Source: Planctomicrobium piriforme (GTDB taxonomy: Bacteria > Planctomycetota > Planctomycetia > Planctomycetales > Planctomycetaceae). Taken from it: DNA of 62,870 nucleotides. Under the pieces are notes generated by a model. It did no database searches. It was given only the letters and a program-made list of their open reading frames with translations, and was not told where the DNA came from. The stretch covers positions 1-62,870 of the forward strand of contig CAMATH010000036.1 in NCBI GenBank assembly GCA_945860955.1. Direction: 5' to 3'. This document shows, in pieces, positions 1 to 62,870 of the stretch (positions within the stretch are counted from its first letter, which is position 1; every line of letters starts with the position of its first letter). Made by a program: the position numbers and the translations under genes.

Positions 1-166
1 AAGCGACTGCGACCCCCGCACCCGAGACCGGATAATGGCAGCGGCCTGAGGCAACTTCTCCACCTCCGTAAACTCGCGCACTCAATCGACGCCTGCGACG
101 AGCGCCGCCGGACCGCGCGCCGACCGCGGGGTTATTGAGCAGTTACCTACGGAAGGTCAAGCCCTT
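1..166. other. Leader stretch before the truncated NACHT gene, no intact gene
   Basis: No complete gene fits here. The frame of the downstream gene is open back to a TGA at 47-49, and the codons just before position 167 still look family-like, which suggests an eroded 5' end. A second plus-strand frame is open from base 1 to about 138 but encodes an Arg-rich peptide that resembles no NTPase. Confidence 0.4.
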
Positions 167-3100
167 GTGGTGGCCGAGCAGCTAATCGCCGAGATCTACA
201 GCGAGGCGCGGCCAAAGGTTCGGGAGCTGGCGACTAACCCGCTACTCGTCACCATACTCGCGACGGTTTATTGGCGAGACGGACGACTACCCGATCAAAG
301 GGCTGGGGTGTACGACCGGGTTGTCGAGAACCTTCTGGACATTTGGTTGAAGCGGCCGGAGTGTCGGAAGCCGGGGGGAGAAAACCGCTCACTCACCCGC
401 GAAGAACTTCATGCCGCCCTGCAACCGCTGGCCGCCGACATGCAGGAGAACACCAGCAGCAACGGGCTGATCAGTTTGAACCGAATCGGGGAACTGGTTG
501 AGGGGCCGCTGGCCCACCTTCGGGAAATGAAGCCGGATGACCCACGATTCGGTCAAATCCGCAACGCCCTCTTGAACACAATCCGCAAGCATGTCGGCCT
601 GATCGCCGAGCAGAGCAGTGGCAATTACTCTTTCTTCCACAGGACCTTTCAAGAATTCCTTGCCGCCCGCCACTTGTTGGCTCACCGGCCGACGGCAGCA
701 GAAAAGCTCGGAAACCGGATCGACGATCCGCTTTGGCGGGAGCCGCTCTTGCTCGCCCTTGGGTTTGTGATGATTGACGGGGGATGGGGGCCGGACTCGC
801 GTAGCCGATTACTGACCGAATTCTTGGCGACAGACGGTGCCGACGCCCTGATCCCACGAGCGGCAATGCTCCTTGTGACCGCACTTCCGGACCTGCGGGA
901 CGTTCCGTCCGGCGTCGTGAATCAAACGGCAGCGCGACTGCTTACCTCCTATTCGATCAGCTTGGATCAAGGCCAGGCGGGCGTTGCGTTACGCGAGCAG
1001 ATCGAGCAGGCGTTTGATCGACTCCGGTACGGTCGGCATGTCGATCCGGTGGTCCGACAGTTCGCTGAGTCGCTTCGACGATCGGTGACCGGTAGAGATC
1101 TTGCTGGGGCCGCCGCGACAATCCTGAGGCGGATCGATTGGTTCACCACGGAGCTAGTCGAGTCGCTGCTAATTGCGGTTCCTCGAGACCAAGCCGAGTT
1201 GGACTGGCCGATTCGCCGGGCGCTTCTGACTGCCCTTGGGCACCGCCCCGCTTCATTACCTTGGCTGTCCCCCGGCCCTGACCTCGACATTGAGCGGCTC
1301 TTGAGCACGCACCTCCCGATGAGGAAGCTCCTCGAAGCCAACCCGTCGTTGGTGGACTTGGTGCGCAACGATGCCGAATGGTGTTGCCTCCTGATCGCAT
1401 TGTACGGCGGTCTTGGTCACCTTGAGTTGGTCGAGCGAACGGAGCAGCAGCGAAGGAATCGTGTTCCATCGGCTACGATCCCCGTACCTGTCCCCGTCCC
1501 TCTCCCGGAGGAGGGACGTCAGTTCGAAACCGCAATCCCTCCCGTTGAATTCTCTCCGCAAGACATCGTCCACGACCTCGCCGATCGAGATCTCAGTCGG
1601 TTGATCCAGCGCCACCTTAGTGGGCGTGTTTCGGCGCGCGACTTGGGGGACTCATTCCTACAGCGGTGGAATGCCGGAGGTTCCGCCGGTGCCGAGGCGC
1701 TCATCGGTCTCGCGGCACTGGGAGAAGACATCATCCCTTTGCTGCAGGCTGCTCAGGCCCAGGCGGATCGGCTGCCAGCAGTCCAGGCTGTCTTTGCACG
1801 GTTTGGTTGGCTTCGGGTTCTGCTGGGTGAACCACTCTCGCGGACGACAGAAGACGCGCTGCGGACACTACCTGAGGGTATCCCGGAATACCACCAGCTC
1901 GACCTCTTGAAGGTCGCCCTCGCGACCCGATCGGCCAACGGGGGTACGCCCTTGCTAGTCAGCGACACGATCCCCGAACACCGCTTCGTCGTCGCGTCAA
2001 CGCCCGCAGTACGAGATGCGCTGGAAGCGGAATACTGGGCTGTCGCTTTCTCTGGCACCGACTCGAAAGACGGGGTGCCGCCATTCGAGTCTGTTGCCGA
2101 TCAGGTCACGCGGCCGTTGGACCGTCTCCTCCATTCATGGTCGTTGCTTCCCTCGGCGTTAAACCACCGAGCGACCGATCGGCTTCAGTGGCCGCAGCCA
2201 ATACTCGCGACTCGCTCGGATTCCCCCGTTGAGCGATACCTCGCCATGCTGGACGCGATGATAAGCGTTCCGAGAGAATACCATTCTGCGGCAGGCTACG
2301 TACTGGGTCGGTGTAGGCCAGTTATCGATGAGTACCCAGACCTCGCCTGCGAGACGCTGGCCGTGTGTTGGAACCACGGCTGGGAATTTTCGAGAGAGTA
2401 TCGACGGGCCGCTCGGGGTGGTCCAATCAGTAACCCTCCGCCCGGTTGCCAGATGCCCGACGAGTTTGAAATGAATGTCCGCTGGTTGCCAGCCGGATCA
2501 GAGTTGATTCACCGTATCTTCAGTATCACGAACCCATACTTTAAGTTTCGCGCTTTGTGGCGGCTCCTGGGTGCCGTTGTCAGCGAGGAAGCAGCCCTGG
2601 ATCTGGATGTCTTGGGAATGGTGGAGCGGATTCCCGACCCTCACGATCAAGTTCGGGCCTTTGAATGGATCCTGATGTCCATTCCACCGGCCGACATTGG
2701 CTTGTTGAACCATGTCGGGCTGTTGGAGCCCATGGTGCGGACCTCGTTCCGGATCGCTGACCCTGAGAATCGCGCGCGTGCCCAGTGCCGACTCGCATTT
2801 TTTGCAGTAGAGCATTTCGACATCCTCCTCCGTGAAGCGGTCGAGGCTGCCCGCGAGATCACTGACCAATACCGGAAGGCCGAGACTATCAACGAGATCC
2901 GCGCTATCTGGGGCCGGACTGCAGAGGTGGGAAAAGCGCTTGATGCCGTTGCTCAAACTGTTTCGGACCCTTGGCTGCGCGACAAGGCACTCGGACGTGC
3001 CTCGCGGCTTGTGCGAGCATACCGAGATCGATTTGCCTCTCATTCGCTGGCTTGGCGATTGCCTACAGAGGACGAACCGACTGCCACGGTCTTCCGTCGG

Positions 3101-4873
3101 CCACAACCGGCTGGGACGTTGCCCTGGGACCTGATTTACCTCAGCGCGACGGTGGCTGAAGTCGATTCGCTCGGTGCTAATCGGGTGGGAGTAAGCGCCC
3201 ACTGGGACCGGTTGCTTGGCACAGAGCGGCCGGCCGCAGTTGCGGCCCTCGTGGCTGCGGGCCTTGAGTCCGGCGTCACGGTCTCGGCTCGAGATGCTTC
3301 GATCCTAGACCGTCTGGTGCAATCGGGCCAAGCTGCGGATCTCGAAGCCCTGTGGCCCAATCTGGATCGCCCTGACCCAGGGGCCATGGGAACAGTCGCC
3401 CGCTGGACGGCCCGTCGCGACCGACCTGGGCAGTGGTCGGCCTTGGTGCAAGCAGAGGCAGGGAGATTGACCCCTGAAGTCGTTGCCTCCGTTATCGACG
3501 TGTTGGCCGGTTCCACGGACAGACTCAAAATGCGCGCGGCACTGGCGCTGCACGGTCCGACACCAACCACAAAAAACCCGCAACGCCGTTGGTCTGTTCG
3601 TCGCGTCGGTGCCGAGACGTTGGACGTACTCGCCAGGTGCGCGGCTCAAGGGACACATTCGCCGGCGGTTCAGTCCGCGATGAACTGGGTCCAATCCGAC
3701 ATCCACCACGATGATCGTGAGGCTCTCGAAGACTGGCTGGCACAGGCCGCGTCCGCCGGACCGTCGGCTCCCGCCGCCTGGCTCTTGAAGTCGTTGCAAT
3801 CTGTCCAGAGCGATCTCGTGCCCACACTTATCTCGGCCCTTCGATCCGGTTCTCGCCAGCTCCAACGGACCCTGCTATTCGGTCTTGCCAGATTGGCGTA
3901 TTGCTCGGAGCACTTCGGATCATCATCTGGGGACGTTCACACTGCGATTGCTGCAGTCGCCCAGGATGTGCGATTCGGTGTATGCGTTTTGCCCGAGGGA
4001 ACAAAAACGTTGTTTGCGGTCGTGCAGGATGTCGTCAAATCGGCCGAACCAGGTGACCGGGTTGCCCAAGCTCGTCGACTGCTCGCGACGAAACTGTCAT
4101 GGCTCGATGAGTCTAGCCTCTCGGATGCCAAGCAGTGTCTGGCCCGACTCAAATCCATTGGAAGTCAACTCTACATACCACTTGGCGATTCTGACACAGG
4201 TGCTGGCTCGTACTGGAAGACCACGGACATCGCGGCAGCCCCACTCGCGCAGAATGTCGATGGGTTAAGATTGCTCCTCAATTGGTTGGCATCAATGAGT
4301 GTGACCGAGGACGCTGATGGGTACGCCTTTCACCTTTTGACGGCGACAGAGGCAGTAGCACGGCTGTCCCCGGACGCCTTTGCGGCCCTCGCTCCACCAG
4401 ATTTCTGGGAACCGGTTCTCACGGAGTGGGTGCAATACGGGCAACACTGGACGTCGCGCTTGGCGGCTGTCCGATTGCTCGGCCGACTCCGCTGCGTGAC
4501 GGAGCGAGTGGCGCGCGCGCTCTGTTCCGCCGTGAACGACGTCTCGTTCGTCCAACAAGCAGCGTACGCATCAGTTACCGAGTTCCGCAGAATTGAAGGC
4601 GACATTCTTCCAGAGTTGCTTCAGTTACTTGAAGACCCAAGTGCCGGCATAGCCGCCGCTACGGCCCGGGTCTTGGTTAGCATCGCCCAATCGGAAGTCT
4701 CGTCCGCCGACCGCCGCCGTATCCTCCGCAAAATTGAACAGGCAGCGACCCGGCCGTCGTCAGCTCGCGCCGTCTACCTAATGGACGAAAATGGTGGGTT
4801 TATGTCCATTAACTATGTTGATCGACTTGACCGCATCCTCTACGGCGCGATTTTCGAGATCAGCGGCTTGTGA
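167..4873 (+). CDS. NACHT-family C-terminal region fused to a long HEAT-like helical protein, 5'-truncated
   Basis: The 1568-residue product opens inside a NACHT-type STAND NTPase. Residues 24-36 (NPLLVTILATVYW) match the helical segment after the NTPase core, and residues 156-171 (FFHRTFQEFLAARHLL) match the usual NACHT C-terminal motif. The remaining roughly 1350 residues are helical and HEAT-like, for example around LPELLQLLEDPSAG near the C-terminus. No Walker A or Walker B is present. Family-like sequence continues slightly upstream of the GTG at 167 (IEQLPTEG), but the frame meets TGA at 47-49, so the NTPase core is missing or frameshifted before the window. Intact relatives act as NLR-like sensors, often in phage defence. 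As it stands this gene is probably a remnant or a pseudo-NTPase. Confidence 0.6.
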   Translation: MVAEQLIAEIYSEARPKVRELATNPLLVTILATVYWRDGRLPDQRAGVYDRVVENLLDIWLKRPECRKPGGENRSLTREELHAALQPLAADMQENTSSNGLISLNRIGELVEGPLAHLREMKPDDPRFGQIRNALLNTIRKHVGLIAEQSSGNYSFFHRTFQEFLAARHLLAHRPTAAEKLGNRIDDPLWREPLLLALGFVMIDGGWGPDSRSRLLTEFLATDGADALIPRAAMLLVTALPDLRDVPSGVVNQTAARLLTSYSISLDQGQAGVALREQIEQAFDRLRYGRHVDPVVRQFAESLRRSVTGRDLAGAAATILRRIDWFTTELVESLLIAVPRDQAELDWPIRRALLTALGHRPASLPWLSPGPDLDIERLLSTHLPMRKLLEANPSLVDLVRNDAEWCCLLIALYGGLGHLELVERTEQQRRNRVPSATIPVPVPVPLPEEGRQFETAIPPVEFSPQDIVHDLADRDLSRLIQRHLSGRVSARDLGDSFLQRWNAGGSAGAEALIGLAALGEDIIPLLQAAQAQADRLPAVQAVFARFGWLRVLLGEPLSRTTEDALRTLPEGIPEYHQLDLLKVALATRSANGGTPLLVSDTIPEHRFVVASTPAVRDALEAEYWAVAFSGTDSKDGVPPFESVADQVTRPLDRLLHSWSLLPSALNHRATDRLQWPQPILATRSDSPVERYLAMLDAMISVPREYHSAAGYVLGRCRPVIDEYPDLACETLAVCWNHGWEFSREYRRAARGGPISNPPPGCQMPDEFEMNVRWLPAGSELIHRIFSITNPYFKFRALWRLLGAVVSEEAALDLDVLGMVERIPDPHDQVRAFEWILMSIPPADIGLLNHVGLLEPMVRTSFRIADPENRARAQCRLAFFAVEHFDILLREAVEAAREITDQYRKAETINEIRAIWGRTAEVGKALDAVAQTVSDPWLRDKALGRASRLVRAYRDRFASHSLAWRLPTEDEPTATVFRRPQPAGTLPWDLIYLSATVAEVDSLGANRVGVSAHWDRLLGTERPAAVAALVAAGLESGVTVSARDASILDRLVQSGQAADLEALWPNLDRPDPGAMGTVARWTARRDRPGQWSALVQAEAGRLTPEVVASVIDVLAGSTDRLKMRAALALHGPTPTTKNPQRRWSVRRVGAETLDVLARCAAQGTHSPAVQSAMNWVQSDIHHDDREALEDWLAQAASAGPSAPAAWLLKSLQSVQSDLVPTLISALRSGSRQLQRTLLFGLARLAYCSEHFGSSSGDVHTAIAAVAQDVRFGVCVLPEGTKTLFAVVQDVVKSAEPGDRVAQARRLLATKLSWLDESSLSDAKQCLARLKSIGSQLYIPLGDSDTGAGSYWKTTDIAAAPLAQNVDGLRLLLNWLASMSVTEDADGYAFHLLTATEAVARLSPDAFAALAPPDFWEPVLTEWVQYGQHWTSRLAAVRLLGRLRCVTERVARALCSAVNDVSFVQQAAYASVTEFRRIEGDILPELLQLLEDPSAGIAAATARVLVSIAQSEVSSADRRRILRKIEQAATRPSSARAVYLMDENGGFMSINYVDRLDRILYGAIFEISGL

Positions 4874-4908
4874 CCTATTCCGGTCGTGTCTCGATCGCGT
4901 TGGCACTT

Positions 4909-6192
4909 TCAGCCGCGGGTATCGAACCGCCCTGCGAACATGGGATCGGTGAGGTAGTCGAGTTGCTTAAGACGAGACGGGACGCCGCCTAGGCTGACGA
5001 TTTGCTCATCGTTTGCGAGCGACCGAATTTCTTCGGCCTCGACCCCCAACAACGCGGCCAACTCGGCCGTTGCCGAGTAGTCCCGAACCCCGAAAGCTTG
5101 CACCGCGTTACAATTACTCACCAGCCAGCTCGCGGGATACAGGCTCCGCAACTGCTGCAGTTCGTGCCAGTATGTCCAGATTCGGAACCCCGATCCGCTA
5201 CCTGACTGTATTGCTGCATCTAGTTGTGGAAAGTGTCCCAGCTTGGCGCACTCGTCCAGCAAGAATAGCGTGGGTAGGGCTTGGGGAGCGCGTCGCCGCA
5301 TCAAACTGTGTAACAGCGTCCCGATCCAGACACGGAGCAGCGAGCCATGCACCGGGAATTTGGCTGGCGGTATCATGATGTATATTGAAAAAGGCTCTTC
5401 CTGCACGAAGTCGGTGAGAGAAAAGGTCGATGTGCCCAGCGCTTTTTGGCTGAGTTGGGTCATCAGAGGTTTTAAATGAGTGGTGACCGAGTTGAGTACT
5501 CTACTACGCTCCGCATCCACTCTCTGCAACCAACTCGCGATTTCGGAATAGGACATCTTAGGGATTTTCTTCCCAATCGTGTCAAGCACGACGGCCAAGT
5601 TGTACACCGTATCGTCTGAGTGAAAGGTTGAGTATAGGTCGGCAAACTTGTTCTTTTCAGGAACTGATGCGACGTATCCGATCACGCCGCTGAGCAGCCC
5701 GAACGCGGCACGTTCCCAGACGTCAGTATTTGACCGGACACCTTGAAGCAATGCGGCGACATCCTGGCATGCGGACTCTAGCGCCAGTCCATCGAGTCCC
5801 GCGAGCAGGTCAAGGGGATTGAGAGCGTCCGACTCTTGGTCGATGACGCGGAACGGATCGAGCCGGACAACCGTCTGCCCCATCTCCCGCCGAGCCCGCG
5901 ACGTAACGGAGTAAGCCTCGCCCGTCAGATCTACAACCACTACAGAACCGGGGTACGTCAATAAATTCGGAATTATGCAGCCTCGCACCCGACCCGCCAC
6001 CGGCGGCGCGATCGTGAGGAGGTGCGATTCCCCTTCCACTGCAAAGACATCACCGCCGATTGGCACATTAACCGGTCGAGAGTTCCGGTGATCCGACGAG
6101 CCCTCTCTTTCCCGAAGTATTGGCGTTGTTAGAAAGCATCGGCCGATCAGGACGGAACTCATGGTCGTTCTCAATTCTTTTGTCAACTGCAC
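4909..6192 (-). CDS. Orphan VirD4/TraG-like coupling-protein ATPase with degenerate Walker A
   Basis: The product is 427 residues. The segment PNLLTYPGSVVVVDLTGEAY at about residues 75-94 and the Walker B region LFLLDECAKLGH at 309-320 are characteristic of type IV coupling proteins of conjugation systems, which pump DNA or effectors through a secretion channel. The Walker A position (residues 62-71, APPVAGRVRG) lacks the GK[ST] needed to bind phosphate, while Walker B keeps its DE. There is no N-terminal membrane anchor, and the protein is shorter than conjugative members. No relaxase or secretion gene is nearby. ATG at residue 11 is an alternative start. It converges with the truncated NACHT gene, 35 bp from its stop. 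Homology is fairly certain, but transfer activity is doubtful. Confidence 0.72.
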   Translation of the reverse strand: MQLTKELRTTMSSVLIGRCFLTTPILREREGSSDHRNSRPVNVPIGGDVFAVEGESHLLTIAPPVAGRVRGCIIPNLLTYPGSVVVVDLTGEAYSVTSRARREMGQTVVRLDPFRVIDQESDALNPLDLLAGLDGLALESACQDVAALLQGVRSNTDVWERAAFGLLSGVIGYVASVPEKNKFADLYSTFHSDDTVYNLAVVLDTIGKKIPKMSYSEIASWLQRVDAERSRVLNSVTTHLKPLMTQLSQKALGTSTFSLTDFVQEEPFSIYIMIPPAKFPVHGSLLRVWIGTLLHSLMRRRAPQALPTLFLLDECAKLGHFPQLDAAIQSGSGSGFRIWTYWHELQQLRSLYPASWLVSNCNAVQAFGVRDYSATAELAALLGVEAEEIRSLANDEQIVSLGGVPSRLKQLDYLTDPMFAGRFDTRG

Positions 6193-6386
6193 TTCAGCAC
6201 ATTCCTGACTCGTGACCCGTATTGATCACTCCATCCATTCGGGCAACCTGTACGATCGCATTTTTACAATCGTTTCATGAAAATACTAGCGTTGGAAATG
6301 ATCGTTCAAAATGGACCCACCCGCAACTACATCTGTACACTGCGATTCTGCAAGAAACCGGAACTGTCAGATACGGAGGTCGAAGG
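6193..6386. other. Intergenic stretch before the IS21 stub
   Basis: No gene is supported here. It presumably holds the promoter of the minus-strand coupling-protein-like gene and the left flank of the IS21 remnant. It is visibly richer in A and T than its surroundings, for example around 6225-6290. Confidence 0.4.
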
Positions 6387-6458
6387 ATGTTGCAGGTGGA
6401 AAATTACGATCAGATTCGCCTGGCCCATCGTGATGGAATGGGCATTCGGGAGAGGTGA
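6387..6458 (+). pseudogene. IS21-family istA transposase stub (N-terminus only)
   Basis: ATG at 6387, preceded by GGAGG at 6375-6379, begins a 23-residue peptide. Its sequence MLQVENYDQIRLAHRDGMGI matches the start of IS21-family IstA, where it precedes the helix-turn-helix. It ends at TGA 6456-6458, exactly where RAYT-like sequence begins on the other strand. Only this stub and possibly its left flank remain, so it is a dead insertion-sequence scar. Confidence 0.6.
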
Positions 6459-6465
6459 AAAAGTG

Positions 6466-6836
6466 GACAGGTCCAATTTTTGCGGTGCGCGGTCGGCGTC
6501 TGCCTTCCTCCTCCGACCGCGAGATCGCAGTGTCGATTCCAGACCGAGTTCCCGGGCCGTCTGTTCGATCCAGTTCGCCGACCCCATGGGCTTTCCGCGA
6601 ATCACGCAGCGCCAAATTGTGTCGAGTTCGGCGTCGGTTTGCGGGCGGTTGACGTTTTCGAGCCACCGCCGCGGGCGGGGAAACGGCCGCTCGCTGAATT
6701 ATCTCCGTTGCTCCGCTTTACCGTGGACCCGTCGTGTACCGGCCAAAACGCAAAGTGCCAATGATTCCGCATCAGGCAGTTGGCGCATATTCGCAGGGTG
6801 CATTCGTCGAGAGTCTTGGCGACGATCACCTCCCCC
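6466..6836 (-). pseudogene. Decayed REP-associated tyrosine transposase (RAYT), copy 1
   Basis: Minus-strand frames read ICANCLMRNHWHFAFWP (about 6750-6800) and then GKPMGSANWIEQTARELGLE and RSRGRRRK. These are the HUH-type catalytic region and the C-terminus of RAYT (Y1 transposase) proteins. The pieces lie in different frames and the N-terminal third is missing. The HWH motif survives. The copy stops abruptly about 10 bp from the 3' end of the PIN-toxin gene. Copy 2 at 7545-8061 is clearly related at nucleotide level and lies in the same orientation. Confidence 0.75.
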
Positions 6837-6846
6837 TTTATCGTCT

Positions 6847-7260
6847 TCAGATCGAAGAAAGTGGCACGACCCTTCCTGGAAACGCATTGACCAGCTTATT
6901 GTCTGCCGACACGACCTCGCAGTGCTGCTGTTCCGCCAAGGCCACGTACAAGCAGTCGTAAACACCAATTCGCGCCTTGGATGCCAAGGCGACCGCTAGC
7001 GGCAGCATTGGAAAATGCGAGTGGAGTTCGATGGGATAGACCAGCAGTTGCGTCAGTCGATTGGCAGCCTGACCGGGCAGCAACAACTTTCGCCGCTCCG
7101 CCTTGGTGAGTACGTGAGCAATCTCGGCGTACAACAGATCCGGCGCGATCAACTCGTGAGTTCCGGCACGGTAACCCGCCTCAATCAGCAACGCAGAATC
7201 GGAATCCGGCTCCGGAAGAACCCACTTCACCGCCACCGACGCATCCAGAACATACTTCAT
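6847..7260 (-). CDS. vapC: PIN-domain ribonuclease toxin, VapC-like
   Basis: The product is 137 residues, the usual size for VapC. The four PIN-fold acidic residues are visible: D6 in YVLDASVAVKW, E46 in LLYAEIAHVL, D102 in GVYDCLYVALA and D120 in VSADNKL. VapC toxins are Mg-dependent RNases that cleave tRNA or rRNA when their antitoxin is degraded. The start codon overlaps the upstream stop as ATGA at 7257-7260, so the pair is translationally coupled, antitoxin first. The pair is bracketed by two RAYT pseudogenes, which suggests it travelled with or into a mobile segment. The toxin appears intact. Confidence 0.88.
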   Translation of the reverse strand: MKYVLDASVAVKWVLPEPDSDSALLIEAGYRAGTHELIAPDLLYAEIAHVLTKAERRKLLLPGQAANRLTQLLVYPIELHSHFPMLPLAVALASKARIGVYDCLYVALAEQQHCEVVSADNKLVNAFPGRVVPLSSI

Positions 7261-7451
7261 TGATCGCGACAGTCACGAACAAGTTCCACGGCGACTTCGA
7301 CCGTCCCCACGCGTTGGCGTGTTTCCTGTCGCATGCGATCCATCTCTTCCCGGGCCATCCGACCGGCCTCTGGGTCACGCACGCGATTCATCGCACGTGC
7401 AACGGCCAGCGCAAGTTCGCGATCCGCTTCGGTGGTCAAGGTGGTTGTCAT
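7257..7451 (-). CDS. Putative antitoxin partner of the PIN toxin
   Basis: This is a 64-residue, highly charged, probably all-helical protein (MTTTLTTEADRELALAVARA at its start). It lies directly upstream of vapC and overlaps it by ATGA. Position, size and overlap are those of a VapB-type antitoxin. However, I recognise no AbrB, ribbon-helix-helix or Phd DNA-binding motif. The call therefore rests on context, and it may belong to an uncharacterised antitoxin family. Confidence 0.7.
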   Translation of the reverse strand: MTTTLTTEADRELALAVARAMNRVRDPEAGRMAREEMDRMRQETRQRVGTVEVAVELVRDCRDQ

Positions 7452-7544
7452 AATGTGATTGTCGTCAAAAGCGAACCGACGGTCAATTGAAAACCCTGGC
7501 CGCTTATCGCCTCGACGTCACGTGATTTCCCGCAAACGACCAAG

Positions 7545-8061
7545 GTGGACCGGTCCATTTGTTGCGGTGGTCGGTCGGCGTCTGACTTCCTGGGCCGACC
7601 GCGAGATCGCAGCGTTGATTCGAGACCGAGTTCCCGGGTTGTTTGTTCGATCCAGTTCGCCGACAGCATGGGCTTTCGGCGGATCACGCAGCGCCGAATC
7701 GCGTTGAGTTCGGGGTCGGTTTGCGGCGCGATTGACGTTTTTGATCCACTGCCGTGGGCGGGACAACTGCAAGTCGCTCAATCATCTCCGCTGTGCCGCT
7801 GTCCCGTGCACCCGGCGTGTTCTGGCCAGAGCGCAACAAAATTCCAGTGATTCGGCATCAGGCATTCGGCGCAGATTCGCGTTGCGCGTCTGTCGAGAGT
7901 CTTGGCGAGGCGACGATCTCCTCGAACGCGGCGAGGTCGTCGGGTTTGCCGAAAAGCTGTTGTTTACCCACGCCACGATTGAGGACGTGAAACACCGTTC
8001 CGCCGGAAGGGACGCGGGCTGTCCGTGGCAGGATGGGGCGTGGGATACCGGATTTTCGCAC
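7545..8061 (-). pseudogene. Decayed REP-associated tyrosine transposase (RAYT), copy 2
   Basis: This copy is longer than copy 1 and keeps the N-terminus (VPSGGTVFHVLNRGVGKQQLF, then DLAAFEEIVA) typical of RAYT proteins. It continues through ICAECLMPNHWNFVALWP to SANWIEQTTRELGLE and RSRGRPRK. The frame changes several times. The catalytic HWH has become HWN, with an extra codon nearby, so it is inactive. Long stretches match copy 1 closely. Its 5' side lies next to two REP-like hairpins, the usual RAYT partners. Confidence 0.78.
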
Positions 8062-8108
8062 TGTGGTTGATAGAAATGGGCCCGTTCGTTGGCCCGTAAA
8101 GGCGAGCC

Positions 8109-8182
8109 GTGGGCGTTAGCCCACTGGGTTTTTTGGGGGAATTGCAGGTGGGGGTCGATTGAACCAGCCGGCTTACGCCGGC
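8109..8182. repeat. Two REP-like hairpins beside RAYT copy 2
   Basis: Two perfect 6-bp stems with 4-nt loops occur here: GTGGGC-GTTA-GCCCAC at 8109-8124 and GCCGGC-TTAC-GCCGGC at 8167-8182. The loops are near reverse complements (GTTA and GTAA), so the two lie in opposite orientation like a BIME pair. RAYT transposases recognise such short palindromes next to their own gene. Confidence 0.65.
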
Positions 8183-8197
8183 CGTTCGCCTGGGGGC

Positions 8198-8494
8198 TTA
8201 AAAGGTTGAGAGGGGGCCTGGGGGGAGGGCGCTGATCATGGTGGGGCCGCTGTAGTAGGTTGTGTTGGTCACGGGCGGGGCCGCGCTGATGGCTGAGCCG
8301 CCGTAGGGGGTTACGTACGCGCCGGCAGGGGGAGTGTATTGCGCGCCGTAGGGGGCCGTTTGCGCTCCGCACGGGTTCCCACACGGATTGCCGCAGGGGC
8401 TTCCACACGGTTTGCAGCACGAGTCCATGCAGCAGCAGCCGCTTCCCGCGGCGGCCAGAACCACGGCCGACAGACTCATCAACAGACGCTTCAT
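8198..8494 (-). CDS. Small exported Cys/Gly/Pro-rich protein
   Basis: With ATG at 8494, preceded by AGGAAG, the product is 98 residues. MKRLLMSLSAVVLAAAGSGC at its start looks like a signal peptide and could be a weak lipoprotein signal. A tight cluster of nine cysteines in CCCMDSCC and repeated CGNP/CGSP units follows, then a Pro/Tyr/Gly-rich tail. Function is unknown; disulfide-rich surface or envelope proteins are common in planctomycetes. An upstream in-frame start at 8527 is possible but would place 11 residues before the signal peptide. Confidence 0.6.
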   Translation of the reverse strand: MKRLLMSLSAVVLAAAGSGCCCMDSCCKPCGSPCGNPCGNPCGAQTAPYGAQYTPPAGAYVTPYGGSAISAAPPVTNTTYYSGPTMISALPPGPLSTF

Positions 8495-8531
8495 GACAGG
8501 CTTCCTTTCCGTCACTGGGTGATGCACACGT

Positions 8532-10028
8532 TCAACCGACCGCTGTTCCCACGCTGGATTGCGGTTTGAAATTCCAAACCGACTTCAGGTCAACTCCCGG
8601 CACAGCGCAGCCAGCCGGGTTTCGATGCGGGGCCAACAGGTAGGGCAATCCTTCATCCGCCACCCGCATTCCCGACAGACGCAACGGCAGCGTCGCGAAG
8701 TGTCCGCCGCGCCAGAGTTCAACACCCCAGGCACCGTTCGGCAGATCGCCAATCGCCTGAATCAGCACGCCATCGGCCTGGCGGGTCACTTCGAACCGCA
8801 CCTGACGTCGCGCCGACCAGAACTTGGACCACTTCGCCAACGAGGTCTGCCAGAGCAGCGAACAGCGCTCGGCGTCGCGATGGAACCGCGACAGATCCTC
8901 GGCGGCGCCAATCCGGTCGGCTTTGACGATCACAAACAACGGCTGGCCACTGTGATAATGTTCCGCCACCCATTCCAGAAAGCGATCGCGAGGCGGCAGC
9001 CACGACAGGCCCGCGTCGACCCAATGGACCGCCGGGTTGCCACCGGGGAACGCGCCAATTCGAGGACTCGCCGAGTGCGGCTGCGCCAGATAACGCAGTC
9101 CCAGTTCCCACAGGGAACTGGTGGCGGGCAGTTTGCACGCGGGGTCGGCCAACAGAATTCCCGACGGAGCGACGAGCGACGTTTCAAACCGCTCCAGCCG
9201 CGTTTTCCAGTGCGAAACCGTTCGGCGCGACGAACTCAGGCAGTCTTCTGGCCCGATTCGCCAGCCAATTTCGATGGGCTGCAACCCCGCGACGGAGTCC
9301 GGGCGAAAGCGGCTGGGAACGAAATGGGTCGTCTCGGTGGAAAGCGCGCTTCGCAGCTCGGGAAGACGCGTCACCGACACGTCATCGTACTCGACCGAAA
9401 GACAAAGCGCGCTTTGGAATGGAAACGGAAAGTCGGCGAGCCGGGCCCAGATGCCGCCGCGAGATTCCAGGGCCAGCTTCAATTCACGCAACAAGGAACT
9501 GGAGGTCGCGGACCAGCCGTGCCCGTGCGGCACCGGGGCGACCGACTCGAGTTCGTCGCACCGCGGACACAGGTCGCGGAGGTCGATCGGCGCGAGACCG
9601 AGCCGGCGGGCGACTTGTGCCTGCGCGACACTGGCCCGGCGGCTGGAATCGAAGAGCGCGAACCGGCCTGTTCCGGGAGTCAGCAATTCCTGGCTCGGCA
9701 ACGCCACCGCCGGCACTCCCGCGTCGCGCAGCAGTCGTTCGACGCCGCGCGGAAGATCCGCGAGCATCAACGGCAATTCGGGCAGAGAGTCAGCCGGGAG
9801 GGACGACACGGAGAATCCAGAAAGGTTCGACGACGGAAGGGACGTGTGACGATGAATTGTCGGGGACTGTGCGGCGATCGAAAGAGACCGGGTGACACAG
9901 ACGCGCATTCCGCGGAAGGGGTTCGCGGAAACGTGAGGGAAAGGGTGGACGAACGGGGCGACGAAACCGTCGGGAATGACGGTGTTCTCGGGGATGGGGT
10001 ACGCGGAGGGGGGGGAGGTTACCGGCAA
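8532..10028 (-). CDS. Hypothetical protein, possibly a degenerate polysaccharide-deacetylase-like fold
   Basis: About 498 residues if the TTG at 10028 is the start; ATG at 9908 is the next good candidate. It follows the membrane protein gene on the same strand by 12 bp, so the two are probably co-transcribed. The middle segment ALCLSVEYDDVSVTRLPELR recalls the start of NodB-type deacetylase barrels, but I see no clear metal-binding D-H-H set. No signal peptide or transmembrane helix is evident. The coupling to a glycosyltransferase-like gene suggests a role in envelope polysaccharide, which is inference only. Confidence 0.55.
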   Translation of the reverse strand: MPVTSPPSAYPIPENTVIPDGFVAPFVHPFPHVSANPFRGMRVCVTRSLSIAAQSPTIHRHTSLPSSNLSGFSVSSLPADSLPELPLMLADLPRGVERLLRDAGVPAVALPSQELLTPGTGRFALFDSSRRASVAQAQVARRLGLAPIDLRDLCPRCDELESVAPVPHGHGWSATSSSLLRELKLALESRGGIWARLADFPFPFQSALCLSVEYDDVSVTRLPELRSALSTETTHFVPSRFRPDSVAGLQPIEIGWRIGPEDCLSSSRRTVSHWKTRLERFETSLVAPSGILLADPACKLPATSSLWELGLRYLAQPHSASPRIGAFPGGNPAVHWVDAGLSWLPPRDRFLEWVAEHYHSGQPLFVIVKADRIGAAEDLSRFHRDAERCSLLWQTSLAKWSKFWSARRQVRFEVTRQADGVLIQAIGDLPNGAWGVELWRGGHFATLPLRLSGMRVADEGLPYLLAPHRNPAGCAVPGVDLKSVWNFKPQSSVGTAVG

Positions 10029-10040
10029 ATCGGTTGCCGG

Positions 10041-12155
10041 TCAATTGGAATTCGACTCGTCGAGGTTCTTCCATTCGGGCAAGCCGGCCAGCGTCCAGCG
10101 TTGCCGGGCGAGTACGGTATTGTCGACGGTGTCGGCGATGGTGTCTTCGATGCGCAGAACGCCGAAGGGGAGTTCCTCGCTCCACCACACCACCCGGCGA
10201 TATCGGACGGCCGATGCGGTGGGAGTCGGTTTGTGGACGACCGAAGCCGACAGCAGTCGATAGGGAAACGCGTCTTTACGGAGTTTGGTCTTGAGATACC
10301 GGGGGGAATCGGGAGGGGAACCCCACTGGAACGTTGTGGGGGCGGGAAGCCCTCGCAGGAACAGGGATTCCACCGTATCGACCGGTCCCTTCCCCGGTTT
10401 TGGCGGTTTGGGTTTGCCGTCGGTCTCGGCGTCCTTCGATCGGGCCGCCGGTGGTGTGGCGCGGGGTTCGCGCCGCGGATCAAACGCCGACAGGTCAATG
10501 CGCAATGGAGGTGAACTGGAATCGATTCTCCCGGAGAGCGCCGGGGCGGCTCCTTCCACCAGGCACTCCAATCCCTCTCCCGAGGCTTTCCGCCGAAACC
10601 GCAGCGAGAATTCGCGCAATCCCCCGCCGACTTCGACCGAGGTGTACCGCGCGACCAGTTCCTTGCTGGGATCGTCGATGACCGGTTTCGCCGCCAGCCA
10701 GGAGCGCAATCCCGGGGGGGGCTTCACCGGCTCGGCTGGCTCTGGCTTCGTCCAATCGGTCCAGACCGTGTACAGCCACGGCATCTGCCAGGGGTTATTG
10801 CGCGGGATCGTGGTGGAGTAAATCGAAACCCCCAGCAGCAGGCTCGCCAGGCCAATCACAACGCGGTTCGATCCCCAGCGGTCGAGTACCGGAACGAGCG
10901 ACAACACCCAGAACGGAATCAGCCAGAAGGCCCAGCGGAGTCCGCTGGTGACACCGCCGTAGTTGTAGCTTTTCGTTTGCAGCAGATAGAACGCGATCAC
11001 AATCACGGTCAGCGCCAGCGTCAGCGCGACGATTGTTCTCCAGATCCGGTCGGACAGCCACGGGAGCATTCCCCAGGCGACCGCCGAGAAGAGAAAGACC
11101 GGAGTCAGCGAGAAGATCCCGTGGTGCCCGATGACGCAATGAAACAGATAGACGGCGGCTGACGACTCACCGACATCGATCGCCGACGGTTTCATCCAGT
11201 AGCCGGGAATGCCATCGACGACATAGTGGTAGGGATTGGTCCCCGACGCGCCAAACGAAGCGTAGGTGGGAAGGAACCCGCCAGTCGCCTGCCAATTTGT
11301 GTACAGGAAAAATCCCAGCGGGATCAGCGCCGCGGGAACGAACCAGGCGAACGTCTTCCGCAGATCGGCCCGACACGCGAGTCCAAAGGCGATCAGGCCC
11401 CAGGTCGCCGCTGGCAGTTCGCAGCAGGCGCACGCCGCCGCGAAAAAGCCCGCCAGGGCGAATCGCCAGCGGGACCGGTCGCCTTCGATCAGTCGGCAGA
11501 GCGGCGCGAGCGAAAACACCAGGCAGACCGCCCCCGGGTTGTGGTTATTCAGCGTGATCAAAAACGGTGTGAGAAACGTCCCCAGCGCGAGCGTCAACAT
11601 CGCGAACAGTCGGGCGAAGTCGGTTTTTCCATACCGCTCGATCATCATCGCCATGACGATCAAGGCGAGGACCCAGGGAAGAGCGTTCAGCAGCAGCAGC
11701 ACGGTATGGACCGTCTCGTGTGTCTGCTTCGTCAGATCGTAACCCAGTGTCCGTTTGACGACCTTGTAAACGCCCGCCGCGAGTACCGAGACAAACGGCG
11801 GCTTGGAAGAGTAGAAGTGTTCGTTGACGTAGATCTTGTCGATCGTGTCCCAGCCCGGTTTGGCGATGATCTCGTCGATCTGGTAGGTCTGCTTTTCGAC
11901 CAGTGACCAGACGGTGCACCAGCGCGAACGGTCGTTGGCGCTGAAGAGGGGGGTGTGCGGCGGTTTGACTTCCGGCCAGCGGGAGGGGTTGTATTGGACG
12001 GTGGCCGTAGAGATCTGGGCCACCGCCTGAGCGGCGGCGATCGCGATGACCGCAGCGTAGATACCGAATCGCCAGCCGCGCGATCCGGAGGGGGGGGCAT
12101 TTGTGGGAACAGCCGTCGCTGGGACTGACCCCGGGTCGCTGGAACTGGTGGCCAT
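10041..12155 (-). CDS. Polytopic membrane protein, glycosyltransferase (GT-C) like
   Basis: The product is 704 residues. A short Ser/Pro-rich N-terminus is followed by a first membrane helix (FGIYAAVIAIAAAQAVA), a periplasmic loop with YVNEHFYSSKPPFVSVLAAG, and about ten further helices up to residue 460. A soluble Pro/Lys-rich C-terminal domain of about 240 residues follows. The early acidic/KPP loop and helix pattern resemble lipid-linked sugar transferases of the GT39/83 type, but I cannot identify the family with certainty. It is probably the first gene of a two-gene unit with the hypothetical protein 12 bp downstream. Confidence 0.6.
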   Translation of the reverse strand: MATSSSDPGSVPATAVPTNAPPSGSRGWRFGIYAAVIAIAAAQAVAQISTATVQYNPSRWPEVKPPHTPLFSANDRSRWCTVWSLVEKQTYQIDEIIAKPGWDTIDKIYVNEHFYSSKPPFVSVLAAGVYKVVKRTLGYDLTKQTHETVHTVLLLLNALPWVLALIVMAMMIERYGKTDFARLFAMLTLALGTFLTPFLITLNNHNPGAVCLVFSLAPLCRLIEGDRSRWRFALAGFFAAACACCELPAATWGLIAFGLACRADLRKTFAWFVPAALIPLGFFLYTNWQATGGFLPTYASFGASGTNPYHYVVDGIPGYWMKPSAIDVGESSAAVYLFHCVIGHHGIFSLTPVFLFSAVAWGMLPWLSDRIWRTIVALTLALTVIVIAFYLLQTKSYNYGGVTSGLRWAFWLIPFWVLSLVPVLDRWGSNRVVIGLASLLLGVSIYSTTIPRNNPWQMPWLYTVWTDWTKPEPAEPVKPPPGLRSWLAAKPVIDDPSKELVARYTSVEVGGGLREFSLRFRRKASGEGLECLVEGAAPALSGRIDSSSPPLRIDLSAFDPRREPRATPPAARSKDAETDGKPKPPKPGKGPVDTVESLFLRGLPAPTTFQWGSPPDSPRYLKTKLRKDAFPYRLLSASVVHKPTPTASAVRYRRVVWWSEELPFGVLRIEDTIADTVDNTVLARQRWTLAGLPEWKNLDESNSN

Positions 12156-12195
12156 CGAACAAACGTCCCTTTCAAATCGGAAGTGGCTGAACGGG

Positions 12196-13098
12196 CTACT
12201 TCGTCAGCAGATCGCGCAACTGAAAATGGAACGGGCCGAGTTTGCCCCCGTAATTTCCCGCGGTCACCCGCAACAGCCCGGGAACCCGGCAGGCGGCGTG
12301 CAATCCGGCCCGCATGGCGGCGGAGACCGCGTCGGCCGACAGCCCGTCAATGACCAATTCGTAAACCGCCCCGATTTCGCGAGGCAGTTCCGAAGGGACC
12401 AGCGCCCGCAGCGTCGGGCAGTACGCGTCGTTCGTGCTGGCCTTCAGCTTTTTGTACTTCGAGCCGACTTTACTTCCCGAGCGGACGACACCTCCCGGAA
12501 ACGGCAGAATGCAATCGGGGAGAGCGCGAATCGCGTCGACCGCCAGCTCGGCGGCGGCGAGTCCCTCGGATTGGTTGGTCGCCATCAGCAACAGATTTCC
12601 GCCCGCGACTCCTTTCACCGTTCCGAATTTGTCCTCACAGACAAATTCGCCATCCATGACGGGAATCCGCCAGAATCGCCGATCTCCCAGCTTTTTGGAC
12701 GACTGCCATGTGTCGCCAAAAAACCGGATCTGCGCCCCGACGGGGACTTGCCGATCTTTGGGAATTTCGGGCAGTCCGTCGTAGCAGGCGGTGGTCGGGC
12801 AGGTCAGCACGCATTGGCCAACGCGGTTGACCAGGGCCTTGCTCAGGCTGTCCCGGCTGAAGGCGAAGACCAGCACGCTGACACCAGGCCGGCCGTCCGG
12901 GGTTTCGTCGGGAGAAAGCGTCCGTTCGATTCCCGCTTCGCAATCGCAGGCGATGACACTGGTGGCGTTCCCCGTCATGACGGTCGCCGCCGTCTGCGCC
13001 CATTTTGGGTTGGCGGCGGTAATCAGAACGCGGGCGGCGGTGATCGGAAACGCTTCAGCGAAGGTATCGACGATCTCGACCCCTTCGAGCAGCAGCAT
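12196..13098 (-). CDS. ftr: Formylmethanofuran:tetrahydromethanopterin formyltransferase
   Basis: The product is 300 residues from ATG 13098; starting there, GVEIVDTFAEAFPITAARVL aligns with the archaeal Ftr N-terminus. Other family signatures are GIERTLSPDETPDGRPGVSV, GQCVLTCPTTACYDGLPE, PFPGGVVRSGSKVGSKYK, LKASTNDAYCPTL and the C-terminal GNYGGKLGPFHFQLRDLL. The enzyme transfers a formyl group between methanofuran and (dephospho)tetrahydromethanopterin in the cytosol. It is called FhcD in the bacterial formaldehyde-oxidation complex. It lies alone here, without fhcA, fhcB, fhcC or mch. A GTG at 13161 would add 21 residues with no family match. Confidence 0.92.
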   Translation of the reverse strand: MLLLEGVEIVDTFAEAFPITAARVLITAANPKWAQTAATVMTGNATSVIACDCEAGIERTLSPDETPDGRPGVSVLVFAFSRDSLSKALVNRVGQCVLTCPTTACYDGLPEIPKDRQVPVGAQIRFFGDTWQSSKKLGDRRFWRIPVMDGEFVCEDKFGTVKGVAGGNLLLMATNQSEGLAAAELAVDAIRALPDCILPFPGGVVRSGSKVGSKYKKLKASTNDAYCPTLRALVPSELPREIGAVYELVIDGLSADAVSAAMRAGLHAACRVPGLLRVTAGNYGGKLGPFHFQLRDLLTK

Positions 13099-13197
13099 TT
13101 CAGCAGTGTCAGGCACGGGAAACCTGGATGAGTGGAGAGAGCGTGGGGCGGGCCGCGTCACGCGCGAAATTCGGAGGAGTCACAGACAGACGCACCG

Positions 13198-13415
13198 GTA
13201 GGACGGGTCTCTGACCCGTCCACTTATGACTCGCACGGCCGGAAACGAGACAATTTCGGGGAGCCGCGCCCGTCAGGAAGCGGTATCAACCGCCCGCTTC
13301 CTGACGGGCGCGGCTCCATAATAATGTCTCAACGCGGACCGCGTGGAGTAGAAGACGACAACTTGGGATTTCGCCGTTCTGTAGCCGCCGTGGACGGGTC
13401 AGAGACCCGTCCTAC
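13198..13415. repeat. Nested perfect inverted repeats (BIME- or MITE-like element)
   Basis: Two 26-bp arms at 13198-13223 and 13390-13415 are perfect reverse complements, and each also contains a smaller palindrome (GACGGGTC...GACCCGTC type). Between them lies a second perfect inverted repeat of 24 bp, at 13260-13283 and 13294-13317, around a 10-nt loop. The element fills the intergenic space between ftr and the thuA-like gene. It carries no gene. Confidence 0.8.
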
Positions 13416-13464
13416 GGCGACTTGTATCACCCCGGGGGACACGGAAACTGCCTCGGCGGGCGCG

Positions 13465-14337
13465 TTATTTCGCTTCCGCGTCCGCTTTGGACTTCTCGTG
13501 CCAGGCCTTCGAGACTTCGGGATTCGGGGTGGCGTCCCCTTCTTCCAATCCCATCACCCAGCGGATGCCGCCGACGAGCGATTCGCGGAATTTGGGATTG
13601 GCCCAGGTCTCGGCGTTGTGGCCCAGGTTGGTGTAGAAGATGCGGCCTTCGCCGTAGTTCTTGATCCACGAGACGGGCACATGGTACGGCTTTTTGGTGC
13701 CGGTCTTCGCCATGTTCAGGCTCATGAGAACGTGGACTTTCTCGGGCTGCCAGTTCTTGTACTGGTAGATTTCGTCCTTGATCTGGAATTCGTCACCCCA
13801 GACCTTGGTCGAGGCGTGGTTTTTGTCGTGAACGGTGATCGTGACGGTGTCACCGGCGTTCCAGGGGTGACCGTCGAACGTGCCGCCGATCATGTCCCAG
13901 TACGGCTTGTAGTCGCCGTAGGTGTCGGTGGAGGAGTGGGTCGCGATGAACCCGTGTCCCTTTTCCTTCAGCCACGTTTCAAAGAAGAACTTCAGGTTCT
14001 CTTCGGGAATCTCCAGGTTCGGACCTTGGGTGTAGAAGAAGACCAGGTCGTACTTCTTGAGGTTCTCGGGGGTGAAGTCGGCGACCGGATCCTGGGTGCA
14101 GTCGACCGAGAAGAGCTTGGTCTGCTGCCCGATCTGGGTGACGGCGATTTCCGAGGCGGCCAGCTTCTCTTTTCCCCGCTTGACCGGCTCGTGCGTGAAG
14201 GTTTTGGACGTTGTCACCATCAGCATGCGAACTTTTTTCGCCGGGGCGTCTTCGGCCATAACCGACGAAACGACCGGGAAAGTGGCCAGAAACAGGCCGA
14301 TCAACAACAACCGGAGCGGGCGCTTCAACGTCAGCAT
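13465..14337 (-). CDS. Secreted ThuA-domain protein
   Basis: The 290-residue product has a clear signal peptide (LLLIGLFLATFPVVSSVMA). The mature part matches the ThuA-like class I glutamine-amidotransferase fold: VRMLMVTTSKTFTHEPVKRG, then YDLVFFYTQG, GHGFIATHSSTDTYGDY, YWDMIGGTFDGHPW and GRIFYTNLGHNAETW. These domains are very frequent in planctomycete exported proteins linked to sugar metabolism, but the reaction is not established. It appears full length. The start ATG at 14337 is directly followed by the basic n-region of the signal peptide. Confidence 0.85.
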   Translation of the reverse strand: MLTLKRPLRLLLIGLFLATFPVVSSVMAEDAPAKKVRMLMVTTSKTFTHEPVKRGKEKLAASEIAVTQIGQQTKLFSVDCTQDPVADFTPENLKKYDLVFFYTQGPNLEIPEENLKFFFETWLKEKGHGFIATHSSTDTYGDYKPYWDMIGGTFDGHPWNAGDTVTITVHDKNHASTKVWGDEFQIKDEIYQYKNWQPEKVHVLMSLNMAKTGTKKPYHVPVSWIKNYGEGRIFYTNLGHNAETWANPKFRESLVGGIRWVMGLEEGDATPNPEVSKAWHEKSKADAEAK

Positions 14338-14550
14338 GGGGACCTTTCAACACGTTTGTGTCAGGAGTTCACTGGGGCGCTGTGGACAGAACGCCTATCA
14401 TAGAGGGCGCAAGGCGGCCTCGCCAGATTTGAGACCCGGTCGGCCGGAACGCGAGTCCGCCTCACTCACTCCCCCCACGTCATCGCCTTCCCTCAGACCG
14501 ACGCCCCGCGCCGCTGTCTGCCGCGAGGTGCCGTCGTCCGACACTCTTCC
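14338..14550. other. Divergent intergenic spacer thuA-like / DUF420
   Basis: The spacer of about 210 bp between divergent genes must hold both promoters. I see no clear sigma-70 consensus, operator or RNA element. Confidence 0.35.
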
Positions 14551-15039
14551 ATGCAAAACGGTTTTCTGGGCTATCCCGCCTCGTTCATGCTCGATGTGGT
14601 GGTCTGCGCGCTGGTCGTCGTAGTCCCCCTGCTGGCGTTCAACCTCTACCTGGTCAAGTTCGGCCGAAACTACGCCCTGCACAAGAAACTGCAGTTGCTG
14701 CTGGCGGCGGTACTGCTGGTCGCGGTCGGGCTGTTCGAAGTCGACATGCAGCTTCAGGGGGGGATCGATGGAATCCTGACGAAGCGCGAGCGCCCCCTGT
14801 CGGCGGAGGAACTCGCCAGCTTTCGCACATTGCTCTATGTGCACCTGTTTTTCGCGATCTCGACCGTGGTGGTCTGGATCGTGACGGTCGCCGCCGCCCT
14901 GTGGAAGTTTCCCAGCCCGCCGGTGCCGGGCGGACACAGCCGGCTACACAAGACGCTCGGCTGGCTCTCGGCTGTCGATATCACAGCGACCGCAGTGACC
15001 GGCCTCATGGTCTACTACTACGGCTTCATGGTGCCGTAG
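14551..15039 (+). CDS. DUF420 family membrane protein
   Basis: The 162-residue integral membrane protein has about four helices (FMLDVVVCALVVVVPLLAF, LLLAAVLLVAVGLFEV, LLYVHLFFAISTVVVWIV and a C-terminal helix). Conserved His positions in YALHKKLQ, YVHLFFA and SRLHKTLG are typical of DUF420/YozB proteins, which may bind haem near cytochrome oxidase assembly genes. No oxidase genes are adjacent here. Its 3' end overlaps the convergent nnrD gene by 14 bp. Confidence 0.82.
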   Translation: MQNGFLGYPASFMLDVVVCALVVVVPLLAFNLYLVKFGRNYALHKKLQLLLAAVLLVAVGLFEVDMQLQGGIDGILTKRERPLSAEELASFRTLLYVHLFFAISTVVVWIVTVAAALWKFPSPPVPGGHSRLHKTLGWLSAVDITATAVTGLMVYYYGFMVP

Positions 15040-15913
15040 TTTCGCTCTGGTGCTTGAGCCACGCTTTCGCCAGATAGCGCGGCAAATCCGAGGCGATCAA
15101 ACCAGGCTGACTGAGGTCAGCGGCGGCCAGGTCACCCGCCAAGCCATGCAGGTGCGCTCCCAGACGGGCCGCCTCGAACGGCGGCATCCCCTGCGCCAAC
15201 AGGGCGACAATCAATCCCGTCAACACATCCCCGGAACCGCCCGTCGCCATGCCGGGGTTCCCGGTCTGATTGATCGCCAGACGGGTTCCGTCGGTGATCA
15301 CGGTCCCCGCTCCCTTCAGCAGCAGGATGACATTGTGTTTGGCGGCGAATTCAGCGGCCAGACTCGAGCGATTGGCTTGAACCTCCGCGATTGTCGTTTT
15401 GAGCAATCGGGCGAATTCACCGGGATGGGGGGTGAGGATTCTCGGACCGGCGGGACGGATCCGATGCCAGGCGGGTCCCAGGTTGGCCAGCGCGTTCAAG
15501 CCATCGGCGTCGACCACGATGGGCTGTGAGACACGGGCGTAGATCTGCTCGATCAGTTCGGGAAGTTCATTGGCGTTTCCCATACCTGGACCGACCGCGA
15601 CGGCTGACATCTGCCCCGCGAGCTGTTCGAGCTTGGAAACCGCGTCACCGGAAATACCCCCCGTGACATCTTCGCCGACGGGGTGGACCAGATAGGACGG
15701 CTCGGCTGACGCCACAAGCGGCTGGACGCTTTTGGGGACCGCCAGATAAACCAGCCCCGCTCCGCCGCGGAGCGCGCCCAATCCCGACAACACCGCTGCC
15801 CCGCTCATCCCCCGGCTGCCCGCGATGATCAGCACCCGGCCAAAAGTCCCCTTGTGAGCGTCGGTGGGACGTTGGGGGGGCGAGGGGAGGGTACCATCAA
15901 TGTTCAAGGTCAT
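15026..15913 (-). CDS. nnrD: ADP-dependent NAD(P)H-hydrate dehydratase
   Basis: From ATG 15913 the product is 295 residues, the right size for the ribokinase-like C-terminal half of YjeF. Signatures are GTFGRVLIIAGSRGMSGAAV near the N-terminus, LTPHPGEFARLL, and NPGMATGGSGDVLTGLI with the catalytic Asp. The enzyme dehydrates damaged NAD(P)HX back to NAD(P)H using ADP or ATP. The epimerase domain (NnrE) is not fused here. An earlier ATG at 15979 would add 22 residues. Confidence 0.9.
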   Translation of the reverse strand: MTLNIDGTLPSPPQRPTDAHKGTFGRVLIIAGSRGMSGAAVLSGLGALRGGAGLVYLAVPKSVQPLVASAEPSYLVHPVGEDVTGGISGDAVSKLEQLAGQMSAVAVGPGMGNANELPELIEQIYARVSQPIVVDADGLNALANLGPAWHRIRPAGPRILTPHPGEFARLLKTTIAEVQANRSSLAAEFAAKHNVILLLKGAGTVITDGTRLAINQTGNPGMATGGSGDVLTGLIVALLAQGMPPFEAARLGAHLHGLAGDLAAADLSQPGLIASDLPRYLAKAWLKHQSETTAP

Positions 15914-16466
15914 GCGAGAGCCGTTTTTGTAGGGAGTCGGGAAAACGGCATTGTAAGGGGAATGGCGGTCGCCGGACATGGCAGACGGCAATGTGCGCCG
16001 CGACAACAATAATTGGACGGAATCGAGTTGGGGACGTAATGGCGGTGCATTGGAATTCGTGTCTCCACAAACCTCTCGAACGACCGGGCTCCTCCCAGAT
16101 ACAGCCCATCTGGTACTGGCACACCAACTTCCCGGCCTTCGCCGTTTGATGGACTGCCAGTCCACGCAGGATCCGCTGGAACGTCTCCGTTTCACTTGTC
16201 GACAGGATTTCAGGATTTACAGGATTGCCCAACTCGTGGACCGATCTGCGATGAAACGGCGTCCTCTGCGCCCTCGGTCCTCCCGCCAGCGTATGTCCCC
16301 CTCTCTTTCTTTTGTAATCCTGGCAATCCTGAAATCCTGTCCAAAACGTCCTTCCGTCCGTCAAATACGCCGGCAACAAAGTTCTGCTCTTTGAAACCAC
16401 CGCTCCCGGTTACAATCACCAAAATCATGGCCTCTTCCACTATAAAGTCGGTTCGGTGATAAATCG
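15914..16466. other. Intergenic region with an inverted dispersed repeat
   Basis: No gene is supported in these 550 bases. It contains copies of a short repeat in opposite orientation at 16201-16228 and 16313-16349, based on the unit AATCCTGAAATCCTGTC. The second copy shares 26 identical bases (16324-16349) with a copy at 42112-42137. The rest shows no recognisable element. Confidence 0.6.
16324..16349 (+). repeat. Dispersed 26-bp repeat, copy A
   Basis: The sequence CAATCCTGAAATCCTGTCCA plus the next six bases is identical at 42112-42137. An inverted partial copy sits at 16201-16228. Repeats built from CAGGATTT/AATCCTG units occur scattered through many bacterial genomes. It is not an array, so it is not CRISPR. 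Confidence 0.75.
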
Positions 16467-17210
16467 CTATCTCGTCGACCCGAATGGCGACGAGAGACTC
16501 GTCAACAGGCGTTTCAACTCGTCGTCGACGTCGGCGGGGTCACTCAGTGTCTGCGCGATCTCCTCGCGCAGTAGCGTTTTATAACGCTGGCGTAAGCGGT
16601 GGGTCGCCTGCCTGGCGGCGTCGGGTGTCAGTCCCAGCGTGACGCCGGCTTCCGCGAGAGTCGAGTCGGCGGGGGCACCCACAAGAAACCGCTGAAGCGT
16701 CTCGAATTGGGCCTCTTTCCCGGCGGCCTGCGCCTCGGCTCGCAATCGCGCGATCACCTGATCCAGCAGCGCCAGCGCCCATTCCCGTTCAAACTGCGAC
16801 TCCGGCGTCCGATGATCGGCTGGCTCCAGCGACCAGCGCGATTCGGCTGACTCGAAATCGAGCGGCAACAACTTCAGCAAACCGCCCCGTTTTTCCGCCC
16901 GCTGTTTGTTCCGTTCATTCGCCAGAAAATTCTTGACCGAGGTCAACAGGAACGCCCGAAACCTCCCCCGGTCGGCATCAGCCCGTTCCACCGTCCGCTT
17001 CTCCAGCAGTCGGCAGAAGAACTCCTGCGTCAGATCCTGGGCATCCTCCGCCCCGGGGACTCGCCCGCGGACAAAACAAAAGACCGGATACCAATAGACC
17101 CGGCACATCTCCGCCAGCGCCTCGGCCGACTCAGGCTGGCCGCGATCGGCCGCCGCCCGAATCAGGCTCCAGCGCGTGGTGGCGAACCGATCGTTTCCCG
17201 GAGTCGACAT
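16467..17210 (-). CDS. ECF-type RNA polymerase sigma factor (TRWSL subfamily)
   Basis: The product is 247 residues. The N-terminal FATTRWSLIRAA and YWYPVFCFVRGRV, then DAQDLTQEFFCRLLEKRTV (region 2) and GRFRAFLLTSVKNFLANERN, identify the sigma group expanded in planctomycetes. A C-terminal helix-turn-helix lies near LGLTPDAARQATHRLRQRYK (region 4). Such sigmas often control genes for secreted proteins or lie beside Ser/Thr kinases. No anti-sigma factor or kinase gene is adjacent here. It probably reads an unknown signal through a distant partner. Confidence 0.88.
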   Translation of the reverse strand: MSTPGNDRFATTRWSLIRAAADRGQPESAEALAEMCRVYWYPVFCFVRGRVPGAEDAQDLTQEFFCRLLEKRTVERADADRGRFRAFLLTSVKNFLANERNKQRAEKRGGLLKLLPLDFESAESRWSLEPADHRTPESQFEREWALALLDQVIARLRAEAQAAGKEAQFETLQRFLVGAPADSTLAEAGVTLGLTPDAARQATHRLRQRYKTLLREEIAQTLSDPADVDDELKRLLTSLSSPFGSTR

Positions 17211-17240
17211 TGGGCACTCGCGACGACACGGTGGGCGGGT

Positions 17241-18119
17241 CTACTTGCCGTACCGCACGCCATTTGCCTGGATCTTCCGGCGGAAAACCTTGTCGCCCGC
17301 CGTCACGTACAGCGTGTCGAGTTTCGGACCCCCGAAACAGACGTTCGATAGCGGACCCGCCTGCGGTTTGGCGATCGCACCGCCGAGTCGCCCGGTGGGA
17401 TCGAACATTTGCAGTCCGGCCCGCGTGGTGACGTAGAGTCGACCGACGGCGTCGACTGTCATGCCGTCGGAACCGGGGCGGTCGGCACCAGACGGAAGTT
17501 GCAACGGTCCGTAGTAACGGTCTTTGTTCGTCAGAGTGCCGTCACGCTCGACGCGAAACGTCCAGAGAATCGCTTCCTGGCCTTCGGTTACCACAATGGT
17601 CCCCTGATCGGGCCACAGGATGATTCCGTTTGGATTGATCCCCTCGGCGACCACCTTTTTCTTACGGTCGGGGGCGATGTGCCACACCCGCTTCCCCGGC
17701 GGATCGGTGAACCAGATCGAGCCATTCCCCGCCACCACCAGGTCGTTGGACTGCACCTCGTCGGCGATGGTTTCGACTTCGGCTTGGGCGTTGTAGGCGA
17801 CGATTTTCTTCTCACCATTTCGGCAGCCGTACAGTTTGCCGTCGGGGCCGAACATTAAGCCGTTGGTGTTGGCGGTATTCTCGGCGAATAATGTCACCTT
17901 GCCATCGAGTTCGATCTTAAAGATCTTGCTTTCGGGGACATCGGTGAAATAGACGCGACCGTCGGCGTCAACCGCAGGACCTTCAGTGAAGCGGTGTTCC
18001 GACGAGACCAACTGCCAGTTCTCGCCATCGATGAGAATGGTGGAGAGCGCCATGTCCTGGGCGCGGATCACGGCGGGAAACAGCAGCAGCAACAGTGCGG
18101 GAATCCAGATGCGGCGCAT
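17241..18119 (-). CDS. Secreted SMP-30/gluconolactonase-like beta-propeller
   Basis: The 292-residue product has a signal peptide (IWIPALLLLLFPAVIRAQ). The propeller motifs are FTEGPAVDADGRVYFTDVPE, NTNGLMFGPDGKLYGC, SNDLVVAGNGSIWFTDPP, INPNGIILWPDQ and GSDGMTVDAVGRLYVTT, which supply the metal-site Glu, Asn and Asp of SMP-30 lactonases. It probably hydrolyses a sugar lactone outside the cytoplasm. It lies in a run of minus-strand secreted genes and ends 31 bp before the start of the ECF sigma gene that follows on the same strand. Confidence 0.87.
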   Translation of the reverse strand: MRRIWIPALLLLLFPAVIRAQDMALSTILIDGENWQLVSSEHRFTEGPAVDADGRVYFTDVPESKIFKIELDGKVTLFAENTANTNGLMFGPDGKLYGCRNGEKKIVAYNAQAEVETIADEVQSNDLVVAGNGSIWFTDPPGKRVWHIAPDRKKKVVAEGINPNGIILWPDQGTIVVTEGQEAILWTFRVERDGTLTNKDRYYGPLQLPSGADRPGSDGMTVDAVGRLYVTTRAGLQMFDPTGRLGGAIAKPQAGPLSNVCFGGPKLDTLYVTAGDKVFRRKIQANGVRYGK

Positions 18120-18188
18120 GATGACTCCGGAAAAGAAATGAACGATTGACGCGGTTTGAGACGGCTGAGCGACGGAGTGCGAGAGCGC

Positions 18189-19094
18189 CTACTGGGGCGT
18201 CTCGCGCCACAGCCAGCGGAGGGAGTCGGGAAGGATGGCACCGCCGTGCTTGCCGTTGTGGCCGCCGTCGCCATAATCAAACCGGTAGTCGTATTTCGAG
18301 AACTTGAGGGCCGCCGCCATTTCCTGATTTGCGAGCGGCCAGTTGCCGTGCAGATTGTCGAGATCGTTGCTCCCTTCCTGCAGGAAGACGCGGATCGGTT
18401 TGCGTTCCGTCTTGCGGATCAGCGAGGGGTAAACATGTCCGCCGCGAATATTCGTGAAGCTGCCGACGTGGGACAGCACTTTGGAAAACGCCTCGGGGCG
18501 TTCCCAGGCGACCGTAAAGGCACAGATTCCCCCCGAGCTGATTCCGCCGATGGCGCGGTGTTCGGGTCGGTCACTGAGGCGGTACGTCTTGCTCACTTCG
18601 GGGAGAATTTCTTCGAGGAGGAAGCGGGCGTATTGATCACTGAGCGTGTCATACTCAAAGCTGCGGTTACTGCGCGGCTTCTGGCCCGCTTCTGTTGGGG
18701 GAACCTGGCCGGGATTCAGGAAGATGCCGATGGTTACCGGCATTTCCCCTTTGTGAATCAGATTGTCGAAAACGACCGTGGTCCGGAACTGACCTTTGGC
18801 GTCGACGTACGATCCGCCATCCTGAAAGACCATCACGCAGGCGGGCTTGCTGCCGTCGTATTGCTTGGGGACGTAAATCCAATAATCACGTTCCGTCCCC
18901 GCGAAGACTTTGGAATTCAGCCACTGGTGCTTGGTGGTGGTTCCCTGAGGCACCCCCTCTTGCACCATGGAGTCGGGCCCCATGGTGTAATCGTCGGCGG
19001 CGGATGCCGGGGCGAATGGCGCGAGCGAAAGAACGACGCAGGCGAACGCCGTCAGGACGCCGGGGGAAACGCGATGCAGCGACTGTCTGAGCAT
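18189..19094 (-). CDS. Secreted esterase of the Fes/IroE-like alpha/beta-hydrolase family
   Basis: From ATG 19094 the product is 301 residues with a signal peptide (LTAFACVVLSLAPFAPASA). The mature part has RDYWIYVPKQYDGSKPACVMVFQDGG, the nucleophile elbow GGISSGGICAF (Ser at the second S of ISSGG) and a C-terminal His in DGGHNGKHGG. The family includes enterochelin and feruloyl esterases. The exact substrate cannot be read from sequence. The next gene downstream, an SMP-30 protein 69 bp away, suggests a joint role in breaking down external sugar esters or lactones. Confidence 0.85.
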   Translation of the reverse strand: MLRQSLHRVSPGVLTAFACVVLSLAPFAPASAADDYTMGPDSMVQEGVPQGTTTKHQWLNSKVFAGTERDYWIYVPKQYDGSKPACVMVFQDGGSYVDAKGQFRTTVVFDNLIHKGEMPVTIGIFLNPGQVPPTEAGQKPRSNRSFEYDTLSDQYARFLLEEILPEVSKTYRLSDRPEHRAIGGISSGGICAFTVAWERPEAFSKVLSHVGSFTNIRGGHVYPSLIRKTERKPIRVFLQEGSNDLDNLHGNWPLANQEMAAALKFSKYDYRFDYGDGGHNGKHGGAILPDSLRWLWRETPQ

Positions 19095-19280
19095 GATGTA
19101 AAGAACCGCGGAGCGTGACGGGAGGAAACGGCAAGCCGGCATCTTATCCACGGGATGACATCGCGAGAACCATGCCGGCTCCGCTATTCTGATCCGGACA
19201 CAAACCTACAGACCGCCCGTGCGTCTCCGCGCGGGAGAGCGCACCGCGGTTCGCCCGCATCAATTCGTCAGTGATTCACC

Positions 19281-20408
19281 ATGCCCCGCATCTCGGACAT
19301 TGTCGCGTTCTTCGACCGTTTCGCTCCGCAGAATCTGGCGGAAGATTGGGACAACACCGGGCTACTTCTGGGGGACCGCGACGCGGTCGTCGAGCGGGTC
19401 GTCACCTGTCTGACGCTCACCAGCGACGTCGCCCGTGAGGCGATTGAGCGCAAGGCAGAGCTGGTAGTCACGCATCACCCGATTTTCTTCAAGCCGGTCA
19501 AACGCCTGACGACCGATGATCCGCAGGGACGGATGGTGCTGAAGCTGGCGGCTTCGGGCGTGGCGGTTTACTCGGCACATACCCGATTCGACAGTTCGCG
19601 GGCGGGGATCAATCAGAAGCTCGCCGAGGGGTTGGGGCTGGTGGAGATCGACTCCCTGGAACCCGCGAGCGCCCCGCCCAGTTACAAACTGGTGGTTATG
19701 GTGCCGCGCGACCACGTGGCGGCGGTGCAACGGGCGATGTGGGACGCCGGCGCGGGGGTGATTGGTGAATACAGGGAATGCAGCTTTTTGATGCCGGGGA
19801 CCGGTTCGTTTCGCGGATCGAGTACCAGTCACCCGGCGATCGGCGCGCCCGAAGAGTTCCGTACGGTGGAGGAGTATCGGGTCGATATGGTCTGCCCGGC
19901 ACCACTGGTGGACAAAGTGATCGCGGCGATGAAGAAGGCGCATCCGTATGAAGAGACCGCGTTCGATATCGTTCCCCGCAGAGCCCCGCAATTGGATGTG
20001 GGAGTCGGGCGGACGGGGGTTCTCCCGGCAGGAGCGGGCGGGAGAGAGACGACTCCCGTCACTCTGCGGGAGTTTTTGACCCGGGTGAAGGAACTCTTGA
20101 GGATCGACCGGCTGCAATATACGGGGGCGTTGGATCAGCCGATCCGCCGGGTGGGAATCGCCTGCGGGTCGGCGGGAGAACTCCTGCGGGCGGCGCGGAA
20201 TCGGAAGTGTGACGTGTTTCTCACCGGAGAGTCTCGATTCCACACGAGTGTCGAAGCGCAGGAATCGGGCTGCGCGCTGGTGCTGGCCGGGCATTATGCG
20301 ACGGAGCGCCCGGCGATGGAGCGGCTCGCGACAGATCTGACCAGGGCGTTTCCCGGGTTGGAAGCGTGGGGCAGCGAAGCGGAGCGCGATCCGGTTTGTT
20401 TTGGATGA
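19281..20408 (+). CDS. NIF3-like dinuclear metal protein with inserted YqfO/CutA-like domain
   Basis: The product is 375 residues. NLAEDWDNTGLLLGD, LVVTHHPIFF and VYSAHTRFDSS near the N-terminus and FLTGESRFHTSVEAQ and LAGHYATER near the C-terminus carry the His, Asp and Glu ligands of the NIF3/YbgI dinuclear site. The middle (about residues 135-220, with YKLVVMVPRDHVAAVQRAM and HPYEETAFDIVPR) is the YqfO-type insertion. The family is called GTP cyclohydrolase type 2-like, but its role is uncertain. It appears complete and stands alone. Confidence 0.9.
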   Translation: MPRISDIVAFFDRFAPQNLAEDWDNTGLLLGDRDAVVERVVTCLTLTSDVAREAIERKAELVVTHHPIFFKPVKRLTTDDPQGRMVLKLAASGVAVYSAHTRFDSSRAGINQKLAEGLGLVEIDSLEPASAPPSYKLVVMVPRDHVAAVQRAMWDAGAGVIGEYRECSFLMPGTGSFRGSSTSHPAIGAPEEFRTVEEYRVDMVCPAPLVDKVIAAMKKAHPYEETAFDIVPRRAPQLDVGVGRTGVLPAGAGGRETTPVTLREFLTRVKELLRIDRLQYTGALDQPIRRVGIACGSAGELLRAARNRKCDVFLTGESRFHTSVEAQESGCALVLAGHYATERPAMERLATDLTRAFPGLEAWGSEAERDPVCFG

Positions 20409-21073
20409 AAGGCAAGTCCAGGCCAGTCGTCGCGACATGTGGCGGACGGCGTTCCTACGACGCCGCGGTCTGGACAACTTCGGCAGAGTCGAGTGGAGAC
20501 AGATTGAATCGGCGTATCGGAAGCAATCCGCGGCATAGCCGCCGCTCCCCTCCTCTCCCCGCGTACGACTTTGCGCACCAGATTCAACTCCGCTGCGGGG
20601 AGAGGGGTCGGGGGTGAGGGGTCCACCCAGATCGTAGGTAACGACTCCGCGCCGGGTAACGCAGTGATGGACCTTTCACCCGCATTGCCAACTCATCCGG
20701 CCGATCGGCCACCTTCTCCCCGAAAGCGGGGAGAAGGATTCGATTCAAGCCGAGCTGGGTAACCCCCCTTCTCCGTGCACACCAGCGGCGATCAGCCACC
20801 GATCTCCCTGACCCTCCGGCGTCGTCGCGACACAAGGGCGTCGTTACGCTCTGCGTTGAGGGACGCACGATTGCTGTGGATTAGTGGACATTTAACCATT
20901 TTTAGAGACTGAAGTTTCCAAGAATCAGCCGTTTAGCCGAAATAAATTTCCCAAACCGCAACCCCCAACATCGAGAACGGGTCGCCTCAGGGTTTGCGCT
21001 CCCCCACATCCTTCCTATAATCCCCCCCGGCGCTCACTGGCAGATTCCCCCTGAACCTGCAACGATTCAACCC
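20409..21073. other. 665-bp spacer upstream of the nuo operon, with hairpin repeats
   Basis: No gene is supported. Two related hairpins occur. The first has an 11-bp stem at 20552-20562 and 20595-20605 (CCTCTCCCCGC and its complement). The second has a perfect 11-bp stem with an AAAG loop at 20712-20737 (CCTTCTCCCCG). They look like intergenic REP-type palindromes; neither has a T-run like a rho-independent terminator. The last 150 bp are AT-richer and presumably hold the nuo promoter, but no -10/-35 pair is convincing. Confidence 0.6.
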
Positions 21074-21439
21074 ATGCCCGGTCTACCCATTCTATTGTTC
21101 GCGGCGGTCGCGTTTGTCGTGGCCCTGTCGATTCTTGTCATTGCCCAGGTTGTCGGCCCCAAACGCCGCACTGAGGTGAAAATGATGCCGTACGAATCGG
21201 GAATGGACCCAGTCCATTCCGCGAGGCAGCGGTTCAACATCAGTTTCTACCTGCTGGCGATTGAATTTCTGGTGTTTGATGTGGAACTGTTGTTCCTCTA
21301 CCCCTGGGCGGTCGCCGCTCACGACCGGGGGGCGTTTGGCCCGGACCATGCCGTCTTTTATGCGGTCTGTGGCTTTCTCTCGATCCTGGTCCTTGGCTTC
21401 GTCTACACCTGGCGGAAAGGGGTGTTCAAATGGACGTGA
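21074..21439 (+). CDS. nuoA: NADH-quinone oxidoreductase subunit A
   Basis: The 121-residue membrane subunit has three helices. The conserved loop YESGMDPVHSARQRFNISFY and the FLVFDVELLFLYPWAV segment with its acidic residues are diagnostic. It sits at the quinone-site/membrane interface of complex I. It is the first gene of the 14-gene operon, and its 3' end overlaps nuoB by 10 bp. Confidence 0.96.
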   Translation: MPGLPILLFAAVAFVVALSILVIAQVVGPKRRTEVKMMPYESGMDPVHSARQRFNISFYLLAIEFLVFDVELLFLYPWAVAAHDRGAFGPDHAVFYAVCGFLSILVLGFVYTWRKGVFKWT

Positions 21440-22014
21440 GCGTTCCCGAGAACGTTGTCGTCACCCGGCTCGATTCCCTCGCAAGCTGGTGTCGCAAAAA
21501 CAGTTTGTGGCCCATGCCGTTCGCCACCGCCTGTTGTGGCATTGAACTGATGGCCACTGGAGCCAGCAAGCACGACATTGCCCGTTTCGGGGCGGAGGTG
21601 TTTCGGTTTTCCCCCCGGCAATGCGACCTGATGATTGTCGCCGGCCGGGTGGTGATGAAGATGCTGCCGGTGCTCCAGCGAATCTGGCTGCAGATGCCCG
21701 AGCCGAAGTGGTGCATCTCGATGGGGGCCTGTGCGTCGACCGGCGGAGTGTTCGACACCTACTGCGTCGTCCAGGGGATCGATCGATTCATTCCGGTTGA
21801 TATGTACGTTCCCGGGTGCCCCCCCCGGCCTGAGCAGCTCATTCAGGCGGTGATCGACCTGCAAGACAAGATTCAGCGAGAAGGGACTCTGATGGGATCA
21901 GAATTCCTGACCGAGGCGCGGCAGCAGCCCAAGCGGGCGTTGCTCGACATCGCCACGGCGTCGAATTCTCCCCGCCCGCAGCCACTGCCCATCCTCCCGA
22001 ACGTAGGGGTTTGA
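21430..22014 (+). CDS. nuoB: NADH-quinone oxidoreductase subunit B
   Basis: The product is 194 residues. FATACCGIELMATG, CISMGACASTGG and YVPGCPPRPEQLI give the cysteines that bind the terminal 4Fe-4S cluster N2, which passes electrons to quinone. It is peripheral-arm and cytoplasmic. The C-terminal tail of about 40 residues is less conserved. It overlaps nuoA and ends 3 bp before nuoC. Confidence 0.96.
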   Translation: MDVSVPENVVVTRLDSLASWCRKNSLWPMPFATACCGIELMATGASKHDIARFGAEVFRFSPRQCDLMIVAGRVVMKMLPVLQRIWLQMPEPKWCISMGACASTGGVFDTYCVVQGIDRFIPVDMYVPGCPPRPEQLIQAVIDLQDKIQREGTLMGSEFLTEARQQPKRALLDIATASNSPRPQPLPILPNVGV

Positions 22015-22017
22015 CGC

Positions 22018-22524
22018 ATGGATCCGCAAGCCCTGCAAACGGCCCTGAAGGCCCGGTTTGGTGAAGTCGCCTGGCAGTATTCCGAAAGCCCGCGCGGCCA
22101 GCGCCGGCTGGTGGTCCCCGCCGGCCAGCTCGAATCGTACCTGTCGTTTCTGAAGACCCAATGCGGGTTTGACCTGCTGATCGACGTCACCTGCGTCGAT
22201 TACCTGCACTACCGTGGTGCCCGGGACCGGTTCGGCCTGGTGTATATCCTGGGTCCGTCGACCTCGGGAGAGCGGCTGGTGGTTCGCTGTTATCTCAACG
22301 AACCCGACCTCACGGTTCGGTCGGCGGTTCCGTTGTGGGAAGGGGCGAACTGGCTGGAACGCGAAGTTTACGACATGTTCGGCATCGTATTCGAAGGGCA
22401 TCCCGACCTGCGCCGGGTGTTGATGCCTGAAGAATTCGCCGGCTTCCCGCTGCGGAAGGACTATCCGCTCCGCGGGCGTGGCGAACGTCACAATTTCGAA
22501 CGCATCACACGCAATCAGAGCTGA
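22018..22524 (+). CDS. nuoC: NADH-quinone oxidoreductase subunit C
   Basis: The product is 168 residues. The family signature WYEREVYDMFGI appears as NWLEREVYDMFGIVFEGHPD, followed by RRVLMPEEFAGFPLRKDYPL. It is a 30-kDa-type peripheral-arm subunit without cofactor. It is separate from nuoD, which starts 90 bp downstream, unlike the fused NuoCD of E. coli. Confidence 0.96.
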   Translation: MDPQALQTALKARFGEVAWQYSESPRGQRRLVVPAGQLESYLSFLKTQCGFDLLIDVTCVDYLHYRGARDRFGLVYILGPSTSGERLVVRCYLNEPDLTVRSAVPLWEGANWLEREVYDMFGIVFEGHPDLRRVLMPEEFAGFPLRKDYPLRGRGERHNFERITRNQS

Positions 22525-22614
22525 CCAAACACCCCGCATCGCCAACGGCGCCCGCGACGTGAGTCGCACGGTTGGCGGTTCGCAACGCAAACACTCCTCT
22601 GGCAACCGCACCTC

Positions 22615-23832
22615 ATGGCTTCTGGACTTCTCGATCCTCCCGCGTCGACCATCGAGCAGGAATATCGCTGGACGCTGAACTTCGGTCCGCAGCACCCCGC
22701 GACACACACCACGCTGCGCATCGTGCTGGAGATCGAGGGAGAGAAAGTTCTCAACGCCCGCCCCGAAATCGGCTACCTGCACAGCGGGTTCGAGAAGATC
22801 GGCGAGCATCTGAACTACAACCAGTACGTCACGGTCACCGACCGGATGAACTACATTTCGCCGCTGGCAAACAACATCGCCTGGCACCATGCGGTCGAAT
22901 CGCTCCTGGGGATCGACGTCCCCCCGCGCTGTCAGTACATCCGTACGATTCTGTTCGAACTGGCACGCATCAGCGATCACCTGCTGAGTAACGGGGCGTG
23001 CGCGCTCGACACCGGGGCGTTCACCGCGTTCCTATACGCCTTCAACCAGCGCGAAGTGCTGTATCAGGTGTTCGAAACGCTGTGCGGGGCCCGGTTCACC
23101 ACCAGCTACACCCGGGTCGGCGGGCTGATGTACGACGCCACGCCGAAGTTCATTGAACAGGTTCGGCAGTTTGTCAAGAATTTCCCGAAGGTTCACGCCG
23201 ACATCTGCCGGCTGTTGAATCGCAACCGGATTTTCGTCGAACGCACCAAGGGGATTGGCGTTCTCACCAAAGAAGAGGCGATCAATCGCAGCGCGACCGG
23301 GCCGATCGCCCGTGCGAGTGGTGTCACCCGCGACCTGCGTAAAGACACCCCGTATCTGGCGTACGCCGACTTTGATTTCAACGTCGTTTGCTCGACCGCG
23401 GGCGACTGCTTTCACCGCTATCTCGTCCGTATGGATGAGATGCTCGAAAGCGTGAAGATCATCGAACAGGCTCTGGAAAACCTTCCGCCGGGACCGTTCA
23501 ACGTCCCCATGGCGGATCGCACCGTCCTCCCTGACAAGACGCGGGTTTACAACACGATCGAGGGACTGATCACTCACTTCGAAGTGGTGATGACCAACCG
23601 CGGGTTTCAGACACCGCGCGACGAGTGTTACACCGCGGTCGAAGCCCCCAATGGAGAACTCGGTTTCTACCTCGCCAGCGATGGCAGTGAGACCGCCTAC
23701 CGGGCGCGGTGCCGGCCTCCCAGTTTCATCCATTTCGCGATGTTCCCCCACCTGATTCGCGGTCACCTCGTGAGCGACATCGTGGCGGTGCTGGGGAGTT
23801 TGAACATCATCGCGGCGGAACTGGACCGGTGA
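22615..23832 (+). CDS. nuoD: NADH-quinone oxidoreductase subunit D
   Basis: The 405-residue, 49-kDa-type subunit forms the quinone pocket with NuoB. FGPQHPATHTTLRIVLEIEG, GYLHSGFEKIGEHL, YVTVTDRMNY and the C-terminal DIVAVLGSLNIIAAELDR are typical. The His and Tyr of the quinone site lie in QHPATH and in NYNQY. It appears full length. Confidence 0.96.
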   Translation: MASGLLDPPASTIEQEYRWTLNFGPQHPATHTTLRIVLEIEGEKVLNARPEIGYLHSGFEKIGEHLNYNQYVTVTDRMNYISPLANNIAWHHAVESLLGIDVPPRCQYIRTILFELARISDHLLSNGACALDTGAFTAFLYAFNQREVLYQVFETLCGARFTTSYTRVGGLMYDATPKFIEQVRQFVKNFPKVHADICRLLNRNRIFVERTKGIGVLTKEEAINRSATGPIARASGVTRDLRKDTPYLAYADFDFNVVCSTAGDCFHRYLVRMDEMLESVKIIEQALENLPPGPFNVPMADRTVLPDKTRVYNTIEGLITHFEVVMTNRGFQTPRDECYTAVEAPNGELGFYLASDGSETAYRARCRPPSFIHFAMFPHLIRGHLVSDIVAVLGSLNIIAAELDR

Positions 23833-23896
23833 CGAGATCCCTTCCCACGAGTCGGCTTTTTTTCACAACCAGCCGTTTGGTTCTCCGGTCCGGAGA

Positions 23897-24427
23897 ATGC
23901 AAACCGACGAGACGCGAGCGATGACCACGACAACGGCCCAACCGATACTGACCCCGCAGATGCGGGCCGAGATCGAAGCGTACTTTCCGCGCTATCCGAC
24001 GAAGCAGGCGGTCACGCTGCCGGCGCTCCACATCATCAACGAACATCTCCGCTGCGTCCCCGAGGGAGCGATCCCCGAACTGGCGAAGATGCTCGAATTG
24101 TCCCCCGCGCAGGTTTATGACACGCTGTCGTTCTACGGGTACTTCAAGTCGAAGCCGTGCGGCAAGGTGCGGGCCTGGGTCTGCCGATCGATCAGTTGCT
24201 CGTTGCGCGGCGGAGAAGAGGTGCTGGAAGCGCTCAGTGAAAAACTGGGAGTCGCGCCAGGCGAAACGAGTGGCGATGGAAAGGTGACACTGGAATTTGG
24301 CGAGTGCCTGGGTCTGTGCGACTTCGCACCGGCGATGCTCGCGAACGACACCGTCTACAAGAACCTTTCGGTGGAACAGGCGGGTGACGTGGCGGCGCAG
24401 TTGAAAAAACAAGCCGACGCGAAGTAG
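23897..24427 (+). CDS. nuoE: NADH-quinone oxidoreductase subunit E
   Basis: The 24-kDa thioredoxin-like subunit binds the 2Fe-2S cluster N1a through Cys residues in WVCRSISC and FGECLGLCDFAP. A start at ATG 23897 gives 176 residues; ATG 23921 is an equally good start. It works with NuoF and NuoG in the NADH-oxidising module. The C-terminal NLSVEQAGDVAAQLKKQ is a common ending. Confidence 0.95.
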   Translation: MQTDETRAMTTTTAQPILTPQMRAEIEAYFPRYPTKQAVTLPALHIINEHLRCVPEGAIPELAKMLELSPAQVYDTLSFYGYFKSKPCGKVRAWVCRSISCSLRGGEEVLEALSEKLGVAPGETSGDGKVTLEFGECLGLCDFAPAMLANDTVYKNLSVEQAGDVAAQLKKQADAK

Positions 24428-24533
24428 CCCCACCCCGCCGACTGACACACTTCCGAACGACACAAACAACACACAACACGCTTGGCCCATTCGGGCGAAG
24501 CCGACGCAAAGCGATCCTTAGGACCTTGGTTCC

Positions 24534-25880
24534 GTGGCTGAATTCGAACCTGTACTGCTGGCGAACATCCACAAGCCCGACAGCCACACTCTGAGTGTGT
24601 ACCGGGCTGCGGGGGGTTACGCCGCGATCAAGAAGGTCTTGTCGACAATGTCCCCCGTCGACACGGTGGAACTGGTCAAGGCGTCGAACCTACGCGGTCG
24701 TGGCGGGGCGGGCTTCCCCTGCGGGCTGAAGTGGAGTTTTCTGCCGAAAGACGCACCGACCGTATATATGTGCGTGAACGCCGACGAATCGGAGCCGGCG
24801 ACGTTCAACAACCGCATTCTGATGGAGCTGGATCCCCACCAGGTTCTCGAGGGGATCATGATCGGCTGCTACGCGACTCGCGCGCAGACCGCCTACATCT
24901 ACGTCCGGTGCGAGTATCCGACCGCCTACAAACGCCTGCACCAGGCGATTCAGGAGTGTTACGGCGCAGGACTGCTGGGGCAGAACATCAACGGCAGCGG
25001 GTTCAACCTCGACATTTACCTGCACCGCGGGGCGGCCGCTTATATCTGCGGCGAAGAGACCGGGCTGATCGAAAGCCTCGAAGGGAAGCGGGCCTGGCCG
25101 CGTATCAAGCCGCCATTCCCCGCGATCGAAGGAGCGTTCCGCAAGCCGACCGTCGTCAACAACATTGAAACGCTGGCGAACGTTCCGCATATCGTCAATC
25201 GCGGGGCCGACTGGTTCAAGAGCATGGGTGTGCCCTCGACCAATCCCAAAGATCCCGGAAGTTACGGCCCCAAGCTGTACTGCATCAGCGGGCACGTGAA
25301 CACGCCCTGCTGTGTCGAGTTGCCGTTGGGGGTGACCTGCCGGGAGTTGATCGAACGTCACGGCGGCGGTGTCTGGAAGGGACGCAAGGGGAAGATGGCG
25401 ATTCCCGGCGGCATGAGCATGGGGCTGTTGACCGAGAAAGAATTCGACACACCGCTCGACTTCGCCGGCCCGGGAAAGGTCGGTTGCCTGGGTCTGGGGA
25501 CGGCGGCGGTCACGGTGATGGATGAGACGGTGTCGATCGTCGATTACCTGAACAACGCCTGCCGGTTTTTCGCGCACGAATCGTGCGGCCAATGCACCCC
25601 GTGTCGCGAGGGAACAAGCTGGTCAAGCCGGCTGATGACGCGGATTCTCTCGGGCAAAGGCCGCCTGAAGGATCTCGAGATTCTGCAGAGCATTTCGCAA
25701 TCGATCGGCATCATGCCGGGCACGACCATCTGCGGTCTCGCCGACGGTGCCGCTTGGCCGTTGAAGAACGCCCTCGGAAAGTTCCGGGGCGAGCTGGAAG
25801 AGTACATCAAGAAGACGAATCCCGGGGGCTACCAGCAGGAAGAACCTGCCATGGCGCTCGTGGAATTGGCACACCATTAG
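24534..25880 (+). CDS. nuoF: NADH-quinone oxidoreductase subunit F
   Basis: The product is 448 residues, GTG start preceded by an AGGA. GRGGAGFPCGLKWSFLP binds FMN/NADH, VNADESEPATFNNR and RGAAAYICGEETGLIESLEG follow, and ESCGQCTPCREGT with ICGLADGAAWP supplies the four Cys of cluster N3. It accepts hydride from NADH. It appears full length and intact. Confidence 0.96.
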   Translation: MAEFEPVLLANIHKPDSHTLSVYRAAGGYAAIKKVLSTMSPVDTVELVKASNLRGRGGAGFPCGLKWSFLPKDAPTVYMCVNADESEPATFNNRILMELDPHQVLEGIMIGCYATRAQTAYIYVRCEYPTAYKRLHQAIQECYGAGLLGQNINGSGFNLDIYLHRGAAAYICGEETGLIESLEGKRAWPRIKPPFPAIEGAFRKPTVVNNIETLANVPHIVNRGADWFKSMGVPSTNPKDPGSYGPKLYCISGHVNTPCCVELPLGVTCRELIERHGGGVWKGRKGKMAIPGGMSMGLLTEKEFDTPLDFAGPGKVGCLGLGTAAVTVMDETVSIVDYLNNACRFFAHESCGQCTPCREGTSWSSRLMTRILSGKGRLKDLEILQSISQSIGIMPGTTICGLADGAAWPLKNALGKFRGELEEYIKKTNPGGYQQEEPAMALVELAHH

Positions 25881-25964
25881 CCGACAGATCCCCGAGAACA
25901 ATCGAACACGTCGCCCTTCGCGTTAACCCGCGCGGGGGGCCTTCCCAGGATAGAGCTGCGAGTC

Positions 25965-27686
25965 ATGGCAACCATAACGGTCGACGGAAAAGAGATCGAG
26001 ATCGGCGACAACGAACGCCTGAATGTCATTCAGGCGGCCGATCGCGCCGGCGTTTCGATTCCGTTCTATTGCTGGCATCCGGGGCTCAGTGTCGTCGCCA
26101 GTTGCCGAATGTGTCTGGTCGAGACCGGCACAAAGAACAAAGAGACGGGCGAAATCTCCATGGTTCCCAAACTGGTGCCGGCGTGTCAGACGCCCGCCAA
26201 AGATGGAACCGTGGTGGTCACCAACAGCCCCAAGGTCAAAGCGAACCAGAATTTCGTTCAGGAAGGGATTCTTCTCGACCACCCGGTTGACTGTCCGATC
26301 TGCGATCAGGCGGGGGAATGCTGGCTGCAGGACTATTACTTCGAATTCGGCCATCAAGAACGCCGCGCCGACATTCATCCCTTTACCAGCAAACGGCGGG
26401 AACTTGGGCCGCATGTTTCGCTGTTCGCCGACCGTTGCGTCATGTGCAGCCGCTGCGTCCGTTTCACCCGCGAAGTCTCGGGTGAAGGGGAACTGATGGT
26501 GATTGACCGGGGAAGCCACGCCGAGATCGACGTCTTCCCCGGCTTTCCGATCGACAACAAGATGTCGGGCAACGTCAACGACATTTGCCCGGTGGGGGCG
26601 TTGTGTTCGACCGACTTTCTGTACGAACAGCGGGTCTGGTTCCTCGAAGCACAAAACTCGGTCTGCACCAAGTGCAGCACCGGTTGTGCAACACAGATGC
26701 ACGTGAACCAAAACCAGCTTTATCGCATCCAGCCGCGGTTCAATCCCAACGCCAACGACTGGTGGATGTGCGATGCCGGCCGGTACGAGAATCAGTTCGT
26801 CACCGCTCCCGAGCGACTCGATGGCGTGGTGATCCGTCGCAACAACGCCTGGGAGCCGCTTGATTGGCCCCATGCGATTCGCGAAGTGTACAACCATGTC
26901 GCCGACGTTGCCCTCAATCATGGCGGGTCACATCTCGCCGTGGTGCTGTCGCCGTTCCTCTCCTGTGAAGAGGCGTACCTGCTGGCGAGCTACGCGGTCT
27001 CGATTCTGTCGGACGTCACGCTGGTGGTCGGCAAGATCCCGGTGGTGGGGCACGACGAGAAGTTCAAGTCCGGGTTCACGATTCGAGCCGAGAAGTGCCC
27101 GAACCGCCGCGGGGTCGAAGAGATCGTCAAGCACTTTGGCAAGCAGCCGCTCGACTGGGACGGAATGCTGGCGAAGATCGCCACGGGAGAGATCAAAGGG
27201 GCGTACGTCACCGGCGGGTATGGCGACCCGTGGATCGATGACGCCGAGGCGGCGAAATTCGAACATTTGGAAAGCCTGGTGGTCCAGGATATTCTCCCAT
27301 CGCCCCTCGCCCGCCGGGCGAAGCTGGTGTTGCCCGGGGTGACGGCGTTCGAGAAGGATGGCAGTTACGTGAATCACGCGGGGTTGATTCAGTCGGCTTC
27401 GTGGGGACTTCGGCCGCACGGCGGTGCCCATGTCGACGGCCAGACGTTCTCGGATCTGTTGGGACGTCGGGGAATCTACAACGCGGCCGACGTTCTTAAA
27501 GAACTGGCGGCGAAGGTTCCGTTCTTCGCCCGGTGTACCGATGGGGTTCCGCCCGCTGGTCTCAACTTGGTCACTGGCCAGGAAAAGCATCCGCTGACCA
27601 CAGAATTGGGAACGGTGACTCACCCGACACCCACTTTCCGCAGCGAAGGGTCCCGCATGCTCGAAGTGGAAACTCCCACACGATAA
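25965..27686 (+). CDS. nuoG: NADH-quinone oxidoreductase subunit G, short form with N7-type site
   Basis: The 573-residue product is far shorter than E. coli NuoG (about 900). The N-terminus has 2Fe-2S Cys in FYCWHPGLSVVASCRMCLVE, a His-Cys3 site in HPVDCPICDQAGECWLQDYY and 4Fe-4S motifs in DRCVMCSRCVRFTREVSGEG and ICPVGAL. It then has CTKCSTGC and WWMCDAGRYENQ, the pattern of the optional N7 cluster. The C-terminal molybdopterin-oxidoreductase-like domain is reduced to about 330 residues and is unlikely to bind cofactor. It is cytoplasmic-arm. Confidence 0.93.
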   Translation: MATITVDGKEIEIGDNERLNVIQAADRAGVSIPFYCWHPGLSVVASCRMCLVETGTKNKETGEISMVPKLVPACQTPAKDGTVVVTNSPKVKANQNFVQEGILLDHPVDCPICDQAGECWLQDYYFEFGHQERRADIHPFTSKRRELGPHVSLFADRCVMCSRCVRFTREVSGEGELMVIDRGSHAEIDVFPGFPIDNKMSGNVNDICPVGALCSTDFLYEQRVWFLEAQNSVCTKCSTGCATQMHVNQNQLYRIQPRFNPNANDWWMCDAGRYENQFVTAPERLDGVVIRRNNAWEPLDWPHAIREVYNHVADVALNHGGSHLAVVLSPFLSCEEAYLLASYAVSILSDVTLVVGKIPVVGHDEKFKSGFTIRAEKCPNRRGVEEIVKHFGKQPLDWDGMLAKIATGEIKGAYVTGGYGDPWIDDAEAAKFEHLESLVVQDILPSPLARRAKLVLPGVTAFEKDGSYVNHAGLIQSASWGLRPHGGAHVDGQTFSDLLGRRGIYNAADVLKELAAKVPFFARCTDGVPPAGLNLVTGQEKHPLTTELGTVTHPTPTFRSEGSRMLEVETPTR

Positions 27687-27769
27687 CCTCCAACGCATTC
27701 GAGTTGCGTCCTTCGTCCTTCGAACTTCCCTGAATACGCCGTCCTGAAGCAACTCCCTCTGAAGACATC

Positions 27770-28924
27770 ATGGCTGAGTGGATTGAACCTCTGATCAAGA
27801 TCGCGCTGGTCGTCGGTGCCTCGCAGGCGGCCGTCGCCTATCTGGTGCTGGTCGAACGGAAGGCGGCGGCGTACCTGCAGGACCGATTCGGTCCGAATCG
27901 CGTCGGTCCCTGGGGTCTGCTCCAGCCACTCGCCGACGGGCTGAAGTTCATCCTGAAAGAAGAGATCATCCCCGACGGTGCCGACCGGATACTGTTTCTG
28001 GTCGCTCCGTTGTCGATTCTCGCGTCAGCCACGTTCGTTTTCGCCACGATCCCGTTCGGGTACGTCGTCCCCTGGCCCGGTTCCGAACCGATCGCGCTCA
28101 CGATCGCCCCCAATATCGACATTGGCGTTCTGTTTGTCTTCGCCGTCGGCAGTCTGGGCGTCTACGGCGTGATTCTGGGAGGGTGGGCGTCCAACAACAA
28201 ATACAGTCTGCTGGGGGGACTGCGATCCAGTGCCCAGCTCGTCAGCTATGAGATTCCCCTCGGCCTGTCGGTGATTGGCGTCCTGCTCTTCTCTGGCTCT
28301 TTGAAGATGGAAACGATCATGACCGCGCAGGCCGCCTCGGGCTGGTGGTGGGTCGCGATTCAGCCGTTGGGGTTTGTGGTCTTCATGGTCAGCGGGTGTG
28401 CCGAGGCGGCGCGGTTGCCGTTCGACCTGCCCGAGTGTGAGCAGGAGCTGGTCGGTGGCTATCACACCGAATACACCGGCATGAAGTTCGGGATGTTCGC
28501 GTTCGCCGAGTATCTTCACATGATCACCGTGGCGTTCCTGGCAGTCATTCTGTTTTTCGGCGGCTGGCACTTCTGGGGTCTGGCCCCGTACACCGAAGCC
28601 AACGAAGTCGGCTTTATCGGCGCGGTGGTGCGGGTGGTGGTGCTGAATGTCAAAGTCCTGCTGATGATCTTCTTCTTCATGTGGATTCGCTGGAGCTGGC
28701 CACGGTTTCGGTATGACCAACTGATGGACCTCGCCTGGAAGACGATGATTCCGCTGGGGCTGGTGAACTTGGTGATTTGCGCCTTCTGCCAGGAGTTCCT
28801 GGCGCAAGACGATTACGTGACCCGCGCGGTGCTGGGTTGGCTGGCGGTCGCCGGGTGTTTCGCCTGGGCCGCCGCCTCGGTCTCGTCCAAACCGGTCCGC
28901 ACTGTCGCGGTCCGCCCCAGTTGA
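27770..28924 (+). CDS. nuoH: NADH-quinone oxidoreductase subunit H
   Basis: The 384-residue polytopic subunit closes the quinone chamber. The signatures are LVLVERKAAAYLQDRFGPNRVGPWGLLQPLADGLK near the N-terminus, AARLPFDLPECEQELVGGYHTEYTGMKFGMF with the acidic loop, and WIRWSWPRFRYDQLM. It has about eight helices. It starts 83 bp after nuoG and ends 25 bp before nuoI. Confidence 0.96.
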   Translation: MAEWIEPLIKIALVVGASQAAVAYLVLVERKAAAYLQDRFGPNRVGPWGLLQPLADGLKFILKEEIIPDGADRILFLVAPLSILASATFVFATIPFGYVVPWPGSEPIALTIAPNIDIGVLFVFAVGSLGVYGVILGGWASNNKYSLLGGLRSSAQLVSYEIPLGLSVIGVLLFSGSLKMETIMTAQAASGWWWVAIQPLGFVVFMVSGCAEAARLPFDLPECEQELVGGYHTEYTGMKFGMFAFAEYLHMITVAFLAVILFFGGWHFWGLAPYTEANEVGFIGAVVRVVVLNVKVLLMIFFFMWIRWSWPRFRYDQLMDLAWKTMIPLGLVNLVICAFCQEFLAQDDYVTRAVLGWLAVAGCFAWAAASVSSKPVRTVAVRPS

Positions 28925-28949
28925 CACCGCGACTTGCGAAGATTGAATC

Positions 28950-29519
28950 ATGCAACCCGACGATAAGTCGATCAAATGGGTCCGCGAACCTCAACTGGGG
29001 ATCGCAGGCCGAATGTACCTGACTCCCCTGTTCGATGGCCTCGCCACGACCGCGAAGCACTTTTTTTCGACAGTGAAGGGAGACGGGTTCACACGTCAGT
29101 TCCCGGAAGAACGCCCCGAGTTTGGCAATCCGCTGATCTACCGCGGCGTCCATCGGTTGAACAAAGACGACGAAGGACGGGTGAAGTGCGTCGCCTGTTT
29201 CTTGTGCGCGACGGCATGCCCGGCTCACTGCATCGACATCGTCGGAACCGAGGCTCCCTGGAAGGATCGCGAGAAGTATCCCCAGAGCTTCGTGATTGAT
29301 GAGTTGCGGTGCATCTTCTGCGGGATGTGCGAAGAGGCATGCCCCGTCGATGCGATCGAACTGACGTCGCTCTTCGACCTCACCGGAGCGAGTCGGGAAG
29401 AGATGATCTTCGACAAGGAAAAACTGCTCTCGGTCTATGACATGACGGTGGAAGCCGAACCGATGAAGAGCAAGAGCATGGCCGAGGCGGCGGGCCAGCC
29501 TGCCGGGAAGGGTCACTGA
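28950..29519 (+). CDS. nuoI: NADH-quinone oxidoreductase subunit I
   Basis: The 189-residue ferredoxin-like subunit carries clusters N6a and N6b. The two 4Fe-4S motifs are CVACFLCATACPAHCIDIVG and CIFCGMCEEACPVDAIEL. The order CxxCxxCxxxCP twice is complete. The gene ends 4 bp before nuoJ, so the two are probably coupled. Confidence 0.96.
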   Translation: MQPDDKSIKWVREPQLGIAGRMYLTPLFDGLATTAKHFFSTVKGDGFTRQFPEERPEFGNPLIYRGVHRLNKDDEGRVKCVACFLCATACPAHCIDIVGTEAPWKDREKYPQSFVIDELRCIFCGMCEEACPVDAIELTSLFDLTGASREEMIFDKEKLLSVYDMTVEAEPMKSKSMAEAAGQPAGKGH

Positions 29520-29523
29520 TCGC

Positions 29524-30408
29524 ATGGATTCTTCGCTACTCGACCTGTTCCCCCCGATCCTGGGGGCGTCGCTGCTACAAAACCCGCAGGTGCTATTTGC
29601 CCTGCGCGTGCTGGGAGTGTTGCTCCCCGCGTTCCTCGGCATCTACCTGATGCTCCCTCGCGGTGGCCGCGATTCCCACGTGGTTCGCCTGTTTGGCGGG
29701 GCGCTGGTCACCCTGTCGTTTGTATTGCTGGTGACGTTTCCCCTCTCTTCCTCAGAGGGGGCGGTGGATGGCTCCCAGGGGACCGCGTTGTGGGGGCTCG
29801 ACAACACGCTCGAATGCTACACGTTTCACGCGCTGGCGTTTGTGAGTGTCGCGTGCGCGGTGATGATGATCACCAGCCGCAATCCGGTCTACTCGGCGAT
29901 CTGGTTCGCGATGGTGCTGCTGTCGAATTCGGGGCTGTATCTGTTGCAGCAGGCCGAGTTTCTGGCGGCGGCGACGATTATCGTCTACGCCGGCGCGATC
30001 GTGGTGACGTTTCTGTTCGTGATCATGCTGGCGCAGCCCAACGGGGCGGCTCGGTACGACCGGTTTTCCCGGGAAGGGTTGCTGTCGGCGGTGACTGGGC
30101 TATTGCTCTCGGGAGTGTTGATCGCGGCGATTCATCTGGTGTCGCGAACCGAGGGACGGGCACCGGTCGCGGACGCGGCGGCCCGGCCGGCCGGTTCGGT
30201 TGTGGCGATTCAAGCAGCGGCGAATCCGACCAGCCTGTTGCCGGATGGAAAGAACCCCAACGCGGCGCATGTCGCCGGCCTTGGGAAGAGTTTGTTTCGC
30301 GACCACGTCGTGAGCGTGGAGATCACCGGCCTGCTGCTTCTGGCGGCGGTCGTCGGCGCGATGCTGATTGCGGGGCACCGTATCGAGGAATCGCATGTCC
30401 GGAAATGA
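29524..30408 (+). CDS. nuoJ: NADH-quinone oxidoreductase subunit J, long form
   Basis: The 294-residue membrane subunit is about 100 residues longer than in E. coli. Helix 3 (ATIIVYAGAIVVTFLFVIML) and FVSVACAVMMITSRNPVYSAIWFAMVLLSNSGLYL are typical. The extra length is in an N-terminal leader of about 80 residues and a polar loop (GRAPVADAAARPAGSVV...) before the last helix. The stop lies 4 bp before the likely nuoK start. Confidence 0.93.
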   Translation: MDSSLLDLFPPILGASLLQNPQVLFALRVLGVLLPAFLGIYLMLPRGGRDSHVVRLFGGALVTLSFVLLVTFPLSSSEGAVDGSQGTALWGLDNTLECYTFHALAFVSVACAVMMITSRNPVYSAIWFAMVLLSNSGLYLLQQAEFLAAATIIVYAGAIVVTFLFVIMLAQPNGAARYDRFSREGLLSAVTGLLLSGVLIAAIHLVSRTEGRAPVADAAARPAGSVVAIQAAANPTSLLPDGKNPNAAHVAGLGKSLFRDHVVSVEITGLLLLAAVVGAMLIAGHRIEESHVRK

Positions 30409-30412
30409 CGCG

Positions 30413-30889
30413 ATGCTGAACAATTACCTGGTGGTGGGAGCGTTGCTCTTCGCCCTGGGTGCCGTCGGGTTTCTCACCCGCCGAAATCTGATCGTGATGT
30501 TCCTCTGTGCCGAGCTGATGCTGCAAGGGGTCTCGACGACTCTCGTCGGCTTCAGCGGTTACCACGGGACGTGGGGAGGACAAGTGACGGCGATTTTCAG
30601 TCTGGCGCTGGCCGCCGCCGAGGCCGGAGTCGCGCTCGCTCTATTCGTCGTGCTGTTCAAACGCGGTTACTCACTCGATGTTTCGATCTGGCAAGATCTG
30701 CGTGAAGAGGACCAGCCTCCGGTCGAAGCCGAGACGGCTGCCGAGGATACCCCGCAACCCGCGGAAAAGATCTGGCCTCAACTGACCCCTTCAGGTCGGC
30801 TCCCGGGTTGGAAGCCGGCGTCGACACCGGAGTCCGCCGAGCCAGTCGCCGTCGCGAGTGGTGTGGAAGGAGGCCCGACCCATGGCTGA
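30413..30889 (+). CDS. nuoK: NADH-quinone oxidoreductase subunit K with acidic C-terminal tail
   Basis: From ATG 30413 the product is 158 residues; usual NuoK is about 100. The three helices are clear (LNNYLVVGALLFALGAVGFL, NLIVMFLCAELMLQGVSTTL with the key Glu, and AIFSLALAAAEAGVALALFVVLFKR). After these comes a unique 60-residue Pro/Glu-rich tail (REEDQPPVEAETAAEDTPQP). It overlaps nuoL by 8 bp. An in-frame ATG at 30368 lies inside nuoJ and is less likely. Confidence 0.92.
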   Translation: MLNNYLVVGALLFALGAVGFLTRRNLIVMFLCAELMLQGVSTTLVGFSGYHGTWGGQVTAIFSLALAAAEAGVALALFVVLFKRGYSLDVSIWQDLREEDQPPVEAETAAEDTPQPAEKIWPQLTPSGRLPGWKPASTPESAEPVAVASGVEGGPTHG

Positions 30890-32987
30890 CATGTTGACCC
30901 GACTCATCCCGTTATTCCCGCTGCTCGCCTGTCTGATCACGGCGGTCGCAGGGGCGAAGTGGCTCAAAGAGAAAAGTCACTGGCCGGTGGTCATTGGCTG
31001 CGGTCTGTCGTCGCTCTGTTCGCTGGCACTTCTGTTCTCGATCCCCAACACACCGGGTGAACAGGTACAGCCGGTGGTCCTGTATCAATGGATGCAAATC
31101 GTCGAGCCAAAGATCGAAAACGGTCCCGTCTATGCCCCGGGAGCCGAGGGAGTCTCACCCGGGCTGGATCTCAAGATCTCGTTGCGGGCCGACTCGCTGT
31201 CGACCACCATGCTGGCGATGCTCACGTTCGTGGCGACGCTGGTGGCGGTGTACGCCTCGGGCTACATGCACGGCGACCGGGCGTACTGGCGATTCTTTTC
31301 GATCGTCGGGCTGTTCGTCTTTTCGATGATCATGCTGGTCCTGTCGGCGAACTTCCTGCAGTTGTTCGTCTTCTGGGAAGCGGTGGGGCTGTGCAGTTAT
31401 CTGCTGATCGGGTTCTGGTACGAGAAGCCCGAAGCGGCGGCCGCCGGCATGAAGGCGTTTGTCGTCAACCGTATTGGTGACTTCGGTTTCGCGACCGGGG
31501 TGTTCCTCATCTGGACGACGTTTGGATCGACGGAATTCAGTGCGGTACTGGGGGATTCGGCGGCGATCGCGAAGCTTGCTTCGACAAACCCGTATCTGTT
31601 GACGACAATCTGCCTGTGCCTGTTCACCGGAGCGATCGGCAAGAGCGCTCAGTTCCCGTTACACGTCTGGTTGCCCGACGCGATGGAAGGGCCGACTCCG
31701 GTCAGCGCCCTGATCCACGCGGCGACCATGGTGACCGCGGGCGTGTATCTGGTCGCCCGCTGCACCCCCTTGTTTCAGCTCGCCCCCGACGCGCAGGTGT
31801 TTGTCGCGTTGATCGGTGGCATCACCGCGCTGCTCGCCGCCCTGATCGCTCTGACTCAAAACGACCTCAAGCGTGTCCTCGCCTATTCGACCGTCAGTCA
31901 ACTGGGATTCATGTTCCTGGGACTGGGGACCGGGAGTCTGGTGGGGATTGGCGGAGCGATGTTTCATCTGGTGACGCATGCATTCTTCAAGGCGCTGCTC
32001 TTCCTGGGTGCCGGTAGCGTGATGCACGCGATGGGTGGCGTGATCGACATGCGGGAATTCCGCGGGTTGAAGCGCCTGATGCCGCAAACGCATACGACGT
32101 TTCTGATCGGTGCGCTCGCCCTGGCCGGCATTCCGCCACTCTCGGGATTCTGGAGCAAAGACACCATTCTGGGGGCCGTTTACGAACAGGCGCATGCTCA
32201 TCACGAGCCGGCCGTCGCCGGTGCCGCCCCGACGGCGACCGACGAACACGCGGACGAGTCGCACGCCACGACTTCCGCACCCCCCGACAAGACGATGTTC
32301 GGGGTGTCGCGTGTGAAGCTCTTTGGCTGGCTGTACTGGCTGGGAACTCTGACGGCGTTTCTGACGGCGTTCTACACGTTCCGGGCGTTCTTTCTCACGT
32401 TCTACGGCGGTCCGGAAAAAGTGCCCCACGCCGCCGGCCACCACGCCCATGAATCCCCTCCTTCGATGTGCAATCCGCTGTGGATTCTCTCGGGGGGCGC
32501 GGCCCTGTTGGGGTTGCTGTTGGGACACATGACGGGGATCTTCGACGGTTACCTGTCGGGAACGATCGACGGGTTGAAGGAAGCGTCGCACGAACATGGC
32601 ATCAACTGGCTGGTCGCGGCGGTGAGTTCCGTTGTGGCGGCTATTGGTGTGGGACTGGCGTGGGTGATGTACAAGGAGCCGTCGGCGATTCCCGGACGGT
32701 TGGCCGCCCTGGCGGGACCGTTCACCCGATTGAGTGAGCATCGGTTCTACCTCGACGAAGTCTATTCGGTGTTCGTGGTGAAGCCGTTGCAGGGGTTGGC
32801 GCATTTCAGTCGGTTTTTCGACTGGCTGTTCGTCGACGGACTGTTCGTCACCGGTGTCAGTAAGTTACCGGCCGTTCTGGGCCGCCTGCCTCGTCCGATT
32901 CAGAACGGCCTCGTGCAGTTCTACGCCCTGGCGATGATGCTGGCGACGGCGGTGTTGATGTGGGCTCTGTTGTCCAAGCAAACTTGA
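30882..32987 (+). CDS. nuoL: NADH-quinone oxidoreductase subunit L
   Basis: The 701-residue antiporter-like subunit starts at ATG 30882, inside the end of nuoK. FVFWEAVGLCSYLLIGFWYEK, HVWLPDAMEGPTPVSALIHAATMVTAGVYLVAR and LKRVLAYSTVSQLGFMFLGLG are diagnostic, with the Lys and Glu of the proton path. A soluble insertion (HAHHEPAVAGAAPTATDEHA and on) is His-rich, with a second His cluster at HAAGHHAHE. It pumps protons in the distal membrane arm. Confidence 0.95.
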   Translation: MADMLTRLIPLFPLLACLITAVAGAKWLKEKSHWPVVIGCGLSSLCSLALLFSIPNTPGEQVQPVVLYQWMQIVEPKIENGPVYAPGAEGVSPGLDLKISLRADSLSTTMLAMLTFVATLVAVYASGYMHGDRAYWRFFSIVGLFVFSMIMLVLSANFLQLFVFWEAVGLCSYLLIGFWYEKPEAAAAGMKAFVVNRIGDFGFATGVFLIWTTFGSTEFSAVLGDSAAIAKLASTNPYLLTTICLCLFTGAIGKSAQFPLHVWLPDAMEGPTPVSALIHAATMVTAGVYLVARCTPLFQLAPDAQVFVALIGGITALLAALIALTQNDLKRVLAYSTVSQLGFMFLGLGTGSLVGIGGAMFHLVTHAFFKALLFLGAGSVMHAMGGVIDMREFRGLKRLMPQTHTTFLIGALALAGIPPLSGFWSKDTILGAVYEQAHAHHEPAVAGAAPTATDEHADESHATTSAPPDKTMFGVSRVKLFGWLYWLGTLTAFLTAFYTFRAFFLTFYGGPEKVPHAAGHHAHESPPSMCNPLWILSGGAALLGLLLGHMTGIFDGYLSGTIDGLKEASHEHGINWLVAAVSSVVAAIGVGLAWVMYKEPSAIPGRLAALAGPFTRLSEHRFYLDEVYSVFVVKPLQGLAHFSRFFDWLFVDGLFVTGVSKLPAVLGRLPRPIQNGLVQFYALAMMLATAVLMWALLSKQT

Positions 32988-32994
32988 GTTGTTC

Positions 32995-34806
32995 ATGCCT
33001 TCCCTGAATCTGCTTCCCTGCGTGATGGTCGCGGTTCCCCTGTTCGGGGCGCTGCTCGTGCTGCTGACGTCGCGCGTCGGCGGCGAGCAGGCCCGCTGGA
33101 CCGCGCTCACCAATGTCCTGATCACATTCGCGCTCGCCGTGCTGATGGTCTGGAACTATCGCACGCCCGAGCTGCTCCCCGAAAACGCCAACGCCTCGGC
33201 TCGCGAGGTGACAGCCGACGACGCGATTCAAATGAAGTCGTCGTTGCGCTGGCTCAACTGGCGACCCGCCGCCCCGGCAGTCGTCGAGGGGCAGCCTCAG
33301 AATCCGCGAGACACCGCCGTCGAGCTGTCGTTTGGTGTCGACGGAATCAGTCTGTGGCTGATTGTGCTGTCGGCGTTGTTGATGATTCCGGCCGTTCTGG
33401 TGAGCTGGGAATCGATCAAGGACCGCGCTCCGCAGTTTTACGCGCTGATGTTGTTGCTCGAAGCGGGGCTGATTGGCGTCTTCGCTGCCCAGGACATCAT
33501 CCTGTTTTACGTCTTCTTCGAGTTCACACTGATTCCGCTGTTTTTCATGGTGGGAATCTGGGGAGGGAGCGACCGTCGCTGGGCCGCCCGCAAGTTCTTC
33601 ATCTACACCCTGGCGGGCAGCGTGTTGACGTTCCTGGGGTTGCTGTTCGTCGTGCTGTCTGAGTCGTGGATGACCGACAGTTCGACGTTGACCTTTTCGA
33701 TTCCCGAGCTGACTCGCAGCATTCAGCGAATCACCACGGTGTCGGGACCGGCACATCAGTATTGGGATCACGCCAGTCCCTGGATTTTCGCCGCCCTGTT
33801 CGCGGGCTTCGCGATCAAGGTTCCACTCTTTCCATTCCACACATGGTTGCCCCTGGCGCACGTCGAGGCCCCCACGGCCGGAAGCGTACTGCTCGCCGGC
33901 GTGCTGCTCAAGATTGGTTCCTACGGGTTCCTGCGGTTCGCACTCCCTCTCGTCCCCGGGGCAAGTGTCGCGCACTTCCATGTCATCGCGATTCTCGCAG
34001 TCATCGGGATCATCTACGGGGCGCTCCTGGCGCTCGCGCAGGAAGACATCAAAAAACTGGTGGCGTATTCGTCGGTCAGCCACATGGGCTTTTGTCTGCT
34101 GGGGCTGTTCGCGTTCAACACCGTCGGGTTAACCGGGGGAATGCTTCAGATGATCAACCACGGACTCTCGACCGGCGCGCTGTTTACCTTGGTCGGCATG
34201 CTCTACGAACGCTACCACACCCGCGACATCGCCTCCTACGGCGGACTGACTCGCAAGTATCCGATCATGGCGTTCTGTCTGTTGGTGGTCGCGTTTTCGA
34301 GCATCGGACTTCCGGGTCTCAACGGATTCACGGGCGAGGTCACCGCCCTGCTCGGGATGTTCGCGACGAACAAGCTCTACGCGACGTTGTCCCTCTCGGG
34401 AATCATTCTGGGGGCGTGGTACACCCTGTCGCTGGTGCGACGGACCTTCTTCGGACGGTTGCGCGAACCGGTTCAGGAACATGGCCACGGGCACGCCCCG
34501 GTCGCCGCCCGGCACGGGGCCGAGTCGGCTCACGGGGGGCATGGCTCCGACCACGTGGCACTCAAAGATTTGAACTTCCGCGAAATGGTCGCGCTCGGCG
34601 TGCTGATTGTCCCCATCTTCTGGATCGGTCTGTATCCGCAGTTCTTCACCAGTCGCATGCAGCCCTCGTTGCAGCCAATCGTGGCATTGTTGCAATCGCA
34701 TGGGGCCACCCAACTGGCGGAGGGTCGTCCGACCGCTCCCGCGACCGAGCCGGCGTCGGCCGTCTCGCAACTTCCGAATTCACCGGCTTCCCCACCTTCC
34801 GATTGA
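32995..34806 (+). CDS. nuoM: NADH-quinone oxidoreductase subunit M
   Basis: The product is 603 residues from ATG 32995. FYVFFEFTLIPLFFMVGIWGG, FHTWLPLAHVEAPTAGSVLLAGVLLKIGSYGFLRFALPL and EDIKKLVAYSSVSHMGFCLLG are typical. Near the C-terminus is a His-rich cytoplasmic loop (EHGHGHAPVAARHGAESAHGGHGSDH). It forms a proton-translocating antiporter-like unit. It starts 7 bp after nuoL. Confidence 0.95.
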   Translation: MPSLNLLPCVMVAVPLFGALLVLLTSRVGGEQARWTALTNVLITFALAVLMVWNYRTPELLPENANASAREVTADDAIQMKSSLRWLNWRPAAPAVVEGQPQNPRDTAVELSFGVDGISLWLIVLSALLMIPAVLVSWESIKDRAPQFYALMLLLEAGLIGVFAAQDIILFYVFFEFTLIPLFFMVGIWGGSDRRWAARKFFIYTLAGSVLTFLGLLFVVLSESWMTDSSTLTFSIPELTRSIQRITTVSGPAHQYWDHASPWIFAALFAGFAIKVPLFPFHTWLPLAHVEAPTAGSVLLAGVLLKIGSYGFLRFALPLVPGASVAHFHVIAILAVIGIIYGALLALAQEDIKKLVAYSSVSHMGFCLLGLFAFNTVGLTGGMLQMINHGLSTGALFTLVGMLYERYHTRDIASYGGLTRKYPIMAFCLLVVAFSSIGLPGLNGFTGEVTALLGMFATNKLYATLSLSGIILGAWYTLSLVRRTFFGRLREPVQEHGHGHAPVAARHGAESAHGGHGSDHVALKDLNFREMVALGVLIVPIFWIGLYPQFFTSRMQPSLQPIVALLQSHGATQLAEGRPTAPATEPASAVSQLPNSPASPPSD

Positions 34807-34814
34807 GTGTCATC

Positions 34815-36410
34815 GTGTCGGAAACATTTTCCATCCTGTTGCCGCACGTCGTGCTGGCTGTCGCCGGCGCGTTGTTCCTGCTCGCCGGCACGTTCTCGAT
34901 CAACCGCCGACTGTTCGGGCCGGCGGCGATCGGGGTTCTTGCCGTCGTCGGCTGGCTGCTGTACGGCAGCAGTCTGGTGCTGGCCGAGGGGGGCGCGATC
35001 GCCGTCCGCAGTGGCGCAATCACCCAGGGCTTCCAGTACTGCTGTCTGGCACTCGGGGCGCTGATCATCCTGCAATCGCTCTCGTTGCAGCAGGAGGCCA
35101 ACAGCCCGACCGGTGAGTTCTATGGACTGCTGCTGTTGTTGCTCGACGGCTTGCTGCTGGTGTCGGTCGCCAACGACCTGATCATGCTGTTCCTGTCGCT
35201 GGAGTTGATCAGCATTCCGACGTATGTGCTGCTCTACCTGGGGCGCAAGGACCAGCGTTCGCAAGAAGCGGCCGTCAAGTACTTTCTCTTGAGTATCTTC
35301 TCGGCAGCAATGTTGCTGTATGGTTTGGCGTTCATCTACGGACTGACCGGCTCGACCCAGTTCGACGCGATTCAAAACGTTCTGACCGAAACCTACGCTC
35401 CGCGCGATCCGGATGCCCTGGTTCCCAATCCCTCGATTCTGGGGGTTGTGGCGCTGGTGCTGATTTTCGCCGGCATCAGTTTCAAGCTGGCGGCGGTTCC
35501 GTTTCACTTCTACGCTCCCGATGTGTATGAGGGGACGTCCGCGTTCAACGCTGGCATTTTGGCAGTCGTACCCAAGGCGGCCGGCATCATCGCCCTGTTC
35601 CGGCTGGTTGGGCATGTGACGGTCGGATTTGAGGGGACCGGGCAGCAGCTCGCGCTCATTCTTGCGGGCGTCACCATGACCGGGGGCAATTGCCTCGCGC
35701 TGCTCCAGACGAATGTCCGCCGAATGCTGGCGTATTCGAGCGTGGCGCACGCGGGCTACATGCTGATCGGCTTCGCGGTCGGTTTCTGGGAACAGTCGCA
35801 ACTGCACTCGGGACTGTCGGCGAATGCGGGCAGCCTCGGGCTTCCCGGGGGGATGCAGGCGAGCCTGCTGTATCTCCTGGCGTATTCCGTGGCGAGCGTC
35901 GGGCTGTTCGGCGCGTTGATTTATCTGGGACGACCTGGCCGACAGATCGAACACATCGACGACCTCACGGGTCTGGCGAAGTCACAGCCGATCGTCGCGA
36001 TCGCGATGGCCCTGTTCCTGTTCAGTATGGCGGGGATTCCGCCGTTGCCGGGCTTCTGGGGCAAGTTCTCGGTTTTCGCGAGCGCTCTGTCGGTGAAGCA
36101 GGCGGTCGGGGAATTCGGTTTCCAACTGCACCCGGCGTTCGCCGTCCTGGCGGTGGTGGGTGTACTCAACGCGGCGATCGGCGGCGTGTATTATCTGCGT
36201 CTGATCGCCCTGATCTTCCTGCACGAGCCGCTCGGAGCCCCCCGTCCGACGGGAGGTCGTTCCGCCTACGCGGCGACCCTCATCGCGGCGGTCGGGGTCG
36301 TCCTCCTCGGTCTCGTCCCCGGCCCGGTGTTTCATTTCCTGCAGAAAAGCGCGGGGACAGCGAACCAGACGGCGACGGCAGCAACAGCGACGTCCAGCGA
36401 ACTGCCGTAA
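34815..36410 (+). CDS. nuoN: NADH-quinone oxidoreductase subunit N
   Basis: The product is 531 residues from GTG 34815, which lies just after the nuoM stop; a TTG at 34803 is an alternative. The much longer upstream open frame runs antisense-free through nuoM and is not coding. ELISIPTYVLLYLGRKDQRSQEAAVKYFLLSIFSAAMLLYG and FKLAAVPFHFYAPDVYEGTSAFNAGILAVVPKAAG are diagnostic. It is the last gene of the complex I operon. Confidence 0.94.
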   Translation: MSETFSILLPHVVLAVAGALFLLAGTFSINRRLFGPAAIGVLAVVGWLLYGSSLVLAEGGAIAVRSGAITQGFQYCCLALGALIILQSLSLQQEANSPTGEFYGLLLLLLDGLLLVSVANDLIMLFLSLELISIPTYVLLYLGRKDQRSQEAAVKYFLLSIFSAAMLLYGLAFIYGLTGSTQFDAIQNVLTETYAPRDPDALVPNPSILGVVALVLIFAGISFKLAAVPFHFYAPDVYEGTSAFNAGILAVVPKAAGIIALFRLVGHVTVGFEGTGQQLALILAGVTMTGGNCLALLQTNVRRMLAYSSVAHAGYMLIGFAVGFWEQSQLHSGLSANAGSLGLPGGMQASLLYLLAYSVASVGLFGALIYLGRPGRQIEHIDDLTGLAKSQPIVAIAMALFLFSMAGIPPLPGFWGKFSVFASALSVKQAVGEFGFQLHPAFAVLAVVGVLNAAIGGVYYLRLIALIFLHEPLGAPRPTGGRSAYAATLIAAVGVVLLGLVPGPVFHFLQKSAGTANQTATAATATSSELP

Positions 36411-36458
36411 GGGCTGGGCAGATGGCGTGGGCAACCAGAAGTTGTCCACGAGTGAATT

Positions 36459-36590
36459 CTACTTGAGATCGATCGCGTCGCGTCTCAAGAGCGAATCCAG
36501 TATTCGGTAAATTCCGGCGGCGGGGGATTTCGGAATTTCGAATTCCCCCGTTTCCAGTCTCCTTGCCCGTTCGATCGCTTGGTTGACCAT
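36459..36590 (-). CDS. Small ORF (43 aa) in frame after the AAA ATPase stop
   Basis: The frame continues directly from the ATPase stop TGA at 36609-36611 and stays open for 49 codons to TAG at 36459-36461. The first ATG is at 36590. The peptide reads MVNQAIERARRLETGEFEIP, then KSPAAGIYRILDSLLRRDAI. Its amphipathic, low-bias composition looks coding. It could be a separate small partner, or a C-terminal piece cut off by a nonsense mutation. It matches no family I know. Confidence 0.4.
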   Translation of the reverse strand: MVNQAIERARRLETGEFEIPKSPAAGIYRILDSLLRRDAIDLK

Positions 36591-36608
36591 CTTTTCTTTC
36601 GTGGCATG

Positions 36609-37865
36609 TCATTTTTCCTGTGATTCACCACTTGCCAGCAGGCGTCGCATGGGATCCATCGAGCCAATGATCGGAATCGCTCCGAATCGACCTTGCAAAT
36701 ACCCCTTTTGAATCTGGAGATCGTTGCGAATATTGAAGTCAGACAGCGATGTGAGGTGGCTTTGATGCATGGCGTCTTTCTCAACAAACCAGTATTCATC
36801 GCGACGGAGCAGTTCCTGATCGAGCAGGTGCGCTTCATGAGTCGTCACAATGAGTTGCCTCCGCTCGTTTGGGCAGGTTTCGCTGAACAGTCGAATGAAC
36901 TCCCGGCAAATCAACGGGTGCAAACTGCGATCAAGTTCGTCGATCACAAACACGGCATTTCCCCCCTTGGGAGGTGACAACACGGGCATCAAGTGGAGCA
37001 AGGCGCCAGTTCCATCCGATTCCTGCGAAAATGGAAGTGGAAACGAATCTCCATTCGCGCGATGCAATGCCAGCAACGATCGGATCAGGATGCGCGAAGA
37101 ATCATCGTTCTTCAGACGCAGATCCGAAAAATCGTTCATTTGCAATGTGCCTGGACTCTGGACGTCAGCTTTCGCGAACATACGTGTCGTAGAGTGGTCA
37201 ATTTCTTTTTCGGTCTCGACAATCCCTAAACTGTCAATTCCCGTACCAACCTGTTGAAGGAACGCCTTGCTGAATTCAAAAAAATCTCGATCGGATTGCA
37301 GTCGCTCGAGAATGTCTGGCGATCTGTAGTCGGCTGGAAGCACAGCCAGACTCTTGGTGAGCCACTCGATGATCCCTCCGAGTGATCCACCTTGCTCACC
37401 CTGGGGCAGCTCACTGACCCGATTCAGAAACAACTGGTCTTCGCGCAGTGCGACTGCCGAGAGGTTTTTTAGTGTTCCAGCGATTTTTGGGTCGTTCGCA
37501 AAATGTCGAAAGACACCCTCATTGACGCGTGTCTGACCATCCGCCCCGCGATCGAAGATCGAGAGTTCGTCATCACCGCGCAGAAGATCCAACCACTCGC
37601 TGACAATTCTCGTGCCCTGCACGTCAAAACCGTAGATGTAAACTCGATTCTCAACCAGGAACCGAAACTCAAAACTGCTCGGGGCTTTGGCGAATTCGGG
37701 GGCGAAACGAAACGCCTCAATGCGAGGAGTCCGGCCGCGTCCCTCGGAAATCAGTCGAATTGTTCGAGATCTTGTCGGAAACTGTGAAAAAGTCTCGCTT
37801 GATGGCATCTCGGGGATGTGGCCTTGTGTATACTGTTGGTGTTTCGGTACGGCTTTTACATCCAT
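36609..37865 (-). pseudogene. AAA15/RloA-like ATPase lacking its N-terminal Walker A region
   Basis: The 418-residue frame has the middle and C-terminal parts of an AAA15-type (ABC-ATPase-like) protein. FRFAPEFAKAPSSFEFRFL and YIYGFDVQGTRIVSEWLDLL are family-typical. The signature ESDGT is at 282-286, Walker B VFVIDE at 305-310, and TTHEAHLLD at 341-349. In this family the Walker A lies 40-60 residues before FRFAPE. Here that part is absent, and only 155 bp separate the frame from the divergent DinB gene. The family acts in anti-phage or nuclease-coupled systems. Probably an inactive remnant, though the rest of the frame is intact. Confidence 0.7.
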
Positions 37866-38020
37866 CGGGAAACTCGATCTCGTCAGCCTGCTGATTCGGA
37901 AGAGAGAATTCCGTTTCGACGCCCGCCCTTCAGACGAACGGTTTCACCCGACCGATCTGGCGGGATAGAATGCGGGTTCACAAACTCGACTTCCATTCAC
38001 CCGACCGGAAAGCCGCCTTC

Positions 38021-38512
38021 ATGCCGACGCACCAGGAATCCACACTCGCCTTTCTCGACCTCTGCCGCGAACGGACGCTGGCGACACTGGACGCCATCGA
38101 GAAGCTGCCCAACGCGCAAGAGGCGCTGGGCTGGCGTCCGGGACCGGGACGCGCGCACATCGCGTGGCAGTTGATGCACGTCGGGATCACCGAAGAACTG
38201 TTCGCGACCGAGCGGTTCAAAGGAACCCAGCCCGCCCGTGCCGATCTGGTCCCCCGCTACAAGGGGGGCAGCACCCCCGATGATCAGATTCCCACCGCCG
38301 CCGAAATCCGGCAGGTTCTCGCCGAAAGCCGCGAACACCTGCGGGCTACGATTCAAGGTCTATCCGCCGCCGACCTGGAAACAGTCCCTCCCGCGCTCGC
38401 CCAACGCAATCTCTCGATTGGCAACGCGCTGAAGATCATCGTCTGGCACGAGGCTCATCATCAGGGGCAGGCCCACATCACTCTCAATCTCTATAAGGCG
38501 TCCCACGCGTGA
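38021..38512 (+). CDS. DinB-family four-helix metal protein
   Basis: From ATG 38021 the product is 163 residues. The His ligands are visible in WQLMHVGITEELF and in the C-terminal EAHHQGQAHITLNLYK. DinB-like folds bind a divalent metal and include thiol-dependent transferases. Its stop overlaps the start of the next gene as GTGA at 38509-38512, so the two are translationally coupled. The substrate is unknown. Confidence 0.85.
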   Translation: MPTHQESTLAFLDLCRERTLATLDAIEKLPNAQEALGWRPGPGRAHIAWQLMHVGITEELFATERFKGTQPARADLVPRYKGGSTPDDQIPTAAEIRQVLAESREHLRATIQGLSAADLETVPPALAQRNLSIGNALKIIVWHEAHHQGQAHITLNLYKASHA

Positions 38513-41500
38513 ACGTCGTCGACTCGAACCCGATCTCCGGACTCTCGCTTGACCCCGACTGCCGCGCGTGTCGGCGAGTTCGGCAAACCGCCACCCATCC
38601 CGCGGAGCGACTGCGCCGCGCGGGGGTGTGGCTGCTGTGTGTGGTCATCCTCTCGCTGTCGGCGTTAACTGTCCGCGGGCAGGAGGCCCCTCGCGACCCC
38701 GAGCCCCCCGAGGCGAAAACCGAACCGGACGAACTGGTTGAGTTGCGTGACCACTTCCAGCACGGTCGTTACGCCGAAGCGCTGGAGGAATTCGAAAAGG
38801 TTCCTGCGGATTTCGCTGAGGCCCCCGGCTTCGTCCTCCTGCGCAGTCGCTGCCTGGAAGCCCAAGGGGATCTGGAGCCGGCGGCCAAACTGGTCGCCGA
38901 TGCGGTCGCGAAGAACACCAGTCACGCGGGATTGCTGGGTCGGCTCTCGGAACTGCAATTCGAACAGGGGCAGTACGAAGAGTGTCAGAAGTCGATCGAC
39001 CAGGCGTTCGAGATTGACGACGACCAGCCACAAGCCCGAGCGGTGCTGGTGGACCTGCTGCTCGCGACGGGCAAATCCCACCCGGCGGAGGAAGCGTCGC
39101 GCTGGTTCATCGATTTTTACAATCGCAAACAGCCGGAAGACGCGGAAACGCTGGTTGTTGTCGCGCGGGGTGTGAAGCTGTTCGCACTGTGGCATCCCAA
39201 GTCGCAGAACCTGAACATGATTGTCAACACGCTCTGCCCGGACGCGGTCAAGGCAGATCCCCTATGTTGGCAGGCGCACGCCGTCGCGGGTGGGTTGTTG
39301 CTCGACAAGTACAATCGCGGTCAGGGACTGCCGGAGTTGAAGAAGGCCCTGACGATCAACCCCCAGGCCGCCCCGGTCTACGCCCGCCTCGCCGAGGCGG
39401 CGATCGACGAGCGCGACAACGCCGATGCGCAACAATTGGTGGTTCGCGCTTTGGAAATCAACCCGAACAGTGTCCCGGCACTCCTGTCGCTGTTTGACCT
39501 GCAATTCGAAGGGGGAGAATCAGCCGCCGCGGAAGAGACACTCCAGAAACTCGCCCACATCAATCCGCACAACGAACTGCTGCTGGCCCGCCGCGCGCTG
39601 TTGTCCATTCATGCGGATGGCATTCCCACCGAGGCGGAACTGACGAACCTCTTCGCCCGGCTTGAGGCCGAAGAGCCGATCGGCGACGCGGCGGTCTCGG
39701 GGTTTGGCAAGGCGCTAGCCGAGGCGGCCCGCGTCAATCCCCATCCGGGCCGCTTTCTCGAAGTGGTTGGCAATGCGATGGAAGGGCGATTCAAGTTTGA
39801 ATTCGCCGAACGGTGCTATCGGCAGGCCGCTCTCGCCCTCCCCAGTCTCCCCGGTCCCCGGTCATCGCTCGGTCTGCTCAGCATGCGGACCGGCAAACTC
39901 GACGACGCCCGCAAGATTCTGGACGAGGCGTTCAACGCCGACCCGTTCCATGTGCGGGTCAGCAACATGCGCAAAGTGGTCAAGCTGCTCGATGGCTACG
40001 AAACGCTGGAAACCGAGCATTTCCGCATTCGTTACGATTCGGTCGCCGACCGAATGCTGGCGCACTACATGTCGGAGTTTCTGGAAGAGCAATATCAACC
40101 GCTGGTCAAACAGTTCCGCTACGAACCCGCCGACAAGACCCAGTTCGAGATCTTCCACCGGGCGAAGGGGGTGTCGGCGCATCAGTGGTTCAGCGCCCGT
40201 CTAGTCGGCTTGCCGTGGATCCAGACCATTGGCGCGTCAACCGGCATGATCGTGGCGCTGTCGTCTCCCACGGCGGGGGACAGGCCTTACAATTGGGCGC
40301 GGGTCGCCCGGCATGAGTTTGTGCATATCCTCACGTTGCAGGGGACAAAGTTCAACATTCCGCACTGGTACACCGAAGCGCTGGCGGTTCTCTCGGAGGA
40401 GACGCCCCGTCCCGAGTTGTGGAATGAAATGTTGCGTGAACGTGTCCCCAAAGGACAGTTGTTGAATCTCGACACGTTGAACCAGGGGTTCACGCGGGCG
40501 AAGAATCAAAACGACTGGAACTTCGCCTACTGTCAGGCCCGACTGTACGCCGAGTATTTGAAGGAACGCTTTGGCGACGACGCCACCAGCCGTCTGCTCG
40601 AAGCGTATCGCGAAGGAAAGACAACCACACAGGCGCTGGAGCAGGTGTTTCAGATTCAACAACCAGTGTTTGAGCAGGGATATCGCGATTACCTCGACCG
40701 CGTCGTCGCGCAATTGAAGGGAGAGGTTCCCGAAGAGCAGGGAACGAACCTGCCTCAGGCCGAAAAGGCGTATCGTGAACATCCCGAAGACCCGGCCCGC
40801 GCCGCCCAATACGCTCTGGCGCTCCTGAATGTGAACAAGCGCAAAGACGCCCGGCGGATCGCGTCGGAGGTTCTGCAGGAACACCCGCGTGATCCGGCCG
40901 CGTCGCTGGTACTGGCCCGGCTGGCGCTGCGTGCCGAGGATGTGGAACAGGCCGAAAAGCTGCTGGATGGCGTGCTCGATCCCGAGCGTCCGAATCCGCG
41001 AATTCTTGAGTTGCGGGCCGAGGTCCACCTGGGTCAAAAGGAGTACGCGCAGGCGGCGGCACTGTATGAACTGGGACTGAAACAGGCTCCGTTGCATGTG
41101 CCGTGGCAGAAGGGACTGGCGACCGCTCTGTTGCGCGCCAAGGACTTTCAGAAGCTTAAGCCGGTGCTGGAGCAACTGGCGATTTACGACGGAGATGACG
41201 CTCCCGTCCGTCGCAAGCGGGCCGAGCTGGCGTTACTGGATCAGGATTACGAACTCGCTTTGAAATACGGGGTGCTGGCCCTCCAGATTGACGTGATGAA
41301 CGCCGACACCCATGAGATCATCGCCCGCGCGTACGCCGCCCTGGGGCGGAAGGCTGAAGCGGTGAAAGAGTGGGAACGGGCGACGGAGTGCAAGCCGAAA
41401 GATGGCGAACTGGTTGTGGAACTGGCGCGGGCGCTGGCGGCTGACGGTCGCAAGCCCGAGGCGCTCGACCGGTTGAAGAAACTACTGGCCGACGACGCGA

Positions 41501-41547
41501 AGAACGAGTCGGCTGCGAAACTGCTGAAGGAACTCGACACGCCATGA
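38509..41547 (+). CDS. Secreted TPR protein with a peptidase-MA (gluzincin) domain
   Basis: The 1012-residue product begins at GTG 38509. A hydrophobic segment (VWLLCVVILSLSALTVRG) near residue 45 is a signal anchor or late signal peptide. TPR units fill residues 70-480 and 740-1010. Between them, HEFVHILTLQGTKFNIPHWYTEALAVLSE shows the HExxH zinc site plus a downstream Glu, as in peptidase MA family proteins. It is coupled to DinB upstream (GTGA) and to the MazG-like gene downstream (ATGA at 41544-41547). It is probably an envelope protease or scaffold. Confidence 0.83.
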   Translation: MNVVDSNPISGLSLDPDCRACRRVRQTATHPAERLRRAGVWLLCVVILSLSALTVRGQEAPRDPEPPEAKTEPDELVELRDHFQHGRYAEALEEFEKVPADFAEAPGFVLLRSRCLEAQGDLEPAAKLVADAVAKNTSHAGLLGRLSELQFEQGQYEECQKSIDQAFEIDDDQPQARAVLVDLLLATGKSHPAEEASRWFIDFYNRKQPEDAETLVVVARGVKLFALWHPKSQNLNMIVNTLCPDAVKADPLCWQAHAVAGGLLLDKYNRGQGLPELKKALTINPQAAPVYARLAEAAIDERDNADAQQLVVRALEINPNSVPALLSLFDLQFEGGESAAAEETLQKLAHINPHNELLLARRALLSIHADGIPTEAELTNLFARLEAEEPIGDAAVSGFGKALAEAARVNPHPGRFLEVVGNAMEGRFKFEFAERCYRQAALALPSLPGPRSSLGLLSMRTGKLDDARKILDEAFNADPFHVRVSNMRKVVKLLDGYETLETEHFRIRYDSVADRMLAHYMSEFLEEQYQPLVKQFRYEPADKTQFEIFHRAKGVSAHQWFSARLVGLPWIQTIGASTGMIVALSSPTAGDRPYNWARVARHEFVHILTLQGTKFNIPHWYTEALAVLSEETPRPELWNEMLRERVPKGQLLNLDTLNQGFTRAKNQNDWNFAYCQARLYAEYLKERFGDDATSRLLEAYREGKTTTQALEQVFQIQQPVFEQGYRDYLDRVVAQLKGEVPEEQGTNLPQAEKAYREHPEDPARAAQYALALLNVNKRKDARRIASEVLQEHPRDPAASLVLARLALRAEDVEQAEKLLDGVLDPERPNPRILELRAEVHLGQKEYAQAAALYELGLKQAPLHVPWQKGLATALLRAKDFQKLKPVLEQLAIYDGDDAPVRRKRAELALLDQDYELALKYGVLALQIDVMNADTHEIIARAYAALGRKAEAVKEWERATECKPKDGELVVELARALAADGRKPEALDRLKKLLADDAKNESAAKLLKELDTP

Positions 41548-41873
41548 CCGCTCCCATCGCCGACCCACAACCCATGACCCTGGCCGACCTGCAGACTCTG
41601 ATTCGGCAGATGTATTCGTCGAAGGATGAGGCCCGCGGGGTCGACGGGACGTTTATGTGGTTGATGGAGGAGGTAGGGGAACTGGCGGCGGCCCTGCGGG
41701 AAGGGACCAAGCAAGAACAGGCCCTGGAATTCGCCGACGTCCTCGCCTGGCTGGCGACCATCGCCAACGTGGCGGGAATCGACCTGCAGGCGGCCGTCCA
41801 GGAAAAATACGGCCGCGGCTGCCCGGGCTGTGGGCAGTTTGTCTGTGTGTGTGATGTCAGTGAAAAGCCGTAG
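41544..41873 (+). CDS. MazG-like nucleotide pyrophosphohydrolase
   Basis: The product is 109 residues. MWLMEEVGELAAALREG and LEFADVLAWLATIAN show the EExxE...ExxD metal motif of MazG-type all-alpha NTP pyrophosphatases, which clear noncanonical or excess dNTPs. The C-terminus CPGCGQFVCVC adds a small Cys cluster that could bind zinc, not typical of classic MazG. It overlaps the upstream TPR-protease gene as ATGA. Confidence 0.85.
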   Translation: MTAPIADPQPMTLADLQTLIRQMYSSKDEARGVDGTFMWLMEEVGELAAALREGTKQEQALEFADVLAWLATIANVAGIDLQAAVQEKYGRGCPGCGQFVCVCDVSEKP

Positions 41874-42373
41874 GCGTCGTCTGACTCCACGGAGAACAGA
41901 TCCGCCTTCACGGCCGCCGTTTCCGGTGACCGCGCTCCGTGGACAGCCACCTTGGGTGTTCCTCTTCCGAGGGGACGAAAATAATCGCACACAGGATTGG
42001 ACCATTGCCAATCAAACCGTGCCGAGTGATACCAGTCGATCAGATGTATTGGTTCAGCGTGAATTGGAGGAGTCGATGGTCAGCGATATGGAGAACGGAA
42101 GGACATCCTGTCAATCCTGAAATCCTGTCCAAAACGTTCGACTATCTGACCGTAGGATTCAAGGTGCAAGAAGGTGCCAGCGCAGGGCCAGTTCCTCTTG
42201 ACCAAATCGGCCCGTTTGCGGTACATCGCCCCCCCGCATTCGCCATTCGGTGCCGATCGTTTTCGCCAGACTGCGTTTCCCGCAACGACAGTTTTTCCCC
42301 GGTCTCCCGCCCGGGTCTCTGGTTCGTCTTACGAGTGGCGCATCCCTCCTTTCCTTCCCGAGAGGTACGACCC
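41874..42373. other. 500-bp spacer with a dispersed repeat
   Basis: No gene is supported. A copy of the 26-bp dispersed repeat lies at 42112-42137. An open frame runs through the region into the next gene, but it lacks family-like sequence before the signal peptide at 42374. Confidence 0.55.
42112..42137 (+). repeat. Dispersed 26-bp repeat, copy B
   Basis: It is identical to 16324-16349 over 26 bases, starting CAATCCTGAAATCCTGTCC. It is preceded at 42101 by a further GACATCCTGT unit of the same type. It lies between mazG-like and the YTV-like gene. Confidence 0.75.
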
Positions 42374-43519
42374 ATGCTCTCTCCCCTGTCGCGTTTTCTG
42401 GCGTGCGCCAGTTTTCTCGTCGTGACGGGTGCCGCCGGCTCGGCCAGCGCCCAGTTTCTCTACGACCCCTGCTGCCGACCGTGTCGGCCGGCGTGTCCTC
42501 CGCCTCCCGTGCAGCAGTGCTTTCGCACGATCCCCGTCACCGAATACCGGGATGTGCAACAAACCGTGCAGCGCCCCGAGTATTACACCGATCTCGAAGA
42601 ACGGGATTGCACCGAGTACCGTCGGGTGTGTGAAACCCAAACCGCCCAGGTTCCCACGGTCAATTACCAAACGGTCACCGAACATCGCACCGTTCAACGC
42701 GACTGCGGACGCTGGGTTTCCTACGTGGAATGCCGACCCAAACTGGCACCCTGCGAATACGATAATCGGCCGGATCTGTTCGGCGCAATGAATCGGACCG
42801 CCTACAGTGTTCGCATGGCGTTCACTCCCGATTCAGTGGTTCGCAAGTCCTGGCAGCCGAACATCGTCACTCAGCAGATTCCGGTGACCCGACAGGTCGC
42901 CGTGCGCGGCGTCAAGACGGTAAACTACCAGGTCGCCCGGGTGGTCCCTGTGGTCACTCGCAAGCAGGTCGCGGTCACCAAGATGCGAATGGTGACGCAG
43001 AACATCACGTTGAGGCAGCCGTACACCGTGATGAAAACGGTTCCGGTGGGCAGCGGATATGCGTTCGCCGCCCCGATCAATGCCAACACCGCGACGGCCT
43101 CGGCGGGAACGGCGGCCTCGGGGAGTGTGTCCGCCGGCATTCAGCCGTCCCCCGCCTCCAACGATCTGGGGGAACGGACGGCGATCGCTCCCAAAGACTC
43201 GTCGCGGGCGACCTCGGCCGAGACGCCGGACAACGACCGGGTGAAGACTTTCACCGACGACACCGAAGACAAGATCAATGGCTCGGGAGCCGGGCGGGGC
43301 GATCAGGGGAAGAAGTCGGGCCGGACGCCAATCATCCCCCGCGGCTTCACCGACGACGAAGTGGCCCAGGCGAAGCGGCCCCAGGGTGTCTGGGTGGCGG
43401 CCAAAAAGACGGCTCGACCGGTTGGTGAATGGGTGGCCCGTAAGAAAGCGGACGTGCCGGCAGGACCGGCGCTCGAACCGATCATTCTGGCGCAGGCGAC
43501 GCGTCCCAAAGCGAATTGA
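42374..43519 (+). CDS. Secreted Cys-rich protein with YTV-like repeats
   Basis: From ATG 42374 the product is 381 residues with a signal peptide (FLACASFLVVTGAAGSASA). Next comes a Cys/Pro segment (CCRPCRPACPPPPVQQC). Then repeats of the kind VTEYRDVQQTVQRPEYYTD, VNYQTVTEHRTVQRD, IPVTRQVAVRGVKTVNYQV and QPYTVMKTVPV follow; these resemble the planctomycete YTV domain. A low-complexity, charged tail ends the protein. It is probably structural, in the cell wall or outer layer. The longer upstream reading frame is not used. Confidence 0.7.
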   Translation: MLSPLSRFLACASFLVVTGAAGSASAQFLYDPCCRPCRPACPPPPVQQCFRTIPVTEYRDVQQTVQRPEYYTDLEERDCTEYRRVCETQTAQVPTVNYQTVTEHRTVQRDCGRWVSYVECRPKLAPCEYDNRPDLFGAMNRTAYSVRMAFTPDSVVRKSWQPNIVTQQIPVTRQVAVRGVKTVNYQVARVVPVVTRKQVAVTKMRMVTQNITLRQPYTVMKTVPVGSGYAFAAPINANTATASAGTAASGSVSAGIQPSPASNDLGERTAIAPKDSSRATSAETPDNDRVKTFTDDTEDKINGSGAGRGDQGKKSGRTPIIPRGFTDDEVAQAKRPQGVWVAAKKTARPVGEWVARKKADVPAGPALEPIILAQATRPKAN

Positions 43520-43626
43520 ACGCTTTGTCGCGGCTGAATGGCCGCTGACGATGACTCCATGACCAATCCAGCCCCAATGGCGAATGTCGAATGACCACAC
43601 ATCGACATTCGCCATTTTCGCATTCG

Positions 43627-44517
43627 ATGCCCTACCTATTGTTCCTGGGCTGTTGCCTGGTCTGGAGCGTCAGCTTCCTGCTGATGAAAAAGGCGGTGGT
43701 GGGCTTTAGCCCCTTGTCGGTCGGTGCCTGGCGCGTTGCGGGAGGGGCGGCGATGCTTGGCTGGCTCTGCTGGCGACGAGGTGTGTATCAGCGGCCAACG
43801 CGTGGGCAACTGGGCTGGATCTCGCTGGTCTCACTGCTGGGCTGTGGCTGGCCCTACGCGGTCCAGCCATTGGTCGTCGCCCGGCAGGGAAGCGCTTTTG
43901 TCGCGTTGACGGTCACACTGGTGCCGCTGTTCACGATCACCTTGTCGGCGGTCTTTCTGAAAGTCTATCCCAGCCGACGCCAGTTGATTGGCGTGTGCGG
44001 GGCGTTTTGCTTTCTGGCCCTGTTGCTGGCCGATGGAATTCGTCGGGAGATTCCGGTTGGCGACCTGGCTCTGGCGGGCACGGTCCCCGCGTGTTACGCC
44101 GGCTCCAACATTCTGATCCGTCGTAAACTGAGCGGACTGCCTTCGCTCTGGCTGACGTTTCTGGCACTGTCGGGTACGATGGCGTTGTTGATGCCAATCT
44201 CGTGGACCGTCGCCGCCCCGGTGTGTGAATCGTCACGGGAGTGGTGGCTGGCGGCGGGGGCCCTGGCTGTTTTGGGCGTGCTGGGAACCGGCCTGGCGAC
44301 CTACTGGTTCAACACGATGATTCAGACTCAGGGGCCGTTGTTCGCGGGAATGTCGACGAATCTGGTCCCGGTGGGGGCGCTGGTCCTGGGGTGGTACGAC
44401 TCGGAGCGGGTGACGGTGTTACAGATCTGCGGTTTGGTGGGGATTTTGGCGATGGTGATCTTGGTGCAGTACGGGGCGGCGAAACCAGTGCGGGCTACGG
44501 CAAAGGCGGACTCGTGA
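43627..44517 (+). CDS. EamA/DMT-family transporter
   Basis: The product is 296 residues with about ten helices. YLLFLGCCLVWSVSFLLMKKAVVGFSPLSVGAWR is the typical EamA opening, and a second EamA repeat begins near VPACYAGSNILIRRKL. It probably exports a small metabolite; the substrate is unknown. The start ATG 43627 was chosen because the upstream ATG at 43591 adds 12 polar residues. Confidence 0.86.
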   Translation: MPYLLFLGCCLVWSVSFLLMKKAVVGFSPLSVGAWRVAGGAAMLGWLCWRRGVYQRPTRGQLGWISLVSLLGCGWPYAVQPLVVARQGSAFVALTVTLVPLFTITLSAVFLKVYPSRRQLIGVCGAFCFLALLLADGIRREIPVGDLALAGTVPACYAGSNILIRRKLSGLPSLWLTFLALSGTMALLMPISWTVAAPVCESSREWWLAAGALAVLGVLGTGLATYWFNTMIQTQGPLFAGMSTNLVPVGALVLGWYDSERVTVLQICGLVGILAMVILVQYGAAKPVRATAKADS

Positions 44518-45157
44518 CAAACTGCCGGACCCAGATCTGAAACTCCCTGACGAGAGTGGTTTCATCCGTCTCGCCCACACGTTTTAGAAAATCGGAGAGC
44601 CCCGACATCGGAAGCATGGGGAATGTCGGACTCTGGAGCGATTCGTTGTAGCGGCGTCCGTCGGCGGAGAGGACCAGGACCGCGAGTCGTTGTCCGTTGA
44701 ATCGCCACACCTCGGGAACTTTGAGGGAGGCGAGAATGCCGAGCCGATTGACCACGCTTCGGCTGACTTCAATTTCGACGACAAGATCGGGCGGGGGATT
44801 GACTTCAAGATTGATCTGTCGCAGAGATCGAATCTCGGCTTCATGGGCGATGTACCAGCATTCGTCTGGTTCCAGCCCGCGCCGTTTGATCCGCCGTTTC
44901 AATGTGAAATTTCCCAATCCGGCGATCGGAATGTTCGACTCAAGCGTAAAGATCTCAAAGAACCTGGCGAGAAGTGTCTTCCAGCGTTCGTGTTGCGAAC
45001 CGGTCGTCATGATTTCCAGCCGTCCCCGATCGTAATTCAACCGAATGTGGCGTCCATCGAGTGCCTGAAGCAGCGCTTCGTAGGTCGTCCAGTCGATATC
45101 GTCCAGCACCAGGCTTTCGCCATCGGCGAGACGGGGTGGTGTTAGTGTGGTCGTCAT
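44495..45157 (-). CDS. Uma2-family endonuclease-like protein, copy 1
   Basis: The product is 220 residues. YIAHEAEIRSLRQINLEVNPPPDLVVEIEVSRSVVNRL has the PD-(D/E)xK core of Uma2 (DUF820), and VPEVWRFNGQRLAVL is a usual ending motif. The family is greatly expanded in cyanobacteria and planctomycetes; function is unproven. Its start overlaps the stop of the second copy as ATGA at 45154-45157. Its 3' end runs about 20 bp into the EamA gene. Confidence 0.88.
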   Translation of the reverse strand: MTTTLTPPRLADGESLVLDDIDWTTYEALLQALDGRHIRLNYDRGRLEIMTTGSQHERWKTLLARFFEIFTLESNIPIAGLGNFTLKRRIKRRGLEPDECWYIAHEAEIRSLRQINLEVNPPPDLVVEIEVSRSVVNRLGILASLKVPEVWRFNGQRLAVLVLSADGRRYNESLQSPTFPMLPMSGLSDFLKRVGETDETTLVREFQIWVRQFVTSPPLP

Positions 45158-45828
45158 GGTTGAATCCGATCCGACGAGTCGGCCTTGTTGACAAACGGGG
45201 TGACCCAGGCCCGAAACCTGCGACAGAGCTCCAGATGTTTGATAGTGTCTCCCTGCCGCAAGAAGTCGGCGAACCCGACTAAGGGAATCGCCGGAAATGT
45301 CGGGCTGGAGTCTGTCTCCCGATAACTTCCCTCCGGGGACAAAACCAGAACCGTCAATGCCGTCCCATCGAAGCGCCAGATTTCTGGGACACCCAGTGCC
45401 GCGAGCAGTGGCAGGCGATCGATCAACCCGTGGCTCACCTCGATTTCAATGACCAGATCGGGCGGAGGGTCTACCGCCAGGTCCAGCTCCGGTCGACCGA
45501 GAACATCGGCTTCATGGGCGATGTACCAGCAGTCATCCACCTCCAGTCCCTTGTCGAGATCCCGGCGTTTTAAGGTGAAATTCCCCTGCCCGAGCATTGA
45601 GACTCCAAACTCCTCGGCGGAAATCTCCAGGAGTCTCGCGAGCAGTTTCTTCCAGCGTTCGTGGGCCGAGCCTGTCACCATGATCTCGAGCAGCCCCTCA
45701 TCGAAATTCAGCCGCAGGTGTCGGCCCCGAAACGCGCGCAACAACGACTCGTAGGTGGACCAATCGACTCCATACAACGTCAGTTGCTGGTCGGGCGGCG
45801 CGACAGCGGGTCTGAGGAGGGTCGACAT
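45154..45828 (-). CDS. Uma2-family endonuclease-like protein, copy 2
   Basis: The product is 224 residues, with the same architecture as its neighbour and about half of the residues alike. DCWYIAHEADVLGRPELDLAVDPPPDLVIEIEVSHGLIDRL carries the PD-(D/E)xK core, followed by GVPEIWRFDG. Being tandem and overlapping, the pair arose by local duplication and is probably co-translated. This copy is first in the transcript. Confidence 0.88.
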   Translation of the reverse strand: MSTLLRPAVAPPDQQLTLYGVDWSTYESLLRAFRGRHLRLNFDEGLLEIMVTGSAHERWKKLLARLLEISAEEFGVSMLGQGNFTLKRRDLDKGLEVDDCWYIAHEADVLGRPELDLAVDPPPDLVIEIEVSHGLIDRLPLLAALGVPEIWRFDGTALTVLVLSPEGSYRETDSSPTFPAIPLVGFADFLRQGDTIKHLELCRRFRAWVTPFVNKADSSDRIQP

Positions 45829-45940
45829 GCGCAGGATTCCGAAAGGGTCGTCGACAGGGAAGGCGACGGCATCGCAATCATTCTATAACGCCGAGTCCCG
45901 GGAATCCAAATGGAATCCGGCACCCCTCCACGCCACCACG

Positions 45941-46951
45941 TCACTCCGCCGACTTCTTGGGCTTCGCGGGGGTCTTTCTCGCGGACGACACGACCGTTCG
46001 GGGGGTTGTGGCTTTCTTGGCTCCCTTCACCACCTTCTTCGCCGCTGCTGCTGTTGCCGCCGATTTCTTGGTCGCACTGGTCCCCTTTTTCGTTTTGGCG
46101 ACCTTGCCGGCAGGGGTTGTCTTTACCCTCGGTTTCGCCTTCTTCGTCGCGGCGGTTACATTCCGTGCGCGCTTCGCCGGCGCTGGTTTGGCAACGACCA
46201 CTTGCGCTGCTTCGGTCGCGGCGGTTGCACCGTCGAGTTCGATTCCAAACAATTCTCCGAGGTCCGTTCCCGCGAGCGCCGGTGCGGAGTCCCCGGCCAG
46301 CGCCTGATTCAGGTTCTCCGATTCGAGCGCCTGCCCGACGAGTTCCAAATGGTCGACATCGCGCAGGGTGAACAGAAGTTCGGGAGCCGCGTCAAGTCGC
46401 GCGCCGACTCCGTACATCACCGCCGCCAGATGTTTGCACAGCGAAGCGCTGTCGGGGCAGGAACACTTCATCAAAATCTCGCCCGAACGGGGGAGCAGAC
46501 CGTCCCGTGGATCGGTCAGATTCCGCATGACCCCCGCGTCAAACTTCCCTTGCAAGAGGTCGAGCAGCGAATGGATCGACTTTGCACACTCGGTCTTGAG
46601 CTGTCTCCAACGGTCCTTTGACAGAGTCTTGATCGTAATTGTGATCTGGTAAATGTCGGAACCACTGACGAGCGCACGCACCTCACCCCGCTTGATCTTG
46701 AGGTCAAACACCGAACCGTTGCGCAGGTATGTCATGCCCCGGGGCAGCCGGTTGCTGTAGTCGCTGAAATTCTCGATATGCTTGCACCACGCCTGTCCCC
46801 AGAACGACTTGGCGGCGGTTCGGCCGGCCGCTTTGACCGGAGTCGCGGGCTCCCCGGTCTTTTTCTGAAGTTGCGCCGCATGCCGCGCCGCCGTCGCCTT
46901 GCGTTCAGCCTGCGAAACGTACGGCCGGTACTCGTAGTATCCCCATCCCAT
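45941..46951 (-). CDS. SWIM zinc-finger protein with a histone-H1-like tail
   Basis: The product is 336 residues from ATG 46951. The SWIM motif CxCxnCxH is seen as CSCPDSASLCKHLAAV in the middle. N-terminal GQAWCKHIENFSDYSNRLPRG is typical of bacterial SWIM proteins that partner SNF2 helicases. The last 90 residues are Lys/Ala/Thr/Pro repeats (KKAKPRVKTTPAGKVAKTKK), like eukaryotic H1 or bacterial HU tails. No SNF2 gene lies nearby. It probably binds DNA in the nucleoid. Confidence 0.83.
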   Translation of the reverse strand: MGWGYYEYRPYVSQAERKATAARHAAQLQKKTGEPATPVKAAGRTAAKSFWGQAWCKHIENFSDYSNRLPRGMTYLRNGSVFDLKIKRGEVRALVSGSDIYQITITIKTLSKDRWRQLKTECAKSIHSLLDLLQGKFDAGVMRNLTDPRDGLLPRSGEILMKCSCPDSASLCKHLAAVMYGVGARLDAAPELLFTLRDVDHLELVGQALESENLNQALAGDSAPALAGTDLGELFGIELDGATAATEAAQVVVAKPAPAKRARNVTAATKKAKPRVKTTPAGKVAKTKKGTSATKKSAATAAAAKKVVKGAKKATTPRTVVSSARKTPAKPKKSAE

Positions 46952-47174
46952 CGCGTCGACTCCGTTCAAGACCTGTTCAGTGCGGCTCCGTCGGCAGATC
47001 ATTGACGGAATGCCGGGATTATTGCGGGAAATGGCAGAGAAGGGAATTGAAGGCCGCTACGAGTTCAGATTCTGGCACCGAGAGACTTCAACACCGGACG
47101 ATTGCGTGCCCAGGCACGGAATCGGAGAATAGGAACCGTCCGCTGCGGTCTCTAAACCTCAACATCCATACGCC

Positions 47175-48335
47175 ATGCTCACCCTGTCGAATTCCTTTCC
47201 GATCCTGTGGGCGGTTCTGGCGCTGGGGCAGGCCGATATGTTCTTGCACGCCGACCACAGCCGGCAGACAATCTACCACTCGCCGCAGACGCCGGGATTC
47301 ACCAGTTGGGTCGGTGTCTCCACGCTGCCCGAAGGGGCGTTGATGGTAAGTTTCACTCAGGCGACAGGACCGGTGGAGGGACGGCCCATGTCCCCACCCG
47401 AGATCCAGCGGAAACTGACTTGGCCCCCGCCAGGACATCCCCAGTACGACATGACGGGACTCGATCTGGATAATGTCCATCTCGTTTCGACGGACGCCGG
47501 CAAGAGCTGGAAACAGGTCAGTGCCGACCGGTTCCGCTCCTGCATGAATGGCGTGACGAACGAGGCGGAGACCGCTCTGCCAGATGGGACCGTGTTGCGC
47601 GGCGTGTTCGGGTTCTATCTCCCCTACGACGCCGACATTCCACCAACTGGGTTTCTGCAACGCTCGACCGATGGAACCAAGAGCTGGGGAAAGCCCGAGT
47701 TGCCGGTGGATCGGGAAATGTACTCGACATGGCCGCGCCGGCTGAGGGTGTTGCGCGATGGACGAATTCTACTGCTGGCCGGGGTCGCTCCCGGGCCGGC
47801 GGGAAGCAGAACGCGTGAGGAATTCAGTGCGGTGGTTGAGCCAGGGCTGTTTGTTTCCAACGACCAGGGGCGATCGTGGAGCGGACCGATTCGAGCGACT
47901 TCCTTCGAGCAGCGCGTTGGCTGGACAGAGGAGTTTGACATCGCCGAGCTCGCGAGTGGCGACCTGCTGGCGATTTACCGGCGTGCCAACGACACCAAAC
48001 GCTGGCAGGGAACGCTCAAAAAGGTCGATGATCGCTGGGTCGCGTCGATCGCGGGGCCGATCTCACTGCCGCACAGTGGACAGCCGGAGTTGCTGGCGAC
48101 GCGTGAAGGGGCGATTCTGCACATCGCGACCACAGGAATCAGTCTGACACAGGACGGCGGAGAGAGCTGGCACAGGCTCGACCTTCCCGGTTCGGCATAT
48201 TATCCCCGATCGGTGCAACTGGAAGATGGCAAGATCCTCGTTGTCGGACATATTGGCGGCGACGACGCCTACGGGAACGTGGACCAGTCGATCGTGATGG
48301 ATTCATTTCGACTGACGAAGACCGGGAAGAAGTAG
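47175..48335 (+). CDS. Secreted sialidase-type (BNR) beta-propeller
   Basis: The product is 386 residues with a short hydrophobic N-terminus (LSNSFPILWAVLALGQA). Four Asp boxes are visible: STDAGKSW, STDGTKSW, SNDQGRSW and TQDGGESW. The fold is that of exo-alpha-sialidases or related hydrolases. Catalytic Arg, Tyr and Glu cannot be placed with certainty. A sialate-esterase-type gene lies 4 kb downstream. Confidence 0.82.
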   Translation: MLTLSNSFPILWAVLALGQADMFLHADHSRQTIYHSPQTPGFTSWVGVSTLPEGALMVSFTQATGPVEGRPMSPPEIQRKLTWPPPGHPQYDMTGLDLDNVHLVSTDAGKSWKQVSADRFRSCMNGVTNEAETALPDGTVLRGVFGFYLPYDADIPPTGFLQRSTDGTKSWGKPELPVDREMYSTWPRRLRVLRDGRILLLAGVAPGPAGSRTREEFSAVVEPGLFVSNDQGRSWSGPIRATSFEQRVGWTEEFDIAELASGDLLAIYRRANDTKRWQGTLKKVDDRWVASIAGPISLPHSGQPELLATREGAILHIATTGISLTQDGGESWHRLDLPGSAYYPRSVQLEDGKILVVGHIGGDDAYGNVDQSIVMDSFRLTKTGKK

Positions 48336-48474
48336 CCCGCACAGCCCCGTGGTAGACACTTGTGAAAATATGAACACCAGTACAATTGGGGCACGGTCCG
48401 CTGTGTGCTGGTTGGATCGAGAGTCTGGTGAACCCGCAGCCGCCCGTTGACGGCCGCCTGGAAGTCGCAGATTG

Positions 48475-48495
48475 GGAATTCGGAAATCGAATTCC
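48475..48495. promoter_or_regulatory. Inverted repeat upstream of the methylase gene, possible operator
   Basis: GGAATTCG-GAAAT-CGAATTCC is a perfect 8-bp inverted repeat with a 5-bp spacer, 58 bp before the GTG of the methylase. Some R-M systems have a C-protein or methylase binding site there. A related imperfect palindrome at 36529-36554 suggests it may instead be a dispersed repeat. Confidence 0.3.
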
Positions 48496-48553
48496 ACGAT
48501 GCGACGCAGCCGTTCATGTTGACTGCCCAGTCAATCTCAGGAAGACAAACGCC

Positions 48554-49429
48554 GTGGCACGAACACCTTCGACGATCTATCTGCGAAACTCTGAGCCGAC
48601 GCTTCCCGGGATGGAATTCGCCAAGTCGCCGGCCAAGAAGCGGATTGCGTTCGGTTGGTACGGCGGCAAGTTCAGTCATCTGAACTGGCTGCTCGAATTG
48701 CTGCCCGAATGCCATCACTACTGCGAGCCCTTCGCAGGGTCAGCAGCGGTTTTGATCAACCGGCCCACCTCACCAGTTGAAACCTACAACGATGTCGATG
48801 GGGAGGTGGTCAACTTCTTTCGTATGCTGCGGAACGAGACGTCCGAGTTGATGAAGGTGATCGCTTTCACGCCGTTCTCGCGGGAAGAATTCTACCTGGC
48901 GGTACAGCCTCCCGAGGATGATATCACCGATTTGGAACGGGCCCGGCGGTTTTTCGTGCGAGCTCGACAGGTGCGGACTGGCTTGGCACAGACCGCATCC
49001 TTGGGGAGATGGGCGAATTGCAAGAACACGAGTCGGGCGGGAATGTCTGGTGTCGTGTCCCGCTGGCTGGGGAGCGTGGAAATGCTCCCGGAAATCGCAG
49101 AACGTCTGTTGCGAGTGCAGATTGAAAACCGCCCCGCGCTGGACGTGATCGACACCTATGATGACCCCCAGACCTTCTTCTATTGCGATCCTCCATACCC
49201 CCACGAATCCCGCGGGGATGCGAAGGCCTACGGATTCGAAATGACCGATGAAGAACACATCGCGCTCGGCAAAAAACTGAAAAGCGTCGAGGGGCGTGTC
49301 GCCGTCTCTGGGTATCGCTGTGACCTGATGGACGCACTGTATGATGGCTGGCGTCGGGTCGACGCACCCACCAAGAAATGTCACTCCTCGAAGAAAGAGC
49401 GTACTGAAGTGCTCTGGATGAATTACTGA
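48554..49429 (+). CDS. D12-class adenine-specific DNA methyltransferase
   Basis: From GTG 48554 (AGGAAG about 10 nt upstream) the product is 291 residues; ATG 48611 is an alternative start. Motif I lies in FGWYGGKFSHLNWLLE (SAM binding), motif IV is FYCDPPYPHES, and PFAGSAAVLINRP and NDVDGEVVNFFRML are typical of Dam-like D12 methylases. It methylates N6 of adenine in an unknown site and is probably the protective half of the R-M pair with the nuclease 53 bp downstream. Confidence 0.88.
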   Translation: MARTPSTIYLRNSEPTLPGMEFAKSPAKKRIAFGWYGGKFSHLNWLLELLPECHHYCEPFAGSAAVLINRPTSPVETYNDVDGEVVNFFRMLRNETSELMKVIAFTPFSREEFYLAVQPPEDDITDLERARRFFVRARQVRTGLAQTASLGRWANCKNTSRAGMSGVVSRWLGSVEMLPEIAERLLRVQIENRPALDVIDTYDDPQTFFYCDPPYPHESRGDAKAYGFEMTDEEHIALGKKLKSVEGRVAVSGYRCDLMDALYDGWRRVDAPTKKCHSSKKERTEVLWMNY

Positions 49430-49482
49430 GCAACTGAACCCCGGCAATTCGCGTCAATTTGTTTTATTGAACCGGTGACTTC

Positions 49483-50568
49483 GTGGCCGATTCTGACTTG
49501 GTTGAACTGTGCCGAGTGCGCTTGGGCGATTTGTGGAGCGAGAATGAGAGCGCGTCGGCGGTCGATGAAACCGTGTTGCCGGAGGCGCTTTGTGCCCGAA
49601 TCCGGTCGGCGATCAATTCAAAAACCAAAACCTATCGATATGTGCTGCCGACGCAGTTGCTGGCAAAGGCGTGCCGGCCCCAACTCGACTGTCGCTGCCT
49701 GCAATCGGCGCGAGGAGGGTCCGGTGCGTTTGACGCACGAACGGTTGCGCATCGAGTCGTCGTTCCATTCGACCGCGAATACGATTCCGTCTTGGGCGGC
49801 GCGCCGGAACCGTATGTCAACAATCCGCTGCGAGTGCCCGAAGTCAGTATTGCATTTCGACCGCAACAAAAGGACAAGTCGGGTTGGGACGATCTCTGTG
49901 TTGTGTTGCAGTCAATCCAGGAAAACCCTCAGTGGGTGCAGTCGGCCCTGTTTTACGTCCTTCGCGAGATCCATTCGCGACTTGCGACAGTTCGGATCGT
50001 GTACCCCGCTGCACGTCGAGTCAGCGCGTTATCGTGCCAGTCGGTAATCGATAAGTTTCTTTCCACACGCTCAGGCGGTGTTCGGCTGGAGTGTGTGACG
50101 GCTGCACTCTTCGAAACTCTGGGGCGCCAGTTTTCGATGTTTGAGTCGATTCGTGGCAGCAGTGTGAATTCAGCGGACTCTCAGTCGGGGCTCGCGGCAG
50201 ACCTGGAATGCCTGGATGAATCCGGTGAGATCTCACTTGCGGTCGAAGTAAAAGACCACGGTCTGCGGCTCGTTCACGTTCAGGACAAACTTCCAGCGCT
50301 GCGTGAAAAGCAAGTCGCGGAGACGTTGTTCGTCGCACCAGAAATCGTCGCGGAAGATCGAGAAGCAATCAAAGCGGCATTTCAGCGGGAGTTTTCCAGC
50401 GGTCACAACCTGCATTGGCTGTCGATGGAGCAGTTGCTCACCGTCCTGATTCCTTTGTTCGCCGAGCGGGGGCGGTACGCCTTATTGGTGGCGATTGGCC
50501 GACACCTTGACGACCGTGCCGATGTTGAGCACCGCAGAGCCTGGGCGGAGTTACTTTCGGGGATCTAA
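49483..50568 (+). CDS. Type II restriction endonuclease, SacI-like
   Basis: The product is 361 residues, GTG start. FDARTVAHRVVVPFDREYD, LGGAPEPYVNNPLRVPEV and KDKSGWDDLCVVLQSI match my recollection of the SacI-type restriction enzyme family. LAADLECLDESGEISLAVEVKDHGL provides a D...E-x-K active site. It follows the D12 methylase by 53 bp on the same strand, completing a type II system. The recognition site cannot be read from sequence. Confidence 0.72.
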   Translation: MADSDLVELCRVRLGDLWSENESASAVDETVLPEALCARIRSAINSKTKTYRYVLPTQLLAKACRPQLDCRCLQSARGGSGAFDARTVAHRVVVPFDREYDSVLGGAPEPYVNNPLRVPEVSIAFRPQQKDKSGWDDLCVVLQSIQENPQWVQSALFYVLREIHSRLATVRIVYPAARRVSALSCQSVIDKFLSTRSGGVRLECVTAALFETLGRQFSMFESIRGSSVNSADSQSGLAADLECLDESGEISLAVEVKDHGLRLVHVQDKLPALREKQVAETLFVAPEIVAEDREAIKAAFQREFSSGHNLHWLSMEQLLTVLIPLFAERGRYALLVAIGRHLDDRADVEHRRAWAELLSGI

Positions 50569-50733
50569 TCACGGCAATTCATTGCGATTCACAATCGCCT
50601 CGCAGACTACCCGATCGATCCGTCGGTGATTACATTCCGATTCTCGACTCGGCTCGGTCGAACGCCGATTCGACCAAGAAGTTCCGCAGTTTGAGTCTCT
50701 GTCCCGTCGTCCGCTCTGCCAGGTGCAGTTTCC

Positions 50734-51942
50734 ATGTTGGTCAAATTCGCCGTGTTGTGCGCGCTGTGCGCGGGGGACTGGCCCCAGTTCCGTGGTCCGA
50801 ACTCGGACGGGCATGTGGTTGGTCCGGCGACTCCACTCGAGTGGTCTGACGCGTCCCACGTCGCCTGGAAGACCGCGGTTCCCGGACTGGGTTGGTCTTC
50901 ACCCGCAGTCGCCGACGGCAAGGTCTTTTTGACAACCTCCGTTCCGCAGGGGGATGGCTTGTCGCTACGTGCTCTCGCGTACGACGCCGCGACGGGGAAG
51001 GTGGTCTGGGATCGCGAAGTGCGCGTGGTGGAGACTGTTCCTTCCATTCACAAGAAGAACAGCCATGCCAGCCCGACGCCGCTGGTTCGCGATGGTTCGG
51101 TCTTTGTCCATTTCGGAGCGCTCGGAATGGCCCGCCTGGCACTGGACGACGGTGCGATCGAATGGCAGTGCGATGAATTGCAGTATCCCCCAATGCATGG
51201 CGGCGGAGGGTCGCCCGTTCTGCACGACGGGAAACTCGTGGTTGTATGTGATGGCAGCACCAAGCCATTCGTGGCCGCTGTCGACGCCAAGACGGGCAAG
51301 GTCGTCTGGAAGCAGTACCGTTCCGTCGAAGCGCGGATCAGCCATTCGTTCGTGACCGCGACTGTGGCGCTGGTGGATGGCAAGCCGCAGGTGATGGCCC
51401 CCGGGCCAGATCATTTCGCGGCGTACGATCTGGCAAGCGGCGCGGAACTGTGGCGGGTCATGGCCCCGGGCTGGTCGGTGGTGCCACAACCGACCCTCGG
51501 CCACGGACTGGTGATCTACAATCACGACTACGACAACCCGGAACTTCTGGCGGTCAAACTGGGGGGCAAGGGGGACGTGACCGAATCCAACGTGGTCTGG
51601 CGGATCAAGCGGGGAGCCCCCAGCACCCCCTCTCCCGTACTCGTCGGTGACGACCTGTACTATGTCTCTGACAATGGCATCGCCTCGTGCGTGAATGCCA
51701 AGACGGGCGAGACCTACTGGATGGAACGGCTCGGAGGCAACTACTCGGCTTCACCAATCTTCGTGAACGGCAGAATCCTGGTGTTGAACGAAGAGGGGCT
51801 GGCGACCTGGTTGAAACTCGGTCGGGAATTCGTGGTCCTGGGAACAAACCAGGTTCCGGGCCGCACTCTGGCGACCCCCGCGTTCGCTGACGGCGCGATG
51901 TATTTGCGAACGGACGAGACGCTTTACAAGTTTGCGAAGTGA
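50734..51942 (+). CDS. PQQ-type beta-propeller protein
   Basis: The product is 402 residues. Repeats such as WKTAVPGLGWSSPAVADGKVFLTT, DAATGKVVWDREV, DAKTGKVVWKQY, DLASGAELWRVMA and NAKTGETYWMERL are PQQ/BamB-like propeller blades. DWPQFRGPNSDG near the N-terminus is the frequent planctomycete start of such proteins. It begins with a short signal-like segment (LVKFAVLCALCAG). Probably periplasmic; it need not bind PQQ. Confidence 0.86.
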   Translation: MLVKFAVLCALCAGDWPQFRGPNSDGHVVGPATPLEWSDASHVAWKTAVPGLGWSSPAVADGKVFLTTSVPQGDGLSLRALAYDAATGKVVWDREVRVVETVPSIHKKNSHASPTPLVRDGSVFVHFGALGMARLALDDGAIEWQCDELQYPPMHGGGGSPVLHDGKLVVVCDGSTKPFVAAVDAKTGKVVWKQYRSVEARISHSFVTATVALVDGKPQVMAPGPDHFAAYDLASGAELWRVMAPGWSVVPQPTLGHGLVIYNHDYDNPELLAVKLGGKGDVTESNVVWRIKRGAPSTPSPVLVGDDLYYVSDNGIASCVNAKTGETYWMERLGGNYSASPIFVNGRILVLNEEGLATWLKLGREFVVLGTNQVPGRTLATPAFADGAMYLRTDETLYKFAK

Positions 51943-51955
51943 TGAGTCCGTGACG

Positions 51956-52441
51956 TCAATTCGGTGCGGGATCCGACCTCGAGTTGCCGAGAACTGACAC
52001 GGGAGGCTCGCCGCGAATGGCTCCCGTCGACGCTTCCCGCTGTGCCTCACGTTTGATCCGAGCGACGATTCCCCGCAGACCATGTCGCCGCTGCATACCG
52101 AGCGCCTGTTCGAGTCCAAGCGCGGGCAACAAATCGTCGGGTACGGACTCCAGCTCCGCGAGCGTCGCTCCTGACAGTCCCTCTACCAGCATCGCAACCA
52201 GACCCCGGACCGTAGGCGATTTCTCTGGAACATGGGCGTCGATCGAAAGGCGACCATCAATGATCGCGACCTTCAGATAGACCGGCGACTGACATTCCTG
52301 AATGCGGCAGGCCGGTACGACAACGACCGCCGATCGTTCCGGCGCGAGTTCGGGCAGCCCATCTCCCATCTCGATCAGCATCTCCAAAGCGTCGGCCGGC
52401 TCGGCGTCGGCAAGTTCGGAGACAAGGTGTGTCAGTTTCAT
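51956..52441 (-). CDS. sufE: SufE-family sulfur-acceptor protein
   Basis: From ATG 52441 the product is 161 residues. VPACRIQECQSPVYLKVAI contains the catalytic Cys (ECQS) of SufE, followed by KSPTVRGLVAMLVEGLSG and the C-terminal LGLEQALGMQRRHGLRGIVARIK. SufE accepts persulfide sulfur from SufS for Fe-S cluster assembly. No suf operon is adjacent. Confidence 0.86.
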   Translation of the reverse strand: MKLTHLVSELADAEPADALEMLIEMGDGLPELAPERSAVVVVPACRIQECQSPVYLKVAIIDGRLSIDAHVPEKSPTVRGLVAMLVEGLSGATLAELESVPDDLLPALGLEQALGMQRRHGLRGIVARIKREAQREASTGAIRGEPPVSVLGNSRSDPAPN

Positions 52442-52617
52442 GAGTTCCCGTTCGCTGTCTTCTGTCTGGTAAAAATGGCTCCGCTCAAGTGTACTGTACT
52501 GGTCGACGCGAAACGACAAGTGTCAGTACCCGCCTTACCGCAGCGGCAGAGTGGATCGCCAATTCCATGGCTGCACGATTCTACTGCAAACTCGCACCCA
52601 CATCCTCACGACCATCC

Positions 52618-54288
52618 ATGCCCCACATTGCGACAGCCAGTCTGCGACGTACTCCGCCCCTCAGGTTGATTCTCGCGATTTTTGCGATGCTGGCCGGTGC
52701 CCCGGCGCTGGCCGACGACGTCGTGCGGGTCTTTCTGTTCGCCGGCCAGTCGAACATGGTCGGCTCAGACGCCCATGCCGACCGCATTGATGAATTCCCC
52801 CCGTTCCAGGGGGCGGGAGCGCGGCAGGCCGACGTTCGGTTCACGTACATTCTTGGCAATGGGGATGAGACTTCGCGGGGCTGGACTGACCTCGGTCCTC
52901 AGAGCGCGTTCGGTCCCGAATTGACCTTCGCCCGCCGGTATAAACAGCATGTTCACGCCCCGTTGGCGATCATCAAGTCGGCTGTGGGGGGAACGACCGT
53001 CGCCTTCGACTGGAATCCCGACGCCCCGGAAAAGGGGCAGAAGTTGTACCCCCGAACCCTGAAGCTGGTTCGTGAATCGTTGCAGCAGCTTGAGGAACAG
53101 GGAATCCCGTACCGTCTGGAGGGTGTCTGCTGGCACCAGGGGGAAAACGACATGCTCGACCGGAATCTCTACAAACAGTATGCGGCGGGGCTGACGAAGC
53201 TCATCCATAAACTGCGGGTCGACTTGAACGCCCCCGAATTGAAGTGGTACATCGCCGCGGTCAGCGAGAAGGGAATCTGGGGGATGGATCATCGGCCCAA
53301 TCTGGGAATCCTGTTCGGACAACAGCAGGAGGTTCTGAAGGCCGATCCGCTGCTGCGGTGGGTTCCCACATCGCATCTGGCGTTTGAGGTGATGTCGAGT
53401 GGCCAGCCGCACTACCACTATGGCACGCAGGGACAACTGCAGATGGGTGAGGCGTTCGCGGATGCCTATCTGCGCGATTTGAAGCTCCCGATCGATCCCC
53501 CAGCCGTGACGTTCGACGGCAAGTTTCCCGTTAAGCCGAAGGGGCGGGTGCGGATGTTCGCGCTGGCGGGACAGCGCAACATGGAAGGGGAGGATGCGTT
53601 TGTCAGCGAACTGGGCGAATTCGCGGGCAAAGAGCGATTGATGGAGTTCAACAAACTTGTTCTGTTCCGGTATTCGCTCGGCGGCGGAGTACAAGGATCC
53701 ACAGATTGGCAACCGCTTGGTCCGGTCAGCAGGCTCGGGAATTTTGGCCCGGAACTGAGTCTGGGGTCACAGTTGAGGGAAGCGATCCCTGCTGACGACG
53801 GCGTGGCGGTGATCAAATTCACGCACAGTGGAGCGCAGGGACCTGATTGGTGGCCGCAAGGTTCCCCCGAGACGCATCGCAATCTGTATCCCCGATTCAT
53901 TCGATTCCTGCAGGCAGCGGAGCACGATCTACGGCAGCAAGGTTTTGAGCCGCATTGGGAAGGGGTCTTCTGGCACACCGGTGAAAACGACACCTGGTTT
54001 GGTCCCTACGCAAACAACCAAGCCCCCTGGATGAAGCAGTTGATCGAGAAGACACGTGAGGATCTCAAATCGCCCGAGCTGCGCTGGCTCATCTCAGAGC
54101 AACACCCGAATTCTCCCTGGAAGAATAACGACAAGGTCAATTCCTCTCTGGCGGAACTGGCCGTTGCCGACGGGCACATCACGATCATCCCGACGGCCCA
54201 ACTCCCCCACGGACGGCACCACTTCGGGACTCGGGGAACCGTGCTGCTGGGCGAGGAAATGGCGAATTCCTATTGGAAGGCGCGTTGA
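52618..54288 (+). CDS. Two-domain sialate O-acetylesterase (SASA), second domain lacks the catalytic Ser
   Basis: The product is 556 residues with a signal peptide (LILAIFAMLAGAPALA). Domain 1 has FLFAGQSNMVG (Ser45) and WHQGENDML; domain 2 (from about residue 310) has ALAGQRNMEGED and WHTGENDTW. Thus the nucleophile Ser is Arg (residue 320, codon CGC) in domain 2. Near the end of each domain there is a His in HYHYGTQG and HHFGTRG. Domain 1 should be active on O-acetylated sugars, domain 2 probably only binds. Confidence 0.86.
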   Translation: MPHIATASLRRTPPLRLILAIFAMLAGAPALADDVVRVFLFAGQSNMVGSDAHADRIDEFPPFQGAGARQADVRFTYILGNGDETSRGWTDLGPQSAFGPELTFARRYKQHVHAPLAIIKSAVGGTTVAFDWNPDAPEKGQKLYPRTLKLVRESLQQLEEQGIPYRLEGVCWHQGENDMLDRNLYKQYAAGLTKLIHKLRVDLNAPELKWYIAAVSEKGIWGMDHRPNLGILFGQQQEVLKADPLLRWVPTSHLAFEVMSSGQPHYHYGTQGQLQMGEAFADAYLRDLKLPIDPPAVTFDGKFPVKPKGRVRMFALAGQRNMEGEDAFVSELGEFAGKERLMEFNKLVLFRYSLGGGVQGSTDWQPLGPVSRLGNFGPELSLGSQLREAIPADDGVAVIKFTHSGAQGPDWWPQGSPETHRNLYPRFIRFLQAAEHDLRQQGFEPHWEGVFWHTGENDTWFGPYANNQAPWMKQLIEKTREDLKSPELRWLISEQHPNSPWKNNDKVNSSLAELAVADGHITIIPTAQLPHGRHHFGTRGTVLLGEEMANSYWKAR

Positions 54289-54434
54289 AGTAAAGCCTGT
54301 GCGGCGTGATCACGCCGCGCTCTGCGATGCGGACCACGAATCGCTCCATCGGGCGTCGTCAACCGCTACACTTGTCCCCTCGACCGATTGATACTCTGAG
54401 CCGTACGTCCTCGATTCCACGAAAGGGATTTGAC

Positions 54435-55412
54435 TTGACCACGCAGCGAAAACTCGGTGATAGCGGGATGACGACTCCTCCGCTGATTCTCGGGGGTAAC
54501 GTCTTCGGCTGGTCGGCGGATCGTGCCGCATCGTTCGCAGTCCTGGATGCGTTCGTCGCCGGCGGCGGACGGATGATCGACACCGCCGACGTTTACTCGG
54601 CGTGGGTGCCGGGCAACATCGGGGGCGAGTCAGAGACAATCATCGGCGAGTGGCTCGTGAACCGTGGTCGACGGGATGACGTATTGATCGCCACCAAGGT
54701 CGGCATGAAGCCGGACGGTCCCGGGGCGCTCTCGGTGGAGCGGATTGCAAACTGCGTCGAGGCGTCATTGAAGCGTCTTCGAATCGATTGCATCGACCTC
54801 TACTATGCGCACCGCGACGACTCGGAAACCCCACTGGAAGTCACGCTCGCGGCTTTTGACCGGTTGATCCAGGCGGGGAAAGTCCGAGCGATTGGTGCTT
54901 CCAATTACACTGCCGACCGTCTGGCACTGGCGGGGGAAATCAGCTCGGAACAGGGGCTGGCCCGCTATACAATATTGCAACCGCACTACAACCTCTTGGT
55001 TCGGGAGTTGTTCGAAGGTCCCCTGCAAGACCTGTGTTTGGCTCAGGGAATCGCGGTGGTCCCCTACTTCCCACTCGCCTCCGGATTTCTGACGGGGAAG
55101 TATCGTAAACCCTCCGATCTGGAAGGCAGAGCTCGCCGCGTCGCGGCGGAAAAACACCTCAACGAATTCGGCCTGGGGGTCTTGTCCGCTCTCGACAGAA
55201 TCGCAGCGGAGACCGCCGCCACGCCAGCCCAGATCGCGCTGGCATGGCTGTCCGAACAGCCGGCGGTGACCGCACCGATTGCCAGCGCGACCAGTGTGGC
55301 TCAAGTCGAGGAACTGCTCGCCGGCATGCGGTTGAAACTCACCCCCGACCAACTCGCCGCTCTGGATTCCGCGAGCGCGAAACCATCGAACCTGCCGACC
55401 CGCAATTCCTGA
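54435..55412 (+). CDS. Aldo/keto reductase
   Basis: The product is 325 residues from TTG 54435, which has AAAGGGA seven bases upstream. Catalytic Asp, Tyr and Lys lie in MIDTADVYSAW and LIATKVGMK, and the His in LYYAHRDD. DRLIQAGKVRAIGASNYTADRL is typical of the family. NADPH-dependent reduction of an unknown carbonyl, probably a sugar. It converges with the ATP-grasp gene, 10 bp apart. Confidence 0.88.
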   Translation: MTTQRKLGDSGMTTPPLILGGNVFGWSADRAASFAVLDAFVAGGGRMIDTADVYSAWVPGNIGGESETIIGEWLVNRGRRDDVLIATKVGMKPDGPGALSVERIANCVEASLKRLRIDCIDLYYAHRDDSETPLEVTLAAFDRLIQAGKVRAIGASNYTADRLALAGEISSEQGLARYTILQPHYNLLVRELFEGPLQDLCLAQGIAVVPYFPLASGFLTGKYRKPSDLEGRARRVAAEKHLNEFGLGVLSALDRIAAETAATPAQIALAWLSEQPAVTAPIASATSVAQVEELLAGMRLKLTPDQLAALDSASAKPSNLPTRNS

Positions 55413-55422
55413 AAACCACCTT

Positions 55423-57657
55423 TCAACGACTTCCCACGACAATTTCGTGACGATCGACCATCGCGTTTTCTCGTGAGGTTCGCGCGAGTTCCTGGCGTTT
55501 CGCGTCGAGAGTCCACTGGGTGACGGTCATTAGGAGTTCGGCGATGTCGTCGGTTCGCGACTCGCCGGTCAGCGGATGCGTGGCCAGAGTTGCTTCTCCC
55601 TTCCGCACAACCATTTCCGAACCCTCGACGGTCCCCCAGAGGCCTTCCCTTTCGCGGTGCGCTCGCAGTGCGGGATGCGACGGATTTATTGAGACGAGAA
55701 TTCCGCGCGGTACGTGGCTCCAGTCATGCGCTCCCCAGAGGGGATCGTCGAGATTGACCACCACGAACCGCGCCCGGTGCTGGGCCCGCGACAACCAGCG
55801 CCACACCATGCTTTGCGTGGGACGGGGCAGAGCCGAGAATTGAGAACTGTCGGCCAGGACCAGCGTGCGCATCCGGTCGAGTCCCAACCCGTGCGTGACC
55901 AGAGACTCGAGATCCGCCGCCAACGCGGCCCGTCGCACCGTGGAATCCAGAACAAGCGTCCGCCAGCGGTCGCCGGGAGACGATGTGTTCGGATGCAAGA
56001 GTCGCGTTCCGACTCGCGTTCGCAGGGGAGTGGACGATCCCATGCGCGCCAAGTCGTTGGTAGCGCTATCCGAGAATCGCTCGGCGACTCGGCTCGCCAA
56101 CCGGTCCCCCACCACAACAACCGCTGGCATGTGTCCGGAACTTCGACTCGGGTATTGCGCCCGCAAGACGGCCCTCGCGACGCGCCCGCTCGCCCCCGCG
56201 CAGATCGGCGGAAGATGAATATACAACGCCGGCTCTTCGTTCACTTCGATCAAGCCACCATTCTGTAATTCCAATGGCAGCGCGATGTCGGTCGCGACCA
56301 GGTCGACCCCCGCGATGTCCAGGCCGATCGCGCCGACCGCCTCCAGCACCGCGTTTCGTGTGTGAGGATGAACCCCCGCCGTCACATCGATCGTCACCCC
56401 TCCCGCGCCAATCCGGGAATCATCGCGCAGTCGGACAACTTCGCCCACTCCAGGAACGGAGTCGGCGTTCAGTCCTTTGGAAGTGAGAGTGGCCAGCTCC
56501 TTCGATCCCAACGTGATCCTTTGGAGCGGCCAGCGAAAGTCTGGGCCGCGCCGAGGGTTGCTGTTCTCCCGTTCGATCAGCGCGGCGATCGTGTGAATAC
56601 CATCCCCCACAATCGCCACTGGCTCGCGGCGAATCGCCGAGACGAGTTCACCCCCAATCACCAGCAGCCGATGCAACGTCCCTTCCAGAAACCGTTCGAC
56701 CAGTACCTGCTCCGATTCCTGTCGGGCGAGATCGTAGGCGACGCGAATCGCAGCCGGGTCACGCAGCCGCAATGAGACGCCGTTGCCGTAGTCGGCGTCG
56801 CGCGGCTTCACCACGACGTCGCCCCCCAGTTCGGCGGCCGCAGTGACGGCGTCGTTGGCGTCCGTGACCGCGCGTCCGGCCGGTATGGGGAGACCCAACC
56901 GCGACCAGATCGATTTCACCAGCAGCTTGTCATTCGCCAGTTGACTGGCGAGCAGGCTCGTTCCACTCGACAACGACAATCGCATCCGCCGTTGTCTGAC
57001 TCCCTCCCCCAACTGGATCACGGATCCCTGGTCGAGTCGGTGCAGGGGGATCTTCCGACGTCGCGCCTCGCGGATCAGGTAGCGGTCGCATTCGAACAGT
57101 GACTGGTTCTCCGCAGCCTCCTGCAAGTCGACGACTTCCCGGGACACCTGTCCCGACTCGCCGTTCGCGATCCGCCGAATGATCCGCAGGGCGCCTCGCA
57201 GTGTTTCCTCGGCGACGGGGTGCGACTCGCATTCGAGGGCCAGAACCGACTGGTCGGCGGCATTGGGTTGGCGGTGAATCGCTTCTGAATGCGACCACGA
57301 TCGCGCCCGAAACCCGGTTGCCTGAAGCTGCAGCTCGGCGGCCAGCCCCACCAGCCAGCCCAACGGATCAAACTGCGCCACCACACCGCGCAACCGTTCC
57401 ATGGCCCCTTGTCGATCTGGTGGACATTCCACATCCTCCCATTCCTTCAGCAACCGGTCCGACTCCAAAGGGGGAGAAATCGATCGCGCCGCCAGTCGGG
57501 ATTCCACCACCGGCCGTAACGACCAGCAATTCAAACTTTCGAGCCGTCGAAACACCAGCATGACGCGATCCAGTCCGTCCATCCCACAAATCGCAGCCCC
57601 CAGATCCCCTGATCCAGGCAACCCACGAACCGTGTTCAATAGGTACTCGACAACCAC
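55423..57657 (-). CDS. Cyanophycin-synthetase-like ATP-grasp protein with dead Mur-ligase half
   Basis: The product is 744 residues, GTG start (uncertain). Residues 150-235 match the CphA segment before the ATP-grasp (IQLGEGVRQRRMRLSLS, then TSLLASQLANDKLLVK). Residues 235-500 form the ATP-grasp domain, with VVVKPRDADYGNGVSL, EGTLHRLLVIGGELVSAIRR and GGLIEVNEEPALYIH intact. Residues 510-715 align with the Mur-ligase half, but the P-loop (normally GTNGKTT) reads VGDRLASR at 517-523. LGLDRMRTLVLADSS and VVVNLDDPL are still visible. Probably makes a peptide with one active site only, like CphA2. Confidence 0.78.
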   Translation of the reverse strand: MVVEYLLNTVRGLPGSGDLGAAICGMDGLDRVMLVFRRLESLNCWSLRPVVESRLAARSISPPLESDRLLKEWEDVECPPDRQGAMERLRGVVAQFDPLGWLVGLAAELQLQATGFRARSWSHSEAIHRQPNAADQSVLALECESHPVAEETLRGALRIIRRIANGESGQVSREVVDLQEAAENQSLFECDRYLIREARRRKIPLHRLDQGSVIQLGEGVRQRRMRLSLSSGTSLLASQLANDKLLVKSIWSRLGLPIPAGRAVTDANDAVTAAAELGGDVVVKPRDADYGNGVSLRLRDPAAIRVAYDLARQESEQVLVERFLEGTLHRLLVIGGELVSAIRREPVAIVGDGIHTIAALIERENSNPRRGPDFRWPLQRITLGSKELATLTSKGLNADSVPGVGEVVRLRDDSRIGAGGVTIDVTAGVHPHTRNAVLEAVGAIGLDIAGVDLVATDIALPLELQNGGLIEVNEEPALYIHLPPICAGASGRVARAVLRAQYPSRSSGHMPAVVVVGDRLASRVAERFSDSATNDLARMGSSTPLRTRVGTRLLHPNTSSPGDRWRTLVLDSTVRRAALAADLESLVTHGLGLDRMRTLVLADSSQFSALPRPTQSMVWRWLSRAQHRARFVVVNLDDPLWGAHDWSHVPRGILVSINPSHPALRAHREREGLWGTVEGSEMVVRKGEATLATHPLTGESRTDDIAELLMTVTQWTLDAKRQELARTSRENAMVDRHEIVVGSR

Positions 57658-57719
57658 CCGCCCCCCCCGCCAAAATAATCCGAAATCCCCATTTTCATCC
57701 TTCCGCCTTCATCCTTCCA

Positions 57720-58301
57720 ATGCCCCCCGCCGACCCGTCCGATTCCGTGACGTTGTGGATCTCGCACCTGAAAGCGGGCGACGCGGCGGCCGCCGACCAA
57801 TTGTGGCACCGCTATTTTCAGCGACTGGTCGGACTGGCACGAACCCGTTTGGGAAACTCCCCCAAAGGGATGTCTGACGAGGAAGACGTGGCGCTCAGCG
57901 CGTTCAAGAGTCTCTGCATGGGGGCCGCCGAGGGACGGTTTCCGCAACTCAGTGACCGGGGCAACTTGTGGCCGCTCCTGGCCGTCTTGACCGCGCACAA
58001 AGCGCTCGACTTGCGGAAGAGCGAGACCCGGCAGAAACGGGGTGGAGGTTTGCGCGATGGTGAGATCGACCCGGGGGAATTGCTGTCGCGCGAGCCCAGC
58101 CCCGAGTTCGCCGCCAGCATGGCGGATGAATGCCGGTCGTTGCTCGATCGGCTCGAGCCGGAACTGCGGAACATCGCTCTTGGAAAACTGGAAGGCGAAT
58201 CCAACGCCGACCTCGCGACCAAACTGGGATGCGGGGTACGGACCATCGAACGCCGGTTGGAGTTGATTCGGCGAATCTGGAATGACACGCTGTTGTCATG
58301 A
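57720..58301 (+). CDS. ECF-type RNA polymerase sigma factor (coupled to a kinase)
   Basis: The product is 193 residues. VTLWISHLKAGDAAAADQLWHRYFQRLVGLAR (region 2), DEEDVALSAFKSLCMGAAEG, WPLLAVLTAHKALDLRKSE and the HTH region LEGESNADLATKLGCGVRTIERRLELIRRIW are typical of the planctomycete ECF group. The stop overlaps the start of the kinase gene (ATGA at 58298-58301), which suggests a joint signal pathway. Confidence 0.9.
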   Translation: MPPADPSDSVTLWISHLKAGDAAAADQLWHRYFQRLVGLARTRLGNSPKGMSDEEDVALSAFKSLCMGAAEGRFPQLSDRGNLWPLLAVLTAHKALDLRKSETRQKRGGGLRDGEIDPGELLSREPSPEFAASMADECRSLLDRLEPELRNIALGKLEGESNADLATKLGCGVRTIERRLELIRRIWNDTLLS

Positions 58302-60619
58302 TTCCTCCAGAGCCTGTGGATCCGCGTGAAGACCGGGAACTGTCGACGGACGAGTTCCGCCGGATCGACGACTGCTGCGCCCGATACGAGCGTGCGTGCA
58401 TTTCCGAATCCCCACGATCGATCGAGTCTGTCCTGGAGGGCTGGCAGGGAAAGTCCCGGCGGGCGCTGCTCCGGGAGTTGCTCGCGATCGACATCGAACA
58501 CCGCGAAGCGTCGGGAGAGACGATCGAAGCGGCCGCGCTGCGGGATCGATTCCCGGAAGATGGCGACCTGGTGGAACTGGTGATCCGTGAGGCCAGTCAA
58601 TCGGGGCCAGACCGGCGTCAGCCAGCAGCGTCACCCGCCTCCCTGGAGAATCCGTTCATTCCGGAATTTCTGCGAGAGCATCCGCGTTATCGCCTCTTGC
58701 GTCGGCTGGCAACGGGGGGAATGGGGGATGTCTGGCTCGCCGAGCATGCCGTTCTCGGCCGCAAGGTCGCTATCAAGGTGATTAAGGGGGAACTTCTCTC
58801 CGACGCGGAGGCCCGGGGGAGGTTTCTGCGTGAGGCGCAAACGGCGGCCCGGCTCAGTCATCCCAACGTGGTTACGATCTTTGATGCCGAGGCCCAAGAG
58901 GCGTCCCCCTTTCTGGTGATGGAATACCTGGAGGGATCGGATCTCGCCCAGATCGTCCGGACAAAGGGGCCACTCACCGTTTCTGAAGCGTGTGATGCGA
59001 TACAACAGGGGGCGCGGGGACTGGCGGCCGCCCACGCGACGGGGCTGGTGCATCGGGATCTGTCCCCCCGCAATCTGCTGCGAACCCCGAACGGCACGGT
59101 CAAACTGCTCGATTTCGGTCTCGCGTCGGTTTCGAATGGCGCAGCGCGATTTCCTGAAAGTGAAGCGGGTTCACTGATTGGGAGCGCCGATTTCATGGCC
59201 CCCGAACAGGCGCTCGACCCCGCCACTTCGGATGTGCGGTCCGACCTCTATTCGTTGGGCTGCGTGTTGTTTTACCTGTTAACGGGACAACCTCCGTTTC
59301 CCCGGGCGACCCTGGCGGAACGACTGCTGGCGCACGCCTCGGCACCGCTTCCCGATCCGCGGAGACTTCGCAGTGAGATCCCCTCGCAACTCGCCCTGCT
59401 GATCGAGCGACTGCTTGCGAAGGCGCCCGCCGACCGGGTGGCGACGCCCGACGAACTGGCGACGCTGCTGGAGCCGTTTTGTGGCACCGGACCGAAGTCG
59501 CGCGCCGCGCCGAACGCGCCGGTTCCCTGGCGACCGACGCGTCGCACACTTCTGGTGACGCTGGGGGGGATTGTTGTTTTGGGATCGGTGTGGGGGCTTT
59601 GGAATTCGGAGCGGTTCAACCCGTCCCGCGGCAAGCCCGATCCCGGCGAGCGGATTCTACAGGAGTCGCGGTTGCTGTTGGCGCAGCGTCAGGAATCGCA
59701 GACGCGGACGGCGATCGCACGGTTGAATCACTTGCTGGACTCTCACCCCGACTCCGCCGCGGGGCATGCGCAGCTCGCCGAGGCGTGGAACATTCTGGGG
59801 GATTACGGCTGGGAAGAGGCGGACGAGTGTTTCCCGAACGCGATTCGCTCGGCGACCAGGGCGCTGGAACTCGATCCGGATCTGGCGACGGCGCATTTGG
59901 CCCTCGCCTTCGCGTGGCACACGTACGACTGTGACTGGGAACGGGCGAGTCAGGAATACCAGCGGGCGATTGAACTCGACGACCAGCAGCCGGCGGCGCA
60001 TCACTGGTACGCCTGGCTGTTGGCGCAACGGCAACAGTTTGACGCGGCCCGGGACGAGATGCGCATCGCGCATGAACTGGCACCGTTTGATCTGATCGTG
60101 ATGAACAATGTGGGGAAGATCGAGTACTTCAGCCGGCGGTTCACCGAAGCGGCTCAATGGCACCGGCAGGCTCTCGATCTCGATCCCGACTTTCGCAAGG
60201 CGCATCTCGACCTGGGATACACGCTGGTGGAACTGGGGGACATCGATGCGGCGCTCGACCAGTTGGAAAAGGCGACCGGACTCTCGACGGGAAACGACGA
60301 CATCCTGGCGGCGAAGGCGTACGTGCTGGCGCGATCGGGCGCGACCGAGTCCGCCCGCGCATTACTCAAGGAGCTGGAACCCGAGGCCGACTCGCAACGG
60401 CTGGCGCTGGAGATGGCCCGAGTGTATTCCGCGTTGCGGGATGCCGACGACGCGGTTCACTGGCTGCGGCGGGCGTTTCTGCGCAAGTCCCCAGGACGCG
60501 GCAGCCTACTGATCGATCCCCGGTGGGATCTGCTCCGCGACGACCCACGGTTTCAGGAACTGGAACGGCAGGTGTCGGAGGGCACCAGCGGATCCAACTC
60601 AGGATCCACGAAGAGATAA
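58298..60619 (+). CDS. Ser/Thr protein kinase with membrane helix and TPR domain
   Basis: The product is 773 residues. The kinase (about 125-395) has LATGGMGDVWLAEHAV, VAIKVIKG, the catalytic loop HRDLSPRNLL (Lys of HRDLKPxN replaced by Ser), LLDFGLAS and GSADFMAPEQA. A helix (LLVTLGGIVVLGSVWGLW) near 415-432 is followed by TPR repeats to about residue 690. It is translationally coupled to the ECF sigma and probably controls its activity. Confidence 0.9.
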   Translation: MIPPEPVDPREDRELSTDEFRRIDDCCARYERACISESPRSIESVLEGWQGKSRRALLRELLAIDIEHREASGETIEAAALRDRFPEDGDLVELVIREASQSGPDRRQPAASPASLENPFIPEFLREHPRYRLLRRLATGGMGDVWLAEHAVLGRKVAIKVIKGELLSDAEARGRFLREAQTAARLSHPNVVTIFDAEAQEASPFLVMEYLEGSDLAQIVRTKGPLTVSEACDAIQQGARGLAAAHATGLVHRDLSPRNLLRTPNGTVKLLDFGLASVSNGAARFPESEAGSLIGSADFMAPEQALDPATSDVRSDLYSLGCVLFYLLTGQPPFPRATLAERLLAHASAPLPDPRRLRSEIPSQLALLIERLLAKAPADRVATPDELATLLEPFCGTGPKSRAAPNAPVPWRPTRRTLLVTLGGIVVLGSVWGLWNSERFNPSRGKPDPGERILQESRLLLAQRQESQTRTAIARLNHLLDSHPDSAAGHAQLAEAWNILGDYGWEEADECFPNAIRSATRALELDPDLATAHLALAFAWHTYDCDWERASQEYQRAIELDDQQPAAHHWYAWLLAQRQQFDAARDEMRIAHELAPFDLIVMNNVGKIEYFSRRFTEAAQWHRQALDLDPDFRKAHLDLGYTLVELGDIDAALDQLEKATGLSTGNDDILAAKAYVLARSGATESARALLKELEPEADSQRLALEMARVYSALRDADDAVHWLRRAFLRKSPGRGSLLIDPRWDLLRDDPRFQELERQVSEGTSGSNSGSTKR

Positions 60620-60967
60620 CCCGGTCCATTCGAAGGGAAAAAGATGACCCGGCCACCGGCAACGATCATCACACGATCTCGAGCTGGCAGCCGATCGCGT
60701 CGATCGTGACCTGTCCCAGTATGATTCCGATGGTTGTCGACAACGCACTGACCCGATGTTGCGCGCCCAGTTGGGTACTGGCGTCATAGGATCTACGGTT
60801 CCCCGTCGTTTCCACTCCGCCATCAACCCAACTTCCCCACAAAATAATCCAGTTTTGGATGTAGTGGAAAAAACGGGGGGGCTCCCGTTGGAAATTAAGG
60901 ACTTACGTCGACAGTTGGGGAAGTCGGGTTAGTTGAAGAATTGTTCCCACTACCGGCCGCCGGTGGT
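60620..60967. other. Intergenic region with a 15-bp inverted repeat pair
   Basis: No gene is supported. At 60825-60839 and 60916-60930 there are inverted repeats (AACCCAACTTCCCCA and its near complement, 14 of 15 matching). They enclose about 76 bp and lie just beyond the IS3 transposase remnant, so they may be the end of a decayed element. Confidence 0.5.
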
Positions 60968-61055
60968 CTACGGCGAGGAAGGCCGGTAGCCCATCGAGCT
61001 GTGCGGCCGCGTCGTATTTTTGTGCCTCGGTCCCCGCCAGGATTCCCAGTATCCG
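60968..61055 (-). pseudogene. IS3-family transposase (ORFB) C-terminal remnant
   Basis: The minus-strand peptide RHKNTTRPHSSMGYRPSSP and stop matches the C-terminus of IS3-family integrase-type transposases (NTxRPHSSLGYRPP). Only about 20 residues are recognisable. The remainder is lost next to the WD40 gene, so it is a scar. Confidence 0.6.
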
Positions 61056-61071
61056 AATGGGTTACTGCGAT

Positions 61072-62274
61072 TCACTCCGCCACATGCCAGATCTGCACCT
61101 CGCCCCGACTCTTGGCGGGGTCGGGATCCCACGCGCCTGCGCCCAGCACAACTCGGCGGCCATCGACGCTGAACGCGGCCGCGGTAATCGGTTGTCCGGC
61201 GTCGATGCGGGCGATTTCCGACCCGAAGGCGGCCGACCGCGAATCGGCATCCCACAGGCGGGCAGTCCCGTCATCGGCCCCCGTGAGCATCCACCGGCCG
61301 TCAGGCGAAAACGATGCGGCCCGGATCCAGCCCGTGTGCCCTTGGAGCGTGCGGAGCGGCTTGCCGTGCGTCTTCGAGTTTGGATCGGCATCCCACAGGC
61401 GGGCGGTGTTGTCACCGGGCGCAGTGAGCAGCCATCGGCCGTCGGGCGACATCGATGCTGCAAGCACCGTGCGCTTCCCGACGTCAATGCGGGGGAGTTC
61501 CTGCCCGAATGTGGCCGACTGCGAGTCGGCATCCCACAGGCGGGCAGTGCTGTCGTTGCTCGCGGTAAGCATGCGCCGGCCGTCGGGAGAGAACAACGCG
61601 ACGAGCACCGGGAGCGTGTGTCCTTGGAGCGTGCGGAGCTGCTGCCCGTACGTCTTGGAGCGTGGGTCGGCATCCCACAGGCGGGCGGTGTTGTCGCGGC
61701 TACCCGTGAGTACCCGCCGGCCGTCGGGCGAGAAGGACGCGGCATATACCCATTCTGTGTGCCCTTGGAGCGTGATGAGCAGCTTGCCGTAGGTCTTGGA
61801 GTTTGGGTCGGCATCCCAAAGGCGGGCGGTGTTGTCCACGCTGCCCGTGAGCACCCGCCGGCCGTCGCGAGAGAACGATGCGGCACACACCGATTCTGTG
61901 TGCCCTTGGAGCGTGCGGAGCAGCGTGCCGTAAGTCTGGGAGTTCGAGTCGGCGTCCCACAGCCGCGCCGTCTTGTCATCGCTCCCAGTGATCACCCGCA
62001 GGCCGTCGGGCGAGAACGATGCGTCAGTCGGATAGCTCGTTTGTCCTTCGAGCGTGAGGAGCTTGCGCGGCTGGGCGAGAAGACGCGGTAGCAGCGCATC
62101 TACCCGAACTTTGATCTGCGCATCGGCTGCGACCGAGGGCGACGTGGTTGGCGTGGATTGCTGCGCGCGCGTGCATCGAGGAGCCACCGTAACGAAAAGG
62201 CAAATGGACAGAAACAACACTGATATCCAAGAAGCAGTTTTTCGAGCCATCATTGACAGAGCAATACAGATCAT
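61072..62274 (-). CDS. Secreted seven-bladed WD40 protein
   Basis: From ATG 62274 the product is 400 residues; ATGs at 62253 and 62250 are possible starts. A signal segment (ASWISVLFLSICLFVTVA) precedes seven units of the type AASFSPDGRRVLTGSRDNTARLWDAD, joined by unusual linkers (PNSKTYGKLLITLQGHT). The units are very alike at DNA level, so they arose by recent internal duplication or conversion. It is probably a periplasmic binding propeller. The open frame extending to 62499 runs through tRNA sequence and is not coding. Confidence 0.82.
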   Translation of the reverse strand: MICIALSMMARKTASWISVLFLSICLFVTVAPRCTRAQQSTPTTSPSVAADAQIKVRVDALLPRLLAQPRKLLTLEGQTSYPTDASFSPDGLRVITGSDDKTARLWDADSNSQTYGTLLRTLQGHTESVCAASFSRDGRRVLTGSVDNTARLWDADPNSKTYGKLLITLQGHTEWVYAASFSPDGRRVLTGSRDNTARLWDADPRSKTYGQQLRTLQGHTLPVLVALFSPDGRRMLTASNDSTARLWDADSQSATFGQELPRIDVGKRTVLAASMSPDGRWLLTAPGDNTARLWDADPNSKTHGKPLRTLQGHTGWIRAASFSPDGRWMLTGADDGTARLWDADSRSAAFGSEIARIDAGQPITAAAFSVDGRRVVLGAGAWDPDPAKSRGEVQIWHVAE

Positions 62275-62420
62275 ATGAAGTTTTCGCGTTGGAAAGCATG
62301 TCCGGAATTGGCTGAATTCCCTTGCGAAAAGGATATGTCGTCCGTACACGAGCTTCAAAGGCATCTTTCCGCAAGTTCCAGCGCCGTGTTGCCCCCGATC
62401 CCACCCTAACCCACAGGAAC

Positions 62421-62455
62421 ACAAACGCCCCCGAGCGTGACTCGAGGGCGTTTGT
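62421..62455 (-). terminator. Hairpin after the tRNA-Pro fragment
   Basis: A perfect 10-bp stem (ACAAACGCCC at 62421-62430 with GGGCGTTTGT at 62446-62455) with a further 4-bp inner stem lies 8 bp beyond the tRNA 3' end. It is likely the original tRNA terminator, though no T-run follows. Confidence 0.6.
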
Positions 62456-62462
62456 ACTCTAG

Positions 62463-62504
62463 TCGGGACGGCGGGATTTGAACCCACGACCTCTTGCACC
62501 CCAA
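62463..62504 (-). tRNA. tRNA-Pro(GGG), 3' fragment only
   Basis: On the minus strand, the anticodon loop TTGGGGT (anticodon GGG), 3' anticodon stem GCAAG, variable AGGTC, T arm GTGGG-TTCAAAT-CCCGC, acceptor strand CGTCCCG and discriminator A are complete. The expected 5' anticodon stem (CTTGC) and everything before it are absent; the sequence leaves tRNA-like form right at the loop. This is the structure left by integration at a tRNA. Confidence 0.82.
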
Positions 62505-62556
62505 GCGCTCTTGGGAACCCTTGTTTTCAGCGGAAAAACGCTGGTTTTCAAGCATT

Positions 62557-62667
62557 GTACCGTCTTTGTACCGTCATTCAAGACCGTTCACGGCGTTTCG
62601 CAAATCTGCGGGAAATTGCGGTACATTGGCCCGTACCACGGTACATAGACGGTACATTCCACGGTAC
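62557..62667. promoter_or_regulatory. Seven phased GTAC sites, possible recombinase arm sites
   Basis: GTAC cores start at 62557, 62568, 62621, 62633, 62641, 62652 and 62664. The first two are TGTACCG; three of the right-hand five (62621, 62641 and 62664) are CGGTACA and 62652 is similar. The spacing is mostly 11-12 bp, about one helical turn. The two groups face each other. Such phased, inverted sites suit an integrase, repressor or partition protein. Confidence 0.5.
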
Positions 62668-62723
62668 AGCCGATCGGCCGCCCCTTCGCGTTCTCTCCCC
62701 CGGTCAGAATTGCCCCGGCCGCT

Positions 62724-62870
62724 TTATCGCCCCGTTGGCGACTCGAGGAAATCCCCCGGCCGGTTCTCCGTCTCGACGGTCGGGCGTTCGTTTGCGTCGA
62801 TCCTGGGGGGCGGTTGGAATCTTGCGTCGGCGGTTGATTCCAGCCAATCGAGGTATTCGGGAGTTTGCAA
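62724..62870 (-). CDS. 3' end of an unknown gene (partial)
   Basis: An open frame with no start in the window reads from the right edge to TAA at 62724-62726. The last 48 residues include TPEYLDWLESTADARFQPPP and a polar tail. The position beside the tRNA fragment suggests an integrase or another gene of the element, but no motif confirms it. Confidence 0.35.
   Translation of the reverse strand: MQTPEYLDWLESTADARFQPPPRIDANERPTVETENRPGDFLESPTGR

Follow-up and report, generated by a model that had tools for sequence, protein, structure and literature searches.

In CphA1 (cyanophycin synthetase 1), as described in PMC9427784 and PMC9262961, an ATP-grasp (G) site adds aspartate, a Mur-ligase (M) site adds arginine and an N-domain peptidase, whose motif PMC9262961 defines as Cx19HxxEH, makes primers. 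For TeCphA1, PMC9427784 assigns K220, K261, D431 and E450 to the binding of ATP and Mg, R309 to holding the chain end and N394, R323 and R458 to holding the incoming aspartate, the space of which is bordered by S396; according to the same source alanine mutants of N394, R323 and R458 impair the enzyme, and the Mlid comprises residues 724-876. The architecture of CphA2 is described as having lost the P-loop of the M domain and the Mlid (PMC9427784) as well as the N-domain motif Cx19HxxEH (PMC9262961).

A related ATP-grasp domain is found in GshF, the bifunctional glutathione synthetase (3ln6/3ln7). CphA2, with structures solved from Gloeothece (7ta5) and Stanieria (8fxh/8fxi), was reportedly the subject of a study by Klemke in 2016. 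In Betaproteobacteria and planctomycetes CphA has a tandem partner, CphA'; it adjoins CphA, keeps Cx19HxxEH (60/60), mostly has H267 and carries G323, and many of these short proteins (median 736.5 aa, 60 frames) have lost M-site residues. The gene considered here, from a stretch of 62,870 nucleotides that was analysed as a whole (the window), encodes a CphA relative that shares the loss of M-site residues, but it is unlike CphA' in that it stands alone, has lost the N motif and reads R323 and Y267.

Gene, domains and lost catalytic sites

The open reading frame list places the gene at 55423-57657 on the minus strand, with 744 codons counted from a GTG start. In comparison with the orthologue from the Planctomycetota isolate LacPavin (G002), which matches the window protein at 91%, the first 32 codons are alike as DNA and frame-shifted as protein, and codon 33 is ATG in both genes; this combination of an upstream part that is DNA-like but out of frame with a common ATG leads us to propose that the real start is probably the ATG at 57561, giving a protein of about 712 aa. 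An AlphaFold2 model of the window protein (64-sequence alignment, mean pLDDT 87.3, pTM 0.85) also fits this start, as residues 1-29 have pLDDT <50 and residue 1 of CphA1 aligns to model residues 29-31, for TeCphA1 and SuCphA1 alike. The features are collected in Table 1.

Table 1. Coordinates of the gene and of its domains and motifs in the window
Feature	Coordinates	Strand	Remark
CphA-like one-site ligase, likely CDS	55423..57561	-	ATG start; mechanical frame to 57657 with GTG
N domain, residues 33-185	57103..57561	-	peptidase motif Cx19HxxEH absent; WLVGL at HxxEH
G domain (ATP-grasp), residues 186-500	56158..57102	-	sole site with ATP/Mg residues; dN/dS 0.127 versus orthologue
Lid motif KPRDADYGNG, residues 284-293	56779..56808	-	clade-specific D289, Y290, N292
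R415-I-G417 at TeCphA1 N394/S396 (aspartate-recognition loop)	56407..56415	-	sequence comparison
Y479 at TeCphA1 R458 position	56221..56223	-	F/Y in two CphA2, Y in GshF compared
Pseudo Mur-ligase core, residues 501-719	55501..56157	-	predicted Mcore-like fold, without Mlid
Degenerate P-loop VGDRLASR, residues 516-523	56089..56112	-	replaces TGTNGKTT

The window protein matches the NCBIfam models of cyanophycin synthetase PRK14016 (E 2.7e-114, 383 bits, well short of the curated cut-off of 877) and TIGR02068 (E 2.8e-98, 330 bits, the curated cut-off of 850 not being reached). Its PDB matches are CphA1 chains from 2e-71 (7lgm) to 4e-64, CphA2 8fxh at 4.3e-41 and GshF 3ln7 at 1.2e-40, so that the protein is less similar to CphA2 than to CphA1; the NCBIfam and PDB matches to GshF span the ATP-grasp half only. 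As judged by sequence comparison, the homology to CphA extends through N, G and M and is far beyond chance. Residues 31-719 of the model align with residues 1-708 of CphA1 (Z 37.7, rmsd 4.0, 666 aligned), and CphA1 is the best sequence match and, among the structures ranked by Foldseek that the fold comparison covers, also the best fold match. As this alignment ends at CphA1 708, before the Mlid, the Mlid is absent from the window protein, the Mcore of which is predicted at high confidence.

The same N-G-M architecture, the G fold and the ATP/Mg residues are shared with CphA1 (TeCphA1 7wac/7wae, SuCphA1 7lg5, AbCphA1 7lgm), whereas the N motif, the M-domain P-loop, K499, E558, the DH pair and the Mlid of CphA1 are all missing. 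At the M site (TeCphA1 numbers) K499 is replaced by A, the Mg ligand E558 by A and the DH pair by SA, and the P-loop reads V516-G-D-R-L-A-S-R523 where CphA1 has TGTNGKTT. The P-loop loss claimed in the first-pass annotation is thus present, and its description of a cyanophycin-synthetase-like enzyme with a dead Mur half agrees with the CphA homology and the lost M-site residues. With the catalytic residues of N and M gone from the sequence, G is the only working-type site left of three.

The ATP-grasp pocket and its clade

At the G-site positions of TeCphA1 the window protein reads Q215, K220, K261, Y267, R309, R323, R394, G396, D431, E450 and Y458. The view that the ATP-grasp half keeps its motifs therefore stands for K220, K261, R309, D431 and E450 and fails for H267, N394, S396 and R458; in the same way the loss of ATP-grasp active residues, which had been named as evidence against the first-pass reading, applies to the latter four, and the ATP/Mg residues stay. 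Three of the four aspartate positions (N394, S396 and R458) are replaced, with only R323 retained, and E215 is replaced as well, at a position that varies among the CphA of this group. His267 is important in TeCphA1. The corresponding position, Y290 of the lid motif, is Phe in four clade members and Gln in many planctomycete and Betaproteobacteria CphA-type proteins, and a change at 267 alone is therefore weak evidence.

Relatives were sought in 170 genomes of the family, with five candidates scored per genome at E <= 1e-60. Among the 54 genomes with a match, nine proteins have Y or F at 267, namely those of the window, G002, G344, G059, G394 and four of genus g56; a tenth member, from an Akkermansiaceae metagenome-assembled genome (MAG; L160), comes from a scan of named genomes, in which the best 80 of 398 relatives were retained. 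The clade is an old one, with members in five planctomycete genera plus this one MAG. All ten have an open frame, the lid DxD[YF]xNG and K220, K261, R309, D431 and E450, and none has GxxGK[TS] at the M P-loop region; the corresponding lid in CphA-type proteins reads, for example, DGNHGRG, DGNQGRG or DANHGRG. E558 is retained in 2/9 clade members, and R323 is replaced by L in G059. Positions 394/396/458 vary across the clade (RG/Y, FT/C, FS/A, QC/Y, CW/L, YK/A), L105 reading CW/R and so retaining R458, and G059 (L006) retaining S396. In a G-domain tree the nine members, with L160 left out, form one clade with support 100/99, as do the eight rows, including L160, of a second tree built without 11 key columns (again 100/99). 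The check proposed in the first-pass annotation, a search of planctomycete genomes for the same P-loop loss, together with the scan of named genomes yielded the 91% orthologue and eight further members, all without the P-loop. It is the changed G pocket, not the P-loop loss, that distinguishes the clade.

Between the window gene and its orthologue in G002, dN/dS is 0.236 overall, 0.216 in N, 0.241 in M and 0.35 in the tail, with the lowest value in G, and three pairs within genus g56 give 0.041-0.083 for G, 0.165-0.257 for N and 0.29-0.34 for M, domain borders being approximate in these pairs. The two CphA genes of the window's own genome have overall values of 0.058 and 0.053 (M 0.082 and 0.043) in comparison with their incomplete G002 counterparts, and the one-site gene as a whole evolves faster than these. 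These values argue at the sequence level that the gene is retained: purifying selection is strong on G, taken to be the working part, and looser on M. Recent decay, which a near-identical homologue with an intact P-loop would have signified, was considered and set aside on account of this constraint and as no such homologue is present among the matches listed.

Genomic setting, origin and P-loop loss across the family

Other CphA-like frames occur in all ten genomes that carry the gene, those of G425 and G429 being known as matches alone. The window's contig itself holds no other match to CphA and none to the cyanophycinase model, in agreement with the earlier statement that neither gene is nearby. 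Elsewhere in the same genome contig C26 carries a tandem of two CphA frames, and the cyanophycinase model matches six stretches, on C47, C72, C176 and C20, three of which are over the cut-off. In the tandem pair (CphA/CphA', L045) both P-loops are intact and CphA has Q at 267. On C47 and C72 (L062-L064, L066) two cyanophycinase-model stretches fall within a single frame of about 600 aa, and such frames probably encode fused double S51 domains. The cyanophycinase model is over its cut-off in 11/12 genomes tested. It also passes in two genomes of the same genus that yielded no copy of the gene (one of these is 83% complete), and it has zero matches in the L160 genome. A gene that arose by duplication would in part be expected to occur together with CphA genes.

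A gene for an ECF sigma factor and, after it, one for a TPR-repeat protein kinase (57720-60619) are divergent from the window gene, an arrangement also present in G002; an aldo/keto reductase gene is convergent with it. No conserved operon partner was found, and an attempt to read the function from the neighbourhood was abandoned, as the neighbours are unrelated across clade lineages and give no hint. Two frames without a Pfam match next to L053 are probably antisense noise. Further along the window (61072-62499, minus strand) a frame with many WD40-like repeats (TARLWDAD) was noticed by eye.

CphA2, named in the first-pass annotation as the closest precedent, holds this place with respect to architecture, in that G is the sole site and the P-loop of M, the Mlid and the N motif are all lost. 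With respect to the pocket it does not, as both solved CphA2 have K267, N394, S396 and F/Y458, of which the window protein matches one in four (458). In the second G-domain tree CphA2 falls in a group with CphA1 of cyanobacteria; a 100/100 branch separates this group from the clade, which stands with planctomycete and betaproteobacterial CphA. AU tests of a joint clade with CphA2, with CphA2 present as fragments only, do not reject it (p 0.176 and 0.214). Descent from cyanobacterial CphA2 is not favoured by the trees, and an origin independent of CphA2 appears likely. The first G-domain tree suggests that the clade arose inside planctomycete CphA1; a position outside planctomycete CphA1 has a log-likelihood 1.35 higher (AU p 0.548) and fits equally well.

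In a 69-row tree scored with the strict pattern GxNGK[TS], and with CphA2 entered as lost from the literature, the P-loop is lost in 33 rows and intact in 36, with at least 8 changes. By these sequence counts loss of the P-loop is frequent among family members and less rare than had been assumed. A second planctomycete group without P-loop comprises 20 frames with G323/D394 (L128-L143, L035, L036, L038, L040), 0/20 having GxxGK[TS]; its members are mostly about 700 aa, with H267 and T396, and their genomes often also hold a full-length CphA. Two further loci (L050 and L051, in G077 and G090) have neighbouring CphA-like genes with complementary losses, the first gene with an intact G pocket and a broken M P-loop (GGGAGRG, GTRGRN) and the second with an intact M P-loop and an ATP-grasp half that is broken or deleted, and in G042 (L052) a frame with an intact M P-loop misses much of the ATP-grasp half. 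The literature outside subscription journals, as far as its text was accessible, yielded no treatment of P-loop-less planctomycete CphA.

Among the best 80 of 398 relatives, a sample that is not random, since its loci were selected for their resemblance to the clade of the window protein, 58 loci pair a CphA (R323, R458) with a CphA' (G323), frames interrupted by a contig end being left out of the counts. In these tandem loci the strict N motif is absent from CphA (58/58) and present in CphA' (58/58), GxxGK[TS] is kept in CphA (56/58) and absent from CphA' in 31/58, the strict pattern GxNGK[TS] counting more as lost, and E558 or the DH pair is missing in CphA' (50/58). CphA and CphA' in tandem thus look, on sequence, as if they divide the sites between them. 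Planctomycete frames outside the named loci speak against a general rule of site sharing, as GxxGK[TS] is found in 14/16 and the DH pair in 12/16 frames of the CphA' type, and the N motif in 34/54 of the CphA type. On a division of sites in CphA/CphA' pairs nothing was found in the accessible literature, which covers non-subscription journals. PMC10206079 reports a recognised cyanophycinase in only 2.8% of 903 betaproteobacterial CphA1 genomes, and according to PMC8560796, citing Adames 2013, the Ralstonia eutropha genes yielded no cyanophycin.

Predicted function and rival readings

The reading to which we give somewhat better than even credence is that of a CphA-derived one-site ligase with a changed amine substrate, possibly beta-Asp-Arg. 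In such an enzyme the N domain, which in CphA is a peptidase that makes primers, and the Mur domain, which in CphA adds arginine, would remain as scaffold. By analogy with the chemistry of CphA and of ATP-grasp enzymes, the G site would activate a peptide chain, presumably cyanophycin-like, by forming an acyl phosphate at its C-terminal carboxylate, which the amine would then attack and so be joined to the chain. The amine may be beta-Asp-Arg, as in CphA2, or, as a guess, another amino compound. As most of the residues that hold free aspartate are gone and a new conserved lid motif has taken shape, it is probably not free aspartate. The variable positions 394/396/458 suggest that the amine used may differ between lineages; the same variation could also mean a relaxed pocket, and since tandem CphA' also differ in the pocket (G323, L458), pocket changes alone are not proof of a new substrate. 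A more far-reaching form of this proposal, a new family on the CphA framework in which one ATP-grasp site builds, caps or modifies a peptide polymer with a non-aspartate amine, is put forward tentatively, and the new peptide polymer considered in the first-pass annotation is likewise possible.

A strict analogue of CphA2, re-polymerising beta-Asp-Arg dipeptides released by cyanophycinase, would account for the shared losses (P-loop of M and Mlid, PMC9427784; N motif, PMC9262961), for Y at 458 as in 8fxh, and for the other CphA-like genes and, in 11/12 genomes, the cyanophycinase over the cut-off, and the AU tests leave a joint clade unrejected (p 0.176, 0.214). We nevertheless regard it as rather unlikely, as N394, S396 and K267 of CphA2 are R, G and Y in the window protein, a 100/100 branch parts the clade from CphA2 in the G-domain tree, and the L160 genome lacks a cyanophycinase match where two same-genus genomes have cyanophycinase and lack the gene. 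That two of three sites are dead, that the pocket varies between lineages and that CphA-like genes are present in 10/10 genomes would also suit a non-catalytic or weakly catalytic partner that regulates CphA1 in mixed oligomers; a pure scaffold needs neither the ATP/Mg residues nor the lid motif, both of which are kept in a G domain that is the most constrained part, and this role appears improbable.

Two further readings carry little weight. A small-peptide ligase of the glutathione-synthetase type, without a link to cyanophycin, is brought to mind by the tyrosines at 267 and 458, which the compared GshF shares (GshF is given in PMC9427784 as Tyr/Phe and Met/Tyr), and is very improbable. This GshF has L215, Y267, N394, S396 and Y458, and the window protein is without N394 and S396; it has the N and M domains and, in the Pfam search, lacks the GshA (glutamate-cysteine ligase) domain, so that its three-domain architecture is that of CphA; CphA1 (2e-71) is closer in sequence than GshF (1.2e-40), and CphA-like genes occur in all ten genomes. 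A decaying pseudogene, to which the loss of two catalytic sites and a dN/dS of 0.24 against 0.05-0.06 for the genome's two CphA genes might point, is hardly credible in view of an open frame in 10/10 members, dN/dS <=0.35 in every part of the gene and the occurrence of members in five planctomycete genera and an Akkermansiaceae MAG.

One-site CphA forms occur also outside cyanobacteria, perhaps by repeated origin, so that a 'cyanophycin synthetase' annotation would mislead for this protein. Cyanophycin-type polymers store nitrogen and are of interest as candidate biomaterials, and only a few known enzymes could alter their chemistry; the conserved one-site relative of CphA described here, in which the substrate pocket has been rebuilt, offers a direct starting point in the search for a new activity.
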